Part shown: one piece after another, positions 1 to 64,000 of the stretch | Layout: each line of letters begins with the position of its first letter | Numbering within the stretch: position 1 is the stretch's first letter | Assembly: GCF_022808865.1 (NCBI RefSeq) | Contig: NZ_JAKZLB010000004.1 | Coordinates: 248,001 to 312,000, forward strand | Length of the DNA: 64,000 nucleotides | Direction: 5' to 3' | Source of the DNA: Geothrix oryzisoli | GTDB taxonomy: Bacteria; Acidobacteriota; Holophagae; Holophagales; Holophagaceae | Notes under the pieces: model-generated | Seen by the model: the letters and a program-made list of their open reading frames with translations, nothing else | Databases searched by the model: none | What the model was told of the DNA's origin: nothing | Program-made: the position numbers and the translations under genes

Positions 1-2144
1 TTTCCCTCTGATTGACTAAATGCAATTTCCAATATTTCCAAATAATTATAGTAGAGGTCTCTTTGTGTAATTATATTTTCCTTGGCCTTGTATGATCTAT
101 ACCATCGAGGTTTCGGATTCTCTGTGGCAGAATTAATTCTTCCAGGTAATAGATTCGTAAGTATAATCCAACCTATTTCATTTTTATTTTTAAGTATCGA
201 ATCAATGACAAATTTCCTCTTTTCGAAATTTGCGTCAGTTTGTGGGTACCAAAGGCACAAGAGTGACAATGCTGATTCAAGTGGAGTATTATTTATAATT
301 TTTTGATGAGATATTTCGTGCAGTGCTATAAGTATATTTATTACTTGTGGGAAATAGTTCTCAATTCGCCCGATAACCTCTAATGCCCACATTAAACCTG
401 GGTGAGGAGATCTTTTCGAAAGTAGGCTATTGTCTGTCTTGATAAAGACTTCATCAAACACCTTTGGATTTTCAATAATTATTTCTTCAAGCTTAGTAAG
501 AAATAAATCTGGAGATGCTTCAGCAAAGTATCGAAACAGATCTTCATCTGCCAATAACACCCATAGCTTTGGATTCTTTGCTGCAGCTTCGAACCAATTA
601 TAAATAATTGATTCAGCTACTTGAGAAAAACTAGATTGAGCCAATGGTTTCAATTCATTTTCGTTACACATCTGCGCGATTTGTTCAGCAATACCCTTTC
701 TTATGGCAGGGGAAAAATGTGGTGGTCTGCTTTTTCGCAAATCGAGATTAAATATAAAATCTTCATCAACACTTGGATTCGATGTTTCCAAGACAAGACA
801 GGCTATCTTTTTAAAATTATCAAGATCTGAATGAGTTAAGAATGGAGCTAACAAATTCCATGAATCAGTTCTGGAAGTAATTGACCAAGAACCTCCAATG
901 CATGTAATCGGCGGATCATCCTGAAACAGCCACGGGACCAGTGTATCAATCTGTTTGGCCCAAGGTTCGCAGGTCAATGCTTCGAGGCATTCCAGATCCT
1001 TTGAATTTGCCTCCACCCAAGCCCCAATCAGCATGGGTGCCAACATCTTGCGTCCCGCTATCGGTTTCGCCCACCTAGGGCGGGATAGTTCAGGATGAAC
1101 TGCAAGTCTTCTTCTAAATGCGTTTAAATCCTGTGGCCACAAATAAGCCAAATATCGACATTCCACTTCATCTTGAATAAATTCATGTAATTTGGTTTCG
1201 AAAGCTTTAATCCCTTTGTGATCTACTGGAAACGATTCAGTTAAACCAGGTTCATCTTCTTTTCCGATCGACTGAAGAATTCTATGATTACCAGCGCTTA
1301 TATTGTTTTCCGAGGTCATACCCATGAATGATGGAATTAATATTAATTCTCCATCTTGAATTTTCATGTAGTTCCAGGCACGTGGTGATTTTATAATTAA
1401 CGTTTTTGATAAAATATGCTCTCTTTGTTGGCCTTTAAGCATAAATAAAGCAGCCGCTAAATATACCGTTCCATTGTTTCGCGAAAAAAATCGAATTTTT
1501 TTATGCCTATCATCAGACATAACCCAATTATGAACCGTACTTACGAGCGACTCTCTCCCAATCGTCAAGATCTCAGGCGTTAATCGTGGCTGAGTTGCAG
1601 ACGAAAAACCATCCATAAACTCGTCAAGAGTTTCAATATCCTCAACAGACTTTCCAACAATCGATGATATCCAATAATGCGTTGCCGGAGCTTGTTCAAG
1701 CCATGCTGCAATCATATCAGCATCAATTACAAATACATTTTTCCAGTATTTTTCTGATTTTTTCCTTTTTATCCATGCCGTTTTATTTTGCCATCGTCTG
1801 GTTGTAACAAATATATATGTTATATTTTTTGCAAATGATTTAGGATTCTTCTTCTTCCTTTTACTATAGTCTTGATTGGCTTTTTCATTAGGTGCTTTAT
1901 TGGTGCCGCATTCCCAAACTGATTTACCTTTCGGTATGTGCGCGCTAGGAATTTGCGCTTCAACCACACCATCCCAGCCAGGGGCACCTACACCCTCGTC
2001 TCCTGGGAAATCAATAAGTGTGACGGTTTTATTTGTAGCTAATATCAGTCTCCGTATTAGAACGGGTAATAACTGACGCAATTGAATGCGGTCGGAGGCT
2101 TGCTCAAGATCCGTTGAATTGATGAGATGGGCCGCATTGTGCAT
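1..2144 (-). CDS. Large A+T-rich protein of unknown function, C-terminus beyond left edge; candidate defence protein
   Basis: The minus strand is open without a stop from an ATG at 2144 to the window edge, at least 714 codons. An in-frame TAG lies a little upstream; a weak AAAGG precedes the ATG. Composition is about 40% G+C, far below the host genes. Residues about 40-150 look like one compact alpha/beta domain: GWDG at 56-59, WECG at 77-80, then K88-A-N, D92-Y and K95-R, a hydrophobic strand followed by a TRRW (115-118), and a D141-A-D with AAWLEQAP. The spacing of D58 and E78 recalls a PD-(D/E)xK-like nuclease fold, but the usual ExK is not present, so this is only a resemblance. The middle (about 200-330) alternates strands and helices without a visible Walker A; the rest is helical. 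From memory, similar N-termini occur in giant proteins of genomic islands with no assigned function. The neighbouring integrase supports an accessory origin. Function unproven. Confidence 0.8.
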   Translation of the reverse strand, partial: MHNAAHLINSTDLEQASDRIQLRQLLPVLIRRLILATNKTVTLIDFPGDEGVGAPGWDGVVEAQIPSAHIPKGKSVWECGTNKAPNEKANQDYSKRKKKNPKSFAKNITYIFVTTRRWQNKTAWIKRKKSEKYWKNVFVIDADMIAAWLEQAPATHYWISSIVGKSVEDIETLDEFMDGFSSATQPRLTPEILTIGRESLVSTVHNWVMSDDRHKKIRFFSRNNGTVYLAAALFMLKGQQREHILSKTLIIKSPRAWNYMKIQDGELILIPSFMGMTSENNISAGNHRILQSIGKEDEPGLTESFPVDHKGIKAFETKLHEFIQDEVECRYLAYLWPQDLNAFRRRLAVHPELSRPRWAKPIAGRKMLAPMLIGAWVEANSKDLECLEALTCEPWAKQIDTLVPWLFQDDPPITCIGGSWSITSRTDSWNLLAPFLTHSDLDNFKKIACLVLETSNPSVDEDFIFNLDLRKSRPPHFSPAIRKGIAEQIAQMCNENELKPLAQSSFSQVAESIIYNWFEAAAKNPKLWVLLADEDLFRYFAEASPDLFLTKLEEIIIENPKVFDEVFIKTDNSLLSKRSPHPGLMWALEVIGRIENYFPQVINILIALHEISHQKIINNTPLESALSLLCLWYPQTDANFEKRKFVIDSILKNKNEIGWIILTNLLPGRINSATENPKPRWYRSYKAKENIITQRDLYYNYLEILEIAFSQSEG

Positions 2145-2355
2145 TGGGACCTTTCGGTTCAGTTCGGGACACATACTACCCAGAACACCGATGGGCGACA
2201 CTCCTCAACGCTCATCGGGCAGGTTTGATTCGTTATTGTAATTTTCAAGGAACCCGGCGAAGTAATCCTTAAGACATTCCAACCGTTCCTGTAAGGCAAT
2301 ACCCGGCCCTGGCCTTTAGCCTGCGAGTCGGTGTATCGGCCTACAGCCCAACCCT
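2145..2355. other. Intergenic stretch of the element with a hairpin
   Basis: No credible gene is seen here. An imperfect inverted repeat with a 10-bp stem lies at 2188-2197 and 2209-2218 (CCGATGGGCG against CGCTCATCGG, one G-T pair), about 45 bases upstream of the start of the left-edge gene. It could be an operator for that gene or a terminator for the integrase on the minus strand; there is no T-run to settle it. Composition is intermediate between the left-edge gene and the host. Confidence 0.5.
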
Positions 2356-3396
2356 TCAGGCCAATCCGAGTTTCAGGCTTAGCACATCCTGGGCTGATCT
2401 CTTTGCCTCCAGACTGGTCTCCACATAGATCATGGTCGTCTGGATGTTCTTGTGCCCCAGCATCCCCTGAATCTCGGTGATTGGCGTGCCAGCTTCAGCG
2501 TGAAGGGATGCGAAAGTCGCCCTCAAGCGATGGTGGGTGAGGTTCCCCAGCCCTAGTTCTTTACATGCACGCTGAAGAGGCTTCTTGCAGAACTGGGAGC
2601 GGTGGGGCCTGCCATCCTCAGCCGGGAATACCCACTCATTCAAGCGCATAGGCATGGCATGAATGGAATCCCAAAGCCAGCCAGGGACCGGCAATATTCG
2701 CGCTTCTTTTCCCTTCGCCTTACCCACCACATAGGTTCTCTGTTCTGGGTTGAACCACTCCCACCGCATTCCCAGGGCTTCCGATTCACGCAATCCAAGC
2801 CCGACCATTGCCCGAATCAAGACAGGGATGTGTGGGTTGCAGGCTGTCCGATCCACTGCGGCAAAGAACTGGTGGGCCTGAGCCGCCGCGAGGGTTGGGC
2901 GGGGCTTCTTCTGAACCCTGAGGAACTGCACTCGGAAGGGCAGCTTGGATAGGTAGCCTTGCCTGACCCCGAAATTCCCAAGCAGTTTCAGAATCTTGAG
3001 CATGTCATTCACGCTCACAGGGGATCGTCCGGCCTCTAGCATCTGGGAACGTAAGTGAAGGACATCCCCGTTGGTGATTCGATCCACCCGGCTCGATCGC
3101 AGATGGGGCAGGATCCATAGTCGGCTGACGATCTCAACATCCCGCCAATGTTTGGTGCTGTAGACCGCCTTGTGGACCCGCAGCCACTCTTCCCGGATTT
3201 CCCCCAGGGTTGGAATCCTACGGACTCCACACTCTCCCATGAGGATTTGACGCCGTTTTTCCTCCAGGACCTTTTTGGCTGTTAGGAGGTCGGTGGCTCG
3301 GGTGCTTCCTTTGTACTGCTTCCCATTCACTCGGATGCAGTAGTGGAAGGCTCCTCCTGGCTGCTTCGCTAGCCCGTTCTTGAACTTGGTGGTCAT
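2356..3396 (-). CDS. Tyrosine recombinase (phage-type integrase)
   Basis: 346 aa, normal for an integrase of an island or prophage. The order is an N-terminal arm-binding-like segment (about 1-55), a SAM-like core-binding domain (about 60-160) and a C-terminal catalytic domain. The catalytic set is visible: R203 in GLRESEA, H289-R-L-R292, H315 in LGHKN and the nucleophile Y324 in MIYVET. It should cut and rejoin DNA at an attachment site through a 3'-phosphotyrosine link. The 5' end points at tRNA-Thr, 100 bases away, and the 3' end points into the A+T-rich region, so this is most simply the integrase of the element that extends off the left edge. G+C is in the mid-fifties, between the left-edge gene and the host. 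A short hairpin (CTCCGC/GCGGAG near 3404-3421) sits just upstream of the start. The gene appears intact. Confidence 0.93.
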   Translation of the reverse strand: MTTKFKNGLAKQPGGAFHYCIRVNGKQYKGSTRATDLLTAKKVLEEKRRQILMGECGVRRIPTLGEIREEWLRVHKAVYSTKHWRDVEIVSRLWILPHLRSSRVDRITNGDVLHLRSQMLEAGRSPVSVNDMLKILKLLGNFGVRQGYLSKLPFRVQFLRVQKKPRPTLAAAQAHQFFAAVDRTACNPHIPVLIRAMVGLGLRESEALGMRWEWFNPEQRTYVVGKAKGKEARILPVPGWLWDSIHAMPMRLNEWVFPAEDGRPHRSQFCKKPLQRACKELGLGNLTHHRLRATFASLHAEAGTPITEIQGMLGHKNIQTTMIYVETSLEAKRSAQDVLSLKLGLA

Positions 3397-3496
3397 GTCC
3401 CCTCCGCGATGAGGCGGAGTGGTCAGGCTTTGAAGAATCGGGCAGAGAGTGCAACATAGGTGCAGGGGTGAGTCTCTTGCCCCGTAAACCGTTGTC

Positions 3497-3572
3497 GCCG
3501 CTATAGCTCAGTTGGTAGAGCGCCCGCCTTGTAAGCGGATGGTCGTTGGTTCAATTCCGACTAGCGGCTCCA
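3497..3572 (+). tRNA. tRNA-Thr(TGT)
   Basis: A 76-nt cloverleaf with encoded CCA can be folded by hand: acceptor GCCGCTA/TAGCGGC, D arm GCTC/GAGC, anticodon loop CTTGTAA giving anticodon TGT, T arm GTTGG/CCGAC with TTCAATT. The outermost anticodon-stem pair is a C-A mismatch. It marks the abrupt change from A+T-rich element DNA on the left to host DNA on the right and is the likely integration target or landmark. A possible -35 TTGAAG lies at 3430-3435; the -10 is unclear. Confidence 0.95.
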
Positions 3573-3603
3573 GTCCCGGGAGACTCATGGACCATCTAGC
3601 CCA

Positions 3604-5217
3604 GTGCCGACCGTGAGTGATTCCGCTCCCGCCCGCCCCAGCCTGCTCCGCTCCGCAGGGGTCGTGGGGTTCATGACCCTGCTGAGCCGCCTCACGGGCC
3701 TGCTCCAGACCTTCTTCCTCAGCCATGTGCTGGGCGCAGGCGCGGCGGCGGATGCCTATGCGGTGGCCTTCCGGCTGCCCAACCTGCTGCGCCGCTTCAC
3801 GGCCGAGGGCACCATGACCGCGGCCTTCCTGCCCACCCTGGCCGAGGCGGAAGCCGCCGAGGGCGAGGCTGCCGTGAAGGCCGTGGCGGCGCGGTTCCTG
3901 GGCACCCTGCTGGTCCTCCTGCTGCTGGGCGTGGCCCTGGTGCTGCTCTTCATGGGCCCCCTGGCGGGCCTGCTCACCCTCGGCCGCCCCGAAACCCAGA
4001 GCGAACTCACGGCCCGCCTGGGACGCATCATGTTCCCCTACCTGGCCCTGGTCAGCCTCACGGCGGGCTTCGCGGGCCTGCTGAACCTGCGCCACCGCTT
4101 CGCCCTGGCGGCCTCGGTGTCCGTCTTCTGGAACCTGGCCTTCATCGCCTTCGGGTGGATCACGCTGCAGGTGCTGAGGCGGAACGGGCAGGTGCCGCTG
4201 GAGACCGTGGCCGTCGTGTGCGCCCTGGCCGTGCTGGCAGGAGGCGTGCTGCAGCTGCTGGTCATGCTCCCGGCCGTCCGGAAGGAGGGCTTCGGCCTGT
4301 CCTTCGGGCTGCACCTGCGGGACCCCTGGGTGCTCAAGGCGTTGCGGCGCATGGGCCCGGGCCTGCTGGCGGCGGGCATCTACCCCATCAATGCCCTCGT
4401 CAGCACCATGCTCGCCTCGAGCCTGCCGAACGGCGCCCAGATGGTGCTCTACAACAGCGGCATGATGGGCGAGATGGTGCTGGGGCTCTTCGCCATGAGC
4501 CTGGCCACCGCGGGGCTGCCCACGCTCTCGCGCCAGGCCGAAGCCAGGGACTGGCCGGGGATGAACCGCAGCCTCACCCAGTCCATCTCGGCCTCGGCGC
4601 TGCTGGTGCTGCCGGCCTCCGTGGGCCTCGCGGTCCTGGCCCGGCCCATCTGCGCCCTGCTCTTCCGCACCGGCGCCTACCATCCCGCCGCCTCGGACTG
4701 GACGGCCCTCACCCTGGTCTTCCAATCCGTGGGCCTGGTCTTCGTCGCCGCTCAGCGGCTGGGCAACCAGGCTCTCTACGCACTCAAGGACTACCGCGGC
4801 CCTGCGGCCCTGGCGGGCGGCACCCTGCTGCTGAACGTGGCCCTCAGCCTCGCCCTGCTGAAGCCCCTGGGCACCGGCGGCCTGGCGCTCGCCAACGGGC
4901 TGGCGAGCCTCGCGGGCCTCGCGGGACTGCTGCTGCGCCTGCGCCGCCGCCTGCCCGGTCTCGACCTGCGCCCGCTCCTGAACGCCACCGCCCGGGCCCT
5001 GGCGGCCTCCATCCTCATGGGTCTGCTGGCCTGGGGCGGCGCCCGGTTCCTCGCGCTCGACGCGCCCCATGCCTTCACGCGGATCCCGCTCGCCGGCCGC
5101 CTCCTGCCCCTGGTGGCCCTGTGTGCGGTGGTCTACGGCCTGGCCGCTGCGGGATTCGGACATCCCGAGGCGAAGGAACTGGCCCGGAAGATCGGGCGGA
5201 AGGCGGGGCTGCGGTGA
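3604..5217 (+). CDS. murJ: MurJ/MviN-family lipid II flippase, divergent
   Basis: 537 aa with about 14 hydrophobic segments, the MurJ/MOP-family architecture; the role would be to move lipid II across the inner membrane for peptidoglycan synthesis. The N-terminal signature is clear (LLSR at 26-29, GAGAAADAY, PNLLRR, AEG). A GTG at 3604 is used as start; a second GTG at 3613 is possible and neither has a strong ribosome site. Compared by eye with the E. coli protein, the position of essential Arg24 is Gln35 and that of essential Arg270 is Met287 (in LYNSGMMGE), while the counterparts of Arg18, Asp39 and the Arg52 pair are kept. The gene starts 31 bases after tRNA-Thr and overlaps dtd by GTGA. 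It may use a changed mechanism, or be a paralogue; a MurJ elsewhere cannot be excluded. Confidence 0.88.
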   Translation: MPTVSDSAPARPSLLRSAGVVGFMTLLSRLTGLLQTFFLSHVLGAGAAADAYAVAFRLPNLLRRFTAEGTMTAAFLPTLAEAEAAEGEAAVKAVAARFLGTLLVLLLLGVALVLLFMGPLAGLLTLGRPETQSELTARLGRIMFPYLALVSLTAGFAGLLNLRHRFALAASVSVFWNLAFIAFGWITLQVLRRNGQVPLETVAVVCALAVLAGGVLQLLVMLPAVRKEGFGLSFGLHLRDPWVLKALRRMGPGLLAAGIYPINALVSTMLASSLPNGAQMVLYNSGMMGEMVLGLFAMSLATAGLPTLSRQAEARDWPGMNRSLTQSISASALLVLPASVGLAVLARPICALLFRTGAYHPAASDWTALTLVFQSVGLVFVAAQRLGNQALYALKDYRGPAALAGGTLLLNVALSLALLKPLGTGGLALANGLASLAGLAGLLLRLRRRLPGLDLRPLLNATARALAASILMGLLAWGGARFLALDAPHAFTRIPLAGRLLPLVALCAVVYGLAAAGFGHPEAKELARKIGRKAGLR

Positions 5218-5648
5218 AGGCGGTCATCCAGCGCGTGCGGCGGGCTTCGGTGCGGTGCGGCGAGTTGGAGGCGACCATCGGCCCCGGCCTGGTGGTGCTC
5301 GTGGGCCTCGAGACCGGCGACACCGAGGCGACCTGCGCCTGGGCCGCCGCCAAGATCGCGGGCCTGCGCATCTTCCAGGACGGCGAGGGGAAGATGAACC
5401 TCGGCCTCCAGGACACCGGCGGGGAGATCCTGGCCATCAGCCAGTTCACGCTGGCGGGGAGCATCGCCCGGGGCCGGCGGCCTTCGTTCGATCAGGCCAT
5501 GGCTCCCGATGCGGCCCGGGTGCTCTTCCGCAAGTTCCTGGACCAGCTGAAGGCCCAGTACCCCCACGTAAAAGCCGGCTTCTTCCAGGAGCACATGGAG
5601 GTCGATCTGGTTAACGACGGCCCGGTGACCTTCATTCTGGAGCGCTGA
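5214..5648 (+). CDS. dtd: D-aminoacyl-tRNA deacylase
   Basis: 144 aa, the usual length of Dtd, which hydrolyses D-amino acids (and glycine mischarged on tRNA-Ala) from tRNA in the cytoplasm. The SQFTL motif and the C-terminal NDGPVT motif with the Gly-cisPro dipeptide that screens the substrate are both present. The usual GxFGA before the last motif is changed (FFQEHMEV). The GTG start at 5214 overlaps the murJ stop as GTGA, so translation is probably coupled. The 3' end overlaps the convergent PAP2 gene by 17 bases. Confidence 0.93.
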   Translation: MKAVIQRVRRASVRCGELEATIGPGLVVLVGLETGDTEATCAWAAAKIAGLRIFQDGEGKMNLGLQDTGGEILAISQFTLAGSIARGRRPSFDQAMAPDAARVLFRKFLDQLKAQYPHVKAGFFQEHMEVDLVNDGPVTFILER

Positions 5649-6492
5649 GCGCCCGCGCGCCCAGGCTGCGCGACAGCAGCGGCGCCAGGCCCATCGTCAG
5701 TCCCGCCAGGAGGAGCCCCGCGGCCACATCCGACACGTAGTGCACGCCGATGTAGACGGTGGCGAAGACGACCGCCAGAGCCCAGGTCCAGAAGAACGGG
5801 GCCAGGCGCGGGAAGCGCCGCGTGGCCAGGATGGCTGGCAGCACCGAGAGGGCCGTGTGGCCGCTGGGGAAAGCGTCGAGGGTGGTCGATTCGGCCCCGT
5901 GGAGGAAGGCACGGATGGCGTGGGAGACGGCGCCGCCACCCAGTCGGGCTGGGGCCAGGGCCTCGGGCACCCGCGGCCCCTCGGCAGGCCACAGGAAATA
6001 GCCGAGGAAGGACAGGTAGAACCCGAGGAGGATGGTGAACGCGACCTGCTCGAAGGACTCCGGCCCCTGGCGGACGCGCGCCAGCGCCCCCACGGCGATG
6101 GGCAGCAGGTAGAAGCTCGCGTAGGCGAGGTAGACCAGATCCGTGACGGCCGCGGGTCGGCCGAAGGCGCCGTGCCAGGCCGGGGCGAGCTGGCTGAACC
6201 AGCGTTGGTCGGCCGCCGCCAGGGCGGCGTCCCAGCGATGGGGGTTCAGGGCCACCACCAGCGGCTGCAGGAGCAGGAACACGACGAGGATCACGGCGAC
6301 CGGAAGGAAGTCCCGCAGCACCCCGGGCCCCTTCCAGCGCGCCCGGCCCAGCAGCAGCACCGCTGTCAGCAGGCCGGCGAAGGCGGCGGTCCGGAGGACC
6401 CATCCTTCGGGCCGCGCGAGGAGGCTGAGCGCCAGCAGCCCGATCAGGACCAGCACCGTCAGCCGCTCGGAAGGCCGCAGGGCCGCGATCAT
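5632..6492 (-). CDS. PAP2-superfamily membrane phosphatase or phosphotransferase
   Basis: 286 aa with about six to seven membrane segments. The acid-phosphatase motifs are visible near the C-terminus: PSGHTALS and, after one more helix, VHYVSD; an upstream Pro/Arg motif (EGPRVPE) stands for the first motif. Such enzymes dephosphorylate lipid pyrophosphates or transfer phospho-head groups at the outer face of the inner membrane; the long N-terminal membrane part resembles inositol-phosphorylceramide-synthase-like PAP2 proteins. The ATG at 6492 overlaps the upstream gene as ATGA, so both are made together. The specific substrate cannot be told. Confidence 0.88.
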   Translation of the reverse strand: MIAALRPSERLTVLVLIGLLALSLLARPEGWVLRTAAFAGLLTAVLLLGRARWKGPGVLRDFLPVAVILVVFLLLQPLVVALNPHRWDAALAAADQRWFSQLAPAWHGAFGRPAAVTDLVYLAYASFYLLPIAVGALARVRQGPESFEQVAFTILLGFYLSFLGYFLWPAEGPRVPEALAPARLGGGAVSHAIRAFLHGAESTTLDAFPSGHTALSVLPAILATRRFPRLAPFFWTWALAVVFATVYIGVHYVSDVAAGLLLAGLTMGLAPLLSRSLGARALSAPE

Positions 6493-7367
6493 GAGGCCCG
6501 CACCTCCGCTTCCGCGCCCCGCCAGGTCGGCGTCCCCTCCGGCGGTCCCAGCCAGCGGCCCGGATCTTCCAGGATCTTCTGCACGAGCACCAGGGACCGG
6601 GCGCAGGAGAAGGCGTCGTCGATGCGTTCGTCGAAGGTCCAGCGCACGGACAGGGCCTCCTCCACGGCCACGCCGTCCCGGGTGGCGAAGGCCGCGCGCC
6701 GGGGTGCGGAGACCGCCCCGAAGATGGACACAGTGCCGTACTCGTAGAGGTGGTGGTAGACGTCGGAGACGCCCACGGAGCCCAGGTTGGCCAGGAAGAT
6801 GCTCGCGTACATGGGATCGTCGCGGATCATGAAGCCCGGGTAGAGGTTCCAATGGTCCAGCCCCCGTGCGAGGGCCATCAGCAGGCGCACCAGGGGCCCG
6901 GGAAGCCGCATGACCAGGGCCACTTCCTGGTCCACGGCCCGCTCCCTCTCCCGCGCCTCGTCCACCTGGGTCGAGAGGCGCCGGGAGAAGTCCTGGAAGC
7001 TCTCGCCCTCGGCGGCCGCGAGCTTGACGGTGGCGTCCTCGCCATCCTCCGTGAACTCCTTCTTGGCGACGAAGGAGAAGGAGACGCCCCGCCGCTGGTA
7101 GATCCGTCCCCCGGAGACGAAGCGGTTCAGGCGCGGCCGGGCCTCCAGGGTCACGGCCACGGCGTAGGCCACCAGATGGAAGAGCGTGGCCCTGGGGTGG
7201 TGGGCGCGGTTGTAGGCCTTCAGCCACATCCGCGCGGCGGCGATGCGGTAGATGGATTCCTGGTAGACGCAGCTCTCGTTCCGCCCCCGCATGAGGTACG
7301 GCATGATGCGCCGCACGGGGGCCTCGCCATGGACGAGGTCGCCATCAGGACGGGAGAAGAGGGGCAT
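6489..7367 (-). CDS. Free-standing E2-like acyltransferase-fold protein, catalytic His absent
   Basis: 292 aa, resembling the catalytic domain of 2-oxoacid dehydrogenase E2 (chloramphenicol-acetyltransferase fold) without lipoyl or peripheral-subunit domains. Conserved parts include NLGSVGVSDVYHHLYEYG and the C-terminal FDERIDDAF near residue 247, which aligns with the E2 motif containing H-x-x-x-D-G. Here the His is Phe or shifted and the Gly is Ala, so ordinary acyl transfer from a lipoyl arm is doubtful. It is translationally coupled to the PAP2 gene, which suggests a membrane-lipid acylation or binding role; this is inference. It is read divergently from the barrel gene at 7479. Confidence 0.78.
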   Translation of the reverse strand: MPLFSRPDGDLVHGEAPVRRIMPYLMRGRNESCVYQESIYRIAAARMWLKAYNRAHHPRATLFHLVAYAVAVTLEARPRLNRFVSGGRIYQRRGVSFSFVAKKEFTEDGEDATVKLAAAEGESFQDFSRRLSTQVDEARERERAVDQEVALVMRLPGPLVRLLMALARGLDHWNLYPGFMIRDDPMYASIFLANLGSVGVSDVYHHLYEYGTVSIFGAVSAPRRAAFATRDGVAVEEALSVRWTFDERIDDAFSCARSLVLVQKILEDPGRWLGPPEGTPTWRGAEAEVRAS

Positions 7368-7427
7368 GGACCAGGGTTGTCATCTGGACCTGCCCTGTCA
7401 AGAAGACCCGGTAATCGTCTTTTCGCA

Positions 7428-7456
7428 TTGACACCTTGGGAGGTCGGGATTATCCA
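7428..7456 (+). promoter_or_regulatory. Sigma70-type promoter for the barrel gene at 7479
   Basis: TTGACA at 7428-7433, a 17-base spacer and TATCCA at 7451-7456. Transcription would start about 15-20 bases before the ATG at 7479. Confidence 0.6.
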
Positions 7457-7478
7457 TGGGCCATCTTCCGGGGATCCC

Positions 7479-8231
7479 ATGCCGACACCCTTCGCACACC
7501 TCCGTCTGCCCGCGTCCTGCCTGCTCGCCACGGGCCTTCTCCTGGCCGGCGGCCCGGCCTGGACCCAGGAAGGGGCGAAGCCCTGGACCGCGACCATGTA
7601 CCTCCAGCAGAGCTGGCCCAAGCAGACGGAGACGAACCAGCAGATCAAGGACATCAACACGGCCCTGGGCACCTCGTTCAAGACCTGGGATGACGTGGCG
7701 AACCTCAACCTGGGCGTGCAGGTCTACCGGGACCTGAACCCTCACTGGAAGCTGGGGCTCGAGCTGGACTACTCCCGGGGGAAGATCGATGGCTCGGCCA
7801 CCGTGGACACGCCTGCCGGCCCCGCCACCCTCGCCTTCGAGCAGAAGTACAGCATTTATGCCGATCTCCTGGCCCTGGTGCAGTACCGCCCTCTGGGGAC
7901 GGGCCACCGCTGGACCCCCTTCCTCCAGGCCGGGCTCGGACTGGCCTACGAAAAGGATCGGACCCTCCTGACCCTCCGGAATGACCTCCTGGACGAGACC
8001 TTGGTCCACGTGGACAACGACGGCTGGTTCCCCATGGCCACCATCGGGGTCGGCGTGGACGTCTACCTCTCGGCCCAGCGCACGTGGTACGCCGAGGTCG
8101 GCGCCAGTTATTCCTGGGCCCGGCTCAAGCATGATGTCTCTGCCAGCGGTTCCCTGGTGCCGCCCACCGTCACCGCCGATACGGATTCCACCGGGCCCAA
8201 TGTGTGGCTGGGCATCGGCCGGCGGTTCTAG
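7479..8231 (+). CDS. Outer-membrane beta-barrel protein
   Basis: 250 aa. A signal peptide (about 1-29: basic start, LLATGLLLAGG, cleavage near PAWTQ) is followed by alternating amphipathic strands with many Tyr/Trp/Phe and a C-terminal IGRRF ending in Phe, the signal for outer-membrane insertion. The pattern LNLGVQVYRDL, FLQAGLGLAY and VWLGIGRRF is that of OmpW/OprG-like or general small barrels, but I cannot assign a named family. It is followed 16 bases later by a second barrel gene, so the two probably form an operon. Confidence 0.8.
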   Translation: MPTPFAHLRLPASCLLATGLLLAGGPAWTQEGAKPWTATMYLQQSWPKQTETNQQIKDINTALGTSFKTWDDVANLNLGVQVYRDLNPHWKLGLELDYSRGKIDGSATVDTPAGPATLAFEQKYSIYADLLALVQYRPLGTGHRWTPFLQAGLGLAYEKDRTLLTLRNDLLDETLVHVDNDGWFPMATIGVGVDVYLSAQRTWYAEVGASYSWARLKHDVSASGSLVPPTVTADTDSTGPNVWLGIGRRF

Positions 8232-8247
8232 CGGATGGAGGCGGCCG

Positions 8248-8787
8248 ATGCCCCGGCTCTCCCTCATGTGGCTGGTGATCCTGCTCCTGGGACCGCCCTT
8301 CCTGCGGGCGCAGGACTTCAGGGTGGGAGCGGGGGTGTTCCTCCTGGCCGACCAGGGCCAGGACTTCCAGGTCAGCTTCCGTCCGGCTTCGAGCCATTGG
8401 CAGCTCGGCTACCGGCACGTCCAGTGGCGGGATCACTTCAATGATCCCTTCACAGGCCGCAGGCTGACGGAGACGACGGAGAGGCGCACCGGCCCTTTCG
8501 TCGATTACCTCTTCAGCCCCCAGTCGCCGGGCAGCTGGTACCTCGGCGGAGCCGTGTTCCGCTGGTCGAAGCGGGAGAAATCCCTGGTGACCGGCGAGGT
8601 GGACCAGGTCGCCACCACGGCGCCCTTCATCGGCGGGGGTTACACCCACACCCTGGGTCCGCACGCCTACTTCAACCTCGGCCTGTTCCTCAGCCCCGGC
8701 ACCAGGCTCTCCACTCGGACCAGCGTCAGCTCCGAGGATGACAGCGGCGCCTTCGACATCCAGATCCAGCTCGGGGCGCGGTTCTAG
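8248..8787 (+). CDS. Small outer-membrane beta-barrel protein
   Basis: 179 aa: a signal peptide (MWLVILLLGPPFLRAQ) then repeated short amphipathic strands and a terminal IQLGARF with C-terminal Phe. It resembles its upstream neighbour in architecture but not clearly in sequence. Start chosen at 8248 because it places the hydrophobic signal at the N-terminus. Function unknown; the pair may form linked surface proteins. Confidence 0.72.
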   Translation: MPRLSLMWLVILLLGPPFLRAQDFRVGAGVFLLADQGQDFQVSFRPASSHWQLGYRHVQWRDHFNDPFTGRRLTETTERRTGPFVDYLFSPQSPGSWYLGGAVFRWSKREKSLVTGEVDQVATTAPFIGGGYTHTLGPHAYFNLGLFLSPGTRLSTRTSVSSEDDSGAFDIQIQLGARF

Positions 8788-8814
8788 CCGGGCGGTCCAG
8801 GCTTCGCGCTCTCG

Positions 8815-9510
8815 TCAGGCGGCCCCGGAGAGGCCTTCGATCCAGGCGAGGACATCGGCCCGCATCTCCGGATTCAGGGTGTGGCCCACCGGATAGACGC
8901 GCGTGACGTGGGGAATGCCCAGGTCGTCCAGCAGGCTGTTGGAACGCTGGGCCCAGGCCAGGGGCAGGGTCCGGTCCTTCTCCCCGTGGCCGATGAAGCC
9001 ACGGAGGTGCGCGAGCCACTCACGACCGGCGATGCGCGGTTCGAGTTCCGGCAGGATGCGGCCCGAGAGGATGGCGAAGCCCCCCACGCGCTCCGGGGCG
9101 CTGAGGGCCACGCTGGCGCTCAGAATGCCGCCCTGGCTGAAGCCTGCGATGACCGTCCGCCGGGCCTCGATCCCGTGCTGGGACTGCAGGTGGTCGACGA
9201 ACCGGATGAGCGCATGGCGGCTGGCCTCGGCCTCGCTCTCGGTGATCTTCGGCCCCTCCGGCGTGAAGGCCACGCGGAACCAGCCGAACTGATCCGGCCC
9301 GAGCTGCAGCCTACTGCGGACGAGCACCACCAGGACGCCAGGAGCCATGCCGGCCGCCAGCTCGGCCAGGTCCGTCTCCTGCCCGCCGACGCCGTGGAGG
9401 AGGACCACCAGCGCCCGGGGCTGGGCCGGTGGGGGCTGCATCACGCGGTAGGACAGGCCTGACGAAGAATCCTGCTGCAGGACGCCAGGGAAGGGGGCCA
9501 GGAGCGTCAT
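8815..9510 (-). CDS. Alpha/beta hydrolase of the phospholipase/carboxylesterase (YpfH-like) family
   Basis: 231 aa, cytoplasmic. The nucleophile elbow GFSQGG, an Asp in GEKDRTLPL and a His in YPVGHTL form the Ser-Asp-His triad; LLHGVGG supplies the oxyanion-hole region. Family members are small carboxylesterases or thioesterases. The start at 9510 is supported by GGAGG eight bases upstream; a longer reading to 9546 lacks one. It is convergent with the barrel genes. Confidence 0.87.
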   Translation of the reverse strand: MTLLAPFPGVLQQDSSSGLSYRVMQPPPAQPRALVVLLHGVGGQETDLAELAAGMAPGVLVVLVRSRLQLGPDQFGWFRVAFTPEGPKITESEAEASRHALIRFVDHLQSQHGIEARRTVIAGFSQGGILSASVALSAPERVGGFAILSGRILPELEPRIAGREWLAHLRGFIGHGEKDRTLPLAWAQRSNSLLDDLGIPHVTRVYPVGHTLNPEMRADVLAWIEGLSGAA

Positions 9511-9545
9511 GGGAAGCCTCCAGAAAAGAAGGGCACGGAAACCCA

Positions 9546-9576
9546 CCTCCGGCCGCTCCAGGGGAACGGCCGGAGG
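9546..9576 (-). terminator. Hairpin downstream of the YceI gene
   Basis: Perfect 10-bp stem CCTCCGGCCG/CGGCCGGAGG with an 11-base loop, 30 bases after the yceI stop. Only a short T-rich stretch follows on the minus strand, so it may be a weak terminator or an mRNA 3' end. Confidence 0.6.
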
Positions 9577-9605
9577 CGGATGGGGACAGCGCGATCGGAA
9601 GCGGC

Positions 9606-10199
9606 TTACTTCTTGACGGCAGGAGCGACCTTGCCGGCCTCGGCGTTCAGGCTGACGGCGACGGTCTCGCCGATGACGCCGGGGAAGGTCTTGATGCCGT
9701 ACTCATTGCGGTTCAGGGTCAGGGCGCCGTCGATGAAGCCCGCGATCACGGTGCCGGGCGCCATGCCGGGCTGAGTCCCTGCATTGGTGATGGGGAAGGT
9801 GATGCGCCGGGTCACGCCGTGCAGGGTGAAGTCGCCGGTGATCTCCAGCTTGCCCTTGGCCACTTCCTTCACGGCCGTGCTCTTGAAGGTGATGGTGGGG
9901 AACTTGGCCACGTCGAAGAAGTCGGGGGACTTCAGGTGCTTGTCCCGCGCCTCGTTGTCCGTGGTGAGGCTGGCGGCGTCGATGGTGACCTCCACGCTGG
10001 ACTTGCTGATGTCGGCGGTGTCGACCTGGATGAGCCCCTCGAACTTCGTGAAGCGGCCGCTGACCTTGGCCAGCAGGTGGCTGACCTTGAAGCTCACCTC
10101 GCTGTGGACCGGGTCGATCTTGTAGGTGTCTTGACCGGCCAGGGCGGGCACGGCCGCCAGGGCGAGGGTGGCAAGCAGAACGCGGAAGGGGTGACGCAT
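9606..10199 (-). CDS. YceI-family periplasmic lipid-binding protein
   Basis: 197 aa with a signal peptide ending near ALAGQ. The YceI barrel signature is plain: YKIDPVHSEVSFKVSHL at the mature N-terminus, DFFDVAKFPTITF in the middle, and FTLHGVTR before the last strands. Members are lipocalin-like and bind polyisoprenoid or other amphiphiles in the periplasm. ATG at 10199 has GGAGG at the right distance; a reading to 10238 would spoil the signal peptide. It stands alone with its own promoter. Confidence 0.93.
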   Translation of the reverse strand: MRHPFRVLLATLALAAVPALAGQDTYKIDPVHSEVSFKVSHLLAKVSGRFTKFEGLIQVDTADISKSSVEVTIDAASLTTDNEARDKHLKSPDFFDVAKFPTITFKSTAVKEVAKGKLEITGDFTLHGVTRRITFPITNAGTQPGMAPGTVIAGFIDGALTLNRNEYGIKTFPGVIGETVAVSLNAEAGKVAPAVKK

Positions 10200-10236
10200 G
10201 TGACCTCCAGGGAATAGGTGTTTCACCATGCAATTC

Positions 10237-10264
10237 AATCTAGGCGAATTTTAACGAGTTGCAA
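10237..10264 (-). promoter_or_regulatory. Promoter of the YceI gene
   Basis: Reading on the minus strand, TTGCAA (10264-10259), 16-base spacer, TAGATT (10242-10237). It lies in a sharply A+T-rich stretch of the otherwise G+C-rich sequence, 38 bases before the start codon. Confidence 0.6.
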
Positions 10265-10322
10265 CATCTTTTTTGATCTTTTTCGCATCCCTTGTGACAA
10301 CTACATATTTATCAATAAGATA

Positions 10323-10338
10323 ATCAATTTCGATTGAT
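10323..10338. promoter_or_regulatory. Palindrome in the divergent yceI/DUF155 promoter region
   Basis: ATCAAT-TTCG-ATTGAT, a perfect 6-bp dyad with a four-base centre, between the divergent YceI and DUF155 genes. It could be an operator acting on either side. No regulator is identified. Confidence 0.4.
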
Positions 10339-10379
10339 CGAGTCTGGGCCATTCCGGCGACCGGGGCCTACATTGGGGC

Positions 10380-11219
10380 ATGGATTCCAGCTCCCTGGCT
10401 TTCCCGAACGTCCCGCTGGCTCCGGCGCAGGCGGTGGGGATGCAGCTGCGGGCCGAGTATTTCCGGGGCCAGATCGACTTCCGGGCTTTCTGCGCCCGGC
10501 ATCCCCACTACCGGATCCTCTCCACCAATCCCCTGGTGCTCGAGCCCGAGGCCGGCGTCTGGGTCTACCTGGCCCGCTTCGGAGCCGCGGTGTTCTGGAA
10601 TGCCTCCCCGGGGACCGTGGAGGAGGTGCTCCGGGATCTGGAGGCCCTGCCCGGAACGGGCGTGCGGGCGGAGACCGCCCGGGATGACCTGCGGGTGCAT
10701 CTGCGCGCCGACGCGGATCGCGTGGACTTCTCCGAGGTCTGGCTGCGGGACCTCACCCTGGACAAGCTGAAGATCGTCTCCCTGGCCCTGGCTCAGAGCG
10801 TGGCCCTGGATTCGGTGGAGGCCGAGGTGAGCCAGGCCATGGCCCGGTTCGGTCCCGTGGTGACGGCGCTCCGCGACGAGGGACGGCTGGTGTTCGGACA
10901 GAAGGACCTGCTGCGGACCGTGGGCTTCGCCATGGCGGTGCGGGCGACGGTGCTGGATACCCTCACCCTCTTCGACGACCCGCCGGAGACCTGGGAGAGC
11001 GAGGCTCTGGCCCACCTCGACGGCGCCCTCTTCGACCAGTTCGACCTGGAGGAGCGGCTGGCGGCCGTGAACCAGAAAGTGGCCTACCTCCAGGACGCGG
11101 GCGGCACGGTGCTGGATGTCCTGGCCCGCCGCAAGGATCAGCGGCTGGAGTGGATCATCATCATCCTCATCCTGGTGGAGGTGGTCCTCTTCGTCTGGAA
11201 GGAGTTTCCCTTGAAGTAG
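10380..11219 (+). CDS. RMND1/Sif2-family (DUF155) membrane-anchored protein
   Basis: 279 aa. The DUF155 pattern is recognisable: a strand-rich N-terminal part (GVWVYLARFGAAVFWN), then the helical segment LKIVSLALAQSVALDSVEAEV, the acidic DTLTLFDDPPETWES and a helical region ending in a single C-terminal membrane segment (WIIIILILVEVVLF). Yeast and human homologues are mitochondrial inner-membrane proteins linked to translation; the bacterial role is unknown. The C-terminal anchor leaves the domain in the cytoplasm. Confidence 0.85.
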   Translation: MDSSSLAFPNVPLAPAQAVGMQLRAEYFRGQIDFRAFCARHPHYRILSTNPLVLEPEAGVWVYLARFGAAVFWNASPGTVEEVLRDLEALPGTGVRAETARDDLRVHLRADADRVDFSEVWLRDLTLDKLKIVSLALAQSVALDSVEAEVSQAMARFGPVVTALRDEGRLVFGQKDLLRTVGFAMAVRATVLDTLTLFDDPPETWESEALAHLDGALFDQFDLEERLAAVNQKVAYLQDAGGTVLDVLARRKDQRLEWIIIILILVEVVLFVWKEFPLK

Positions 11220-11225
11220 GCAGGC

Positions 11226-11747
11226 TCAGACTTTCGGAGCCTCCATCCCGAACGCCGCCCAGCCTTCCTTCGTGGGGCCGTAGAGGCTGGGGACATGGAG
11301 GCCCGCCTGCCGCATAAGGACCGTCATCTGGCCCCGGTGGTGGGTCTGGTGGCTGACCAGGACATAGAGCGCGAAGGCGCCCGTCCAGGTTTCCCCGTAC
11401 AGCGTGAAGTTCCGGCCCAGTTCCGTGTTGCTCCAGCTGCCGATGTGATCCAGCAGGGACTCGCTGACGGCGCGATAGGCCGCGGCGGCCTCGGCCATGG
11501 TGGGCGGTGGCGGGGTGGCGATGAAACCATCGGGACCCAGGCCCACCGGTCCCTTCACCTTCAATCCCAGGTTCTGGGGCAGCTCCAGGATGGTCTCCAC
11601 CAGGTGCCAGGCCATGCGCCGCAAGTCCCGGTGGTGCTCATCCACAGCCTGGTGGGCGGCCGCATCGGGGATGGCCGCGAAGACCGCCAGGGTCTTCTCC
11701 GCTTCCTGCTGCCAGATGGTCTTGAAGTCGTCCACGCGACGGAACAT
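11226..11747 (-). CDS. DinB-family four-helix metalloprotein
   Basis: 173 aa. Three metal-ligand histidines typical of DinB/YfiT proteins are seen: H in RRMAWHLVE and the HQTHHRGQM motif. Some family members are thiol-dependent transferases (bacillithiol or mycothiol) and others have no known reaction. ATG at 11747 has GGAGG upstream; the extra residues of the longer reading are not needed. Convergent with the DUF155 gene, six bases apart. Confidence 0.9.
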   Translation of the reverse strand: MFRRVDDFKTIWQQEAEKTLAVFAAIPDAAAHQAVDEHHRDLRRMAWHLVETILELPQNLGLKVKGPVGLGPDGFIATPPPPTMAEAAAAYRAVSESLLDHIGSWSNTELGRNFTLYGETWTGAFALYVLVSHQTHHRGQMTVLMRQAGLHVPSLYGPTKEGWAAFGMEAPKV

Positions 11748-11799
11748 GCCAGCCTCCGGAAAGATCCCCGGAAGCATAGCGCAACGGTCGAGGGAATGC

Positions 11800-13323
11800 T
11801 CAGACCGGTGTGACGCTGCGTCGCTTGGCGGGCCAAACCTCCCGGCGGCGGGCGCGGGCGAGGCGGGTGATGAGCTCGTGGCGCAGGTCGGCCGGATCCA
11901 CGATGGCGTCCACGTGCAGGTCGGCGCCGAGCTTCTTCAGGTCGATGTCCTCGTTGTACTCGTCCCGGAGCTGCTGGACGTAGGCCGCGCGCTCCTCCTC
12001 GGGCCTCTCGGCGATCTTGTTGGCGAAGACGGCGTTCACGGCCGCCTCGGCGCCCATGACGGCGATGCTGGCCGTGGGCAGCGCCAGTGTGGCGTCCGGA
12101 TCGAACCCGGGTCCGCTCATGGCGTAGAGGCCCGCGCCGTAGGCCTTGCGCACCACCACGCAGATGCGGGGCGTGCTGCAGCTGGCCATGGCGCTGATCA
12201 TCTTCGCGCCGTGGCGGATGATGCCCTGCTTCTCCACGGCGCTGCCGATCATGAAGCCCGGCACATCGCTGAGGAACACGAGCGGGATGCCGAAGGCGTC
12301 GCACAGCGTCATGAAGCGCGTGGCCTTGTCGGCGCTGTCCACGAAGAGCACCCCGCCCTTCACGCGCGGCTGGTTGGCCAGGATGCCCACGGGCTTGCCA
12401 TCGAGGCGCGCCAGGCCCGTGATGATCTCGCCCGCGAAGAGCTTCTTCACCTCCAGGAAGCTGCCCTCGTCCACCAGGCCCTCGATGAAGTCCTTCATCT
12501 GGAAGGGGGAGTTGATGTCCTTGGGCACCAGCGTCCGCAGGTCCTTGGCCTTCAGGGACACGGCCTTGGGTGTGACCGCCGGGGCCGCATCCTCGCAGTG
12601 CTGCGGGAAATAGGCCAGGTACTGGCGGCAGAGGGCGATGGCCTCCTGCTCGGTCTTGCAGAGGAAGTCGCCGCAGCCGCTCACGGAGCAGTGCATCTTG
12701 GCTCCGCCCAGATCCTCGAGGCTGATCTTCTCGCCGATGACCATCTCGGCCATGCGCGGCGAGCCCAGGTACATGCTGGCGTTGCCCTCCACCATGACCA
12801 CCACGTCGCAGAAGGCGGGGATGTAGGCGCCGCCGGCGGCCGAGGGGCCGAAGAGCAGGCAGACCTGGGGCACCAGGCCCGAGAGCGCCACCTCCATGTG
12901 GAAGATGGTGCCGGCGTGGCGCCGGCCCGGGAACATGTCGAGCTGGTCCGTGATGCGCGCCCCGGCGCTGTCCACCAGGTAGAGCATGGGGATCCTCATG
13001 CGCATCGCCACTTCCTGGATGCGGATGATCTTCTCCACCGTGCGGGCGCCCCAGCTGCCGGCCTTGATGGTGCTGTCATTGGCCATCAGCGCCACCGGGC
13101 GGCCGTCCACCGTGGCCGTGCCCGTGATCACGCCATCGGCCGGGAGGTCCTTGTGCAGCGCGTTGGCGAAGAGGCCGTCTTCCACGAAGCTGCCTTCGTC
13201 CACCAGCAGGCGGATGCGCTCCCGGGCGAAGAGCTTCCCGGCCTCCGAGTTCTTCTCGTGGGCCTTGGGCGAACCGCCCTTCTTGACGCGCTCGACTTCC
13301 GAATGGAACTGATCCAGCTGCAT
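11800..13323 (-). CDS. Acyl-CoA carboxylase carboxyltransferase (beta) subunit
   Basis: 507 aa, full length for propionyl-/methylcrotonyl-CoA carboxylase beta chains. It transfers CO2 from carboxybiotin to an acyl-CoA. Two crotonase-like halves are visible: the N-half with SAGARITDQLDMFPGRRHAG and GPSAAGGAYIPAFCD, the C-half with DVPGFMIGSAVEKQGIIRHGAK and RKAYGAGLYAM. No biotin carboxylase gene is adjacent; a free-standing biotinyl domain at 31934-32146 in this window could be a partner, but this is inference. It is divergent from the MFS pair. Confidence 0.93.
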   Translation of the reverse strand: MQLDQFHSEVERVKKGGSPKAHEKNSEAGKLFARERIRLLVDEGSFVEDGLFANALHKDLPADGVITGTATVDGRPVALMANDSTIKAGSWGARTVEKIIRIQEVAMRMRIPMLYLVDSAGARITDQLDMFPGRRHAGTIFHMEVALSGLVPQVCLLFGPSAAGGAYIPAFCDVVVMVEGNASMYLGSPRMAEMVIGEKISLEDLGGAKMHCSVSGCGDFLCKTEQEAIALCRQYLAYFPQHCEDAAPAVTPKAVSLKAKDLRTLVPKDINSPFQMKDFIEGLVDEGSFLEVKKLFAGEIITGLARLDGKPVGILANQPRVKGGVLFVDSADKATRFMTLCDAFGIPLVFLSDVPGFMIGSAVEKQGIIRHGAKMISAMASCSTPRICVVVRKAYGAGLYAMSGPGFDPDATLALPTASIAVMGAEAAVNAVFANKIAERPEEERAAYVQQLRDEYNEDIDLKKLGADLHVDAIVDPADLRHELITRLARARRREVWPAKRRSVTPV

Positions 13324-13378
13324 GGGAACCTCGGGATGGATCCTTCAGCATAGCGGCCCGGCATGCGATCCTGGAGGG

Positions 13379-14578
13379 ATGCTGGACGCAGACGGATCGA
13401 GGCGGACCGGGTTCCTGACGGTGCCTTTCTTCGTGGTCTGCGTTTTCTACTTCCTGGTGTTCGCGGCCGGGTACCAGCTCTTCCCCGTGGTGCCGCTGCG
13501 CCTGCGGGAGCTGGGGGCGAACCTTGCGGAAAGCGGGCGATTCCAGACGGCGTTCATGCTGGGTTCGGGCTTCGGCGCGCTCTTCACGGGGCCCCTGGGC
13601 GACCGCCTCGGACCGCGTCGCGTGCTGCGGGTGGCCTCCCTGGCGGTGGTGGGCATCCTCATGGTCTATGCCCTGCTGAAGGTGCGCTGGGTGTTCTACC
13701 TGCTGGCACCGCTGCACGGCCTGCTGTGGTCCGCCCTGCGTACTGCCTCCGTGGCCAAGGTGGGCGGCATCCTGCCCCTGGAACACCGGGCGCAGGGGCT
13801 GTCGATCTTCGGCCTCACGGGCCCCGGCGGCGTGGCGGTGGGCCCCCTCGTGGGACTCTGGCTCATGCCCCACCTGGGCTTCACCTGGATGCTGGTCCTC
13901 CTCGCGGGCATCTTCGTGCTCCTGCATGCCCTCATCGGCGCCCTGCCCCGGGAGGCCACGCGCGAGATCGCGGGCCCCGTGTTCCAGTGGCCGGACCGCT
14001 CCGTCTGGGGAGCCGTGGCGGTGATGGGGCTGGTGGGCCTGAGCTTCGGCCCCATGCCGCCCTACAGCGCCCAGGAGGCGAAGGCCCTGGGCATGCTTTG
14101 GCCCTCGGCCTTCCTGACCTGCTTCGCCCTGGGCATGATGGCCATGCGCGGCGTGCTGGCGCTGACCGGCATGGGCCGGCGGCCCGTGGCGCTGATGCCG
14201 GGCATGGCAGCCCTGACCGCCGTGGGCTACGCCATGCTGGCCTTCCTGCCGGGCGGCCTGGCCCGGCACCTGGCCTCGGGCCTCGTCTACGGCGCCGGCT
14301 ACGGCATGGTGCACACCCTGATGCTCACGCACCTCATGGAGACCACGCCACCCCAGCGCCGGGGCGCGGCCACGGGGGCCTTCTTCTTCGCCTTCGATGC
14401 CACCACGGCCCTGGGCTCCCTGGGGCTGGGCTGGGTCATGCAGCATGGCGGCTTCCGCTGGGGCTGGGCCATCGGCGCGGGCCTGATGACCCTGTGCATC
14501 CCCGTGGCCTACCGCGTCGTCGGCAAGCCCCCCACCGTGACAAGCGGGTCGGAGCCCTCTGTCATCCTTGAGGCATGA
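13379..14578 (+). CDS. Major facilitator superfamily transporter (first of a tandem pair)
   Basis: 399 aa with about 12 hydrophobic segments. The MFS loop 2-3 motif appears as GPLGDRLGPRR, and both halves share similar helices. The ATG at 13379 follows GGAGG almost directly, which is unusually close, so a start slightly further in is possible. It is about half identical by eye to the next gene (shared VPLRLRELGA, ALFTGPLGDR, GAGYGMVHTL-type segments), showing a tandem duplication. Substrate unknown; small drugs, sugars or metabolites are all possible. Confidence 0.86.
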   Translation: MLDADGSRRTGFLTVPFFVVCVFYFLVFAAGYQLFPVVPLRLRELGANLAESGRFQTAFMLGSGFGALFTGPLGDRLGPRRVLRVASLAVVGILMVYALLKVRWVFYLLAPLHGLLWSALRTASVAKVGGILPLEHRAQGLSIFGLTGPGGVAVGPLVGLWLMPHLGFTWMLVLLAGIFVLLHALIGALPREATREIAGPVFQWPDRSVWGAVAVMGLVGLSFGPMPPYSAQEAKALGMLWPSAFLTCFALGMMAMRGVLALTGMGRRPVALMPGMAALTAVGYAMLAFLPGGLARHLASGLVYGAGYGMVHTLMLTHLMETTPPQRRGAATGAFFFAFDATTALGSLGLGWVMQHGGFRWGWAIGAGLMTLCIPVAYRVVGKPPTVTSGSEPSVILEA

Positions 14579-15720
14579 AGGATCTTTCGAGCCCCCGGCC
14601 CCGCCTGATGACCCGGCAGTTCGCCCTGGTCTGGGCCATCACCTTCGTCACCTTCTTTGCGGCCTTCCAACTCTTCCCCACGGTGCCGCTGCGCCTGCGG
14701 GAACTGGGCGCGAGCCTGGCGGAGAGCGGCCGGTTCATGAGCCTCTTCACGGCCGGCAGCGCCCTGGGCGCCCTGTTCACCGGGCCTCTGGGCGACCGCG
14801 TGGGGCACCGTCGCCTGGTGATCCTCTCCGCCTCGCTCTACGCCTTCTTCCTGGCTGCCTACGCCCTGATGCCCGTGCGCTGGGGTTTCTACCTGCTGGC
14901 CTTCCCCCACGGCATCGTGTGGTCGGGCCTTCTGACGGCCACCATGGCCTCGCTCTCCCACGTGCTGCCGGAGGACCGCCGCGCCGACGGGCTCAGCCTC
15001 TATGGGCTGGCCAGTCCGGGCGGCGTCATCGTGGGCCCCCTCCTGGGACTGTGGATCCAGCAGCACTGGGGCTTCGCACCCATCGGCTGGTACCTGGCCC
15101 TGCTGTTCCTGGCCCTCGGCGCCCTGGGCACCACCCTGCCCAAGGACCACCCCCACGGCCGGGCCGAGGGCTTCCAGTGGCCCGACCCCTCGGCGCTCGG
15201 CCCCAGCCTCGTGCTGTTCGCCGTGGCGCTGGGCTATGGCGCCCTGGGCAGCTACACGGCCCAGGAAGCCCTGGCCCTGGGGATGCCGCTGCCCTCGGCC
15301 TTCCTGTCCTTCATGGCCGTGGGCATGGTGCTCATGCGGATCGCCATGCTGCGGCGGGGCTTCGGGAAGCGTCCCATCCGCAAGCTGCCCGCCATGCTCG
15401 CCGGCGCCCTGGTGGGCATGGCCCTGCTGGCCGCGCTGCCCGGCGGCACCGCGCGCCACGTGGTCTCCGCCATCATCTACGGGGCGGGCTACAGCATGGT
15501 GCACACGCTGCTCAACGCGAAGCTCCTGGAGACCGCGGATCCCAAGCGGCGCGGCGCGGCCTTCGGCGCCCTGCTCTTCGCCTTCGACTCGGGGATCGGC
15601 CTCGGCAGCTTCGCCCTGGGCTGGGTCATCGGCAGCCACGGGTACCGCCTGGGCTGGGCCCTGGGCGCCCTGGCCATCCTGGCCTCCCTGCCCACGGCCG
15701 CGAAGCTCGCCAGGGACTGA
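14575..15720 (+). CDS. Major facilitator superfamily transporter (second of a tandem pair)
   Basis: 381 aa, 12 membrane segments, MFS motif GPLGDRVGHRR. The ATG overlaps the stop of its paralogue as ATGA and has GAGG four bases upstream, so the two are co-translated. The paired arrangement could mean a heteromeric transporter or two specificities. The longest conserved blocks are the N-terminal VPLRLRELGA region and the C-terminal segment near RRGAAFGALLFAFDS. Confidence 0.88.
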   Translation: MKDLSSPRPRLMTRQFALVWAITFVTFFAAFQLFPTVPLRLRELGASLAESGRFMSLFTAGSALGALFTGPLGDRVGHRRLVILSASLYAFFLAAYALMPVRWGFYLLAFPHGIVWSGLLTATMASLSHVLPEDRRADGLSLYGLASPGGVIVGPLLGLWIQQHWGFAPIGWYLALLFLALGALGTTLPKDHPHGRAEGFQWPDPSALGPSLVLFAVALGYGALGSYTAQEALALGMPLPSAFLSFMAVGMVLMRIAMLRRGFGKRPIRKLPAMLAGALVGMALLAALPGGTARHVVSAIIYGAGYSMVHTLLNAKLLETADPKRRGAAFGALLFAFDSGIGLGSFALGWVIGSHGYRLGWALGALAILASLPTAAKLARD

Positions 15721-15741
15721 GCGCCCCCGAATCCCTCGCTC

Positions 15742-16128
15742 TCAGAGGGTCTTCTCGAAGGCCTCCTGGAGCTTCGCCCGCACCGCTTCCGCATGATGCT
15801 TGAGATCCGGATTGTCGATGGCCGCCATGGAAGCGACGGGATCCACGAACGAGATCTCGGTGCCACCCTCGACACCGCGCAGGATCACGTTGCAGGGCAG
15901 CATGACGCCGATGCGGGGCTCCAGCTCCAGGGCCCCCTTGGCGAAGGCGGGGTTGCAGGCCCCCAGGATCCGGTAGAGGCCCACTTCCGCGCCGAGCTTG
16001 GCGCGCAGGGTCCCCTCCACGTCGATCTCGGTGAGGATGCCGAAGCCCTGGTCCGCCAGGGCCTTCCTCACCTTGGCATCCACCTCTGCGGGAGCGCCCT
16101 TCAGGACCTTCGTCATGCAGTAGCTCAT
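15742..16128 (-). CDS. DUF302-family protein
   Basis: 128 aa with the DUF302 layout: an N-terminal strand-helix (ALADQGFGILTEIDVEGTL), the middle GACNPAFAKGALELEPRIGVMLPCNVIL, and FVDPVASM near the end. DUF302 proteins bind metals or haem in a few cases; the function is otherwise unknown. GGAGG seven bases before the ATG at 16128 decides against the longer reading to 16212. Confidence 0.9.
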   Translation of the reverse strand: MSYCMTKVLKGAPAEVDAKVRKALADQGFGILTEIDVEGTLRAKLGAEVGLYRILGACNPAFAKGALELEPRIGVMLPCNVILRGVEGGTEISFVDPVASMAAIDNPDLKHHAEAVRAKLQEAFEKTL

Positions 16129-16227
16129 CGCCCATCCTCCCCATCCAAGGTCCAGCCCCGTGGCATGCAAGCTAACGCCTGCCTGCCCCGCCCGCAAGCA
16201 AGTTCGGATCAAGGTTGGAAAGGGGGC

Positions 16228-16995
16228 CTAGGCCCGCCGGTGGAGTTTGTGGACGGAAGCCTGGTCCACGCACTTCACGAGGATCTCGTCGATGTTCACG
16301 TGGTCCGGGAGCATGAGGCACCAGCGGACACATTCCGCCACATCCATGGCGGTGAGGGGCTTCACGCCCTGGTAGACGGCCTTGGCCTTGTCGCCATTCT
16401 TGAGGCGCACGTTGGAGAACTCGGTCTCGGCCATGCCCGGATCCACCGAGGTCACGCGGATCTGCTCGCCGTTCAGCTCCAGGCGGAGGCTGTGGGCCAT
16501 GGCCTTCACGCCGAACTTCGACGCGCAGTACACGCTGCCCCCTTCGTAGGGCTGGTGGCCGGCCGTGGAGCCGATGAAGAAGACGTGGCCCCACCCAGCC
16601 TTGCGGAGGTGCGGCAGGCCGGCCCTGATGGTCTTCACCACGCCTTCGACGTTGGTGCGCATCATGGCTTCCAGGTCCTCGTCCGGCGTCTCCCACATCT
16701 TGTAGGTGCCGCTGGCCAGGCCCGCGTTGGCCACCAGGACGTGCAGTCCGCCCAGGGCCGCGGCGGCTTCTGCGACAAAGGTGTCGACGCTGGCGGTGTG
16801 GCGCGTGTCCACAGCCCCGGCGAAGACCTTCACGCCGTGGGCCTTCGTCAGCTCATCGGCCAGGGCCTGCACACGCTCCACGCGGCGGGCGCCCAAGGCA
16901 AGATGGCAGCCCTGGGAGGCCAGCAGCCGCGCCATGGCTTCGCCGAAGCCGCTGGACGCGCCGGTGATGAGGACGATGGGATGCTCGGGACGCAT
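16228..16995 (-). CDS. Short-chain dehydrogenase/reductase, YdfG-like
   Basis: 255 aa, cytoplasmic NAD(P)-dependent oxidoreductase. The Rossmann motif TGASSGFG, the NAG of strand 4, catalytic Ser in IGSTAG and Y-C-A-S-K are all present; ARR after strand 2 suggests NADP preference. The C-terminal pattern (ETEFS, PLTAMDVAECV) resembles YdfG-type 3-hydroxy acid/serine dehydrogenases. It follows the aminotransferase gene by 17 bases on the same strand, so the two could act on related 2-/3-substituted acids. Confidence 0.9.
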   Translation of the reverse strand: MRPEHPIVLITGASSGFGEAMARLLASQGCHLALGARRVERVQALADELTKAHGVKVFAGAVDTRHTASVDTFVAEAAAALGGLHVLVANAGLASGTYKMWETPDEDLEAMMRTNVEGVVKTIRAGLPHLRKAGWGHVFFIGSTAGHQPYEGGSVYCASKFGVKAMAHSLRLELNGEQIRVTSVDPGMAETEFSNVRLKNGDKAKAVYQGVKPLTAMDVAECVRWCLMLPDHVNIDEILVKCVDQASVHKLHRRA

Positions 16996-17012
16996 GGGAT
17001 CTCCTGGGGGAT

Positions 17013-18368
17013 TCAGCGGTAATTCCGGTGGAACTCGCCGAGGGCCTGCACCACTTTCTGGAGTTTGTCGGTGGGCGGCAGGATGGTGGTGCGGAAGTGG
17101 GCGGTGCCCTCGGCCTGGCCGAAGCCAGAGCCCGGCACCACGCAGATGCCCGTCTGTTCCAGCAGGGCCATGGCGTAGTCGAAGTCCGTGCGGCCCGGGG
17201 GCAGCGTGATGCGGGGAAACGCGTACATGGCCCCCGCAATCTCGTTGCAGGTGATCCCCTCGATGCGGTTCAGCCCCTCGGCCAGCAGGAGGGCACGCTG
17301 CTTCAGCGTGTCCAGGATGCCCTTCTTCTCAGCCGCGTACTGGGCATACGAGGGCATGCCGGGCTTGGGCGGGCGCACCATGGCGTAGGTGGCGGCCTGA
17401 CCCGCGAGGTTGGCGCAGAGGCTCACGCTCTGCAGCTTCAGGATCTGCGCGGCCACCTCCTCTGGCACGTTGCGGTACTCGAAGTAGCCGCCCCGCACCC
17501 CGCACTCGCCCAGGAAGCCCTTGGAACAGGAGTGGAAGCTGAAGAGGGAGACCTCCTTCACCTCCATCTGGTGGAGCACCTTGGCGAAGGAGGTGAATTC
17601 GTCGCCGGGCAGGTAGATGTTCTCCTGGTAGACCTCGTCGGCCAGGATCGTGAGGCCATGGGCCTTCGCGAAGTCGATGACCATCTCGATGTTGGCCTCG
17701 TCCAGCACCGCGCCCGTGGGGTTGCCCGGGTTGATGACGCAGATGGCCTTCACATGGGTGCCTTCGGCCTTCGCCTGGGCCAGGGAGGCCTCCAGCATGG
17801 TGCGGCTCAGCTTCCAGCCGTTGGCCTCGTCCAGGTAGTAGGGCACCATCCGCCCCTCATAGAGCGTGATGGTGGCCGAGTACAGCGGGTACTGGGGAAT
17901 GGGGATCATGATGCCGTCGGTCGGCCCGCTGATCAGCAGACGCAGGGCCGTCTGCACGCCCTTGCTGGCCCCGTCCGTGAGGAAGATGGCATCCGGATCC
18001 ACCCCGATGTGGTCGCGTTCCAGGATGAACTCGGCGATGGCCTCGCGGATGAACCGCACGCCCCGGCTCTCGCTGTAGGCACCGAGGCCGTGTTTCGTGC
18101 CGGCCAGGATGGCCCGGGCTGTCTCCACCACATCCGCCGGGAAGGCGCCGGGCGCCAGGTCCATGAGCGCCGGGTACTCGCAAAGGGCCAGGATCTGGCG
18201 GTTCCAGGTGAGGGGCTTCTGGCCCAGAGACTGGGGGTTTCCGATGTTGCAGTAGATGATCTCGCGGCCCTGCTTTTCCAACTCCGCCGCACGGGCCACA
18301 ATGGGCCCCCGCACGGCGTATTCGGTGTCGAGGACGGCCTTGCCCAGATCGTTCAGTCGGATGGTCAT
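17013..18368 (-). CDS. Class I/II aminotransferase, alanine-transaminase type
   Basis: 451 aa. PLP-fold features: IYCNIGNPQSLGQKP near the N-terminus, FLTDGASKG phosphate-binding loop, NPGNPTGAVLD, DEVYQENIY and the Schiff-base Lys about residue 282 in HSCSKGFLGECG. The GNPQ-x-LGQKP and SCSKG segments are those of eukaryote-like alanine aminotransferases, which convert alanine and 2-oxoglutarate into pyruvate and glutamate. GGAG precedes the ATG at 18368. First gene of a two-gene operon with the SDR. Confidence 0.92.
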   Translation of the reverse strand: MTIRLNDLGKAVLDTEYAVRGPIVARAAELEKQGREIIYCNIGNPQSLGQKPLTWNRQILALCEYPALMDLAPGAFPADVVETARAILAGTKHGLGAYSESRGVRFIREAIAEFILERDHIGVDPDAIFLTDGASKGVQTALRLLISGPTDGIMIPIPQYPLYSATITLYEGRMVPYYLDEANGWKLSRTMLEASLAQAKAEGTHVKAICVINPGNPTGAVLDEANIEMVIDFAKAHGLTILADEVYQENIYLPGDEFTSFAKVLHQMEVKEVSLFSFHSCSKGFLGECGVRGGYFEYRNVPEEVAAQILKLQSVSLCANLAGQAATYAMVRPPKPGMPSYAQYAAEKKGILDTLKQRALLLAEGLNRIEGITCNEIAGAMYAFPRITLPPGRTDFDYAMALLEQTGICVVPGSGFGQAEGTAHFRTTILPPTDKLQKVVQALGEFHRNYR

Positions 18369-18446
18369 GGGTACTCCAACCCATGAGTTTAACCCGGGCC
18401 CATGGTGTGACCGCCGTCATCCTACTTCGTGTCAGGGCCTCCGGCC

Positions 18447-18475
18447 TTGGGGAGCGGCGAGCGGCCAGATAGACT
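18447..18475 (+). promoter_or_regulatory. Promoter for the acyl-CoA dehydrogenase
   Basis: TTGGGG (18447-18452), 17-base spacer, TAGACT (18470-18475), about 50 bases before the start codon. The TAGA-type -10 recurs in this window. Confidence 0.45.
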
Positions 18476-18532
18476 GGGGCTTCCGGATGTTTCCAGCCAG
18501 GCCCCTCCCCTCCATTTCCCATAGAGGTCTTC

Positions 18533-19678
18533 ATGCTCGGTTTCTCGCTCTCCCCTGAACAGCTGGCCGAAAAAGAACGGGCCCACACCTTCGCCGAGAA
18601 GATCATGCGGCCCGTGGCGCGCAAGTACGACGAGACCGGCGAGTGGGCCGTGGATGTCTACAAGGCCGCCTTCGACTACGGCTACCTGCAGGCCCTGGTG
18701 CCCGAGGACTGCGGCGGTCCCGGCGCCTCCCAGATGGAGGAGGCCATCGTCTGCGAGGAGCTGTCCTGGGGCTGCGGCGGCCTCTACACCTCCATCATGG
18801 CCAACGGCCTGGCCATGACCCCCCTCCTCATCGCCGCCAGCCCCGAGCAGAAGAAGAAGTGGCTGGGCATGATCGCCGAGGAGCCCAAGTTCGCGGCCTT
18901 CTCCCTGTCCGAGCCCAATGCCGGCTCCGACGCTGGCGGGATGACCTGCCGCGCCGAGAAGAAGGGCGACAAGTACATCATCAACGGGACCAAGTGCTAC
19001 TGCACCAACGGCGGCTACGCCGACTGGTACTCCCTCTTCTGCAGCACCGATCCCAGCAAGGGGGCCCGCGGCACCAGCTGCATCGTGGTGCCCCGCGATA
19101 CGCCGGGCCTGGTGGTGGGCAAGGCCCTGGACAAGATGGGCCAGCGCGCCTCCAACCAGGTGGAGCTCTACTTCAATGACGCGGAAGTGCCCGCCGAGAA
19201 CCTCCTCGGCAAGGAGGGCATGGGCTTCGTCATCGCCATGAAGACCCTGGACCAGACCCGCGCCGCCGTGGCCGCCGGGGGCGTGGGCGTGGCCCGCGCC
19301 GCCTACGAGATCGCCCTGCAGTACGCCAAGACCCGCATCCAGTTCGGCCAGCCCATCTTCGCCAACCAGGCCATCAGCTTCATGCTGGCGGACATGGCCA
19401 AGAAGATCGAGGCCAGCCGCCTGCTCACCTGGCAGGCCGCCTGGATGACCGACAACGGCATCAAGAACTCCAAGCAGAGTGCCATTGCCAAGACCTTCGC
19501 CACGGACACCGCCATGGAAGTGACCACCGACGCCGTGCAGATCCTCGGCGGCAACGGCTACAGCCGGGACTACCTCGTCGAGAAGTGCATGCGCGACGCG
19601 AAGCTGCTCCAGATCTACGAGGGAACGAACCAGATCCAGCGGCTTGTCATCGCCAAGGAGATCCAGCAGGGGAACTGA
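18533..19678 (+). CDS. Acyl-CoA dehydrogenase
   Basis: 381 aa flavoprotein of the short/medium-chain acyl-CoA dehydrogenase family, which makes the 2,3-double bond of acyl-CoA in beta-oxidation or amino-acid breakdown and passes electrons to ETF. FAD/substrate motifs are visible (LSEPNAGSDAGGM; QILGGNGYSRDY), and the catalytic Glu lies in YEGTNQIQR near the C-terminus. ATG at 18533 follows an AGAGG site. It stands alone between a promoter and a strong terminator. Confidence 0.95.
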   Translation: MLGFSLSPEQLAEKERAHTFAEKIMRPVARKYDETGEWAVDVYKAAFDYGYLQALVPEDCGGPGASQMEEAIVCEELSWGCGGLYTSIMANGLAMTPLLIAASPEQKKKWLGMIAEEPKFAAFSLSEPNAGSDAGGMTCRAEKKGDKYIINGTKCYCTNGGYADWYSLFCSTDPSKGARGTSCIVVPRDTPGLVVGKALDKMGQRASNQVELYFNDAEVPAENLLGKEGMGFVIAMKTLDQTRAAVAAGGVGVARAAYEIALQYAKTRIQFGQPIFANQAISFMLADMAKKIEASRLLTWQAAWMTDNGIKNSKQSAIAKTFATDTAMEVTTDAVQILGGNGYSRDYLVEKCMRDAKLLQIYEGTNQIQRLVIAKEIQQGN

Positions 19679-19709
19679 ATCCAGCCGGGCACGGGGGGGA
19701 AGCCCCTGC

Positions 19710-19744
19710 ACAGAAGGCGGCCAGAGGCCGCCTTCTGTGTTTTT
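19710..19744 (+). terminator. Rho-independent terminator
   Basis: Perfect 13-bp stem ACAGAAGGCGGCC/GGCCGCCTTCTGT with loop AGA, followed by GTTTTT. It ends the acyl-CoA dehydrogenase transcript. Confidence 0.9.
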
Positions 19745-19749
19745 GGGTC

Positions 19750-19778
19750 TTGAAGACCGCAACACCCGACCCTAGAAT
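19750..19778 (+). promoter_or_regulatory. Promoter of the cold-shock gene
   Basis: TTGAAG (19750-19755), exact 17-base spacer, TAGAAT (19773-19778). It would give a 5' leader of about 160 bases before the cold-shock start codon. Confidence 0.65.
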
Positions 19779-19785
19779 CCCTGTC

Positions 19786-19946
19786 AACCATCCATCTTTA
19801 CCAGCCCAAGAGCCGTGAAAGTGGGGGAGGGACTCCCGCCGGGGATCCCGGTTTCACTCGGGCGCAAGCCCCCGCGACCCGCATGCCTGGTGCGTGTCGC
19901 GCGATCAACCCCAGGTGAGAGGGGCCTGGTCCCCGGGAAGAAAGTC
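19786..19946 (+). promoter_or_regulatory. Long structured 5' leader of the cold-shock mRNA
   Basis: About 160 bases without a gene between the promoter and the start codon. Foldable parts are GGGC-GCAA-GCCC near 19860 with a GNRA loop, and a longer hairpin at 19873-19901 (CGCGAC...GTCGCG with an inner CGCA/TGCG). Long leaders that refold with temperature are known for cspA-type genes; whether this one does is inference. Confidence 0.5.
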
Positions 19947-20150
19947 ATGTCCGAAGGCACCGTCAAGTGGTTCAACGCCGAGAAGGGGTTTGGTTTCATC
20001 ACCCCCGATGAGGGTGGGGCCGATGTTTTCGTCCACTACTCCGCCGTGCAGACCAAAGGTTTCCGCACCTTGGAGGAGAAGCAGCGCGTCAGCTTCGAGG
20101 TGGTGCAGGGGCCCAAGGGCCCCCAGGCCGCGAACGTCAACAAGGTCTGA
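19947..20150 (+). CDS. Cold-shock-domain RNA chaperone (CspA family)
   Basis: 67 aa single OB-fold. RNP1 (KGFGFI) and RNP2 (VFVHYSAV) are both present, with the typical [11 protein letters not shown] start and PKGPQAANV end. It binds single-stranded RNA/DNA and melts mRNA structure. The ATG at 19947 is the only start that leaves a bare cold-shock domain; GGAAG lies upstream. Confidence 0.96.
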
Positions 20151-20168
20151 GCCCCCGTTCTGTCCCGG

Positions 20169-20188
20169 ACCCCGGTTCCGGCCGGGGT
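20169..20188. terminator. Hairpin after the cold-shock gene
   Basis: Stem ACCCCGG/CCGGGGT with loop TTCCGG, 19 bases after the stop. No T-run follows beyond TT, so termination would be weak or factor-dependent. Confidence 0.45.
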
Positions 20189-20208
20189 TCGTCGCGTACC
20201 CTGGAGCC

Positions 20209-21888
20209 ATGAAGAAGGTCTCCCTGCGCCCCACCGTGGGCATTCTGCTGATCGTGCTGATGGTCCTCCTGTCCCTGGAAGGGTTCCGACGCGACCCGGC
20301 CTTCGGCTGGCTGCTGCCGCCCACCGTCATGGCCGGGATCTGGCTGGGCTGGGCCCTCCGCCAGGTCTGGATCTACCCCGCCCGACTGGCCCGGGCTGAA
20401 GCCATGTGGGCCGCGGGCGAACCCGCTTCCGCCGTGGCCGAGTGCCTGGCCCGGGCGCCGCTCGCCACCGGGGAGCTGGGCTACCGCATCCGCCTCCTGC
20501 GGAGCCTGGCGGACCAGGCCCTGGGCTACCGGGACCGGGCCTGGCTGGATGCCCTGGACGCCCACCTGTCGCGCCTGCCCCTCTGGAAGCGGCTGATCGT
20601 CTCCCGGGCCTTCCGCCACATCCCCGAAACCCCTTCGGTCCGGCGCCTGGCCTGGGGCGACCGCCTCATCCGCCTGGCCCCGCGCATGGCCCGGCTGCGC
20701 CACCTCCAGGGCATCCTCCTGCTGCGGTCCGGCCGGGAGCATGCCCTCCACGAGGCCTGGATCCACTTCGAGGCGGCCCTGCCCCTGGCCTGGGACGACC
20801 CGCTGGTCCTCGAGGACCTGATGCTGGCCGGATTCCAGCACGGCCGGGAAGACCTGGCGGAACGCGCCCTGGCGGTGCTGACCTCCCGCCACGGCGACCT
20901 GCGCCTGCCGTGGGACCGGGGGGCCGCAAGCATGTACTTGCTGCGGAACGGCCGGCCCGCCGAAGCCCTGGCCCTCGTCCAGGGCCTCCGCCGGGACCGC
21001 CAGGACCAGCCCCTGCCCTGGCTTGCGGAAAGCGTGGCCCGCCGCCGCCTGGGCGATCTGGAAGGCGCCTGGCAGGTGGTGGAGGCCGCCGTCAGCCAGC
21101 TTCCGGACTCGTTCCGGCTCTGGATGGAGCGGTACCAGATCGCCCTCGAGCTGCGCGAGGACGAGGCGGCGCGCTTCAGCCTGGAGCGGGCCCGGCAGAG
21201 CCTCCCCGCCGGTGCGGAAGGCGCCTCCCTCCGCGACGAGTGGCAGCTCCGCCGCGCGGAATTCGCCTTCTGGTGGGAGGACGACCCGGAGTCCGCCAAG
21301 GCGTGGCTCCTGGACCTTCCGCCGGAAGGCCGGGGCGATCACCACCCGCCCCTCCTCCTGCAGCTCCAGGTGGCGCTGGGGGAGTTCGAAGCCGCCTACG
21401 GGGAGATCGCCGCCCTGCTCCGGCAGCGACCGGGCGACACGGACCTCCTCCTGCTGCAGGCCGACTGCCTGGCCGGCATGGCAGCCTGGGAGGCCCTGCT
21501 GCCCTACCTGAACGGCCTGGGGGAGGCCTGCCGGGAACGGGCCGAGTTCTGGCACCTGCGCGGACTCGCGCGGGCCAACCTGGGCGAACCCGTTCCCGCC
21601 CGCCTGGACCTGGAGCGGGCGGTCCGCATGGAACCCCGGGACCTCCGCTACCTGCTGGATGCCGGCCACGGCTGCGCCGAACTCGGCGACTGGGACCGCG
21701 CGGAGAGCCACTGGCGGCAGGCGCTCCAGGTGGACGGCCAGTCCGAGGAGGCCCTGATCCACTTGGCGGAGGCCCGGCGGGAGCTCGAGGATCTGGAGGG
21801 GGCGCGCCGCTACCTGCGTGAATGCCTGCTCCACCATCCCGAGAGCGTGGACGCCCAGGCCCGGCTGGCGGAGCTGGAGGCCAACTGA
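20209..21888 (+). CDS. Membrane-anchored tetratricopeptide-repeat protein
   Basis: 559 aa. Two hydrophobic segments lie at the N-terminus (IGILLIVLMVLLSLEG type, then FGWLLPPTVMAGIWLGWAL), followed by a long alpha-helical repeat region with TPR signatures (for example FWHLRGLARANLGEP, DLRYLLDAGHGCAELGDWDRAE, ALIHLAEARRELEDLEGARRYL). It should be a scaffold with the repeats on one side of the inner membrane. ATG at 20209 follows GGAG. The partner is unknown; the convergent gene also carries TPRs. Confidence 0.85.
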   Translation: MKKVSLRPTVGILLIVLMVLLSLEGFRRDPAFGWLLPPTVMAGIWLGWALRQVWIYPARLARAEAMWAAGEPASAVAECLARAPLATGELGYRIRLLRSLADQALGYRDRAWLDALDAHLSRLPLWKRLIVSRAFRHIPETPSVRRLAWGDRLIRLAPRMARLRHLQGILLLRSGREHALHEAWIHFEAALPLAWDDPLVLEDLMLAGFQHGREDLAERALAVLTSRHGDLRLPWDRGAASMYLLRNGRPAEALALVQGLRRDRQDQPLPWLAESVARRRLGDLEGAWQVVEAAVSQLPDSFRLWMERYQIALELREDEAARFSLERARQSLPAGAEGASLRDEWQLRRAEFAFWWEDDPESAKAWLLDLPPEGRGDHHPPLLLQLQVALGEFEAAYGEIAALLRQRPGDTDLLLLQADCLAGMAAWEALLPYLNGLGEACRERAEFWHLRGLARANLGEPVPARLDLERAVRMEPRDLRYLLDAGHGCAELGDWDRAESHWRQALQVDGQSEEALIHLAEARRELEDLEGARRYLRECLLHHPESVDAQARLAELEAN

Positions 21889-21889
21889 T

Positions 21890-21930
21890 CCGGAACATCC
21901 AGCGGGGCTCAGTCCGGCTGGATGTTCCGG
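21890..21930. terminator. Bidirectional hairpin between convergent TPR genes
   Basis: Perfect 14-bp inverted repeat CCGGAACATCCAGC (21890-21903) and GCTGGATGTTCCGG (21917-21930), one base after the plus-strand stop. The right arm overlaps the last codons of the minus-strand gene. Probably a shared 3'-end structure. Confidence 0.75.
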
Positions 21931-22967
21931 AGCAGCGAGAGCTTGCTGTCGTACCGGGCCTGCGCTTCCGGCTGGGCCCACTTCCGGGCTTTCTCCAGGG
22001 CCTTGATGGCGTCCTTCGTCCGCCCCTGCGCCAGGGCCACCCGGGCCTGGATCCAGTAGAACTCGGGCTCCTGGCGGAGCAGCTTGATGGCCTGCTTGAT
22101 GCGCCGCTCCGCCTCATCCAGCTGCTGGGCCCCGAGAGCCTCTTCGGCCAGGAAGGCATTGAAGAAGGGGTCGCGCTTCCGGATCTCCAGCCCGCGCTCG
22201 CGGAAGGCCTGGGCCTCCTCCAGCCGCCCCTGCGCCCGCAGGAGGTTCTCCAGGTTCCCGCAGGGGGCGCCGTCCTTGGGATCCACGGCCAGGGCCTTGC
22301 GGAAGGAGGCTTCAGCGTCGGCCTCCAGCCCCTGGGCCCGCTGGACCACACCCAAGATGTTCCAGCCCACCCCCAGGTTGGGATCCACCTCGATCGAATG
22401 GTGGGCCGCGGCCAGGGCCTCTGCGCTGCGGGACTCCGCCATCAGTTCAACGGCCCGGTTGCTGTGGAAGAGGGCCAGCACCCGCTTGGCGTCCAGTGGG
22501 GCGATGAGCAGGCTGTCCCGGCGCACCTCGGGCAGGAAATCGGCCACCAGTTCCTGGCCCGGCATTCCGCCCTGCACCACGGCCACCACATGCCGCTCGA
22601 AGCGGACCGTCGCGCCCACCCGACGCCAGCGGCTGATCCGCAGAGGCTCGCCGTACCGGGCCTCCAGGCCGATGGACTTGCAGGCTCCCACGTAGAGCGC
22701 CGTCAGGCTGAGGCAGTTGGCCTTGCGGTCCCGCCAGACCTCCTTGGGAGTACGGGTATAGGCATTGTCGTAGGTGATCCCCAGCCCGCCCTCCTCGGGC
22801 GTGGCGAAGAAGGCCTTGAGCAGGGCGGAGACCTTGGATGGAACGCCCTGGTACATGTTGGTGTGTTCCCGGGCGAAGGCCTGCAGCCCAGGAGGCGCCT
22901 CGAAGGGATCCTCGCCCGCCGTCATCAGCGCAGCGCCAAGCAGGAGGGGCAGGACTCGCAGACGCAT
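21909..22967 (-). CDS. Secreted transglutaminase-like domain plus TPR protein
   Basis: 352 aa with a signal peptide (LPLLLGAALMTAG). The first half has a transglutaminase-like papain-fold core: Cys in KANCLSLTALYVGACKSIG, His in ERHVVAVV and Asp in LVADFLP form the likely triad. The second half (about 190-345) is TPR repeats. Such proteins occur as periplasmic or cell-surface assembly factors; no activity can be inferred beyond the preserved triad. Start at 22967 rather than 22985 because it gives a clean signal peptide. Confidence 0.82.
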   Translation of the reverse strand: MRLRVLPLLLGAALMTAGEDPFEAPPGLQAFAREHTNMYQGVPSKVSALLKAFFATPEEGGLGITYDNAYTRTPKEVWRDRKANCLSLTALYVGACKSIGLEARYGEPLRISRWRRVGATVRFERHVVAVVQGGMPGQELVADFLPEVRRDSLLIAPLDAKRVLALFHSNRAVELMAESRSAEALAAAHHSIEVDPNLGVGWNILGVVQRAQGLEADAEASFRKALAVDPKDGAPCGNLENLLRAQGRLEEAQAFRERGLEIRKRDPFFNAFLAEEALGAQQLDEAERRIKQAIKLLRQEPEFYWIQARVALAQGRTKDAIKALEKARKWAQPEAQARYDSKLSLLRNIQPD

Positions 22968-23045
22968 GGGACGGCTCCCGGGCACAACATAGGGCTACGG
23001 AGAGGAAGGTCAACGGATTATGAGATGCTGATCAATGGAGGAATC

Positions 23046-23966
23046 ATGCCAAGCCCGACCGCTGTTGTGTGTGCCTATTCCAGCGTGGGGACCGCAGCCC
23101 TGGAGGGCCTCCTGGAGGCCGGCGTCGAGGTGAAGGCCCTGTACACCTACGCCCAGGGCGCCGACGAGCGCTGGTTCACCCCTCCTGCCGCGGTGGCGGG
23201 GGCCCATGGCATCCCGGTCCGGTTCGCGCCCGCCTTCAACTCGGATGAGGTCTTCGAGGCCATCCGGGCCCACCAGCCCGACTTCCTCTTCAGCTTCTAC
23301 TTCCGGGAGATGATCCAGGCCCGGTTCCTGGAGATCCCCCGGCTCGGGGCCTACAACCTGCACGGGAGCCTGCTGCCGAAGTACCGGGGCCGGGCCCCCA
23401 TCAACTGGGTCCTGGTCAACGGTGAGACCGAGACCGGCATCACCCTGCACGCCATGACGCCCAAGCCCGACGATGGGCACATCCTGGCGCAGGCGCGGCT
23501 GCCCATCGACTGGGATGAGACAGCCCTGAGCCTCACGCAGAAGGCCGCGGACGCCGGGCGTGGGCTGGTGCGCGAAGCCCTGCCCGGACTGGCGGACGGG
23601 AGCCTCCCCCGCATCGACCAGAAGACCCTCGGCTCCTCCACCTACTTCGGCGGCAGGAAGCCCGCCGACTCGCGCCTGGACTTCGCCATGACCGCCGGGG
23701 AGGCGTTCAACCAGATCCGCGCCGTGGCCGACCCCTGGCCCAACGCCTTCGTGGAAACGGCGGGCGGGACCATCAAGGTGGCCTGGGCGCTGCCCACCGA
23801 ACTGCCCTGCCCCCAGGGCCGGTTCCGGGCCGGCCGGGAAGGTGTACTCCTCGGATTCGCCGATGGCGCCCTGAGGGTCCAGTCCCTGAAGGTCGACGGG
23901 ACCCGCCTGGAACGCCCCAGCGAGCAGGCCATGGCCCTGCGGAAGCTGGGCTTGACCGAGGGCTGA
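23046..23966 (+). CDS. ArnA N-domain-like formyltransferase
   Basis: 306 aa. It matches the formyltransferase domain of ArnA closely in the core: FSFYFREMI, NLHGSLLPKYRGRAPINWV (with the N-x-H catalytic pair), VNGETETGITLH and the Asp in KPDDGHILAQ. It would transfer formyl from 10-formyl-THF to an amino sugar such as UDP-4-amino-arabinose. The C-terminal part is a short OB-like domain, and there is no dehydrogenase domain as in full ArnA. GGAGG four bases before the ATG at 23046 decides the start over an upstream ATG at 23025. No other arn genes are nearby, so the sugar is uncertain. Confidence 0.87.
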   Translation: MPSPTAVVCAYSSVGTAALEGLLEAGVEVKALYTYAQGADERWFTPPAAVAGAHGIPVRFAPAFNSDEVFEAIRAHQPDFLFSFYFREMIQARFLEIPRLGAYNLHGSLLPKYRGRAPINWVLVNGETETGITLHAMTPKPDDGHILAQARLPIDWDETALSLTQKAADAGRGLVREALPGLADGSLPRIDQKTLGSSTYFGGRKPADSRLDFAMTAGEAFNQIRAVADPWPNAFVETAGGTIKVAWALPTELPCPQGRFRAGREGVLLGFADGALRVQSLKVDGTRLERPSEQAMALRKLGLTEG

Positions 23967-23976
23967 GCCCCCGGCT

Positions 23977-24807
23977 TCACTCGCAGGCGGAAGCCGAGGC
24001 CACCCGGATCGCCTCCGGGGCCGGGGTCGACGCGGAAGACGCCAACAGGGCGTCCAGCGTCTCCTTGAAGGATTCGTAGCTCTCCGCCCCGAGAACCACC
24101 TTGGTCACGCTGAGCACCTGTCCTTCCGCGTTCAGGGTGCCGAACAGGAAGGCCGGGGCCCCCTGGATCTGCATCCGCTCGGCACTGGCCACGCTCAGCC
24201 GGATGTTCTCCGCGTACTTTCCCCCCTCCAGGCTGGCGTTGAAGGCCGCCGCATCGAGGCCGAGGTCCCGGACCAGCTTGGCCAGCGCGGCAGGGTCGAA
24301 GGGCCGCTGATCGGCGAACAGCCGGTCGTGGGCTTCCCAGAATTTCCCCTGCTCCCCTGCGCAGCGGGCGATCCGGGCCTTGAACTGGGCATCGGGATGC
24401 ACCGGCAGCGGAAGGTCGCGGAAGAAATACTTCACCTTCCCGGTGCGGACATAGTCGGCATCAAGCCGAGGGAACACCTGGGTGGCGTACCTGGCGCAGT
24501 AGGGGCAATCGAAGTCCGAATATTCCAGGATCGCCACCCGGGCCCCGGAGGCACCCTTGAATGGCTCGCGGAAGACGTTGACGGAGAGCGGGCTCCCGGC
24601 CTTGGGGAGGGCGGGACCGCCGGTCGCCGTCCGTTCCTTCAGGAGCCCCTTGATCGCTTCGAGTTCCTCGAGCATCCGCCGCTGGCCATCCTTGAGGTCA
24701 TCGATCTGCCGCTGGAGGGAAGGACCGGCAGCCTGCTGGGCCATGCAGACGGGAACGGCGAGGGTGGCCAGGAACACGAGGCGGGCGGCGCAACGGGGGA
24801 AAATCAT
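23977..24807 (-). CDS. DsbA-like secreted thiol-disulfide oxidoreductase
   Basis: 276 aa. A signal peptide (about 1-23, ending MAQQ) is followed by a helical coil (QRQIDDLKDGQRRMLEELE) and a thioredoxin/DsbA fold with DFDCPYCARY (CPYC near residues 101-104) and cis-Pro in QGAPAFLFG. The pattern FREPFKG...VAILEYSDF is that of DsbA/DsbG-like proteins with an N-terminal extension. It would act in the periplasm. It is downstream of the EXORDIUM-like gene on the same strand, which encodes a six-Cys exported protein and is a plausible client. Confidence 0.9.
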   Translation of the reverse strand: MIFPRCAARLVFLATLAVPVCMAQQAAGPSLQRQIDDLKDGQRRMLEELEAIKGLLKERTATGGPALPKAGSPLSVNVFREPFKGASGARVAILEYSDFDCPYCARYATQVFPRLDADYVRTGKVKYFFRDLPLPVHPDAQFKARIARCAGEQGKFWEAHDRLFADQRPFDPAALAKLVRDLGLDAAAFNASLEGGKYAENIRLSVASAERMQIQGAPAFLFGTLNAEGQVLSVTKVVLGAESYESFKETLDALLASSASTPAPEAIRVASASACE

Positions 24808-24841
24808 GGGAAACCCGGGAAGGAAGGGGATGGTCGAGGAT

Positions 24842-24874
24842 GACCACCGGCGGGCGGGAAGCCCGCCGGTGGTC
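24842..24874 (-). terminator. Intercistronic hairpin between the EXORDIUM-like and DsbA-like genes
   Basis: Perfect 14-bp stem GACCACCGGCGGGC/GCCCGCCGGTGGTC with loop GGGAA. No T-run follows on the minus strand, so it may stabilise the upstream mRNA or partly uncouple the two genes. Confidence 0.65.
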
Positions 24875-24899
24875 CTGCTGCAGCCGGCGATGGACCCGC

Positions 24900-25838
24900 C
24901 TACTTCACCAGGTCGCAGTACTGCCCGGTGGACCGGATGGTCACATTGCGCTGGATGAGGAAGTCCCGGGTGCCCAGCTTCATGTTCGCGTAGGCGCCGT
25001 TGGCCACCTGGTAGGAGGTGCCGAAGGTCCAGGCGCACAGGTCGCCATTCTCGTAGCCCCGGCGGTTGTACCAGGCGCTGGCATCCGCATCCGTGGTCGC
25101 TTCCTCCAGTTCGTGGGCCAGCACGGAAACCATGCCGTCCACGCCGGCGTTGCCGTTGGGGCCGATGCTCTGGGCCGCGCAGGCGCTCAGGCACTGGGCC
25201 GCGTTGCCGATGAACGCGTACTTGATGTCCGAGCCATTGATGGTGCCGTGGGTGTGCCAGCCGCAGTACTTGCTGCAGAAGCCGGAGGACTCAGCCACGT
25301 CGGAGGAGGTGAGCACGAAGTAGATGCCGTTGGTGTCGCTGGGCAGCGCCTTGCTGTTGATGGCATCGGCCACGATGGACTGGATGTTGGCATCCGTCAG
25401 GCTGGCCCCGTAGGGATAGGCCACCGTGGTGGCGCCGCCGTAGGTCACATTCCCGGAGATCAGGTTGGACGAGCCGACATAGGTGCTGTTGATCTGGAAA
25501 TAGGGAGATCCGCCGATGGCGTTGAAGAAGTCCGTGACGATCTGCTGGCCTGAGGCGGTATCGGTGTTGTTGGCCTGGGCCCAGTTGCCATACCAGATGA
25601 TGTAGGCCGTGGGCGTGCTGAAGACCGGACCCCCGTGGTACTTGAGGGGAGCCGTCAGGGCGCTGGTGGAGCCGGCGGTGGGAGCTGCGCCGAAGACGGC
25701 ATTCGGGCCGCCATCGTTCGGGTTCACCCGGTGATGGACGATCTCCGGGGCGCGCTGGTCCTGAGCGCTGAGCGCAGGGGCCAGCCCGAAGGCAACCACC
25801 AGGGCTGTGGCGAACCAAAGCCGCGAACTGCTGTTCAT
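24900..25838 (-). CDS. Exported EXORDIUM/Phi-1 (phosphate-induced protein) family protein
   Basis: 312 aa with a signal peptide ending at ALSAQ. The family pattern is strong: LKYHGGPVFSTPTAYIIWYG, DFFNAIGGSPYFQI, IYFVLTSSDV, GFCSKYCGWHTHG, YAFIGNAAQC, and GMVSVLAHELEE followed by WYNRRGYENGDLCAWTFG. This family is best known in plants as apoplastic growth-related proteins and also occurs in soil bacteria and others. The HELEE segment looks like a zincin-type HE motif, but no activity has been shown to my knowledge. Six Cys (CSKYC, CLSAC, LC, YC) suggest three disulfides. GGAGG precedes the ATG at 25838. Confidence 0.88.
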   Translation of the reverse strand: MNSSSRLWFATALVVAFGLAPALSAQDQRAPEIVHHRVNPNDGGPNAVFGAAPTAGSTSALTAPLKYHGGPVFSTPTAYIIWYGNWAQANNTDTASGQQIVTDFFNAIGGSPYFQINSTYVGSSNLISGNVTYGGATTVAYPYGASLTDANIQSIVADAINSKALPSDTNGIYFVLTSSDVAESSGFCSKYCGWHTHGTINGSDIKYAFIGNAAQCLSACAAQSIGPNGNAGVDGMVSVLAHELEEATTDADASAWYNRRGYENGDLCAWTFGTSYQVANGAYANMKLGTRDFLIQRNVTIRSTGQYCDLVK

Positions 25839-26275
25839 GGAACCTCCTTGAAGTGGGGTGGGGGGATGGGGAAAGGCCCAGACAGGCCGATCCCGTGGGG
25901 AGAAAAGGGCTTCCCGGAACCAGCCGGCGGCAGCGGCCTGCCAACCAGCTGCAGTGATGCGGACCGTGACTGCCTGACCCGCCCTGCGAACTATCAAGAT
26001 GAAATGGACTGGGGGGAGGCTATCGATTTTGAGACTGAGTGTCTATCTATTTTCGAAAAAACAAGTGTCATTACACGAACATACCTCATCAATCTATGCA
26101 TTTTCATGGCAACAGATACCCAGTCCATGGCATATCAACCGCCCGGAAATCCAGCCTCCTGCTTCGGCCCCGAGGCAGGCCTCCGGAATCCGCCGGGGGT
26201 GCGTCAGGCCCCGGTTTGGCCTCGTTCCTGAACGGAGGTATGCTGACCCGCTCTCGTCACCTGGAAAGGCATTCC
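25839..26275. other. Long intergenic region with an A+T-rich core
   Basis: 437 bases with no supported gene between two divergent genes. The stretch about 25985-26150 is conspicuously A+T-rich compared with its surroundings. The left part must hold the promoter of the EXORDIUM-like gene, but I see no convincing hexamer pair there; the right end holds the fabH-like promoter. No repeat or RNA fold was recognised. Confidence 0.5.
26216..26244 (+). promoter_or_regulatory. Promoter for the FabH-like gene
   Basis: TTGGCC (26216-26221), 17-base spacer, TATGCT (26239-26244), about 30 bases before the start codon. Confidence 0.5.
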
Positions 26276-27334
26276 ATGCGAAGTGTGATCACCGGAACCG
26301 GCGTCGGCCTGCCTCCGCATATCGTGACCAACGAGGCGCTGTCGCGGCTCATGGACACCTCGGACGAATGGATCCGGGTGCGCAGCGGCATCCAGGAGCG
26401 GCGCTATGCGGAACCGGGGCAGGGCTCCGCGGATCTCGGCGTCCTCGCGGCCCGGGCTGCCATCGCGAAGGCCGGTCTCGGCATGGAGGACATCGATGCG
26501 GCCATCTTCGCCACCATGACGCCCGACCACGTGCTGCCGGGCAACGGCCCGCTCCTCCAGGCGGCCCTGGGCCTGCGCACGGACCTCCCCACCTTCGACC
26601 TCCGGCAGCAATGCAGCGGCTTCCTCTACGGCCTGGAACTGGCCGACCTCCTCATCCAGAGCGGGCGCTACCGGCGCGTCCTGCTCGTGGGAGCCGAAGT
26701 GCATACCGCCTTCATGCCCTGGCACCTGGGCTGGGACACCCTCATTGGCCAGTCCACCCGCGAGATCACCGACGCGGAACGCGCCGAGAACACCCTCAGC
26801 CGCGACCGGACGGTCCTCTTCGGAGACGGCGCCGGCGCGATGGTGATCGAGGGCCGTGAGGGTGACGCCGGGCTGCTGAAGACACGGCTCTTCACGGACG
26901 GCACCGGCGCGGGGGTGCTGACCATGATGGGCGCCAGCTTCAAGCGCCGTCCCTTCGTCACGGCGGAGCAGATCCAGGCCGGAGACACGCTCCCCATCAT
27001 GTCCGGCAAAGAGGTCTTCAAATCCGCCGTGACCCTCATGCCCCAGGCAGTACGCAGCGTCTGCGCCGACGCCGGGATGGCCGTGGAGGCCCTGGACCTG
27101 GTACTGGTCCACCAGGCCAACCTCCGCATCATCGAAGGCGTGCAGAAGGCCCTGGGCCTGCCGGCCGAGAAGGTGCCCCACAACATCGAGCGCTACGGCA
27201 ACACCACCGCCGCCACGCTGCCCATCCTCTTCCACGAATGCCTGCAGGATGGGCTGGTCCAGCCCGGCATGCTCGTAGCCTTCACCGCCCTCGGCTCCGG
27301 ACTGCACTGGGGCGCCGCGCTCTACCGGGCCTGA
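26276..27334 (+). CDS. Beta-ketoacyl-ACP synthase III (FabH-like)
   Basis: 352 aa thiolase-fold enzyme. The triad is complete: Cys112 in QQCSGFLYG, His278 in VHQANLRI and Asn308 in YGNTTAA. It would condense an acyl-CoA with malonyl-ACP. It is about 30 residues longer than housekeeping FabH because of an insertion around 160-180 (PWHLGWDTLIGQSTREITDAE in part), a trait of FabH-like enzymes that start special products. No other fab genes are adjacent, which also points to a specialised use. ATG at 26276. Confidence 0.9.
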   Translation: MRSVITGTGVGLPPHIVTNEALSRLMDTSDEWIRVRSGIQERRYAEPGQGSADLGVLAARAAIAKAGLGMEDIDAAIFATMTPDHVLPGNGPLLQAALGLRTDLPTFDLRQQCSGFLYGLELADLLIQSGRYRRVLLVGAEVHTAFMPWHLGWDTLIGQSTREITDAERAENTLSRDRTVLFGDGAGAMVIEGREGDAGLLKTRLFTDGTGAGVLTMMGASFKRRPFVTAEQIQAGDTLPIMSGKEVFKSAVTLMPQAVRSVCADAGMAVEALDLVLVHQANLRIIEGVQKALGLPAEKVPHNIERYGNTTAATLPILFHECLQDGLVQPGMLVAFTALGSGLHWGAALYRA

Positions 27335-27348
27335 AGCCCGGGCCCCCC

Positions 27349-28581
27349 GTGAACCTCCACATCGAGACCCTCGCCATCGCCGCCTTCGTGGTCAGCCTGG
27401 CCCTGACCTTCGCCATGACGGCCATGCGGATCTTCCTGAAGGGGCAACCGGGACTGCGGAGGTGGACCCAGGCACTCTGGCTGGTGGCGGCCGCCACGGT
27501 CCTCTTCGGCCTGCGGGGGAAGGTCCCGGATGTCGTTCCGGTCCTCGTCGGCAATGCCTTCCTCGCCCTCGCTGCGGCCCTGACCTGGATGGGCATGAGG
27601 GAGTTCTGCGGGCTGTCCCAGGACCTCCGCCCGGTGTTCGGGGTCACCGCCGCCTGTCTGGCCGTGCAGGCCATCTTCCTGTGGGGGCACCCCTCCTTCG
27701 AGGCGCGCAGCATCAACGTCATCCTGACCTCCACGATCTGGAACCTGGCCTCCGCCTGGACCCTCTACCGGCACGGACCGCCGGATCTCACCAGCAGCAC
27801 CCGGCTTGTGTCTTTCCTGTTCTTCACCGACGCCGCCATCGGCATGGGATTGATCGTCCCCAACCTGATCGGAGCCCGGCAGTCCGACCCGGGCCTGATC
27901 CAGGCGACGCAAGTGACCCAGTACCTCGCCGGCCTGGCCATCGGGACCTTCGAGGTGCTGGGACTGGCGGTCATGCTCAACCAGCGCCTGCTGGCCGAAC
28001 TCCGGCGCGTCGCCCGGGTGGATGGGCTCACGGGCATCCTCAACCGGCGGGGACTCGACGCAGAGGCGCCGAGGCTGCTGCAGATCTGCCAGCGGCAGCG
28101 GCTCCCCTGCACGCTGCTGATGGCCGACCTGGACCATTTCAAGCGCTTCAACGACACACACGGCCACGCCGGAGGGGATGGCGCCCTCCGGCACTTCGCG
28201 GCGCTCGTGGGCTCCCAGCTCCGGGCCTCGGACCTGTTCGGCCGGTACGGCGGAGAGGAATTCTGCATCCTCATGCCCGGCACCCAGGGCGACCTGGCCC
28301 GGCTGGCTGCCGAGCGCCTGCGCATCCACGTGGGTGCGAACCCCGTGCCGCTGAATGGCGCCCTGCTTCCGCTCACCGTCAGCCTGGGGTTGGCCGTCTA
28401 CGACGGGAACGGCTCCGCGGATTTCGCCGCCCTCCTCGATCAGGCCGACCAGGGCCTCTACCGGGCCAAAGCGCTGGGCCGAAACCGGGTCGAGGTGAGG
28501 GTCCCGCCCCCATCGTTCCGGCCGGACCTGCTCCAGGAAGGAGCCGCGGGCGGATTGCAGGTTCGCGGCCGGGAAGGCTAG
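27349..28581 (+). CDS. Membrane diguanylate cyclase (GGDEF)
   Basis: 410 aa. About seven membrane helices (1-210) form an unassigned sensor, followed by a GGDEF domain with the active-site GGEEF near residue 300 and DLDHFKRFND earlier. The inhibitory I-site RASD stands exactly five residues before GGEEF, so product inhibition by c-di-GMP is expected. The start is GTG at 27349, 15 bases after the FabH-like stop, so they may be co-transcribed. The cyclase is predicted active because the signature is intact. Confidence 0.92.
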   Translation: MNLHIETLAIAAFVVSLALTFAMTAMRIFLKGQPGLRRWTQALWLVAAATVLFGLRGKVPDVVPVLVGNAFLALAAALTWMGMREFCGLSQDLRPVFGVTAACLAVQAIFLWGHPSFEARSINVILTSTIWNLASAWTLYRHGPPDLTSSTRLVSFLFFTDAAIGMGLIVPNLIGARQSDPGLIQATQVTQYLAGLAIGTFEVLGLAVMLNQRLLAELRRVARVDGLTGILNRRGLDAEAPRLLQICQRQRLPCTLLMADLDHFKRFNDTHGHAGGDGALRHFAALVGSQLRASDLFGRYGGEEFCILMPGTQGDLARLAAERLRIHVGANPVPLNGALLPLTVSLGLAVYDGNGSADFAALLDQADQGLYRAKALGRNRVEVRVPPPSFRPDLLQEGAAGGLQVRGREG

Positions 28582-28584
28582 AAT
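28555..28584 (+). promoter_or_regulatory. Promoter for the small secreted protein at 28607
   Basis: TTGCAG (28555-28560), 18-base spacer, TAGAAT (28579-28584), overlapping the last codons of the cyclase gene. Confidence 0.5.
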
Positions 28585-28606
28585 CCAGCCAAACCCCGGA
28601 GTCTCC

Positions 28607-28960
28607 ATGCGTTCCATGATCCTCGGCGCCGCCTTGGTGCTGCTCCCAGCCCTTGCCCTGTCTGCCGGAACGACCAAACCCCGCCGGCATCATGCGACCG
28701 GGCCCATCAGCTCCGCCAAGGAGGCCAAGGCCATCGCCGAGCGGGAAACCGGCGGCAAGGCCGTCAGCGCCCGGCGCATCCCCCTGAATGGCGCCTCGGG
28801 CGGCTGGGAGGTGGACCTCCGCATGCCCGGCGAGGAGCGCGGCTGGCGCTGCATCCTCGACTCGGACACGCACATGGTCCACAGCAAGGCGCGCATCGAC
28901 CAGCCCGGCGCCAAGGGCAAGGCCGACGGCCCCGTCCGCATGGTCAAGGGCAGCCGCTGA
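28607..28960 (+). CDS. Small secreted PepSY-like protein
   Basis: 117 aa with a signal peptide (about 1-20, ALALSAG). The mature part has one helix with A-x-x-IAERETGGKAVSA and a strand pair (GGWEVDLRMPG, WRCILDSDTHMV), the layout of a PepSY domain, which in other proteins inhibits proteases or binds peptides and metals. This is a structural resemblance only. The ends are basic. Confidence 0.65.
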   Translation: MRSMILGAALVLLPALALSAGTTKPRRHHATGPISSAKEAKAIAERETGGKAVSARRIPLNGASGGWEVDLRMPGEERGWRCILDSDTHMVHSKARIDQPGAKGKADGPVRMVKGSR

Positions 28961-29077
28961 CGGGGGCTCCCCGATCCCCGGCGACCATTCACCGGTTTTT
29001 CCCAGCGCGCGGCCTGCCTGGCTTGACAGCCCGGCCTAGAATCGTACCTGCGGCCAGTGCCGCAAGGAGAACGACAC

Positions 29078-30124
29078 ATGGGTCTGATGGACTGGGGCAA
29101 AGCCCAATTCCTCGACATCCTCGAATGGCTGGATGACTCCAACGACACCCTGGCCTGGCGTTTCCCCATGCGGGGCCAGGAGATCCAGAACGGCGGCAAG
29201 CTCGTCGTGCGGGAAAGCCAGGAAGCCGTCTTCGTCAACGAGGGCCAGCTGGCGGACGTGTTCAAGCCCGGCACGCACAACCTCACCACCCAGAACCTGC
29301 CCATCCTCGCCACCCTGAAGGGCTGGAAGTACGGCTTCGAGAGCCCCTTCAAGAGCGATGTCTACTTCATCTCCACCAAGCTCTACAACGACCTGAAGTG
29401 GGGCACCTCGAACCCGATCATGCTGCGCGACGCCGACTTCGGCATGCTGCGCATCCGGGCCTTCGGCATCTACTCCATCAAGGTGGTGGACAGCGGCACC
29501 TTCCTCAAGCAGCTGGTGGGCACCAACGGCGTCTACACCGTGCCCGACATCTCCGAGCAGCTGCGCAAGACCATCATGAGCCGCTTCACGGACACCCTGG
29601 GCGAGGCCAAGATCCCCGCCCTCGACCTGGCCGCCAAGTACGACGAGATCTCCGACCTGGTGAAGCAGAAGCTCCAGGACGAGTTCAAGACCATGGGCCT
29701 GGAACTGTCCAAGTTCTTCGTGGAGAACATCAGCCTCCCCGAGGAAGTGGAAGCCATGATGGACAAGCGCACCGGCGTGGGCATGATGGCCCCCGTCATG
29801 GGCGCCTACACGCAGATGCAGGTGGCCGACAGCATCCCGCTCGCCGCCCAGAACCCCGGCGGCGTCGCCGGCATGGGCATGGGCGTGGGCCTGGGCTTCG
29901 GCATGGGCAACATGATGGGCCAGCAGATGACCGGCGCCGCCCAGCAGATGGGCCAGCAGGGCTTCCCCGCCGGCAGCGCTCCCGCCGCGCCTGCCGCCCC
30001 CGCCAAGTCGCTCAAGGATGAGCTCACGGACCTCAAGGAGCTCTTCGACGGCCAGCTCATCACCCAGGCCGAGTACGACGCCCAGCGCGCCGTCATCATG
30101 AAGAAGCATGGCATGGGCAACTGA
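29078..30124 (+). CDS. SPFH-domain protein with C-terminal SHOCT-like segment (virion-core/YdjI-like)
   Basis: 348 aa without a signal peptide. An SPFH/band-7-like domain covers about 30-240 (LVVRESQEAVFVNEGQLADVF, GMLRIRAFGIYSIKVVD), then a Gly/Met-rich linker (GMGMGVGLGFGMGNMMG), an Ala/Pro linker and a C-terminal short helical SHOCT-like unit (LTDLKELFDGQLITQAEYD). B. subtilis YdjI with this architecture recruits membrane-stress proteins; the same role here is inference. AAGGAG precedes the ATG. A TAGAAT (29037-29042) may be its -10. Confidence 0.87.
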   Translation: MGLMDWGKAQFLDILEWLDDSNDTLAWRFPMRGQEIQNGGKLVVRESQEAVFVNEGQLADVFKPGTHNLTTQNLPILATLKGWKYGFESPFKSDVYFISTKLYNDLKWGTSNPIMLRDADFGMLRIRAFGIYSIKVVDSGTFLKQLVGTNGVYTVPDISEQLRKTIMSRFTDTLGEAKIPALDLAAKYDEISDLVKQKLQDEFKTMGLELSKFFVENISLPEEVEAMMDKRTGVGMMAPVMGAYTQMQVADSIPLAAQNPGGVAGMGMGVGLGFGMGNMMGQQMTGAAQQMGQQGFPAGSAPAAPAAPAKSLKDELTDLKELFDGQLITQAEYDAQRAVIMKKHGMGN

Positions 30125-30142
30125 GGGCAGACCTCAGTCCTC

Positions 30143-30172
30143 AGGAAAGGGCGGCTGCGGCCGCTCTTTCCT
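30143..30172 (+). terminator. Terminator-like hairpin after the SPFH gene
   Basis: 13-bp stem AGGAAAGGGCGGC/GCCGCTCTTTCCT with one G-T pair and loop TGCG, followed by GCATTTA. Ends the SPFH transcript before the convergent CDF operon. Confidence 0.7.
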
Positions 30173-30207
30173 GCATTTACTGGAGACTGGGGACTGAAGA
30201 CCGGCCC

Positions 30208-31152
30208 CTAATGGTGATGCTCCCCCTCCGCCTCGTGCTGGTGGATGAACCGGTGGTGGTGGTGATCCGCCATCTCCCGGGTCTCGAAGTGGACCGTGAG
30301 GTGGCGGACGCCGTGGCGTTCCCACAGCAGATGCTCGATGCGTTCCAGGTGGGCCTCGGTATCCCCCAGCCGGTCGCCTTCCACGATGATGTGGGCCGTG
30401 GCGATGGTGAGGTGGCTGCACATCTTCCAGCTGCGGAAGTCCTCCACGCCGAGGATGCCTGGCAGGCTCATGAGCTCGGCCTTCACGGCCTCGTGTTCGA
30501 AGGCGGCGCGGTGCATGAGGATGCCCACCGCATCCCGCAGCAGGAGCACAGCGCCCCGCAGGATGACCGCCAGGATCACCAGGGCGATGGCCGGATCCAC
30601 CCAGCGCCAGCCAGTGAGACGGATGAGGACCATGCTCCCCACCAGGGAGACGCTGGTGAGGCTGTCGGCGAAGGCGTGCAGATAGGCGGCCTTCAGGTTG
30701 GCGTCCCGTTCCAGCAGGCTGCGGTCCCGGGGCACCAGCACCACCGTGGCGGCGATGTTCAGGAGGAGGCCGATGCCGGAGAACACCAGCACCCAGCCCG
30801 TCTGGATGGGTACGGGGTGGCGGAACCGGGCCAGGGCCTCCCAGCCCACGGCCCCCGCGAGGAACAGCAGGAACCCCACACCCACGAGGCTGTTGAAGAC
30901 TTCGAGGCGATGCCAGCCGAAGGTCCAGCGGTCGTCGGGATCGCGCCGGTTGGCCAGCCAGAGGCTCAGGATGCCCAGGCTGTTCACGAGGACATCGTTC
31001 AGGTTCTCCAGGCTGTCGCTGACCAGGCCGATGGATCCGGTCCACCAGCCACCCAGCCCCTGGAGGACGAAGCTGAGGAAGAAGATCCCGGCGCTCCAGG
31101 CCAGGCGCCCGGTGGTGCTGGGCCCGTGATGGTGGTGATGGTCCGACATCAT
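30208..31152 (-). CDS. Cation diffusion facilitator (CDF) metal transporter with altered site
   Basis: 314 aa, six membrane helices and a cytoplasmic C-terminal domain, exporting divalent metal from the cytoplasm. Both ends are His-rich (HHHHH at 5-9; HHHHRFIHQH and a terminal HHH). The helix-5 motif HAFAD is the standard H-x-x-x-D. The helix-2 motif is D46-S-L-E49-N-L-N-D53, where zinc exporters of the ZitB type have His in place of E49; this may change metal choice. The ATG overlaps the enoyl-CoA hydratase stop as ATGA. It is last of a four-gene operon. Confidence 0.92.
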   Translation of the reverse strand: MMSDHHHHHGPSTTGRLAWSAGIFFLSFVLQGLGGWWTGSIGLVSDSLENLNDVLVNSLGILSLWLANRRDPDDRWTFGWHRLEVFNSLVGVGFLLFLAGAVGWEALARFRHPVPIQTGWVLVFSGIGLLLNIAATVVLVPRDRSLLERDANLKAAYLHAFADSLTSVSLVGSMVLIRLTGWRWVDPAIALVILAVILRGAVLLLRDAVGILMHRAAFEHEAVKAELMSLPGILGVEDFRSWKMCSHLTIATAHIIVEGDRLGDTEAHLERIEHLLWERHGVRHLTVHFETREMADHHHHRFIHQHEAEGEHHH

Positions 31153-31934
31153 TCGCCCCGGTACTGGGGTTTCCGCTTGTCCCGGAAGGCGGCCAGCCCC
31201 TCCAGGCGATCCTTCGTGGGGATCACCTGGGCATAGCAGGCCTGTTCGAAGGCCAGGCCGGAGTCCCGATCCAAGGCCACCCCGCGGTTCACCGCCAGCT
31301 TTGCCATGCGCAGCGCCACGGGCCCGTTGGGGAGGATCTCGCGCGCCAAGGCGAGAGCCGCGTCCAGGGCCCCGCCTGCGGGCGCCACCCGGTCCACCAG
31401 GCCCAGCCGCTCCGCGTCGGCGGCACCGATGCGCCGGGCTGTGAAGATCAGTTCCTTGGCCCGGGAGGCCCCGATGAGCCGGGGCAGGCGCTGGGTGCCC
31501 CCGGCGCCCGGAATGATGGCCAGGGCCGTCTCCACCAGGCCCAGCTTCGCCTCCGCCCCCGCCACGCGGAGGTCCGCGGCCAGGGCCAGTTCCAGCCCGC
31601 CCCCGAAGGCCGCGCCTTCGAGCACGGCGATCACGGGCATGGGCAGATCCTCCAGCTCGGTGAAAGCCCCCCGCAGGCCATGGACGAAGGTCACGGTCTC
31701 GCCCTGGGACATCCCGGCGCGCTCCTTCAGGTCGGCCCCGGCGCAGAAGACGCCAGGCACGAGGCTGTGCACCACCACCACCCGGGCGGCGGGGTCGAAG
31801 CGCAGGTCCGCGAGGGCCTGCCGGAACTCAGCCATGAGCTGCCGGCCCAGGGCGTTCTTCGCGGCGGGGCGGTCCAGGCCCAGCAGGACGATGCCGGTAT
31901 CGTCCCCTCGGAGGCGTTCGAGCCGGACCTCCAT
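31149..31934 (-). CDS. Enoyl-CoA hydratase/isomerase-family protein (AUH-like)
   Basis: 261 aa crotonase fold. The oxyanion-hole region (FCAGADLKERAGMS), the Glu in AAFGGGLELALAADL and ETALAIIPGAGGTQRLPR are typical of the AUH/methylglutaconyl-CoA hydratase branch of leucine breakdown. The ATG at 31934 overlaps the stop of the biotinyl-domain gene (TGATG), so expression is coupled. Together with a biotinyl carrier this fits a carboxylase-hydratase step in branched-chain acyl-CoA metabolism, but the carboxylase genes are not adjacent. Confidence 0.9.
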   Translation of the reverse strand: MEVRLERLRGDDTGIVLLGLDRPAAKNALGRQLMAEFRQALADLRFDPAARVVVVHSLVPGVFCAGADLKERAGMSQGETVTFVHGLRGAFTELEDLPMPVIAVLEGAAFGGGLELALAADLRVAGAEAKLGLVETALAIIPGAGGTQRLPRLIGASRAKELIFTARRIGAADAERLGLVDRVAPAGGALDAALALAREILPNGPVALRMAKLAVNRGVALDRDSGLAFEQACYAQVIPTKDRLEGLAAFRDKRKPQYRGE

Positions 31935-32146
31935 CAACCTAACTCGACGATGGAATCCCCCTCGTTCAGGAACTGGTCGGGGGTCACGAAGACCTTCTTG
32001 ACCGTCCCCTCCTCGGGGCTGCCCACGGGAATCTGCATCTTCATGGACTCGATGATCACCAGATCCTGGTCCTCGCCGACGGCGTCGCCTTCGGCCACGC
32101 AGACTTCCAGAACCTTGCCCGCCATCTCGGCTCGCACCAGGGCCAT
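31934..32146 (-). CDS. Free-standing biotinyl (biotin carboxyl carrier) domain
   Basis: 70 aa, a complete biotinyl hammerhead: two half-barrel repeats with ESMKMQ at 33-38, so Lys36 is the expected biotin site. It has no alanine-proline linker or further domain. It should carry CO2 between a biotin carboxylase and a carboxyltransferase; the carboxyltransferase at 11800-13323 is a candidate partner. Coupled to the hydratase gene downstream. Confidence 0.9.
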   Translation of the reverse strand: MALVRAEMAGKVLEVCVAEGDAVGEDQDLVIIESMKMQIPVGSPEEGTVKKVFVTPDQFLNEGDSIVELG

Positions 32147-32182
32147 CCACCACCTCGCAGAAGATGGCTCCAGTCTAGCCCG

Positions 32183-32419
32183 CTATTCGTCCTTGTCCGA
32201 ATCGCCGATCACCACCAAGTCGTCGTCCTCGTAGGCGAAGTCACCCTCTTCCATGAGGATCTCGCGGACCTTCCCGCACTCGGGGGCATTGATGTAGAAG
32301 GCGGTGCGGGAGGAATCCGTGCCCTCGAGGATCATCAGGGGCTCATCCTCCTCCACCTCCTGGCCGGGGCGGACGAGGACGTCCACCACATAGCCCGGCC
32401 ATTCCGCCCGCACGATCAT
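32183..32419 (-). CDS. Lipoyl/biotinyl-fold protein without the modified lysine
   Basis: 78 aa with the same hammerhead pattern as its neighbour (ending EGDFAYEDDDLVVIGDS), aligned along the whole length. The turn that should hold M-K-M instead reads LEGTDSSRTAFYIN, so there is no Lys to biotinylate or lipoylate. A loss of carrier function with a retained binding or structural role is the simplest reading. It is very acidic. First gene of the four-gene operon; 36 bases separate it from the biotinyl gene. Confidence 0.75.
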   Translation of the reverse strand: MIVRAEWPGYVVDVLVRPGQEVEEDEPLMILEGTDSSRTAFYINAPECGKVREILMEEGDFAYEDDDLVVIGDSDKDE

Positions 32420-32548
32420 GCTGCCTCCCCTGGCCCATCTGTGACCTTGGCCGGGAGAGTATGGCGCCCGGGGCCCCCGCGCAAGTCCCGGAAGCCGTTC
32501 TTTTCGTCACATGTCCGGTAGGTGATACTGGAAGGCTTGGAGGATTGC

Positions 32549-33649
32549 ATGGCCGTCGCCTGTGGCATCGTGGGCTTGCCCAATGTGGGAAAGTCCACCC
32601 TTTTCAACGCCCTCACCCGTGCGGGCGCGGCTTCGGCCAACTATCCGTTCTGCACCATCGAGCCCAACACGGGCGTGGTGGACGTCCCGGATCCCCGGCT
32701 GGCGGCCCTGGCGGCGATCGTGAAGCCCCAGCGCATCCTGCCGGCGGCCCAGGAATTCGTGGACATCGCCGGCCTGGTCCGCGGCGCCAGCAAGGGCGAG
32801 GGCCTGGGCAACGCCTTCCTGGGCCACATCCGGGAGACCGATGCCATCGTGCAGGTGGTCCGCTGCTTCGAGGATGGCAATGTCACCCATGTGGAGGGCG
32901 GCGTGAGCCCCGAGCGGGACCTGGGCATCATCGAGACCGAGCTGGTCATCAAGGACCTGGATGCCGTGGAGAAGGGCCTGGAGCGCCACCGCAAGGTCGC
33001 CAAGACCGGCAACAAGGAGTCCCTGGCCATGGTTGCCGTCCTGGAGCGGGTCTTCGCCGCCCTGGATAACGGCAAGTGGGCCAGCACCGCGGGGCTGTCG
33101 ACCGAGGACAAGGCCCTGATCAAGTCCTACGGCCTGCTCACCCTCAAGCCCACCCTCTTCGTGGGCAACATCGGGGAGGAGGACATCCGGAACCCCGAGG
33201 GCAACGCCCACTACCGGAAACTCCAGGAGCTGGCCGCCGAGCGCCAGGCCCCCTGCATCCCCATCTGCTCCAAGCTGGAGGCCGAGATCCAGGACCTGCC
33301 CGAGGAGGACCGCCCCTTGTTCCTGGAGGAGGCCGGCCTGTCCGAGCCCGGCCTGAACGTCCTCATCCACGCCAGCTACGACCTGCTGGGCCTCCAGACC
33401 TACTTCACCGCCGGGGTGAAGGAGGTCCGCGCCTGGACCATCCACAAGGGCGACACAGCCCCGCAGGCCGCCGGCGTCATCCACACGGACTTCGAGAAGG
33501 GCTTCATCCGGGCCCAGGTCATCGCCTACGAGGACTTCATCCAGTACAAGGGCGAGCAGGGCGCCAAGGATGCCGGCAAGATGCGGACGGAAGGCAAGGA
33601 CTACGTCGTCAAAGACGGGGACCTGATGAACTTCCTGTTCAACGTCTGA
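32549..33649 (+). CDS. ychF: YchF/OLA1-family ATPase
   Basis: 366 aa, full length. G1 GLPNVGKST, switch region, G3 [18 protein letters not shown], and the NKxD-equivalent replaced by N-x-x-E (VGNIGEED), which makes the family prefer ATP. A helical hairpin (about 150-210) and the C-terminal TGS-like domain ([14 protein letters not shown] onward) are present. It binds ribosomes and antioxidant proteins. GGAGG precedes the ATG at 32549. Confidence 0.96.
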
Positions 33650-33655
33650 GAGGCG

Positions 33656-34495
33656 CTACCGGGCCTCGATGGGCATGCGCCGCAGGCGCTCCACCCGCAC
33701 CTCCATGGGGGGGTGGGTGGAGAAGAGGCTCATGAGGCCGCCCCCGCTGAGGGGGTTCACGATCATCATGTGGGCCGTGGCGGGCTGGGCGGAGGCCATG
33801 GGCAGCTGCTGGTTGTAGGCCTGGAGCCGCTCCAGGGCCGAGGCCAGCATGTCCGGACGGCCCGTAAGGTGGGCACTGTAGTCGTCGGCCAGGTACTCCC
33901 GGGAGCGGCTCACGGCCATCTGCAGCAGGATGGCCGCCAGGGGCCCGAGGATCATGATGGCGATGCCCGCCAGGGGGTTGGAGCGGCCCTCCTCGTCCCG
34001 GGGGCTGATCCACAGGGCCATGCGGGAGAGGAACATGATGGCCTGGGCCAGCACCGCCGCCAGACTGCCGATCAGGATGTCCCGGTGCTTCACGTGGCCC
34101 AGCTCGTGGCCGAGCACCGCCTCCAGCTCGGGCCGGCTCAGGATGCGCATGATGCCCTCGGTGACGGCCACCACGGCATGCTCGGGATCCCGGCCCGTGG
34201 CGAAGGCGTTGGGCGTGTCCTCCGGGATGATGGCGATGCGCGGCGTGGGCAGGCCGGCCCGCTGGGCCAGGTTCGCCACGATGGCATAGAGTTCCGGGGC
34301 TTCCGCCTGGTCCACCACCCGGGCGCCGTAGCTGGCCAGCACGATCTTGTCCGAAAAAAAGTAGCTGACCCCGTTCATCACGAGGCCGATGGCGAGGGCC
34401 AGCACCATGCCGGACTGCCCCCCGATGTAACCGCCGATCCACACCAGCAGCCCGGTCATGGCCACGATGATGAGAAGGGTTTTCGCCTGGTTCAT
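33656..34495 (-). CDS. htpX: HtpX-type M48 membrane metalloprotease
   Basis: 279 aa. Two N-terminal membrane helices, the zinc motif HELGH in LGHELGHVKHRD, a second hydrophobic pair, and the downstream Glu ligand in SREYLADDY. It degrades damaged membrane proteins at the inner membrane. It is the last gene of a run from 36920 and is convergent with ychF, only six bases apart. Confidence 0.95.
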   Translation of the reverse strand: MNQAKTLLIIVAMTGLLVWIGGYIGGQSGMVLALAIGLVMNGVSYFFSDKIVLASYGARVVDQAEAPELYAIVANLAQRAGLPTPRIAIIPEDTPNAFATGRDPEHAVVAVTEGIMRILSRPELEAVLGHELGHVKHRDILIGSLAAVLAQAIMFLSRMALWISPRDEEGRSNPLAGIAIMILGPLAAILLQMAVSRSREYLADDYSAHLTGRPDMLASALERLQAYNQQLPMASAQPATAHMMIVNPLSGGGLMSLFSTHPPMEVRVERLRRMPIEAR

Positions 34496-34529
34496 GAAGC
34501 TTCCTCCGGGTACCAGGATACGAAGGGGA

Positions 34530-36101
34530 TCAAGCGCCCATGCGCTTGACGACCACCAGGGTCACGTCATCCCTGAAGCGGCCCTCTTCCAGGTGCTGGA
34601 AGGCCTCCACCAGGAGGGCCTCGAACAACTCGTCGGCCCCGGCCCGGGGGCGCCGGCGGATGACCTCAGCCAGGCGGCCGTCGCCCAGTTCCTCGCCTGC
34701 GGCGTTCTCGGCCTCCACGAGACCGTCCGTGAAGATCACCAGGACATCCCCGGGCTCCATGGCGGCGCGGCCCTCGGCGAAGGTGGCGCCGGGCAGCAGG
34801 CCCACCATGGGCCCCGTGGGGGCCAGCCGGGCCACCTCGCCATCGGCCCGCACCACCAGGGGCGGGTTGTGGCCCCCGTTGACGAACCGGAGGTCGCCGG
34901 TGATGGGATTGAGACTCGCGGCGAACAGGGTGGTGTAGCGGTTGCCGTCGCGCACGTCGTTCATGCGGCGGTTCAGGCGCTCGGCCAGCTTGCCCCAGTC
35001 CGGCACCCGCCGCCCCCCCAGAGCCCGGATGAAGGCGGAGAGCTGAGTCATCATCAGCGAGGCGGGCAACCCCTTCCCGGAGATGTCGCCCACGGCGATG
35101 TGGAGCCGCTCGCCCAGTTCCTCGTCACGGGCCAGCCAAAGGTCGTAGAGGTCGCCGCCCACCGCCTGGTAGGGCAGGTTCGCGGCGGCGCACTGCCAGC
35201 CCGCGGGCTCCGGCAGCGTCTTGGGCAGCAGGCGGCGCTGGATGTCCCGGGCCAGATCCAGGTCCTTCTCCATGCGCTCGGCCTGGAGCCGCGCCTCGCG
35301 GAACTCCAGGCTCGACAGCTGGGAGGACGTGAGGTTGAGCAGGGTATGGAGGAACACCTCGTCATCCTCGGACAGCTTCCCCACCGCCGGGTCCGCGGCA
35401 TAGGCGAACCCATGGCTGTGGTTCTGGTCCTGCAGCTCGACGGCGTGGACCAGGCCCTTCGCCTCCACCAGCTCGTGCAGGGCATCGCCCTCCAGGAGCT
35501 CCGGAACCGACCCGAGCCCCTTGGCGTGCAGCACGGCGCCCTGGGCATCCACCACGAGGAGGCGCATGATCCGGAACTCACCCATGAGCGTGTTGGCCAT
35601 GAGCCGGACGAGATCCTGCCGGGTCTCCACCTGGCCCAGGTTGCGGGTGAGCTCGAAGACCGTGTTCAGACGGGAGAGCTGCAGGGCCAGGGCCTGGTTC
35701 TGGGTGCTGCGCACCGCCTCCGCCCGGCGCCAGGCCAGCAGGGGCGCGCTGATGGACAGCAGCAGGGGCACCGCATCGGGAAGCCCATCGGCCCGCAGGA
35801 CCAGGTGGCCGTAGACCTCGTCCCCGTAGGCCCAGGGCAGGACCTGCCAGCCCTCTCCCGGATGGGTGGGGAAGGCCGGCGCCGCTCCCCGCAGGAACAG
35901 CCATTTGCCGCCATCCCACAGGCCGCCCTGCCCGGTCTTTCCGAGGCCCATGACGGTCACGCCCACCAGGTGGATGAGATCCTCCTCGGTGCCCTGGTCC
36001 GGAAAGGTCTCCAGGAAGTCGATGAGCGGAAGCAGTTCCTGGGCGCCTTCCGGGATCTTCAGCGCCAGCTGGCGGAGACGGTCGAAGGGATTGGTCGGCA
36101 T
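34530..36101 (-). CDS. PP2C-type serine phosphatase with GAF-like sensor (RsbU/SpoIIE-like)
   Basis: 523 aa. The N-terminal half holds one or two sensory regions (about 20-140 and a GAF-like 165-290), then a helical linker (LDLARDIQRRLLP) and the PP2C domain (about 310-523). Metal-binding Asp are present in VGGDLYDLW, GDISGKGLPASL, TDGLVEAEN and FRDDVTL. It should dephosphorylate the STAS antagonist encoded two genes upstream. Confidence 0.93.
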   Translation of the reverse strand: MPTNPFDRLRQLALKIPEGAQELLPLIDFLETFPDQGTEEDLIHLVGVTVMGLGKTGQGGLWDGGKWLFLRGAAPAFPTHPGEGWQVLPWAYGDEVYGHLVLRADGLPDAVPLLLSISAPLLAWRRAEAVRSTQNQALALQLSRLNTVFELTRNLGQVETRQDLVRLMANTLMGEFRIMRLLVVDAQGAVLHAKGLGSVPELLEGDALHELVEAKGLVHAVELQDQNHSHGFAYAADPAVGKLSEDDEVFLHTLLNLTSSQLSSLEFREARLQAERMEKDLDLARDIQRRLLPKTLPEPAGWQCAAANLPYQAVGGDLYDLWLARDEELGERLHIAVGDISGKGLPASLMMTQLSAFIRALGGRRVPDWGKLAERLNRRMNDVRDGNRYTTLFAASLNPITGDLRFVNGGHNPPLVVRADGEVARLAPTGPMVGLLPGATFAEGRAAMEPGDVLVIFTDGLVEAENAAGEELGDGRLAEVIRRRPRAGADELFEALLVEAFQHLEEGRFRDDVTLVVVKRMGA

Positions 36102-36120
36102 GGTGGGCGGACCTGAAGCT

Positions 36121-36564
36121 TCAATCCAGCTTCTTGATCAGGCAGCACTCGTTCCGGCCGGAGGCCTCGTCCGCCTTGAACCGCACCTCGTCCATGAACC
36201 GGCTCATGAGCAGCAGGCCCAGACCGCCCTTCCGGGGATGCTTGATGTATTCCTTCGGATCGGGCAGCACGATCTGGTCGCCGCGAAGCCCCTGGCCCGA
36301 GTGGAGGATGTGGATCTCCAGGGCCTCCTCCGTGAAGCGCAGCTCCAGTTCGACACTGTGCTCGCCTTCGCCGTGGTAGGCATGGAGGATCACGTTGGTC
36401 ACCGCCTCGTCCACGGCGATGCTCACCTTGGCGGCCGTGGCGTCATCGAGCCCGGCCACCAGGGAGGCCCGCTTGGCCAGACCCGTCACCAGGTTCAGAT
36501 AGCGGGTCTGGCTCGGAATCACGAGCCGGAACTGCGCTGGTTCCATGCTGACCGCCACGCTCAC
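36121..36564 (-). CDS. Anti-sigma-factor-type serine kinase (RsbW-like)
   Basis: 147 aa GHKL ATPase domain. N-box DEAVTNVILHAYHG, then the G-box GGLGLLLMSRFMDEV. It should phosphorylate the STAS partner and sequester a target (sigma factor or other). The GTG start at 36564 overlaps the STAS stop as GTGA. No sigma factor gene lies in the window, so the target is unknown. Confidence 0.93.
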   Translation of the reverse strand: MSVAVSMEPAQFRLVIPSQTRYLNLVTGLAKRASLVAGLDDATAAKVSIAVDEAVTNVILHAYHGEGEHSVELELRFTEEALEIHILHSGQGLRGDQIVLPDPKEYIKHPRKGGLGLLLMSRFMDEVRFKADEASGRNECCLIKKLD

Positions 36565-36920
36565 CCCTTCCGCTCCGGCGTGACCGCGGCCAGAGCCTGG
36601 TCCTCATCGCCGAAGACCCGGTAGAGCTGGGTGAAGCCCAACGTGTCGAAGATCGCGAAGACATTCGGCTGGAGGTCGGACAGCAGGATGTCGCCCTGGT
36701 GCTCGCGGACGGTCTCGATGAGGCCCATGATGGCCCCCAGCCCGGCCGAGCTGATGTAGTTCAGGTTCTTGCAATTGAGGAGGATGGTGTAGCGCCCGTC
36801 CCGGACCAGCCCCTCCAGGGCCTCCTCGAACTCGCGCACGGTATGGGCGTTGATGAAACCGGCCGGGAGGAGCACCGCCACGTCGCCAGCCTGCCTCACC
36901 GCAATGGAAAGATCCGCCAT
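36561..36920 (-). CDS. STAS-domain anti-anti-sigma factor (RsbV-like)
   Basis: 119 aa, one STAS domain. The phosphorylation loop NYISSAGLGAI has the conserved Ser. Unphosphorylated, it would bind the RsbW-like kinase and free its target. First gene of the partner-switch operon (STAS, kinase, phosphatase, then htpX). Confidence 0.93.
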   Translation of the reverse strand: MADLSIAVRQAGDVAVLLPAGFINAHTVREFEEALEGLVRDGRYTILLNCKNLNYISSAGLGAIMGLIETVREHQGDILLSDLQPNVFAIFDTLGFTQLYRVFGDEDQALAAVTPERKG

Positions 36921-37029
36921 CCGCCATCTCCAAGGAACCTGGGCCATCCTATCGGTTCCACCGGGCAATTGCCAGTGAGCGGCCCGAACTGGGATACCCT
37001 GGATCCGAACCTTTCGACCGAGCCCCCCC

Positions 37030-38085
37030 ATGAGCGCCACACGCCCTGAGGACCAGCCCACCCATGAAGCCCTCCGTGGGCCCCTGGAAGCCTGGCTGAA
37101 CCAGAAGAACCAGAGCCTGCTTGAGGAGGTGATCGCCACCTGGCAGCTGGCCATGGAGCGATTCCATCCCGACGAGGCGCTGCTGGACCGGCTCCGCCAG
37201 GCCCTGCCCGGCCCGGCGGCGGCCTCCACGGACCACGGCGATGCCATGGCGGCCTTCGCGGGAGCCCTGGACCTCGTGGAGGGCGCGCCCTCCCAGGGCG
37301 ATCTCCTCAAGCGCCTGCTGGACGGCCTGGAGCCTCTCGTCGAGCGGAGTGCCCTGTTCATCCTCAAGCAGGGACTGGCCTCCCTGTATGCCCAGCGCGG
37401 CTTCGAGGCGAGCGCCCCCCTGAAACCCGGGGCCGTGGTGCCGCCGCCCGACCTGGAGGCCGTGATCCAGGGCCTGGGCCGGTCGCTGCGCAAGAAGGGG
37501 GCCGGCTACTCGGCCCTGCTCGCGGTCCTCAGCCCCTACGAAGCCACCGACCTGGTCATCCTGCCCATCCGCCACAAGCGGAAGGCCGTGGCCCTGCTGC
37601 TGGTGGACAGCGGCCTGCGCCAGAAGCTGGATCACCCGGAGTTGGTGCGGGCCCTCGTGCTGGCGGCCTCCGCCTCCCTGGGCAGCCTGGCGGCAGGGAA
37701 GGACGAACCCCCCCAGGCCATGCCCCATCCCCTGCTCCAGGCGAGCGCCAGCCACCAGTCCAGCGCCCCCACGCAGATGGTGCCCGACACCATCGAAGCG
37801 CCGCCGCCGGCGGACCTGGACCCCAAGACCCGTGCCGCCGCCGAGCGGCTGGCCCGCGTCCTGGTGGGCGACGTGGAGCTGTACTTCCCGGGGAAGGTCG
37901 CCCAGGCCCACAGCCAGGGCAACCTCTATGGTCTGCTCCGGGATGAGCTCGAACGGAGCCGGGCCACCTTCGTGGAGCGCTTCGGGGAAGATGTCGAGGT
38001 CCAGCACCGGATTTTCACCAGCACCGTCGTTCATCAATTGTGTGATGGCGATGCCTCCAAGCTGGGTGGGGCCCCCTGGGCCTGA
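37030..38085 (+). CDS. Cytoplasmic protein of unknown function with GAF-like region
   Basis: 351 aa, no signal or membrane segment. Residues about 75-225 resemble a degenerate GAF domain (ALFILKQGLASLYAQRGF, ILPIRHKRKAVALLLVD). A Pro/Ser linker follows (240-260) and a helical C-terminal module (RAAAERLARVLVGDVELYF, LYGLLRDELERSRATFVERFG). I recall similar C-terminal modules in other acidobacterial signalling proteins, but have no name for it. It is divergent from the RsbV operon, which suggests a signalling role. Confidence 0.65.
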   Translation: MSATRPEDQPTHEALRGPLEAWLNQKNQSLLEEVIATWQLAMERFHPDEALLDRLRQALPGPAAASTDHGDAMAAFAGALDLVEGAPSQGDLLKRLLDGLEPLVERSALFILKQGLASLYAQRGFEASAPLKPGAVVPPPDLEAVIQGLGRSLRKKGAGYSALLAVLSPYEATDLVILPIRHKRKAVALLLVDSGLRQKLDHPELVRALVLAASASLGSLAAGKDEPPQAMPHPLLQASASHQSSAPTQMVPDTIEAPPPADLDPKTRAAAERLARVLVGDVELYFPGKVAQAHSQGNLYGLLRDELERSRATFVERFGEDVEVQHRIFTSTVVHQLCDGDASKLGGAPWA

Positions 38086-38166
38086 GGTCCTCCATCAGAA
38101 GGGGTGACAATCAGGGTCGACTCTGGTAGAACCTTGTTCCTTTGGGTATGGGCGAGGAACAAGTCA

Positions 38167-38460
38167 ATGGCGGATCTCGGCAAGAAGTTTTCCTGTTTCC
38201 AGTGCGCGACGAAGTTCTATGACTTCGGCAAGCCAGAGGCGGTGTGTCCAAAATGCGGCGCGAACCAGAAGGCGGCCCCCGCCAAACCCCGCGCCGTGAA
38301 GAAGGAGAAGAGCGTCCATGTCATCGAGGACGACTTCACCGCCGAGCCTGAGGCCGAGAACCTCGAAGAGGCCTTCAGCGAAAGCGGCGTGCCCATCGAA
38401 CGGGGCCGCGGCGAGGGCTTCGATCCCGGCGACCTGCGCATGGACGACTACGACGAGTAG
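38167..38460 (+). CDS. FYDLN-acid (TIGR02300) zinc-ribbon protein
   Basis: 97 aa. The N-terminus has CFQCATKFYDFGKPEAVCPKCG, two C-x-x-C pairs for one zinc, with FYDF replacing FYDLN. The C-terminal half is acidic and disordered (FTAEPEAENLEEAF, ending DDYDE). This family is known mostly from Alphaproteobacteria; the role is unknown. A start upstream at 38104 would add 21 residues with no homology. Confidence 0.85.
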   Translation: MADLGKKFSCFQCATKFYDFGKPEAVCPKCGANQKAAPAKPRAVKKEKSVHVIEDDFTAEPEAENLEEAFSESGVPIERGRGEGFDPGDLRMDDYDE

Positions 38461-38516
38461 CGAATGAGCTGCGCTCACTCACTCTGAGGAAAGCGGCCTT
38501 CCGGGAGGGGCCGGGG

Positions 38517-39452
38517 ATGAACGATCCGTCGAGCCACCCTCTCGTTGATCGCCACACCCACCTCGAGGGCTCCCTCGATCCAGCCTGGGTCCGGAACGAG
38601 GCGACGCGCCGCGGCCTGACGCTGCCCGGGCCCCTTGAAGCCCTGTGGTCCGGCGCCCCCGTGCCCTTCGAGGGCTTCATCGAGGCCTTCCTCTTCGGCG
38701 CCGCCCTGCTGGACAGCCGCGAGGCCGTGCGGGCGGCCGTCCGGGCCGTGGCGCAGCGCACGCGGGCCTGCGGCGGCGCAGGCTTCGACCTCTGGGCTTC
38801 CCCGCACTTCCTGGTAGTACATCGCGGGCAGATCACCCTCGACGCCTTCTGGCGGGGGCTGGAGGAGGGCCTGGCTGAGGCACGGGTCAAGGGGCTCCGG
38901 GGCTGCGTGGTGGTGGACGCCGTGAACCACTTCGGCCCGAAGCATGGCCACGCGGTGCTGGATCTCGTGCTGCCGGACCTGCCCCCCTTCGTGAAAGGCT
39001 TCTCCACCGGCGGACTAGAAGGCCGTCCCTTCCGGGACTGGGCCCCCGTCTTCGACCGCGCCCGGGCCGCGGACCTGCGCATCGCCGCTCACGCCGGCGA
39101 AAACGGCCCCGGGTCGAATGTCCGGGAGGCCGTCCTCGACGGCGGGGTCGCCCGCATCGTCCACGGCATCCGGGCCGATGACGCCACCCTGGCCCTGCTG
39201 GCCGAGCGCCGCATCCCCGTGGACATATGCCCCAGCTCCAACCGAGCCCTGGCGGCCGATGTGACGCCCCACTCCCTGCCCCGCATGCTCCGCGCCGGGG
39301 TGCGCTGCGCCCTCGGCACGGACGACCCCGGCGTCATCCCCTGCGACCTGGCCACCGAAACCGCCGCGGCCCGCTCCCTGGGCCTCGATGACACCGCCCT
39401 GGCCGCCCTGCGCCGGCACGGAGCCGAAGATGCCTGGTGTCTCCTGCCCTGA
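38517..39452 (+). CDS. Adenosine-deaminase-family amidohydrolase
   Basis: 311 aa TIM barrel. Zinc ligands and catalytic residues are in place: HTHLEGS near the N-terminus, HAGE in the middle, VHGIR, and GTDDPG near the C-terminus. The family hydrolyses adenosine, adenine or aminodeoxyfutalosine; the substrate cannot be told here. Confidence 0.88.
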   Translation: MNDPSSHPLVDRHTHLEGSLDPAWVRNEATRRGLTLPGPLEALWSGAPVPFEGFIEAFLFGAALLDSREAVRAAVRAVAQRTRACGGAGFDLWASPHFLVVHRGQITLDAFWRGLEEGLAEARVKGLRGCVVVDAVNHFGPKHGHAVLDLVLPDLPPFVKGFSTGGLEGRPFRDWAPVFDRARAADLRIAAHAGENGPGSNVREAVLDGGVARIVHGIRADDATLALLAERRIPVDICPSSNRALAADVTPHSLPRMLRAGVRCALGTDDPGVIPCDLATETAAARSLGLDDTALAALRRHGAEDAWCLLP

Positions 39453-39460
39453 GCGAAGCC

Positions 39461-39514
39461 AGGGGTCTAAGCGGCCGGGCGATCCAGGTAGACTAGGGGA
39501 TTCGGTGCGGGCCC
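39461..39514 (+). repeat. Direct repeat, copy 1 (tRNA promoter segment)
   Basis: 54 bases, differing from copy 2 at about three places. It contains a TAGACT -10 (39489-39494) with TCTAAG 17 bases upstream, but no tRNA follows it. Confidence 0.85.
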
Positions 39515-39546
39515 GGCTCCGGCCTCCGCGAGCGAGGCGAGCGGGA

Positions 39547-39568
39547 GGACGCGCCAGAAGGCGCGTCC
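39547..39568. other. Stable hairpin between the direct repeats
   Basis: Perfect 9-bp stem GGACGCGCC/GGCGCGTCC with loop AGAA. A second inverted repeat (GCTGGATAG at 39586-39594 and CTATCCAGC at 39615-39623) follows. Together they look like a short processed or terminator-like segment between the two promoter copies. Confidence 0.6.
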
Positions 39569-39629
39569 GATAGGCCATGGGCGATGCTGGATAGGGCCTT
39601 CAGCATCCGGCGCTCTATCCAGCCAACCC

Positions 39630-39683
39630 AGGGGTCGAAGCGGCCGGACGATCCAGGTAGACTAGGGGATTCGGTGCGCGCCC
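39630..39683 (+). repeat. Direct repeat, copy 2, promoter of tRNA-Arg
   Basis: Copy of 39461-39514. TCGAAG (39635-39640), 17-base spacer, TAGACT (39658-39663); a G-rich discriminator (AGGGGATTCG) and the tRNA-Arg 5' end follow 14 bases on, so this is probably the working promoter of the tRNA operon. Confidence 0.85.
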
Positions 39684-39754
39684 ATAGCTCAGCTGGATAG
39701 AGCATCAGGCTTCGAACCTGAGGGTCGGGCGTTCGAGTCGCTCTGGGCGCACCA
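39678..39754 (+). tRNA. tRNA-Arg(TCG)
   Basis: 77-nt cloverleaf with encoded CCA: acceptor GCGCCCA/TGGGCGC, anticodon loop CTTCGAA giving TCG, anticodon stem TCAGG/CCTGA, T arm GGGCG/CGCTC with TTCGAGT. Confidence 0.95.
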
Positions 39755-39778
39755 CCGGACTGACAACTTGGCATCCCT

Positions 39779-39863
39779 GCGAGCGTGGCGGAACTGGTAG
39801 ACGCACTGGATTTAGGTTCCAGCGGTTCACACCATGTCGGTTCGAGTCCGACCGTTCGCACCA
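39779..39863 (+). tRNA. tRNA-Leu(TAG)
   Basis: 85-nt class II tRNA with encoded CCA: acceptor GCGAGCG/CGTTCGC (one G-T), anticodon loop TTTAGGT giving TAG, long variable arm, T arm CGGTT-CGAGT-type. Probably co-transcribed with tRNA-Arg (24 bases apart) and trigger factor. Confidence 0.93.
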
Positions 39864-39896
39864 CTTCGCACGTCCCTCGCATCACACGGAGCATCC

Positions 39897-41546
39897 ATGT
39901 CCGCCACCCTGCACCACCAGTCCCCCACCCGCAAGGCCGTCGAAGTGACGGTGCCCGCCGCCGAGGTGAGCGCCACCTTCAACGAGGTGGTGGCGAAGAT
40001 CGCGCCGAAGGTCCGCATCCCCGGCTTCCGCCCCGGCAAGGCCCCCCGGCCCGTCCTGATGCAGCGCTACGCCCGCGAGATCCAGTCGGATGTGGCCCAG
40101 CAGCTCGTGGAGAAGCACTTCTGGAAGGCCGCGCAGGAGGCGGGCGCCCTGCCTATCTCCCACCCCTCCCTGGAGAAGCTGGACCTGAAGGAAGGCGCCG
40201 ATGCCGTCTTCCGCGCCCAGTTCGACGTGGCGCCCGAGGTGGCGCTGCCGGACTACAAGACCATGGTCCTCACCAAGAAGAAGCGGGCCATCGACGAGGC
40301 CACCGTGGCCGAGCACCTGGAGGGCCTCCGCCAGCGGGCCACCAAGCTCCTGCCCGTCGAGGACGGCGTGGTGGCGCAGGGTCTCATCGCCACGTGCGAC
40401 ATCCGTGTGAAGCCCCAGGGCCTCAAGGCCCAGTCCTACCAGGACCAGGTCCTGGAGATCGACGGGACCCGCCCCTTCGACGCCCAGCTCCTCGGCATGA
40501 AGGCCGACGAGAAGAAGGCCTTCAACCTCACCCATCCCGACGATGACGCCAACAAGGTCCTCGCCGGCAAGACGCTGGCCTACGAGGTGCAGATCAAGGA
40601 CATCCGCCGGAAGGAAGTGCCGGCCCTGAGCGACGAGTTCGCCAAGGACATGGGCGCCTTCGAGAACCTGGAGGCCCTCAAGGCCGCCGTGAAGAAGGAC
40701 CTGGAGGAGGCCGCCGAGCGCGACGCCGTGGCCCGTCTCCACGCCACCATGCTCGACACCCTGCTGGATGCCGTGCCCTTCGAGGTGCCCCGCTCCATGG
40801 TGGCCCTGCAGCTCGACGACTACTGCCAGGAGTTCGCCCAGCACGTGGCCCGCCAGGGCATGGATCCCAAGAAGGTGAACTGGCAGGGCTACCGCCAGTA
40901 CCGCCTGAACGATGCTGAGAGGGCCGTGCGCAGCGGCTACCTGCTCCAGGCCATCGGCAACACCGAGTCCATCGAAGTGCCCGAGGCCGACATCGACGCC
41001 GAGATCCGGACCTTCATGGCCGAAAACCAGGTGCAGCAGCCCTTCGAGGCCTTCAAGGCCGAGCTGGAGCGCCGCGGCAACGCCACTGAGATCAAGGGCC
41101 GCCTCCGCACCGACCGCATCTTCACCCACCTGCTCAGCACCGCCAAGGTCACCGAGGAGCTGCTGGACAAGGCCGCCTTCGAGGCCCTGGTCGAACTGGA
41201 GCGCAAGCGCGAGGCTGGCCTCCCCGTCAACCGCTTCGACGCGGGCGGCCTGGAGGGCGGCGAACTGGAAGGCCAGGAAGGTGGCGAACCCGCTGCCGTG
41301 GCCCCCGCCGGCCATGTCCACGGCCCCGACTGTGACCACGATCACGACCACGACGCCGAGGCCGCCCCGGCCAAGAAGCCCGCCGCCAAGAAGGCCGCGA
41401 AGGCCGAACCGGAAGCCGAGGAGAAGCCCAAGAAGGCCGCCAAGAAGGACGAGCCCGCTGCGGAGAAGCCCAAAAAGGCCGCCGCCAAGAAGGATGAGCC
41501 CGCCGAAGAGAAGCCCAAGGCCAAGAAGCCTGCTGCCAAGAAGTAG
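39897..41546 (+). CDS. tig: Trigger factor with long His- and Lys/Ala-rich C-terminal extension
   Basis: 549 aa; E. coli Tig has 432. The ribosome-binding N-domain (containing [12 protein letters not shown]), the FKBP-type PPIase domain (about 155-240) and the helical chaperone C-domain are present. From about residue 450 there is an added tail: a Gly/Glu-rich piece, a His/Asp metal-binding-like cluster [14 protein letters not shown] (about 475-488) and repeats of K/A/E/P ([17 protein letters not shown] type) to the end, similar to histone-H1-like tails. It is in frame and not a frameshift artefact. GGAG precedes ATG 39897. It lies between tRNA-Leu and clpP, the usual tig-clpP order (clpX absent here). 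Confidence 0.95.
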
Positions 41547-41568
41547 TGGTCTGCCTGCGCCGCTGATG

Positions 41569-41592
41569 AGAAGGCGCCGCAAGGCGCCTTCT
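41569..41592 (+). terminator. Hairpin between tig and clpP
   Basis: Perfect 10-bp stem AGAAGGCGCC/GGCGCCTTCT with loop GCAA, then TGCTATCC. Probably a partial terminator or attenuator. Confidence 0.65.
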
Positions 41593-41622
41593 TGCTATCC
41601 TGATGAGCCAGCCGGAGGGCCC

Positions 41623-42219
41623 ATGCCCAGCAGCTACTATCCCCCCATCGTCATCGAGCAGACCCCGCGCGGCGAGCGCAGCTACGACATCTATTCGCGC
41701 CTGCTGAAGGACAACATCATCTTCCTGGGCACCGCCATCGACGACAACGTGGCCAACGCCATCGTCGCGCAGATGCTGTTCCTCGAGAGCGAGGACCCGG
41801 ACAAGGACATCCAGATCTACATCAACAGCCCCGGCGGCAGCGTCACCGCGGGCCTGGCCATCTACGACACCATGCAGTTCGTGAAGAACGACATCGTCAC
41901 CTACTGCATCGGCCAGTGCGCCTCCATGGGCGCCCACCTGCTGGCCGCCGGCACCAAGGGCAAGCGCTTCGCCCTGCCCAACGCCCGCATCATGATCCAC
42001 CAGCCCAGCGGCGGCGCCCAGGGCCAGGCCACGGAGATCGAGATCACCTTCAAGGAGATCCAGCGCCTGAAGGACAACCTGGCCGCCACCTTCGCCAAGC
42101 ACACGGGCCAGCCCCTGAAGAAGGTCATCAAGGACATGGACCGCGACTTCTTCATGGGTGCCGAAGAGGCCCTGGAATACGGCATCGTCGACAAGGTCCT
42201 TTCGGAGCGGCCCGCCTGA
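41623..42219 (+). CDS. clpP: ATP-dependent Clp protease proteolytic subunit
   Basis: 198 aa. Triad Ser in [12 protein letters not shown] (about 100), His in IMIHQPSGG (about 125) and Asp in DMDRDFFM (about 173). [18 protein letters not shown] is present. Self-assembles into the 14-subunit barrel and works with ClpX/ClpA. The TGA overlaps hisC as TGATG. Confidence 0.97.
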
Positions 42220-43346
42220 TGAGCAGCAGCCTTTCCGCCCTCCCCGCCTTCGAACACCTGGCGCGGATCCCGCTCTACGTCCCCGGCAAGCCCATCCAGG
42301 AAGTCCAGCGCGAGCTGGGCCTCACCTCCATCGTCAAGCTGGCGTCCAACGAGAACCCCTGGGGCCCCACGGAGGCCGTGAAGGCCCGCGTCGGCGCGGT
42401 CGTGGCCGGCTCCGAATTCGAGGGACTGGGGCTCTACCCCGTGAGCGACGGCTACTACCTCCGCCAGCGCATCGCCGAGCGCAAGGGCCTCTCCCTCGAT
42501 CGCGTGGTGCTCGGCAATGGCAGCAGCGAAATCCTGGAGATGGTGGCCAAGGCGGCCTTCCTGGAGGGCGGCAGCGCCGTCATCCCGAAGCACAGCTTCG
42601 CCATCTACGGCATCGCCACCCAGACGGCCGGCGGGCGCGTCATCGAGTCCCGGGCCTCCGCCACGGAACTCGACGCCGATGACATCCTCCGCTCCGTGGC
42701 GGACGACACGCGCCTGGTCTACCTCGGCAATCCCAACAACCCCACGGGCATCCGCCTGGAGCGCGCCGAACTGGAGCGTCTGGTGCGGAACCTGCGCGAG
42801 GACATCGTCCTCGTGGTGGACCAGGCCTACGCCGAGTACGAGGAGCCCGACAGCTACCCGGACGCCGCGGCCTACCTGGATCAGCGCCCGAACCTGCTGG
42901 TGCTCCACACCTTCTCCAAGATCCATGCCCTGGCGGCCCTGCGCATCGGCTACGGCCTGGGCTCGAAGGAGCTGATGGGCTTCCTCGAGCGGGTGCGCAG
43001 CCCCTTCAACACCAACCACCTGGCCCAGGTCGCCGCGGAGGTCTCCGTGCAGGACCTGGCCTTCGAGGCCTTCTCCCGCCAGAAGAACACCGAGGCGCGG
43101 GCGGCCTTCGAGAAGGAGGCCGCCCGGCACCGCTGCCAGCTCTCGGGGACTTCCGGCAATTTCATCCTCGTGGAGACCGCCTTCCCCGCAGCGGATCTGT
43201 TCAGGGAACTGCTCAAGCGCGGCGTGATCGTGCGGCCCATGCAGGGCTACGGCCTGCCCAACCACATCCGCGTGACCTTCGGCAGGCCCGAGGAGATGCA
43301 GGCCTTCTGGGCCGCGGCCGGCCCCCTGCTCGACGGCGGCTGCTGA
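42219..43346 (+). CDS. hisC: Histidinol-phosphate aminotransferase
   Basis: 375 aa, class I/II PLP fold: LASNENPWGP, NGSSEILEMVAKA, GNPNNPTG, and the Schiff-base Lys near 233 in HTFSKIHALAALRIGYG. It makes histidinol phosphate in histidine synthesis; specificity for aromatic amino acids is also possible. Start overlaps the clpP stop. An unusual neighbour for clpP: the other his genes are not here. Confidence 0.92.
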   Translation: MSSSLSALPAFEHLARIPLYVPGKPIQEVQRELGLTSIVKLASNENPWGPTEAVKARVGAVVAGSEFEGLGLYPVSDGYYLRQRIAERKGLSLDRVVLGNGSSEILEMVAKAAFLEGGSAVIPKHSFAIYGIATQTAGGRVIESRASATELDADDILRSVADDTRLVYLGNPNNPTGIRLERAELERLVRNLREDIVLVVDQAYAEYEEPDSYPDAAAYLDQRPNLLVLHTFSKIHALAALRIGYGLGSKELMGFLERVRSPFNTNHLAQVAAEVSVQDLAFEAFSRQKNTEARAAFEKEAARHRCQLSGTSGNFILVETAFPAADLFRELLKRGVIVRPMQGYGLPNHIRVTFGRPEEMQAFWAAAGPLLDGGC

Positions 43347-43376
43347 TTGGCCCCAGTACCGGAGGAGATCGGCCTC

Positions 43377-45035
43377 TTGAGGGGCCTGCTGGAACGAGGT
43401 GACCGCGCCGCCTGCCGGCAGGGCCTCGATGCCCTGCGGGCCCGCTACCGCCAGGAGCCTTCCGCCTTCGACCAGGGCGCCATCGCCGCCCTGAAAGCCC
43501 TCGCCACGGATCTGGAGAAGGTCCCCGACCTGGAATCGGCCCTCAAGGCCACCTTCGGCTACGGCGCCTTCCGCCCCGGCCAGCGGGCCATCATCGAAGC
43601 CGTCATGGCGGGCCGGGATGTGGTGGGCATCATGCCCACCGGAGCCGGGAAATCCCTCACCTACCAGCTGCCCGCCCGCCTCCTGGGCGGCGTCACGCTG
43701 GTGGTGTCGCCCCTCATCGCCCTCATGAAGGACCAGGTGGATGCCCTCACGGAAGCCGGCCTCCGCGCCACCTTCCTGAATTCAAGCCTGGGCGCGGAAG
43801 CCCGCCGGGAGCGCATCCGCGCCCTCAAGAACGGCGACCTGGAACTGGTCTACGCCGCCCCGGAGGGCCTCGATCTCTACCTGGCGGACCTGCTGCGGGA
43901 GGTCGACCTCCGCCTCATCGCCGTGGACGAGGCCCACTGCATCAGCCACTGGGGCCATGACTTCCGCCCGGCCTACCGCACCCTCGCCGGCCTCAAGCAG
44001 CGCTTCCCGGGTGTGCCCGTGCTGGCCCTCACCGCCACCGCCACGCCCGAAGTCCGCCGGGACATCGCAGAGCAGCTGGAGATGCGGAATCCTGTCGAGG
44101 TGCAGGGTTCCTTCTTCCGGTCCAACCTGCGCATCAGCGCCTACCGGAAGGGCGTCGAAGGCCTGCCGCCGGTGCGAGAGGCCCTCCTGCGTCTGGTCCT
44201 GGCGCGGCGCGGGGAGAGCGGCATCATCTACTGCCTGTCGCGCAAGGCCGTGGAGGCCACGGCGGCCTTCCTGACCGGAGAGGGCCTGCGCGCCGCGGCC
44301 TACCACGCAGGCATGAACGCCGAGGCCAGGTCCGCAGCCCAGGAGGCCTTCCAGCGGGATGACGTGGACGTCATCGTGGCCACCGTCGCCTTCGGCATGG
44401 GCATCGACAAGAGCAACATCCGCTACGTCATCCACCGCGACATGCCCAAGAGCGTGGAAGGCTGGTACCAGGAGATCGGCCGGGCGGGCCGGGATGGCGC
44501 GGATGCGGACTGCGTGATGTTCTACAGCTGGGGCGACGTGCTCAGCTACGACCGCTTCACGGACGGTCTCGACGCAAGCCTGGCCCAGGGGCAGCAGCGG
44601 CAGACGCGCGATCTCTTCCGCCTCGCCGAGTCCCTCCGCTGCCGCCACCAGGCCCTGCTGGCCCACTTCGGCGAGCGCATGGAGCCCTGCGGGGCCTCCT
44701 GCGACATCTGCTCCGGGGCCGATCCGCTGGAAGCCGCCCCGAAGCCCGGCAAGGCCAAGAAGGGCTCGCCCCGCGGCACCCGCCCCGCCCTGCCCGAGGG
44801 GCCGGCGGACGGGGAAGAGGCGCTCTACCGCGATCTGAAGGCCCTCCGGAAACAGCTGGCCGACGCCAAGGGCGTGCCCGCCTATGTGATCTTCAGCGAT
44901 GCCACCCTCCAGCAGATGGCCCGGTTCCAGCCGGCCACCGAAGCCGAATTCTTAGCCTTGAGCGGTGTGGGGCCGAAAAAGCTTCAGCAGTACGGCGAGA
45001 CCTTCCTCCGGCTGCTGCGCGGCATCTCGCATTGA
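43377..45035 (+). CDS. recQ: ATP-dependent DNA helicase RecQ
   Basis: 552 aa with helicase domains: Walker A GAGKS about residue 87, [15 protein letters not shown] about 183, the motif with [10 protein letters not shown] and the zinc-binding Cys cluster (RCRHQ...CGASCDICS). A C-terminal HRDC domain ([18 protein letters not shown]) ends the protein. The RQC wing between zinc and HRDC is short. A TTG start at 43377 is chosen since GGAGGAG lies nine bases upstream; TTG at 43347 directly after the hisC stop lacks a site. Confidence 0.93.
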
Positions 45036-45083
45036 GCCGACCCGCGCGGTCGGGGACCTCTGTCACAACCTGGAATCGCCCTG

Positions 45084-45095
45084 ATTGAAATCAAT
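45084..45095. promoter_or_regulatory. Imperfect palindrome upstream of the multihaem cytochrome
   Basis: ATTGA-AA-TCAAT inverted repeat, 123 bases before the cytochrome start, in the A+T-rich 45036-45217 gap. Half-sites are like FNR half-sites (TTGA/TCAA) but spacing is too short for a normal FNR box. Weak. Confidence 0.3.
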
Positions 45096-45217
45096 GGAGA
45101 TAAACCACGATGCCCCCGGGGCGGCCTTGTCTGGGACGCCTGGGGAATTTAGGGTGGAAAGGGACATTACACACTCGGTTGTCATTTGTCTTTTCCCCAC
45201 GTAGCGGAGGTGGATAC

Positions 45218-46669
45218 ATGAGCTTGAAAGAACGCATCAGGGACCTCGTGAGGCTCGCCTTCCAGATGGGCAACAACTGGATGACCCTGCTGGGCGTGGC
45301 CCTGACGACCAGTTCTGCCTTCACGCTCGTCTGGTTCTGGTTCATGGAGCTGACCAGCCCGAGGGCCGTCCACCCCTACTTCGGGATCGTCCTCTTCCTC
45401 GCCCTTCCCGCCCTCTTCCTGGCGGGCCTGGTGCTCATCCCCGTCGGCATCCTGCGCACGCGCCGGAAGCGCCGGCTGGCGGGCGAGCCCATCACGCCCC
45501 TCCAGAAGGTCGATTTCACTCAGCCCGGCATCCGCCGCCTGCTGCTGGTGGTGGGCGCGCTCACCTTCATCAACGTCGGCATCCTGGGCACCGCGGGCCT
45601 CAAGGGCGTGGAGTACATGGACTCCAACCGCTTCTGCGGCCTCACCTGCCACACCGTGATGGCCCCCGAGTACACCGCCTTCCTGAACTCCCCCCACTCC
45701 CGCGTGGGCTGCGCCCAGTGCCACATCGGCCACGGCGCCCCCGCCCTCGTGCGGGCCAAGATCTCCGGCACCCGGCAGCTCTTCGCGGTGGCCTTCGGCA
45801 CCTACTCCCGCCCGATTCCCAGCCCCGTCGAACACCTGCGCCCCGCCCGCGAGACCTGCGAACAGTGCCACTGGCCCCAGAAGTTCACCGACGACAAGCT
45901 GCTCATCCGCACCAAGTACGCCGATGACGAGGCCAACACGCCCTCCACCAGCATCCTCCTGCTGAAGATCGGCGGACACACCGCCAACGGCACCACGGGC
46001 ATCCACGGCCGCCACCTCGACGCCATGGAGCGCATCAGCTACATCAGCACCGACCACCGCCGCCAGGAGATCCCCAAGGTCACCTACCGCGATGACAACG
46101 GCCAGCTCGTGGAGTACGTCACCGACGACTTCAAGAAGCTGACCCCCGATCAGCTCGCCAAGGCCACCGAGCGCAAGATGGACTGCGTGGACTGCCACAA
46201 CCGGCCCACCCACGCCTTCGAGCTGCCCGATCGCGCGGTCGACAAGGCCCTGAACCAGAAGCGCATGAGCGCCGAACTGCCCTACATCAAGAAGAAGGCG
46301 GTGGAGCTCCTGAAGGTCGAGTACGCCAGCCAGCAGGAGGCGGCCTCGAAGATCGTCCTGGGCATCAACGAGTTCTACCGGACCAGCTACCCCGAGGTGT
46401 TCAAGCACAAACGGGCCCAGGTCGATGCCGCCGCGGAGGCCGTGAAGGCCATCTACCTCCGCAACGTGTTCCCCGAGATGAAGCTGCTCTGGGGCACGCA
46501 TCCCAACAACATCGGCCACGAGGAGTCCGTCGGCTGCTTCCGCTGCCACGACGGCAGCCACACGGCCGCCGATGGCCGCACCATCAAGGGCGACTGCGAC
46601 ACCTGCCACACGATCCTCGCCCAGGATGAGAAGGATCCCAAGGTCCTCAAGGATCTCGGCATGAAGTGA
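45218..46669 (+). CDS. Inner-membrane NapC/NirT-type multihaem cytochrome, ImcH-like
   Basis: 483 aa. Three membrane helices lie in the first 140 residues, then a periplasmic part with haem motifs CGLTCH (138; three residues between Cys), CAQCH (165), CEQCH (214), CVDCH (322), CFRCH (439) and CDTCH (460). The first Cys pair is a C-x3-C-H form. Organisation with N-terminal helices, a NapC-like block and further haems matches ImcH of Geobacter, the quinol oxidase for high-potential extracellular acceptors. Identity with ImcH is inference. GGAGG precedes the ATG at 45218. Confidence 0.85.
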   Translation: MSLKERIRDLVRLAFQMGNNWMTLLGVALTTSSAFTLVWFWFMELTSPRAVHPYFGIVLFLALPALFLAGLVLIPVGILRTRRKRRLAGEPITPLQKVDFTQPGIRRLLLVVGALTFINVGILGTAGLKGVEYMDSNRFCGLTCHTVMAPEYTAFLNSPHSRVGCAQCHIGHGAPALVRAKISGTRQLFAVAFGTYSRPIPSPVEHLRPARETCEQCHWPQKFTDDKLLIRTKYADDEANTPSTSILLLKIGGHTANGTTGIHGRHLDAMERISYISTDHRRQEIPKVTYRDDNGQLVEYVTDDFKKLTPDQLAKATERKMDCVDCHNRPTHAFELPDRAVDKALNQKRMSAELPYIKKKAVELLKVEYASQQEAASKIVLGINEFYRTSYPEVFKHKRAQVDAAAEAVKAIYLRNVFPEMKLLWGTHPNNIGHEESVGCFRCHDGSHTAADGRTIKGDCDTCHTILAQDEKDPKVLKDLGMK

Positions 46670-46704
46670 TGGAATGGGTGGGAGCGGTCCCGCAGAATGA
46701 AGGC

Positions 46705-47370
46705 ATGACCGCTGCCGCCCTTTCCCTGATCGCGATCGACGGCCCGTCGGGGGTGGGGAAGTCCACCACAGCCCGGCGGGTCGCTTCGCGTCTGGGCTGG
46801 CAGTACCTCGACACCGGCGCGATGTACCGCGCCGCGGCCCTGGCCCTTCATCGCGCCGGCCTGGCGCTGGAAGACCGGACCGGGTTGGAGCGGCTCCTGG
46901 CGGGCCTGGACCTCGCGCAGCAGGGCATGCGCATCTTCCTGGCAGGCGAGGACGTGAGCGAGGCCATCCGCAGCCAGGAGGTCACGCGGCGCGTCACACC
47001 CGTGAGCGCCGACGCCCGCGTGCGCGAGGTGCTCGTGGAGCAGCAGCGCCGCATCGGCGCCTCCGGCCACTGGGTGGTGGACGGCCGCGACATCGGCACC
47101 GTGGTCTTCCCCGGCGCCTGCTGCAAGATCTTCCTGACCGCCAGCCCCGAGGCCCGGGCCCGGCGGCGCTTCCTTGAACTGGAGGCCAAGGGCCAGGCTC
47201 CGGTGCTCGAGGAGGTGCTCGCCGACCAGCGGCGCCGCGACGAGGCCGACAGCACCCGCGCCGTGGCCCCCCTCCGGCAGGCCGCGGACGCCGTGGCCCT
47301 CGACTCCAGCGACCTCAGCCTCGAGCAGGTGGTGGACTGGATCGTGGCCCGGCACCTGGCCCACCCGTGA
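46705..47370 (+). CDS. cmk: Cytidylate kinase
   Basis: 221 aa: P-loop GPSGVGKSTTARRVA, LDTGAMYRA, and DGRDIGTVVFP. Phosphorylates CMP/dCMP. Start at 46705 from the two possible ATGs because the P-loop follows directly. The stop overlaps the next GTG (GTGA). Confidence 0.95.
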   Translation: MTAAALSLIAIDGPSGVGKSTTARRVASRLGWQYLDTGAMYRAAALALHRAGLALEDRTGLERLLAGLDLAQQGMRIFLAGEDVSEAIRSQEVTRRVTPVSADARVREVLVEQQRRIGASGHWVVDGRDIGTVVFPGACCKIFLTASPEARARRRFLELEAKGQAPVLEEVLADQRRRDEADSTRAVAPLRQAADAVALDSSDLSLEQVVDWIVARHLAHP

Positions 47371-47918
47371 TTCCGCTCCCCGGTCCGGTCCAGGAGGCCT
47401 GGGAGGCCGAATGGCTGCCCGTGCGAACCTCGGCCCTGGTGGGCGTCAGCGTCGCCCTGCTCCTGGTGGGCGGGGTGGCCCTGGCCTCGGAACCCGGATG
47501 GATCCCGCTGCTGGACGGCGTGAACCTGGTGTTCCATGAAGCCGGGCATCCGCTCTTCGGCCTCCTCGGCTGGGAGACCCTCACCATCCTCGGGGGCACC
47601 CTGATGCAGCTGCTGGTTCCGCTGCTCGTGGCGGGTTCCTTCTGGCTCCGGCGGGAAGCCCCGGGAACCGCCTTCGCCGGTCTCTGGGGCTTCGAGAACC
47701 TGCTGAACATCGCCCGCTACGTCGGCGACGCCAGGGCCCAGGTGCTGCCACTGGTGGGTGGCGGCGAGCACGACTGGGCCGACCTCCTCGGGCGCTGGGG
47801 ACTGCTGGCCCAGGACGCCTCCCTGGCGGCGGGCCTCCGGGCCCTCGGCTGGCTCGGCATGGCGGCCTGCTGGGGCTGGCTGGCCTGGCGGTGGCGGCAC
47901 CGTCCCACGCCGGCGTGA
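47367..47918 (+). CDS. Membrane protein with an HEAGH motif (unknown family)
   Basis: 183 aa, four or five membrane segments. The HEAGH motif (about residue 57-61, in NLVFHEAGHPLFGLLGWE) is the zinc signature of M50-type intramembrane proteases, and GGGEHDW later supplies a possible third ligand. Similar proteins of unknown function are known to me in Proteobacteria. Coupled to cmk by GTGA. Confidence 0.75.
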   Translation: MIPLPGPVQEAWEAEWLPVRTSALVGVSVALLLVGGVALASEPGWIPLLDGVNLVFHEAGHPLFGLLGWETLTILGGTLMQLLVPLLVAGSFWLRREAPGTAFAGLWGFENLLNIARYVGDARAQVLPLVGGGEHDWADLLGRWGLLAQDASLAAGLRALGWLGMAACWGWLAWRWRHRPTPA

Positions 47919-47953
47919 AAGCAGACGGCCCGGGTGATCCGGGCCGTCTGCTT
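47919..47953. terminator. Bidirectional terminator between cmk operon and cydB
   Basis: Perfect 15-bp stem AAGCAGACGGCCCGG/CCGGGCCGTCTGCTT with loop GTGAT, between convergent genes. Confidence 0.85.
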
Positions 47954-47967
47954 GAATCCGGAAGGCT

Positions 47968-49014
47968 TCAGTACCCCTCGCCCTCCGCCGCGGCCTTCAC
48001 CTTCCCCCGGTTGAACCGGAAGAGGAAGGCCAGGTAGCCGATGGCGATGGGGAACCCGATGAGCCACCACACCAGGCCAGCCCGCAAGCCGTGGGCGCCC
48101 ACGGCCGCGTTGTGCGCCGTCAGGTCGAACTGGGGGCCGAGCGTGGACTTCAGCATCACGGGATAGACGCAGGCTGCGCTGGCCGCGAGGATGCCGAGGA
48201 TGAAGGCCCCCGATCCCAGGAAGGCCAGCAGGAAGCGCTCCCGCTTGATGCCCACGAACACCAGGCCCAGACCTGCCAGGAAGATCAGCGAGGCCACCCA
48301 GCCGAGGGGCGCCTGGGGAAGGCGATGGAAGATGTCCGGGTTCACCGCGGAGGTGGCGAAGCTCGCCACGATCCAGAGCACCAGCACCGCGCCCCATAGC
48401 TTCAGGGCGAGGCCCTTGGCGCGGTCGTGCACGGCACCACCGGTCTTCCAGGCCAGGAACAAGGCGCCGTGGGCGGCCACCGTCACCAGGGCGAACACCC
48501 CGATGAGCACGGTGTACCAGTCCAGGATCCCCGGCGTGCCGCCGACCCGGAAATCGGTCCAGAGGGCCATCTCGAAGTAGCCGGTGCCATCGACGGGCAC
48601 GCCGCGGAGCACGTTGCCCAGCGCGGCCCCGAAGAGGATCGGCAGCAGCACGCTGGAGAGGGCGAAGGTGCCATCCCAGAACCGCCGCCAGAGGCCATCC
48701 TCCAGGTGGGAGCGGAATTCGATGGAGATGCCCCGGAGCATCAGGCACCAGACCACCAGCCAGATGGCGAGGTAGAACCCGGAGAAGCCCGAGGCCAGCA
48801 CCTTGGGGAAGGCCAGGAACATCGACCCGCCTCCGGCCAGCAGCCAGACTTCGTTGCCGTCCCACAGGGGGCCGATGGCGCCCAGCACCTGGCGGCGCTC
48901 CTCATTCGTCTGCGCGACCACGAGATGCAGGATGCCGGCGCCGAAGTCGAACCCGTCCATCACCACATAGATGGCCACCATCACCGAGACCAGCCAGAAC
49001 CAGAGCATTTCCAT
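47968..49014 (-). CDS. cydB: Cytochrome bd oxidase subunit II
   Basis: 348 aa, eight or nine helices. GFDFGAGILH, GPLWDGNEVWLL, and PVMLKSTLGPQFDLTAHNA are the family patterns. Second subunit of the terminal quinol oxidase that reduces O2 with high affinity. Immediately after cydA (nine bases), same operon. Confidence 0.95.
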   Translation of the reverse strand: MEMLWFWLVSVMVAIYVVMDGFDFGAGILHLVVAQTNEERRQVLGAIGPLWDGNEVWLLAGGGSMFLAFPKVLASGFSGFYLAIWLVVWCLMLRGISIEFRSHLEDGLWRRFWDGTFALSSVLLPILFGAALGNVLRGVPVDGTGYFEMALWTDFRVGGTPGILDWYTVLIGVFALVTVAAHGALFLAWKTGGAVHDRAKGLALKLWGAVLVLWIVASFATSAVNPDIFHRLPQAPLGWVASLIFLAGLGLVFVGIKRERFLLAFLGSGAFILGILAASAACVYPVMLKSTLGPQFDLTAHNAAVGAHGLRAGLVWWLIGFPIAIGYLAFLFRFNRGKVKAAAEGEGY

Positions 49015-49023
49015 GGCAGCCTC

Positions 49024-50358
49024 CTAGGCCTTCGGGGAATGGGAGACGGGGCCGTGGGAGATCTCCCGGCCGATGAGGAAGAGCCAGAGGACGCTCAGCA
49101 CCACGAAGATCCCGGCAAACCCGAGGGTGGTGAAGGCAGTGTGGCCCGCGTTCACGGTGGGGGATCCGCCCTGGAGGGTCCGCAGCAGACCGTAGATGAG
49201 CCAGGGCTGGCGGCCGAATTCGGCCACGGCCCAGCCCGCGGCCGTGGCGATGTACGGGAAGGGGAAGGCCAGCATCAGCACCCACAGCATGGGCCGCGCG
49301 GTGTCCAGGCGGTTCTTCCAGAGCAGCAGGGCCGCGAGGCCCATCACCGCGATCATGATCGTGCCCAGGCCCGCCATGATGTGGAAGCTGTAGTAGAGCA
49401 GCTCGATGTTCTGGGGCCACTGGTCCTCGGGGAACTCGAGCAGCCCCTTCACGTTGCTGGAGAAGCTGCCATAGGCGATGAAGCTCAGCACCGCGGGCAG
49501 CTGGATGGGATTCTCGATCCTCCGCCGGGCGACATCCGGCTGGCCGATGAGGGTCAGGTTGGCGCGGGGGCCGCTCTCGAAGCGCCCCTCCATGGCGGCC
49601 AGGGTGATGGGCTGGTACTTGGCCACGAGCTTGCCGGAGATGTCCCCCGTAGGGAACGCCACGAGGGCGCTGAAGATCAGGCCCATGATCGTGCCGGTCC
49701 GCAGGTTCAGCCGGGCCTGCTCGGGATGGAGGCCCTTGAGGGTCCAGTAGGCCCCGATGGCCGCCACCACGAAGGAGGCCGTCACCACCGCGGCGATCAT
49801 GTTGTGGGCGTACTGCCCCAGGGCCCAGGGGTTGAGCAGGAAGGCCCAGAAGCTGGCCAGCTGGAGGCTGCCGTCGGCGGCGTGGGTGTAGCCCACGGGA
49901 TGCTGCATGAACGCGTTGGTGGCGATGATGAAGTAGCCGGAGAGCCAGCTGCCGATCCACAGGGCCAGCGCCGCTCCGAAGTGGCCTTTCGGCGAGAGCT
50001 TCTTCTCACCCCAGATCAGCATCCCCAGGAAACTGCTCTCCAGGAAGAAGGCGAACATGCCCTCCATGCCCAGCGTCTGCCCGATGATGCCGCCGGAGAA
50101 GCGCGAGAAGGCGGCCCAGTTGGTGCCGAACTGGAACTCCAGGGGGATGCCCGTCACCACGCCGATCGCGAAGTTGATGCCGAAGATCTTGATCCAGAAC
50201 CGCGCCGCATCGTTGTACCGCGCCTCGCCGGTGCGCAGCCCCATGGCCTTCAGCACCACGATGACGAGGGCGAGCCCCATCGTCAGCTGGGGGAACAGGT
50301 AGTGGTAGGTCGCCGTGAACCCGAACTGAAGCCTGTGCCAGAAAAGCGGATCACCCAT
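49024..50358 (-). CDS. cydA: Cytochrome bd oxidase subunit I
   Basis: 444 aa, shorter than the 522 aa of E. coli CydA because the Q-loop is short (the S-type of the family). Haem ligands are visible: His in THYLFPQLT near residue 19 (b595), His in MQHPVG and Met in YSFHIMAG (b558), and the GWAVAEFGRQPW motif near the C-terminus. GGGAG precedes the ATG at 50358; a reading to 50460 adds an unlikely N-terminus. A CRP/FNR-type palindrome upstream fits control by oxygen. Confidence 0.95.
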   Translation of the reverse strand: MGDPLFWHRLQFGFTATYHYLFPQLTMGLALVIVVLKAMGLRTGEARYNDAARFWIKIFGINFAIGVVTGIPLEFQFGTNWAAFSRFSGGIIGQTLGMEGMFAFFLESSFLGMLIWGEKKLSPKGHFGAALALWIGSWLSGYFIIATNAFMQHPVGYTHAADGSLQLASFWAFLLNPWALGQYAHNMIAAVVTASFVVAAIGAYWTLKGLHPEQARLNLRTGTIMGLIFSALVAFPTGDISGKLVAKYQPITLAAMEGRFESGPRANLTLIGQPDVARRRIENPIQLPAVLSFIAYGSFSSNVKGLLEFPEDQWPQNIELLYYSFHIMAGLGTIMIAVMGLAALLLWKNRLDTARPMLWVLMLAFPFPYIATAAGWAVAEFGRQPWLIYGLLRTLQGGSPTVNAGHTAFTTLGFAGIFVVLSVLWLFLIGREISHGPVSHSPKA

Positions 50359-50474
50359 GGTTTCTCCCGGAATGAAAGCTCTGCGGTGTTTCGGAAACCG
50401 TGTCGCGCGGCCAGTATCCCACGCGGGCGCGGATGAGAGCATCCAAAGACTTGAAACCAAAGGAGAATACGCAG

Positions 50475-50490
50475 GGTGATGGGAATCACA
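50475..50490 (-). promoter_or_regulatory. CRP/FNR-family operator upstream of cydAB
   Basis: G-GTGA-TGGGAA-TCAC-A, a nearly perfect TGTGA-N6-TCACA dyad, 117 bases before the cydA start. A second short dyad GTGAATCAC follows at 50506-50514. Typical for an oxygen- or NO-responsive regulator of a bd oxidase. Confidence 0.6.
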
Positions 50491-50585
50491 TTGGTTTCGC
50501 TAGTCGTGAATCACTATTTAGTCATATTCTACTTTCATCCCAGCACCGGACCGCTTGCCGGCCCGGAAAGCTCAGGGGTAGGGGA

Positions 50586-50614
50586 GGCGGGCCCGGGGTG
50601 GGCCCGCCGTTTTT
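50586..50614 (+). terminator. Intrinsic terminator with no gene upstream (plus strand)
   Basis: Stem GGCGGGCCC/GGGCCCGCC with loop GGGGT, followed by GTTTTT. Both flanking genes are on the minus strand and there is no A-run on its other side. It therefore ends a plus-strand transcript from the 50359-50585 intergenic region, a possible small RNA. Confidence 0.7.
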
Positions 50615-50631
50615 CTGGGCCCCGGAAGCCT

Positions 50632-51051
50632 CTAGTCGCGCGGATTCTCCACCACGATCTCCGATGAGATGGGCACCGTGGGCCTCAGCATGGCGGATAC
50701 GCCGCAGTAGGTTTCCTCGGACAGCCGCACGGCGCGCTCGAGCTTGTCCATGGGCAGATCCCTGCCCCGGAAGACGTAGCGCACGCGGATGCCGGTGAAG
50801 ATCTTCGGATGCTCCTCCCGGGCTTCGGCGCTCACCTGCACCTCAAGACCGTCCAGCTTCACCCGCATCTTCTCGAGGATGCTCACCACGTCGATGGCCG
50901 TGCAGCCGCCCAGCCCGGCCAGGAGCAGCCCCTTGGGTCGGGGCCCCCGGGTCGGCGCGCCCGCTTCGGTGGGCACATCGATGTAATAGCGGTGGCCTTC
51001 CTGATCCACCTGGAAGGTCAGCCCCGATTCCCAGCGAACGTTGGCTTCCAT
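50632..51051 (-). CDS. OsmC/Ohr-family peroxidase-type protein
   Basis: 139 aa. The two redox Cys are C50 (GLGGCTAIDV) and C116 (ETYCGVSAM), with OsmC layout. These proteins reduce organic peroxides or persulfides using lipoyl thiols. Last gene of the ArsR-RND-thioredoxin-rhodanese run. GGAG precedes the ATG at 51051. Confidence 0.9.
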   Translation of the reverse strand: MEANVRWESGLTFQVDQEGHRYYIDVPTEAGAPTRGPRPKGLLLAGLGGCTAIDVVSILEKMRVKLDGLEVQVSAEAREEHPKIFTGIRVRYVFRGRDLPMDKLERAVRLSEETYCGVSAMLRPTVPISSEIVVENPRD

Positions 51052-51064
51052 GGCAGGCTCCGGT

Positions 51065-51415
51065 TCAGGCGAGGAAGGATTGGATCCGGCGCCAGGAGCC
51101 CAGGTTGTGGACTTCCTTGAAGCCCTTGCGCTTGAGCACGGCCACCCCGAAGCCGCTGCGGCTCCCGCTTGCGCAGCAGAGGAGGACCGGCCGGGCGGGG
51201 TCCAGCTCGCCTGCCCGCTGCTCGAGCTGGTCGAGCGGGATGTTGATGGCCTTGGGGTGGGCTTCCATGCGGAATTCCGCCTTGGCGCGCACATCCACGA
51301 TCTGGGCCCCCCGCTCCAGCAGGGCCTTCACGTCCGCCGTGGAGGCCGAGCGGCGGCTCCAGAGCAGGTACCCGATGGCGGCCACGGGGATGAGGTAGAT
51401 CCAGTACTCGGCCAT
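51065..51415 (-). CDS. Membrane-anchored rhodanese
   Basis: 116 aa. One N-terminal membrane helix (IYLIPVAAIGYLLW), then a single rhodanese domain with active loop C80-C81-A-S-G-S-R-S. C81 is the likely sulfane-sulfur carrier; a CC pair is unusual. Its start overlaps the thioredoxin stop (TGATG). Confidence 0.9.
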   Translation of the reverse strand: MAEYWIYLIPVAAIGYLLWSRRSASTADVKALLERGAQIVDVRAKAEFRMEAHPKAINIPLDQLEQRAGELDPARPVLLCCASGSRSGFGVAVLKRKGFKEVHNLGSWRRIQSFLA

Positions 51416-51738
51416 CAGGCGCCTGCCTGCTGGAGGGCCGCCAGGAGCGTGTGCGCGGGCTGGACGCCCACCATGCGGCTCTGGATGCGGCCGTCCTTGA
51501 GGACCAGCAGCGTGGGGATGCTCTGCACCCCGAACTGGCCCGCCAGCAGCGGCTCCTCGTCCACGTTGACTTTGGCGATGATGGCTTTGTCCCCCGCGGC
51601 TTTGGCGACATCGTCGAGGATGGGGCCCTGCATGCGGCAAGGTCCGCACCAGGGGGCCCAGAAGTCGATGAGCACGGGGTTTTCGTGAGAGGAGACCTTG
51701 TGGAAGGCCTCGGTGGTGAGATGGATGACTTCAGGCAT
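51415..51738 (-). CDS. Thioredoxin
   Basis: 107 aa, classic thioredoxin: W-C31-G-P-C34, cis-Pro in SIPTLLVL. No signal peptide, so cytoplasmic. It would reduce disulfides or take sulfur from the rhodanese. Coupled to it by an overlapping start. Confidence 0.95.
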   Translation of the reverse strand: MPEVIHLTTEAFHKVSSHENPVLIDFWAPWCGPCRMQGPILDDVAKAAGDKAIIAKVNVDEEPLLAGQFGVQSIPTLLVLKDGRIQSRMVGVQPAHTLLAALQQAGA

Positions 51739-51794
51739 GGCGACTCCGGAAATGGACGGAAGAGGAGACGGAAATGCGGCCGTTCACGCGGGCC

Positions 51795-51959
51795 CTACTT
51801 GGCTGCGGCCCAGAGCAGGCCCATCACGGCGCCGTAGGTGATGGCGCGGAGGGGCGTGGCCGTGAGCGGGCAGGTCCCGGTGCTGCAGCCCACCAGCCGC
51901 TGGTAGGCGTAGCCCAGGACTCCGCCGACCGCGAGGCCCAGGAGGATGCGGAGGGCCAT
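51795..51959 (-). CDS. DUF6132-family small membrane protein
   Basis: 54 aa, two membrane segments around VGCSTGTCPLTATP, the YVGCxxGxCP motif of DUF6132. Start taken at ATG 51959; a GTG at 51968 that overlaps the upstream stop as GTGA is equally possible. Function unknown; commonly near thioredoxin and rhodanese genes. Confidence 0.7.
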   Translation of the reverse strand: MALRILLGLAVGGVLGYAYQRLVGCSTGTCPLTATPLRAITYGAVMGLLWAAAK

Positions 51960-51964
51960 GGGCT

Positions 51965-52177
51965 TCACCGGCAGCATCCCACGCCCTGCCCTTCGGGCAC
52001 GCCCAGCTTGCGCAGGATGGTGGACATCAAGCACCAGTTGGTGAGGCCGCTCTGGAGCAGGTTGGCGCCCACGAAGGCCGTGAACCAGTACCAGTTGGGG
52101 CTGTGGACCCGGGCCAGGACCAGGCTCAGCAGGATGAAGGTTCCCGCGACGGTGTGGACGATGCGATCGACGTTCAT
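51965..52177 (-). CDS. DUF2892 (YgaP-like) membrane protein
   Basis: 70 aa, two hydrophobic helices with NxDRxVHxVAG start and GLTNWCLM, typical of DUF2892. In YgaP such a domain is joined to rhodanese. Cys-rich end (VGCCR). Confidence 0.85.
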   Translation of the reverse strand: MNVDRIVHTVAGTFILLSLVLARVHSPNWYWFTAFVGANLLQSGLTNWCLMSTILRKLGVPEGQGVGCCR

Positions 52178-52186
52178 GGATGGCTC

Positions 52187-55100
52187 CTATTCATCGACGG
52201 TAGTGGAGGCCTCGCGCTGGAGGTCGGCGGCCCGGCCCCGGCGGGCGACGAGGTAGTAGAGGACTGGGATGGAAGGCACGGACAGAAGGGTGGCCGCCAC
52301 CGATCCCGCCATGAGGCTGATGGCCAGCCCCTGGAAGATGGGATCGGCCAGCATCACCAGGGAGCCCACGATCACGGCCGCCGCGGTGAGGAGGATGGGC
52401 CGGAAGCGCACCACGCCGGCTTCCTCGACGGCCAGGGCCAGGGGCATCCCCTCCCGCAGCTTCAGCTCGATGAAATCCACGAGGATGATGCTGTTGCGGA
52501 CGATGATGCCGGCCCCGGCGATGAAGCCGATCATGCTGGTGGCCGTGAAGAAGGCGCCGAAGAGGCCGTGGGCGGGGATGATGCCGATGAGGGAGAGCGG
52601 GATCGGCACCAGGATCACCCAGGGGATCTCGAAGCTCTCGAACCAGCCCACCACCAGCACGAAGATCAGCACCAGCACGGCGGCGAAGGCCATGCCGAGA
52701 TCCCGGAAGACTTCGAGGGTGATGTGCCACTCGCCGTCCCACTTCATGATCAGGTTCTCGGTGTTCTCGGGATGGGCGAGGCCGAGCCGGACCACTTCGG
52801 CGCCGCCGGTGCCCTTCATGGCGTCGATCTTCTTGTTGAGCGCGGCCAGGGCGTAGACCGGGCTCTCGATGGTGCCCGCCAGGTCGGAGAAGACGTAGGC
52901 GACGGGCATCAGGTTCTTGTGGTGGATGACCGGCTCCTCGGCACCGTCCTTCACCGTCACCAGCTCACGGATGGGCACCATGCCCCGGGCGCCCGGAACG
53001 TAGAGCTGGAGGATCTGGTCGAGCCGCTGGCGCTTCTCGGCTGGGAGCTGCACCACGACGGGCACCTGGCTGGATCCACGCAGCACGTGGAAGGTGCCGG
53101 CGGTGTGGCCATAGCCAGCCATGTAGAGCGTCTGGATCACGTGGGCGGGCGCGACGCCGTGGAGGGCGGACTTCTCCCGGTCGAGGACCAGGCTGATCTT
53201 CGGCGAGGTCTCGTTCAGGGTCGAGTCGACGTCCACGATGCCGTCCACGCTCTTGAAGGCGCCGAGCACATCTCCGGCCAGCCGGGCCCGCTCGGCATCA
53301 GAGGGACCGTAGACCTCGGCCACGATGGTGTCCATGACCGGCGGGCCGGGCGGGATCTCCACCAGCTTCATGCGGGCCCCGGCGGGCCTGGAGATCTTCT
53401 CCAGCTCGGGGCGCAGGCGCACGACGATGTCATGGCTCTGCTCCTTGCGGTCCCCCTTGGGCACCAGGTTCACCTGGATATCCACCATCTCGGCCGACTG
53501 GCGGAGGAAGCTGTGCCGGACCATGCCCACGAAAGTGAAGGGCGCGGCCTCTCCGGCGTATACCTGGACGTTGCGGACGGTGGGTTCCTTGAGCAGCCGG
53601 CGGGCCACGTCCTGGCCGGCGGCGAGGGCGTCCTCCCTCGGCGTGCCGGCGGGCAGGTCGAGCTGGACCATGAACTCCGACTTGTTGTCGAAGGGCAGCA
53701 TCTTCACTTTCACCACACCGAAGCCCACCAGGGACATGGCCGCCAGGAGCAGCACCACGACCCCGCCGAAGAAGCTCCAGCGGACCTTGGGCTGGTTGAT
53801 CAGGGCCCGGATGGCCTTGCGGTAGAGCGCGGAGAACTTGGTGTCCGGCGCCACTTCGGGGTTCTTGTCCTGCCAGTCGTGCTCGGGCTCGGGCGCCGCC
53901 GTCTCCGGGGTCGCCGGATGCAGGCCGGATTCGTCCGTGTCCGGGAGGTGCGCCTCCTTCTTGAACACGTTCAGGCTGGCCCAGGGGCTGATGACGAACG
54001 CGATGAGCAGGCTGAAGATCATGGCCACGCTGGCGCCGATGGGGATCGGGCGCATGTAGGGGCCCATGAGGCCCCGCACGAAGGCCATGGGGAGGATGGC
54101 CGCGATCACCGCGAAGGTGGCCAGGATCGTGGGGTTGCCCACCTCGTCCACCGCCTCGACCACCACGGTGGCGAAGCTCTTGCGGAGGCCCGGCAGGTGC
54201 ATGTGGCGGTGGATGTTCTCCACCACCACGATGGCGTCGTCCACCAGGATGCCGATGGAGAAGATGAGCGCGAACAGCGTGACCCGGTTCAGCGTGTAGC
54301 CGAACAGGTAGGTGATGAGCAGGGTGAGGGCCAGCGTGACGGGCACGGCCACGCCCACCACCACGGCGCTGCGCCAGCCCATGGTGAGAAGGATCAGTGC
54401 GATGACGCTGAGGGTGGCGATGAGGAGGTGCTCGATGAGCTCGTTCGACTTGTCGCCGGCCGTCTCGCCGTAGTTCCGGGTGACGGTCACCGTGACATCG
54501 TGGGGGATGAGGTTGCCGCGGAGGACCTCCACCTTGGCCAGGACCTGCTCGGCCAGGGCGGTGGCGTTGGTCCCCGCCCGCTTGGACAGGGCGATGCTCA
54601 CGGCCGGCTCGAAGCCGGGCCGGGCCGCGTCCGCATAGAGGACCATGGGCGGCTCAGGTTCAGGAGCGTCCACCACCTTGGCGACATCCGCGAGGTAGAC
54701 GGGCTTCATGTTCCGCACGCCCACCACGAGGCGGCGCAGTTCGGAGGCCTGGAGCACGAAGCCGGTGGCCTCGAGTTCCGTGCGCTTGCCGTGGTCCACG
54801 AGCGCGCCCGCGGGCAGCTGGGCCTCGGCGGCCTGGAGGGCCGGCTGGAGCTCGCCGATGGACATGTTGATGGATCGCAGGCGGTCCGGGTCCGGCTCGA
54901 TGCGGACCATGCGCCGGGCCCCGCCGATGACCTTCACCTGGGCGGTGCTGGGCACGTCGGACAGCTCCTGGGCCAGGACCTCGCCCAGCCTCCGGAGCTG
55001 GCCGGGGGTCTGAGCCGAGCCTTCATTGCCATGGAGCGTGAGCACCAGGAAGGGCACGTCATCGATGGTCTGGAGCTTGATGATGGGCTTCATGGCCCCG

Positions 55101-55489
55101 GGCGGCAGGATCTGGGGATTGGCCGCCAGCTCCTGGTAGATCTTCACCAGGCTGGGCTCCTGAGGCTCGTTCACCTTGAAGCGGACGGTGATGAGCGCCA
55201 TGCCCGGCGTGCTCATGCTGTAGAGGTACTCCACGCCCGGAATGCCCCAGAGGCGGCGCTCCAGGGGTGTGGTGACCTGGCTCTCGATCTCCTTGGGGCT
55301 CGCGCCGGGATAGGGCACGTAGAGATCGACCATCGGCACGATGATCTGGGGCTCCTCCTCCCGCGGCGTGAGCACCACGGCGAGGATGCCCAGCAGCAGC
55401 GACGCCAGGACGATGAGTGGCGTCAGCTTGCTGCGGAGGAAGCCCTTCGCCAGGCGGCCGGCCAATCCCAGCTTGGGCTCACTTGCCAT
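52187..55489 (-). CDS. RND-family efflux pump, inner-membrane subunit (AcrB/HAE type)
   Basis: 1100 aa, 12 membrane helices with two large periplasmic loops. Proton-relay Asp pair in GILVDDAIVVVENI of TM4, and the second repeat with FIAGAGIIVRNSIILVDFIELKLREG. The middle loop carries an extra acidic/Pro linker (about 510-545). It exports small hydrophobic or metal-linked compounds; the neighbours suggest reactive sulfur or thiol-toxic compounds, by inference. Its start overlaps the adaptor stop by 11 bases. Confidence 0.94.
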   Translation of the reverse strand: MASEPKLGLAGRLAKGFLRSKLTPLIVLASLLLGILAVVLTPREEEPQIIVPMVDLYVPYPGASPKEIESQVTTPLERRLWGIPGVEYLYSMSTPGMALITVRFKVNEPQEPSLVKIYQELAANPQILPPGAMKPIIKLQTIDDVPFLVLTLHGNEGSAQTPGQLRRLGEVLAQELSDVPSTAQVKVIGGARRMVRIEPDPDRLRSINMSIGELQPALQAAEAQLPAGALVDHGKRTELEATGFVLQASELRRLVVGVRNMKPVYLADVAKVVDAPEPEPPMVLYADAARPGFEPAVSIALSKRAGTNATALAEQVLAKVEVLRGNLIPHDVTVTVTRNYGETAGDKSNELIEHLLIATLSVIALILLTMGWRSAVVVGVAVPVTLALTLLITYLFGYTLNRVTLFALIFSIGILVDDAIVVVENIHRHMHLPGLRKSFATVVVEAVDEVGNPTILATFAVIAAILPMAFVRGLMGPYMRPIPIGASVAMIFSLLIAFVISPWASLNVFKKEAHLPDTDESGLHPATPETAAPEPEHDWQDKNPEVAPDTKFSALYRKAIRALINQPKVRWSFFGGVVVLLLAAMSLVGFGVVKVKMLPFDNKSEFMVQLDLPAGTPREDALAAGQDVARRLLKEPTVRNVQVYAGEAAPFTFVGMVRHSFLRQSAEMVDIQVNLVPKGDRKEQSHDIVVRLRPELEKISRPAGARMKLVEIPPGPPVMDTIVAEVYGPSDAERARLAGDVLGAFKSVDGIVDVDSTLNETSPKISLVLDREKSALHGVAPAHVIQTLYMAGYGHTAGTFHVLRGSSQVPVVVQLPAEKRQRLDQILQLYVPGARGMVPIRELVTVKDGAEEPVIHHKNLMPVAYVFSDLAGTIESPVYALAALNKKIDAMKGTGGAEVVRLGLAHPENTENLIMKWDGEWHITLEVFRDLGMAFAAVLVLIFVLVVGWFESFEIPWVILVPIPLSLIGIIPAHGLFGAFFTATSMIGFIAGAGIIVRNSIILVDFIELKLREGMPLALAVEEAGVVRFRPILLTAAAVIVGSLVMLADPIFQGLAISLMAGSVAATLLSVPSIPVLYYLVARRGRAADLQREASTTVDE

Positions 55490-56513
55490 GGCTCACCCCG
55501 CTGGAGACCTCGACGGGCTGGCCGTCCTGGAGCGCGCCGGGGTGGTCGATGACCTTCTCGCCCGCCTTCAGGCCCGAGCGCACGGGCAGGTAGCTGCCCT
55601 CGCCCTCGCCCAGGGAGAGCCAGCGGAGTTCGGCATGGCCGTCCCTGGCGATGAAGACACCCGTGAGCTCGCCCCGATGGACGAGGGCGCTGCGGGGCAC
55701 GGAGAAGCCCAGAGGATCGGCTTTCCGCCCCGGCACCAGGATGCGGGCGAAGGAGCCCTGCCGGAGGCCTTTCGGCTTGAGCACCTTGGCGCGCAGGGTG
55801 CCCTTGTGGCTGTACGGGTCGCCGCCGGGCGCAAGGCCCGTGATCTGGGCCTCGCCTTCGGCGCCCTCTGATTCGAACGTCACCTTCGAGCCGGCCTTGA
55901 GGCCCTTGGCCTCCTCCTCGGACACGGTGGCGACCAGCTCCTGCTCGCCATCGCCCACCAGCTCCAGCAGGGGCATGCCGGGCCCGACGAAGTCGCCCTC
56001 GCTCACCTTGCGGGACTGCACCACGCCGGAGAACGGTGCGCGGATCTGCGTGTAGGCGATGTTGGCCTTCAGCGAGGAAACGCCAGCCTGGGCCTGGGCC
56101 ACCTGGGCCTCCACCTGCTCGAGTTCGACGGCCGTGCTGGCCTTCTGGGCCTGGAGGGCCTGGATGCGGCGGTGATACGCCTGGACGGTGGCGAGCCCGG
56201 TTTCAGCGGCCTTCAGCTGGCCCTGGAGGTCCTCGTCGCCCAGGGCGATGAGCAGCGTACCGGCGGACACCCGCTGGCCCTCCTGGACGAGCACGCGCTT
56301 GACCTGGGCGGCCATGCGGGTGGACATCATGGCCGTGCGGGTGGACTGGAGGGTGGCGGCCACCCACGCGCCGCCCTCGGGGCCGCCATCGGCCACCAGG
56401 GAGACGGCCACCTTGGGCAGATCCTTCGCCTCGGGGCGGGCCTCCTTGTGGCTGCAGGCCAGCGTCCCCAGGAGCGCGCCCGACAGGGCCAGGGCGGAGA
56501 GGGTGGTCTTCAT
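55479..56513 (-). CDS. RND periplasmic adaptor lipoprotein
   Basis: 344 aa. Lipobox LGTLAC puts Cys20 as lipid anchor. A helical hairpin flanked by lipoyl-like halves (LVQEGQRVSAGTLLIALGDEDLQ; TQIRAPFSGVV) and a beta-barrel follow. Bridges the RND pump to TolC. Overlaps TolC stop as ATGA. Confidence 0.93.
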   Translation of the reverse strand: MKTTLSALALSGALLGTLACSHKEARPEAKDLPKVAVSLVADGGPEGGAWVAATLQSTRTAMMSTRMAAQVKRVLVQEGQRVSAGTLLIALGDEDLQGQLKAAETGLATVQAYHRRIQALQAQKASTAVELEQVEAQVAQAQAGVSSLKANIAYTQIRAPFSGVVQSRKVSEGDFVGPGMPLLELVGDGEQELVATVSEEEAKGLKAGSKVTFESEGAEGEAQITGLAPGGDPYSHKGTLRAKVLKPKGLRQGSFARILVPGRKADPLGFSVPRSALVHRGELTGVFIARDGHAELRWLSLGEGEGSYLPVRSGLKAGEKVIDHPGALQDGQPVEVSSGVSHGK

Positions 56514-57859
56514 GGCTTCACTCCTTCGATGGGGGTGCCGGTCGCGAGATCAAGGCTGGCGCGGCTCACGCGAAGATCGAACAGGCTCTGGAGAATGAGG
56601 GTGCGGGCGCCCTGGACGGCGGCTTCCGCGTCGAGGACTTCGATGAGGGGGGCGAGGCCTTCCTTGTGACGGGCTTCCCGCAGGCGCTTGGATTCCTCGG
56701 CGGCGGCCAGGGATTCCTTCGCCGCCGCGTAGCGGGCCCGGGCGGCGAGAACGCCTTCCCTGGCCACGCGGATCTCGTGCTCGGCCTGCTGCTGCTTGAA
56801 GTCCCGCATCTCGCGGGCGGCGCGTTCCTGGGCGCGGGCGGCCCGGGCCTTGGCCTGGTCGGGGGCGGAGAACACCTTCCACTTCACTCCCACGCCGGCC
56901 CAGGTCCAGTTGCCCTTCTCGGACCAGGAATGATGGAGGGTCCCCGCGCCCAGCTCCAGGCCCACTTCGGGAAGCAGGCTGCCCTTGGCGGCCTTGGCGC
57001 CTTCCGTCGCAGCCTTGGCCTGGAGGTCGGCCGCCAGCAGGTCGCCCCGCCGGCCGGAGGGCAACCCAGCCTCCGGGTCCGTGGGCTCCTTCAAGGGGCG
57101 GATGCGCCCCTCGAAATCTAGGATCAGCGGCGTGGCCAGGGGGCCCTCCACGGGGCCCGTGCCGGTGAGGAGACCCAGACCCGAGCGGGCGGAATGCACC
57201 TGCTTGGTGACCTCGGCCTTCTGCGCGTCGATCTGGGCGTGGAAGGCCTTCAGGCGCTGGAGTTCAGATTCCAGCATCAGGCCCTGCTTCACGCGGGCCC
57301 CCACGAAGTCCTCCATGCCCTGGATCCAGGTCCGGGAGTCCTCCACCCACCTGAGGGCCTGCTCGGCCACCTGGGTGCCGAAGTAGGCCTCCACCACCGC
57401 CTGGGCGGTCTCCTGCTTCCGGCGCGCCTGGCTGGCCACCTCCGCCTGGGCCATGAAGTCCCCGGCCCGCCGGGCCGAGGTGATCCGCCCGCCGGTGTAG
57501 AGGGGCTGCTGGAGAACGGCCGAGCCGCCATAGGCGCCGATGGCATCCGGGTGGTTCAGGCTGTCGGGGTTGAAGTCCGCCATGCCGATGCGGGCCTGGT
57601 TCAGCTTGATGCCGAAGGCCATCATCGGCTCGTTGGTACGGACGCCCTGGGCCTGGAGCGTGAGGCTCGGCAGGCGGAGGTCACGGTAGCCCTCGGCTTC
57701 CGCCTGGCGGGCTTCCACCATGGCCTGGCCGGCGCGAAGGCCGGCCTGATCCCGCCAGGCCTTCCGGATGCTGTCGGCCACGGACAAGCCATCCTGCGCC
57801 AGGAGATTTCCCCCGGAGAGCAGCGCCAAACTCAACCCCGTTATGGCTTTAATGTTCAT
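56510..57859 (-). CDS. TolC-family outer-membrane efflux protein
   Basis: 449 aa, signal peptide (ALLSGGNLLAQ) then two repeats of coiled-coil and beta segments (QPLYTGGRITSARRAG; QARYAAAKESLAAAEESKRL type). The trimer would form the exit channel. RBS AGGAG at 57859. First structural gene after the ArsR regulator. Confidence 0.93.
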   Translation of the reverse strand: MNIKAITGLSLALLSGGNLLAQDGLSVADSIRKAWRDQAGLRAGQAMVEARQAEAEGYRDLRLPSLTLQAQGVRTNEPMMAFGIKLNQARIGMADFNPDSLNHPDAIGAYGGSAVLQQPLYTGGRITSARRAGDFMAQAEVASQARRKQETAQAVVEAYFGTQVAEQALRWVEDSRTWIQGMEDFVGARVKQGLMLESELQRLKAFHAQIDAQKAEVTKQVHSARSGLGLLTGTGPVEGPLATPLILDFEGRIRPLKEPTDPEAGLPSGRRGDLLAADLQAKAATEGAKAAKGSLLPEVGLELGAGTLHHSWSEKGNWTWAGVGVKWKVFSAPDQAKARAARAQERAAREMRDFKQQQAEHEIRVAREGVLAARARYAAAKESLAAAEESKRLREARHKEGLAPLIEVLDAEAAVQGARTLILQSLFDLRVSRASLDLATGTPIEGVKP

Positions 57860-57909
57860 AAAGGAATACTCCTAGGCAAAAAAAAGCAACTACATATAGA
57901 AGCATTCGT

Positions 57910-58239
57910 TCATTTAAGCGCCTTGTAGGTCATCTTTGCACGATCGCTCACATGGCCGCAGACCAGGTCGCAGAGCTCGCCCACCAGGGGCATGACGGGC
58001 GTGAAGTACACCGCGTTGCCTTCGGGGTCGCGGCTCACGAGGCCCACCCGCACCAGACAGGCCAGGTGCTTGGAGGCATTGGCCTGGGACAGGCCGGAGG
58101 CCTCGGCCACGGCGCCCTGGCTCAGAGGGGCCTTGCTGTCGAGGAGAGAGCGCAGGATCTTCAGCCTGGAGGCGTCCCCCAGGGCGCTGAAGAGGCCGCT
58201 CACTTCGTCGATCATCGGATTGCTGAGCTGGTGGTTCAC
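57910..58239 (-). CDS. ArsR-family transcriptional regulator
   Basis: 109 aa winged helix. Recognition helix region ASGLSQANASKHLACLVRVGLV has C61, and C90 and C94 (GELCDLVCGHV) lie near the dimer helix. The Cys spacing is not the arsenic type (C-V-C) and could bind metal or form a disulfide/persulfide switch. GTG start with GGAG upstream. Read away from kdsC. It would repress the efflux operon, being its first gene. Confidence 0.93.
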   Translation of the reverse strand: MNHQLSNPMIDEVSGLFSALGDASRLKILRSLLDSKAPLSQGAVAEASGLSQANASKHLACLVRVGLVSRDPEGNAVYFTPVMPLVGELCDLVCGHVSDRAKMTYKALK

Positions 58240-58256
58240 GGAATCAACTCCATGCG

Positions 58257-58287
58257 ACTATGATCATCCAGTTTCAACTGCTGTCAA
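58257..58287 (-). promoter_or_regulatory. ArsR/TolC operon promoter with embedded operator
   Basis: On the minus strand TTGACA (58287-58282), 19-base spacer, CATAGT (58262-58257). The dyad CAGTT-TC-AACTG (58269-58280) sits between the two hexamers, just where a repressor would block RNA polymerase. Long spacing suggests a conditional promoter. Confidence 0.55.
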
Positions 58288-58423
58288 CCGGAAAATGACC
58301 AGCCCCAGGAAACTGTATACCTATCGGAGCATCCGGCAACCCGACATTCCGCGATTCACCCCGTTCCGGGGGGGATCGTGACCAGCGTCATCCTGCCGCG
58401 CAATGTTGCTAGGCTGGCAGGCG

Positions 58424-58954
58424 ATGGAGATTCCCGTGGACGACCTGGACCTGCGCGCTGCCAAGATCCGCCTGCTCTGCACCGACATCGACGGGGTCCT
58501 GACCACCGGCGCCCTGCACTATGGCCCCGAGCCCGGCCACACCAAGGCCTTCCACGTGCGGGACGGAGCCGCCATCAAGCACCTGCAGCGGGCCGGCATC
58601 CCCGTGGCCTTCATCTCGGGCCTGGACGCCGGCGCCACCGTGAACCGGGCCCGGGATCTGGAGGTGGAGGACTGCTTCGCGGGCCACCTGGAGAAGCTGC
58701 CGGTCCTGGACCAGCTCTGTGCCAAGTACGGCCTCACCTACGACCAGGTGGCCCACCTGGGCGACGACCTGCCGGACCTGGCCCTGCTCCGGCGCGTGGG
58801 CCTGGCCTGCTGTCCCATCGATGCGGTGGACGAGGTGAAGGCCGCCTGCCAGTGGACCGTACCCGTCCAGGGCGGCCACGGCGTGCTGCGCCAGGTCGCC
58901 GAACGGATCCTCAAGGCCCAGGGTCGCTGGGCCGGGATCGTGGACAAGTACTAG
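58424..58954 (+). CDS. kdsC: KDO-8-phosphate phosphatase
   Basis: 176 aa HAD enzyme without a cap, as usual for KdsC. D21-I-D23 of the catalytic motif, Ser in FISGLDA, and GDDLPDLALL. It removes phosphate from KDO-8-P in LPS core synthesis; a related phosphatase role is possible. ATG at 58424. Confidence 0.9.
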   Translation: MEIPVDDLDLRAAKIRLLCTDIDGVLTTGALHYGPEPGHTKAFHVRDGAAIKHLQRAGIPVAFISGLDAGATVNRARDLEVEDCFAGHLEKLPVLDQLCAKYGLTYDQVAHLGDDLPDLALLRRVGLACCPIDAVDEVKAACQWTVPVQGGHGVLRQVAERILKAQGRWAGIVDKY

Positions 58955-58964
58955 GCGGAGGCCC

Positions 58965-59147
58965 CTAGGCTTCGTACGCCCACTTGTCGCAGTGGCTGCC
59001 GTCCTTGGAATCCACGGCCCGGGCGAGCGGCTTGCACCAGAAGCCCTTCCCGTGGACGCTGGCGGGCGTTCCGGCGGGATCGGCTTCTGCCGCGTGCATG
59101 CAGGCGGAGCAGCCGTTCATTTCCTGGAACTTGGTGACTTCGGCCAT
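58965..59147 (-). CDS. Small four-Cys protein, unknown family
   Basis: 60 aa starting MAEVTKFQEM. Four Cys in NGCSACMH, WCK and HCDKW suggest one Zn or an Fe-S site. It has a strong GGAGG at the correct distance before the ATG at 59147. Read toward kdsC (10-base gap) and away from the M3 peptidase. Confidence 0.7.
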   Translation of the reverse strand: MAEVTKFQEMNGCSACMHAAEADPAGTPASVHGKGFWCKPLARAVDSKDGSHCDKWAYEA

Positions 59148-59226
59148 ACGGCCCTCCTTGGCGATGGACGGATGATGCCCTTCAGGATTGCAAGGGTGGT
59201 GGGCCCGCCGGTCCCGAGGCATTCAG

Positions 59227-61320
59227 CTACTTCAGGCCCCGCTTCTCCAGCAGCGGCTCGACCTTGGGATCGCGGCCGCGGAAGTTCCGGTAGAGCTGGG
59301 CCGGATCGGTCATGCCGCCCTTGGAGAGCACCTCGGCGCGGAACGCGGCCGCGGTGGCGGGATCGAAGAGGTTGCCCTTCTCCTTGAAGGCCTGGAAGGC
59401 GTCGCTGTCCAGCACGGCGCTCCAGATGTAGCTGTAGTAGCCCGCCGCGTAGCCGCCCATGATGTGGTTGAAGTAGGGGCTGCGGTAGCGGGGCGGGATC
59501 TCGGCGATGAGCCCCCACTTGGCCAGGGAGGCCTTCTCGAAGGCGGCGGTGTCCTGGGGCTTGGGGGTGGTGAGGGTGTGCCAGTCCATGTCCAGCAGGG
59601 AGGCCGCCATGTACTCCACCGTGGCGAAGCCCTGGCCGAAGGTGGCGGCCTTCTTCATCTTGGCCACCAGGGCATCGGGGATGACCTCGCCGGTCCGGTA
59701 GTGCTTCGCGTAGAGCTTCAGCATCTCCGGCTCCATGGACCAGTTCTCCATGACCTGGCTGGGCAGCTCCACGAAGTCCCGCGGGGTGCCGGCGGTGCCG
59801 CGGTAGCGGCCCTTGTAGAAGAGGCCGTGCAGGCCGTGGCCGAACTCGTGGAAGAGGGTGCGCACCTCGTCCGAGGTCAGCAGCGCGGGCCGGTCGCCGG
59901 CCGGGGCCGTGAAGTTGCAGACGTTCACCACCACGGGATCCACCTGCTTCCCGTCCTTGACCCAGGCGGGCCGGTAGCTGCTCATCCAGGCGCCGCCGCG
60001 CTTGCCGGGGCGCGGGTGGTAGTCCACGTAGATCAGGCCCAGATGGCGGCCATCCTGCTCCTTCACCTCGAAGCAGCGCACGTCCTTCTGGTAGACGGGC
60101 ATGTCCTTCAGCTCCGTGAAGGTGATGCCGTAGAGCCGGCCCGCGAGGGTGAAGGCGCCCTGGCGCACGGCGTCGATGGCGAAGTAGGGCTTCACCGATT
60201 CCTCGTCGAAGTCGTACTTGGCCTGCTTCACCTTCTCCGCGTAGTAGCGCCAGTCCCAAGGCTCCAGCTTCTGCCCCGGGAGATCCTTGGCCATCATGGC
60301 CTGCAACTCGGCCCGCTCCTTCTTGGCCACCTCCAGCGCGGGTTTCCAGATCTGGTCCAGCAGGCCGTAGACCCCCTTGGGGTCCTTGGCCATGTTCTCT
60401 TCCAGCACGAAGTCGGCCCAGGTGCGGTAGCCCAGCAGCTGGGCCTTCTCGACGCGCAGCGCCGCGACCTTGGCCACGATGGCGTTGGTGTCAGTGTCGC
60501 CGCCCTGGTTGCAGCGTTCCAGATAGCCGGTGAGGATCCGCTTCCGCAGCTCGCGGTTCTGGGCGTATTCCAGGAAGGGCCAGATGCTGGGACCGTCGAG
60601 GGTGAACAGCCACTGGCCGTCCTTGCCCGCCTTCTTGGCGGCGGCCGCCGCTGCCATGCGCACGCCCTCGGGCAGCCCGGCGAGGTCCGCGGGCTTCTCC
60701 ACCAGCAGCTGGAAGGCCTTGGTGGCCTTGAGGAGGCGATCCCCGAAGTCCACGCCCAGCTTCGACTGTTCGGCATTGATGGCGCGCATGCGGGTCTGCT
60801 GATCCGCCGTGAGCGCAGCCCCCGAGCGGACGAAGCCCTTGTAGGTGCGCTCCAGCAGGCGGGCCTGGTCGGAGTCGAGCTTCAGGGTGGCGCGGGCGTC
60901 CCACACGGCCTTCACCCGTCCGAAGAGTTTCGGGTTCAGGTTGATGTCATCGCGGTGCGCGGCCATCAGGGGCATGACGTCCCGGTTCACGGCCTGGAGC
61001 TTGGGATTGGTCTCTGCGCCCGTGAGGTTGAAGAACACGGAGCCCACCCGGTCCATGAACTGGCCGGACAGGTCCAGGGCCAGGATGGTGTTGGCGAAGG
61101 TGGGGGCTTCCTTCGCGTCCGCGATGACCGCCACCTCCGCCTTCTGGCGGGCCATGCCCTCCCGGAAGGCCGGAAGGAAGTGCTCCTCCTTGATCTCCGC
61201 GAAAGGCGGCACGCCGAAGGGCGTCTTCCACTCCGCAAAGAACGGGTTGGCGGCAGGGGCCGGATCGGCGGCGAGCGCGGGCAGGGTCATGAGGGCGGCC
61301 AGAGCGGAAGCGGTGCGCAT
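59227..61320 (-). CDS. M3-family metallopeptidase (Dcp/oligopeptidase A-like)
   Basis: 697 aa. Signal peptide (about 1-18, ending ALAADP), long helical body, and zinc motif HEFGHGLH near residue 490 plus the family's Glu downstream. The size and LPSQVMENW motif are those of peptidyl-dipeptidase Dcp. It would act in the periplasm on short peptides. Confidence 0.93.
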   Translation of the reverse strand: MRTASALAALMTLPALAADPAPAANPFFAEWKTPFGVPPFAEIKEEHFLPAFREGMARQKAEVAVIADAKEAPTFANTILALDLSGQFMDRVGSVFFNLTGAETNPKLQAVNRDVMPLMAAHRDDINLNPKLFGRVKAVWDARATLKLDSDQARLLERTYKGFVRSGAALTADQQTRMRAINAEQSKLGVDFGDRLLKATKAFQLLVEKPADLAGLPEGVRMAAAAAAKKAGKDGQWLFTLDGPSIWPFLEYAQNRELRKRILTGYLERCNQGGDTDTNAIVAKVAALRVEKAQLLGYRTWADFVLEENMAKDPKGVYGLLDQIWKPALEVAKKERAELQAMMAKDLPGQKLEPWDWRYYAEKVKQAKYDFDEESVKPYFAIDAVRQGAFTLAGRLYGITFTELKDMPVYQKDVRCFEVKEQDGRHLGLIYVDYHPRPGKRGGAWMSSYRPAWVKDGKQVDPVVVNVCNFTAPAGDRPALLTSDEVRTLFHEFGHGLHGLFYKGRYRGTAGTPRDFVELPSQVMENWSMEPEMLKLYAKHYRTGEVIPDALVAKMKKAATFGQGFATVEYMAASLLDMDWHTLTTPKPQDTAAFEKASLAKWGLIAEIPPRYRSPYFNHIMGGYAAGYYSYIWSAVLDSDAFQAFKEKGNLFDPATAAAFRAEVLSKGGMTDPAQLYRNFRGRDPKVEPLLEKRGLK

Positions 61321-61409
61321 GGGGGCTCCTGGAGGTTCATTGTCTACCCTATCATCATAATACGAGGCAGACTGGATCCAGGGCCCAGGGCCTCGGGTAT
61401 TCTCAGAGC

Positions 61410-62378
61410 ATGACCCAGTCCCTGACCATCCGGATGGCTCGACTTGGCGCCCTGCTGGGCCTTGGCCTGCTCCTGGCCTGCCAGCCGCCGGCGCCCCTGG
61501 TGGTGCCGCCGCCCCCGGTGGTGGTGGCGCCGAAGCCGCAGGGCCCCCCGCCGAAACCGAAGATCGCCCTGGTCCTGGGCGGCGGCGCCGCCCGGGGCTT
61601 CGCGCACATCGGCGTCATCCGCACGCTGGAGCAGGAGAAGATCCCCGTCGATCTCGTGGTGGGCACCAGCGTGGGCAGCCTCATCGGCGCCATCTACGCC
61701 GCGGACCGCAACAGCTTCGAGCTGGAGTGGACCGCCTTCCAGCTGCAGAAGGAGGACCTCTTCGACTTCGGCGTCCTCTCCACCGTGGCGGGCATGGGCT
61801 TCGCCAAGGGCGACAAGCTCGAGACCTGGGTCAAGGGGCACATCAAGCCGGCCAACATCGAGCAGCTGAAGATCCCCTTCGCCGCCGTGGCCACCGACCT
61901 CAACTGGGGGCAGAAGGTCGTGCTCGACCGGGGCTCCGTCGCCCGCGCCGTTCGCGCGAGTTCCGCCATCCCCGGTGTGTTCCAGCCCGTACAGCACCAG
62001 GGGAAGATCCTGGTGGACGGCGGCGTGGTGGACAACATCCCCATCTCCGTGGCCCGGGCCAAGGGCGCCGACATCGTCATCGCCGTGGACATCAGCGCCA
62101 ATGTGGGAAACACGGACATCACCAACCTGCTGGGCGTGAGCCTCCAGGCGGCCAACATCATGTTCGCCCTCAATGTGGAGCACTCGAAGAAGGATGCGGA
62201 CGTCCTCATCTCGCCTGCCATCGGCGATGTCGGCACCCTGGACTTCACCCAGAAGAAGCGCTGCATGGAGGCAGGCATCGTCGCCGCCCAGCAGGCCCTG
62301 CCTGCCGTCCGCCAGGCCATCGACCGGTGGGTGGCCGCACACACCTCCGGTGCGGCCCCCGCCAGCCAGCGGCCCTGA
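61410..62378 (+). CDS. Patatin-like phospholipase lipoprotein (RssA-like)
   Basis: 322 aa. Lipobox LLLAC gives an acylated Cys; a Pro-rich tether follows (APLVVPPPPVVVAP). The patatin domain has GGGAARG (about 57-63), the nucleophile Ser in GTSVGS (about 87) and Asp in VDGGVVDN (about 204). Predicted anchored to a membrane and facing the periplasm. Divergent from the M3 gene. Confidence 0.9.
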   Translation: MTQSLTIRMARLGALLGLGLLLACQPPAPLVVPPPPVVVAPKPQGPPPKPKIALVLGGGAARGFAHIGVIRTLEQEKIPVDLVVGTSVGSLIGAIYAADRNSFELEWTAFQLQKEDLFDFGVLSTVAGMGFAKGDKLETWVKGHIKPANIEQLKIPFAAVATDLNWGQKVVLDRGSVARAVRASSAIPGVFQPVQHQGKILVDGGVVDNIPISVARAKGADIVIAVDISANVGNTDITNLLGVSLQAANIMFALNVEHSKKDADVLISPAIGDVGTLDFTQKKRCMEAGIVAAQQALPAVRQAIDRWVAAHTSGAAPASQRP

Positions 62379-62384
62379 ACGGGC

Positions 62385-62927
62385 CTATTTCACGAACACC
62401 ATGTCGCCCATGGGGTTGAGGTAGAAGCGCTCCCCCCGGGCATTCTCCTGGATCACATGGCCCTGGGCGTCGACGCCCGCCACAGAGACGCGCTGCTCGC
62501 CCTTGATGCCGTCGAACTTGAGGTAGCCCGCCCGGCCTGTCGCCATGGCCCGGCCCGGGGCGGGCGCGAGCTTGAGGTAGCCCAGGGACTCGGCGCTGTG
62601 GTACTGGAGGTCGCCGGTGTTCGGCTCCACCTGGAAGTACTCGCCCTGGGGCGTCTTGAAGACCGGCCGGCCATTCAGCATCCCCGCCACGGACAGGCTG
62701 CCCCGCCACTTGATGAAGGTGCCGGCGAACTTGATGGTGAAGGCCGCAGCCTCACGGTGGGTCGGGGGCTGCTGGACGGCCGGCAGCGCCTGGGCCGGCC
62801 CGGGAGCCTTGGCGCCTGTGGGCTGGGGCCTGGGGGCCTGGGCCGCAGCCCCGGTGGTCAGGAGCATCCCGGCGGAAAGCATGGCGACCGCCGGAGACTG
62901 CGACTTGCTGCTGGGTTTCCGCTTCAT
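62385..62927 (-). CDS. Secreted protein of unknown function
   Basis: 180 aa with a long basic N-terminus and signal-like segment (AVAMLSAGMLLTTGAAAQA), then Pro/Ala-rich linker (about 31-58). The rest is strand-rich with FAGTFIKWRGSLS, EYFQVEPNTGDLQY, and ERFYLNPMGDMVFVK. AGGAGG precedes the ATG. No family recognised. Confidence 0.65.
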   Translation of the reverse strand: MKRKPSSKSQSPAVAMLSAGMLLTTGAAAQAPRPQPTGAKAPGPAQALPAVQQPPTHREAAAFTIKFAGTFIKWRGSLSVAGMLNGRPVFKTPQGEYFQVEPNTGDLQYHSAESLGYLKLAPAPGRAMATGRAGYLKFDGIKGEQRVSVAGVDAQGHVIQENARGERFYLNPMGDMVFVK

Positions 62928-62954
62928 GGGTCCTCCTTCTGGGGTGATGCCGCA

Positions 62955-63485
62955 TCAATCCTGCGGCGGGGAAAGCTGAGCGGGGGTGGCGCGCCCGGTC
63001 CTGGCGCGCCGCTTGGGCAGGGCCACCAGCGTGCCCCGGCACATCGGGGCTCCGCAGTGGCAGGGGAAGAGCTCGCGGCTCAGGGCACGGGAGATGCGGA
63101 GGGCACCGGCGGACTGCAGCTTGTAGTCGAAGGTCAGTTCCACCCCGGCGGCGATCTCCTGCATGGCGTAGAGGTAGGGCGTCCCGTCGAAGATGTAGAT
63201 CTCGCAGTTCGGCTCGCAGCTGTGGTTGACGAAGCGGGCGTCGTTGCCCTGCTCCGCGCCGTCGATGGCCAGGTCCTCGTCCAGGTTCAGGACATACGTC
63301 AGCTCCCGCTCGCCCCGCGCCGCCGCCTCCAGCAGCTCGACCTTGATCAGGCGCCGGCCCGCGTACTCGATGATCCGGGTCCCCCTCGGGATCGGCCGCT
63401 TGGCGAAGACGCCGGTGCCGTGGATGCCCGAGGGCCGGACCCGGATGAAGTCCCTGTCGCGGCCTGGATCCATGGGGCTCGGCAT
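62955..63485 (-). CDS. SET-domain protein-lysine methyltransferase
   Basis: 176 aa. Complete SET core: HGTGVFAKRPIPRGTRIIEY, NDARFVNHSCEPNCEI (cofactor loop) and ELTFDYKL with the catalytic Tyr, then a post-SET zinc-binding CHCGAPMCRG. The tail is basic. Such bacterial proteins resemble eukaryotic methyltransferases; the substrate is unknown. GGAGG precedes the ATG. Confidence 0.93.
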   Translation of the reverse strand: MPSPMDPGRDRDFIRVRPSGIHGTGVFAKRPIPRGTRIIEYAGRRLIKVELLEAAARGERELTYVLNLDEDLAIDGAEQGNDARFVNHSCEPNCEIYIFDGTPYLYAMQEIAAGVELTFDYKLQSAGALRISRALSRELFPCHCGAPMCRGTLVALPKRRARTGRATPAQLSPPQD

Positions 63486-63656
63486 GCCACCTCCCTGCAG
63501 GCGTGGTGAGGAACGGATGGGCGGGCCGTCAGAACGGCGAAAGGACTGATCGGCCTGGAAGGACCTCCATCATGGCCCCCCTGCACCTGTGTGAACAGGG
63601 ATTTCAGGCCCTCCCGGCGGACCGGACAAACCTGGTCCAAACCAAAGCCCAGGTCG

Positions 63657-63662
63657 TAGAAT
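63657..63662 (+). promoter_or_regulatory. Candidate -10 element for the last gene
   Basis: TAGAAT, 67 bases before the start codon; the -35 region (GGTCCA or TGGTCC) is weak. Same hexamer as several other -10 sites in this window. Confidence 0.35.
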
Positions 63663-63728
63663 CCGGTCATCCCGAGAAAGTCTGGAATTCCCTTCCCTGA
63701 TGCCAGAGCGATCCGCGCCGAGGATGCC

Positions 63729-64000
63729 ATGCTCCTTCCCCAGCACCGACCGATGTCTTTCCGGGGCTTGTGGCCAGCGGTGTTCGCCGGGCTCCTGGCG
63801 GCCTGCTCCACCCGCCCGCCGGTGGCCCAGCCGGCGCCGCCACCCCCGGCACCGGCGGCATCCGTGCCTCCCGCCCCTGCCCCGCCTCCCCGGCCACCGG
63901 CGGATCTGGAGCCACCCCGGGAGCGCGAGGCTCCCCGGATGGAGGAAAGGGCTGAGATGCCGCGGAGGGAGACCTCATCCCGTCCTCCCCTGGCGCCACG
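63729..64000 (+). CDS. Lipoprotein with Pro-rich region, cut by window edge
   Basis: About 90 codons to the edge and no stop. Signal sequence with lipobox LLAAC, then a Pro/Ala-rich stretch (VAQPAPPPPAP) and an acidic/basic segment (PPREREAPRMEERA). GAGG precedes ATG 63729; ATG 63753 is an alternative. The functional domain lies beyond the edge. Confidence 0.75.
   Translation, partial: MLLPQHRPMSFRGLWPAVFAGLLAACSTRPPVAQPAPPPPAPAASVPPAPAPPPRPPADLEPPREREAPRMEERAEMPRRETSSRPPLAP

Follow-up and report, generated by a model that had tools for sequence, protein, structure and literature searches.

An EXORDIUM-family gene and a DsbA-like gene form an apparent two-gene cassette in Geothrix

The window, a stretch of 64,000 nucleotides from Geothrix oryzisoli (assembly GCF_022808865.1, contig NZ_JAKZLB010000004.1, positions 248,001 to 312,000; source genome of 3.23 Mb, here G000), carries on its minus strand two neighbouring genes separated by 92 bp. 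The upstream gene (24900-25838) encodes a protein of 312 residues, hereafter EXO (P0001 when used as a query), which reaches the Pfam gathering score of the Phi_1/EXORDIUM family PF04674 (97 bits, cut-off 25, E 1.7e-27), contains exactly six cysteines (188, 192, 216, 220, 268 and 308) and has the sequence HELEE at residues 242-246. The downstream gene (23977-24807) encodes the partner (P0002), a DsbA-like protein of 276 residues starting at ATG 24807; a longer reading frame from GTG 25194 was rejected, as it extends back into the EXO gene. The partner exceeds the cut-offs of both Thioredoxin_4 (PF13462, 82.7 bits, cut-off 23.2) and DSBA (PF01323, 66.5 bits, cut-off 25.6). These assignments confirm the description given in the earlier note on this DNA, namely a six-cysteine Phi-1/EXORDIUM protein with HELEE followed on the same strand by a DsbA-like protein with CPYC. 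The features of the locus are as follows.

23977 to 24807, minus strand: DsbA-like partner, with a signal-like N-terminus (by eye), a heptad-like segment and a Thioredoxin_4/DSBA domain (profile matches)
24496 to 24507, minus strand: CPYC active-site motif, partner residues 101-104 (sequence)
24842 to 24874, minus strand: intergenic hairpin with a 14-bp stem, directly 3' of EXO, with no T run (z -2.93)
24900 to 25838, minus strand: EXO, Phi_1/EXORDIUM family, six cysteines, metzincin-like predicted fold (profile match, predicted structure)
25035 to 25052, minus strand: E263-N-G-D266-L-C268 of EXO, second invariant acidic block and cysteine (alignment)
25089 to 25115, minus strand: H242-E-L-E-E246-A-T-T-D250 of EXO (HExxExxxD), candidate metal and catalytic site; H242, E243, E246 and D250 in 48 of 48 sequences (alignment)
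25254 to 25265, minus strand: C192-G-W-H195 of EXO; C192, G193 and H195 do not vary among the 48 sequences (alignment)
25764 to 25838, minus strand: putative Sec signal peptide, covering roughly the first 25 residues of EXO (probable, judged by eye)
25989 to 26138, minus strand: AT-rich stretch upstream of EXO, a possible promoter region (G+C 0.32-0.43 in 60-bp windows starting at 25989-26079)

A search of 47 Geothrix genomes, whose completeness ranges from 58 to 100%, found a relative of EXO in 10 (P0001 as query, E <= 1e-3) and a relative of the partner likewise in 10 (P0002 as query, E <= 1e-20), and the two sets of carriers are identical (G000, G198, G212, G236, G252, G400, G402, G417, G419 and G420). 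When only genomes with a completeness of 90% or more and a contamination of 5% or less are counted, each gene is found in 6 of 30. The two genes are adjacent in all ten carriers, about 90-400 bp apart, the larger distances depending on the chosen start codon, and no case of EXO without partner or of partner without EXO was seen among the 47 genomes. By chance, a second draw of ten genomes would hit the same ten about once in 5 billion times, a figure that ignores kinship. The proteins matching PF13462 in the 47 genomes are exactly the ten partners, with no match in the other 37, although 9 of 14 control genomes are positive in the same search. With PF01323 the same ten are retrieved and a single protein of G422, which is a better match to Thioredoxin_5 and shows no signal peptide to the eye. 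Within Geothrix, a dedicated partner for EXO is thus well supported. All ten partners keep a CxxC motif, CPYC being found in that of the window only, and CSFC, CSYC, CTFC or CTYC in the remaining ones. The best NCBIfam match of the partner is a thioredoxin-like (seleno)lipoprotein model, at 98 bits and below its cut-off of 190. Two copies of EXO and one partner are present in G212, and G417 encodes in addition a distant second EXO-like protein (L032, G417:C128:1817-2464). This protein contains HELCEAITD and GEIGDICAW, lacks a signal peptide as judged by eye, matches no Pfam family at E <= 0.01 and may mark a wider superfamily.

The pair occupies two genomic sites, whose neighbours were named by eye. 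At site A (G000 and G236) EXO and partner lie in tandem beside a formyltransferase-like gene, and at site B (the other eight carriers) they lie head-to-head between an aminotransferase-like gene and a hybrid-sensor-kinase-like gene. EXO is present in 6 and absent from 24 of the 30 site-B loci examined. In every one of the 24 EXO-less loci the kinase gene precedes the aminotransferase gene on one strand; the two are no more than about 120 bp apart in 19 cases and 300-620 bp apart in the other five, one of which is from the site-A genome G000. Site B is therefore empty where EXO is missing, and both genes seem to have been inserted (or lost) there cleanly as a unit, the behaviour of an apparent two-gene cassette. 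In G000 and G422 (L099 and L122) the otherwise empty site B holds a small gene resembling, by eye, the 23S-rRNA-intervening-sequence four-helix proteins. Site B may be an insertion hotspot.

Because the chance figure for the shared carriers ignores kinship, a tree of the aminotransferase gene flanking site B was examined (32 rows, with nine of the ten carriers, G236 being absent). On this tree the carrier label needs seven changes, of which well-supported branches impose at least four; as 127 of 500 shuffles of the labels need no more, carriers are hardly clustered. The pair is gained or lost jointly several times, a count that is rough since exchange of the flanking gene along with the cassette is possible. 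Both the Geothrix EXO proteins (11 rows, support 98/82) and their partners (10 rows, 100/97) form a single clade, which fits one assembly followed by later movement. Carriage by phages was considered and dropped, a pattern scan of viral contigs having returned no relative.

A hairpin is found 3' of EXO in all six loci examined, two at site A and four at site B. As it accompanies EXO at either site, this suggests that EXO would end its own transcript and that the partner in the window would be reached by read-through. No T-run terminator and no consensus sigma-70 promoter was found in 23900-26320. The divergent region common to both genes at site B is also lower in G+C (0.46-0.55). A 24-base element, TAGACTCCTGTCCAAACGTTCTTT, matched with 0-3 mismatches, lies some 90-215 bp ahead of the EXO gene in six of the ten carriers, all at site B (L085, L086, L087, L088, L090 and L091), and in G420 a promoter-like TTGTGA hexamer stands 17 bases ahead of TAGACT upstream of EXO.

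The alignment of EXO (A1, 48 rows) comprises P0001 and 47 other sequences, 27-87% identical to it, of which the distant L032, a long branch in the EXO tree, is one; 47 of the 48 match PF04674 at E <= 0.1. Thirteen positions are invariant in all 48 (Y173, C192, G193, H195, D234, H242, E243, E246, D250, E263, D266, C268 and Q296), and a HExxExxxD pattern is expected about 0.0001 times per random protein of the composition of EXO. The metzincin motif HExxHxxGxxH/D is absent, EXO having HELEEATTD with a glutamate in place of the second histidine in 48 of 48. AlphaFold models of P0001 (pLDDT 87.8) and of the 33% identical L015 (pLDDT 82.8) both place the HE in the later part of a long helix (residues 231-249 in P0001). 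With VIA-align, metzincin-fold proteins take all 50 rows listed for each model at Z 7.6-8.6, values that may reflect only a common arrangement; they include ADAMs, with ADAM22 at the head of both lists, snake-venom proteases, TACE, ADAMTS, archaemetzincin, and the entries 3lmc and 6o38, of which we take 3lmc and the CpaA of 6o38 to be metzincin-fold. The two models are not independent, since the second alignment (37 rows) is wholly contained in the first. Foldseek against the PDB with the P0001 model gives metzincin-fold proteins in 48 of the 50 rows listed (the other two being 9qcc and 6uqx), none at E <= 1e-3 (best 3.9e-3), and BFVD likewise returns nothing at E <= 1e-3, its top row being a mimivirus metalloprotease (3.4e-3). 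A sequence search against solved structures yielded no meaningful match (best E 0.23 and 0.37), and the models for Peptidase_M43 and microbial transglutaminase each match two of the 48 A1 members weakly (best E 0.029 and 0.0066, respectively). Given the near-unanimous fold rows and the place of the HE, we lean to a metzincin fold for EXO, at modest Z and weak Foldseek values, and call it metzincin-like rather than a member of the metzincins because HExxHxxGxxH/D is absent. On these models EXO has the look of a metzincin-like metalloprotease whose HExxExxxD site is unusual, so that the zincin-like site proposed in the earlier note stands as a prediction, from the invariant residues and the predicted fold.

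The pattern of cysteine loss bears on the disulfides. Cys188 and Cys216 are jointly absent from 4 of the 48 A1 rows (two Actinomycetes records, one of them with two copies, and Pelomonas), an overlap with a chance of 2.6e-5 if kinship is ignored; L015 is without Cys188 and Cys220 and keeps Cys216, and L052 departs from the pattern at positions 220 and 308, close to insertions. This co-loss suggests a C188-C216 disulfide, and C192-C220 and C268-C308 would follow by elimination only; the presence of disulfides in EXO, on which the reading in the earlier note depends, is thereby supported at the level of prediction. Nine acidobacterial A1 rows have an extra pair of cysteines near 278 and 282. Searches for the enzymes that could reoxidise a DsbA were negative in all 47 Geothrix genomes, both for VKOR (the same search being positive in 3 of 14 control genomes) and for DsbB (PF02600, positive in 6 of 14). 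Cassette-bearing Geothrix therefore show no known reoxidant among the two searched, and the partner would have to be recharged some other way. Geothrix without the cassette show no DsbA of the class of the partner in the PF13462 and PF01323 searches.

Outside Geothrix the partner was not found beside EXO. PF04674 is present in 16 of 396 Acidobacteriota genomes, five of them Geothrix, and in none of the 11 others does a relative of P0002 lie within 1.5 kb of EXO (tblastn, E <= 1e-3). Among 21 named EXO loci, the three from Geothrix (L033-L035, three of the ten carrier genomes already counted) have the partner, and the other 18, which overlap in part with the 11 genomes, show no P0002 relative at E <= 1 in flanks of up to 6 kb. 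A survey thus gave no sign that the pair is conserved across the Acidobacteriota, and the dedicated folding partner suggested by the earlier note is well supported within Geothrix but not across the phylum. Relatives of P0002 as such occur in 199 of 392 Acidobacteriota genomes (E <= 1e-15), with 28-44% identity beyond Geothrix among the matches listed; seven of the 11 non-Geothrix EXO genomes have one somewhere and four are not among them, and none of the 20 EXO-less Geothrix genomes listed has one at that threshold. EXO genes also occur in tandem or near-tandem groups of two to four, in several acidobacterial loci and one Actinomycetes record (L011, L018-L020 of G257, L044, L047, L049, L050 and L051).

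Of 25 relatives sampled outside Geothrix, whose loci have varied neighbours by eye, a protein of G084 is the sister of the Geothrix partners (support 99/94). It lies in an apparent operon (L124:3929-7157) comprising genes for a thaumatin-ricin-B-lectin protein with 21 cysteines, the DsbA-like protein and a GH16 protein. This arrangement fits a tendency of the partner class to travel with disulfide-rich, presumably exported clients. A general thaumatin-DsbA operon was rejected: thaumatin is found in 3 of 392 genomes, with a P0002-like DsbA nearby in one of the three (G084) and none in L132 (G155) or L133 (G368).

With moderate confidence, we read the pair as a mobile client-plus-foldase cassette, joining an exported metzincin-like metallohydrolase to a dedicated thiol oxidoreductase. 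EXO, whose N-terminus is signal-like by eye, would be the client and most likely a protease, in which H242 and E246 would serve as metal ligands, with D250 (or H195, E263 or D266) as a further ligand, and E243 as the catalytic base; the three putative disulfides C188-C216, C192-C220 and C268-C308 would stabilise it. The partner would act in the periplasm and form or correct these disulfides. Since Geothrix show no DsbB, VKOR or other Thioredoxin_4 protein, the client would bring its own catalyst, itself recharged in some other way. Counted against this mechanism are the modest fold-search scores, the missing metzincin motif, the failure to find a known reoxidant with the DsbB and VKOR searches, the EXO relatives elsewhere, which keep their cysteines with no partner as neighbour, the variation of the CxxC of the partner, the loss of Cys188 with retention of Cys216 in L015, and the best NCBIfam model, which falls below its cut-off.

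Part of this mechanism could be wrong while the pairing holds. The partner may be a disulfide isomerase, reductase or chaperone of the DsbC/DsbG kind, dimerising through its N-terminal heptad-like segment (residues 28-60), with the disulfides of EXO formed otherwise; DsbG has CPYC, the partner matches the DsbG model PRK11657 weakly (E 0.0046), and the lack of DsbB and VKOR matches in the 47 genomes is in keeping with such a role, which we nevertheless hold to be unlikely, as the DsbG match amounts to 16.2 bits, far under the cut-off of 124. An isomerase would need DsbD. Nor need EXO be an enzyme: its invariant histidines and acidic residues may instead serve a structural metal or a bound ligand, on a scaffold like that of the metzincins, in a surface or matrix protein, a reading of slightly greater weight that is still on the unlikely side. 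The missing HExxHxxGxxH/D speaks for it, as does the leading place of ADAM22, which is catalytically dead; plant EXO, moreover, is described in the accessible text of one study as active in growth and of no known biochemical function (PMC13103426). A purely structural site would not need E243, however, and this residue, at the position of the catalytic base, is as invariant as H242 and E246.

The link between the two genes may itself be questioned. That the partner serves oxidative folding in general and was acquired by some Geothrix, with EXO a mere neighbour, would agree with the wide spread of P0002 relatives in Acidobacteriota and with the varied neighbours of the 25 outside loci, but seems distinctly improbable given that the partner was not found without EXO in any of the 47 Geothrix genomes. 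We give still less credence to hitchhiking, in which a mobile segment would have brought the two genes together a single time by chance and with no functional link. For this the monophyly of both clades, where a single assembly is enough, and the lack of such a pair in the outside loci examined could be cited: hitchhikers should separate, whereas the pair is kept at two sites and in two orientations, with the partner in all ten carriers and in none of the other 37 genomes despite the repeated, well-supported changes on the flanking-gene tree.

The client-plus-foldase reading has a counterpart in DsbL/DsbI with AssT, a client-dedicated DsbA system, in that a DsbA-class protein is encoded beside one exported client, here as a constant neighbour in all Geothrix carriers; unlike DsbL/DsbI, the EXO pair has no DsbB-type partner by PF02600 in any of the 47 genomes. 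EXO resembles the metzincins (adamalysins/ADAM, TACE and archaemetzincin) in the fold-search rows and in the HE late in a long helix, and departs from them in having HExxExxxD instead of HExxHxxGxxH/D and no meaningful sequence match to solved structures. Bacterial EXO shares the Pfam family PF04674 with plant EXORDIUM/PHI-1, and we know of no plant EXORDIUM member with the HExxE residues. The accessible part of one account describes the plant proteins as secreted, as EXO putatively is, and about 300 residues long, like EXO, and names one bacterial homologue, from Solibacter usitatus (Schroder 2009, PMC2661892). CLCA_X, of a different family, has the consensus HExxHxxxD, with its aspartate at the spacing of D250 and a second histidine where EXO has glutamate; its family is patchily spread in prokaryotes, as is EXO, and, unlike EXO, comes with no mention of a DsbA partner in the text available (PMC3650047).

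The biochemical function of EXO/EXL is described as unknown in the available portion of a 2026 paper (PMC13103426), and no enzyme activity for EXO is seen in the accessible text of a 2021 cotton study (PMC8481617) or of a 2022 Marchantia proteome (PMC8792609). Within the open-licence literature, a broad search found nothing on the biochemistry of bacterial EXO, none linked EXORDIUM to 'zincin' or Geothrix to DsbA or 'disulfide bond', and co-mentions of EXORDIUM with metalloproteases were incidental, judged by titles and term counts; the family accession PF04674 turned up in two plant papers among those listed.

As a bolder proposal, which we regard as possible though on balance doubtful, the EXORDIUM family would at its root consist of exported, metal-dependent proteases that are metzincin-like and have a new kind of site, HExxExxxD, the plant regulators being altered and perhaps catalytically dead, and in Geothrix the protease would be carried in a portable cassette with a disulfide catalyst working without DsbB or VKOR. 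EXO/EXL proteins promote plant growth, and their function becomes directly assayable through the bacterial branch, whose catalytic-looking site does not vary and whose predicted fold is metzincin-like. The cassette is also a natural test of disulfide formation in a bacterium without recognised DsbB or VKOR, consisting of one putative exported client, one catalyst, and presence and absence over 47 genomes. The pairing in Geothrix thus gives a first testable idea of the function of the EXORDIUM family.
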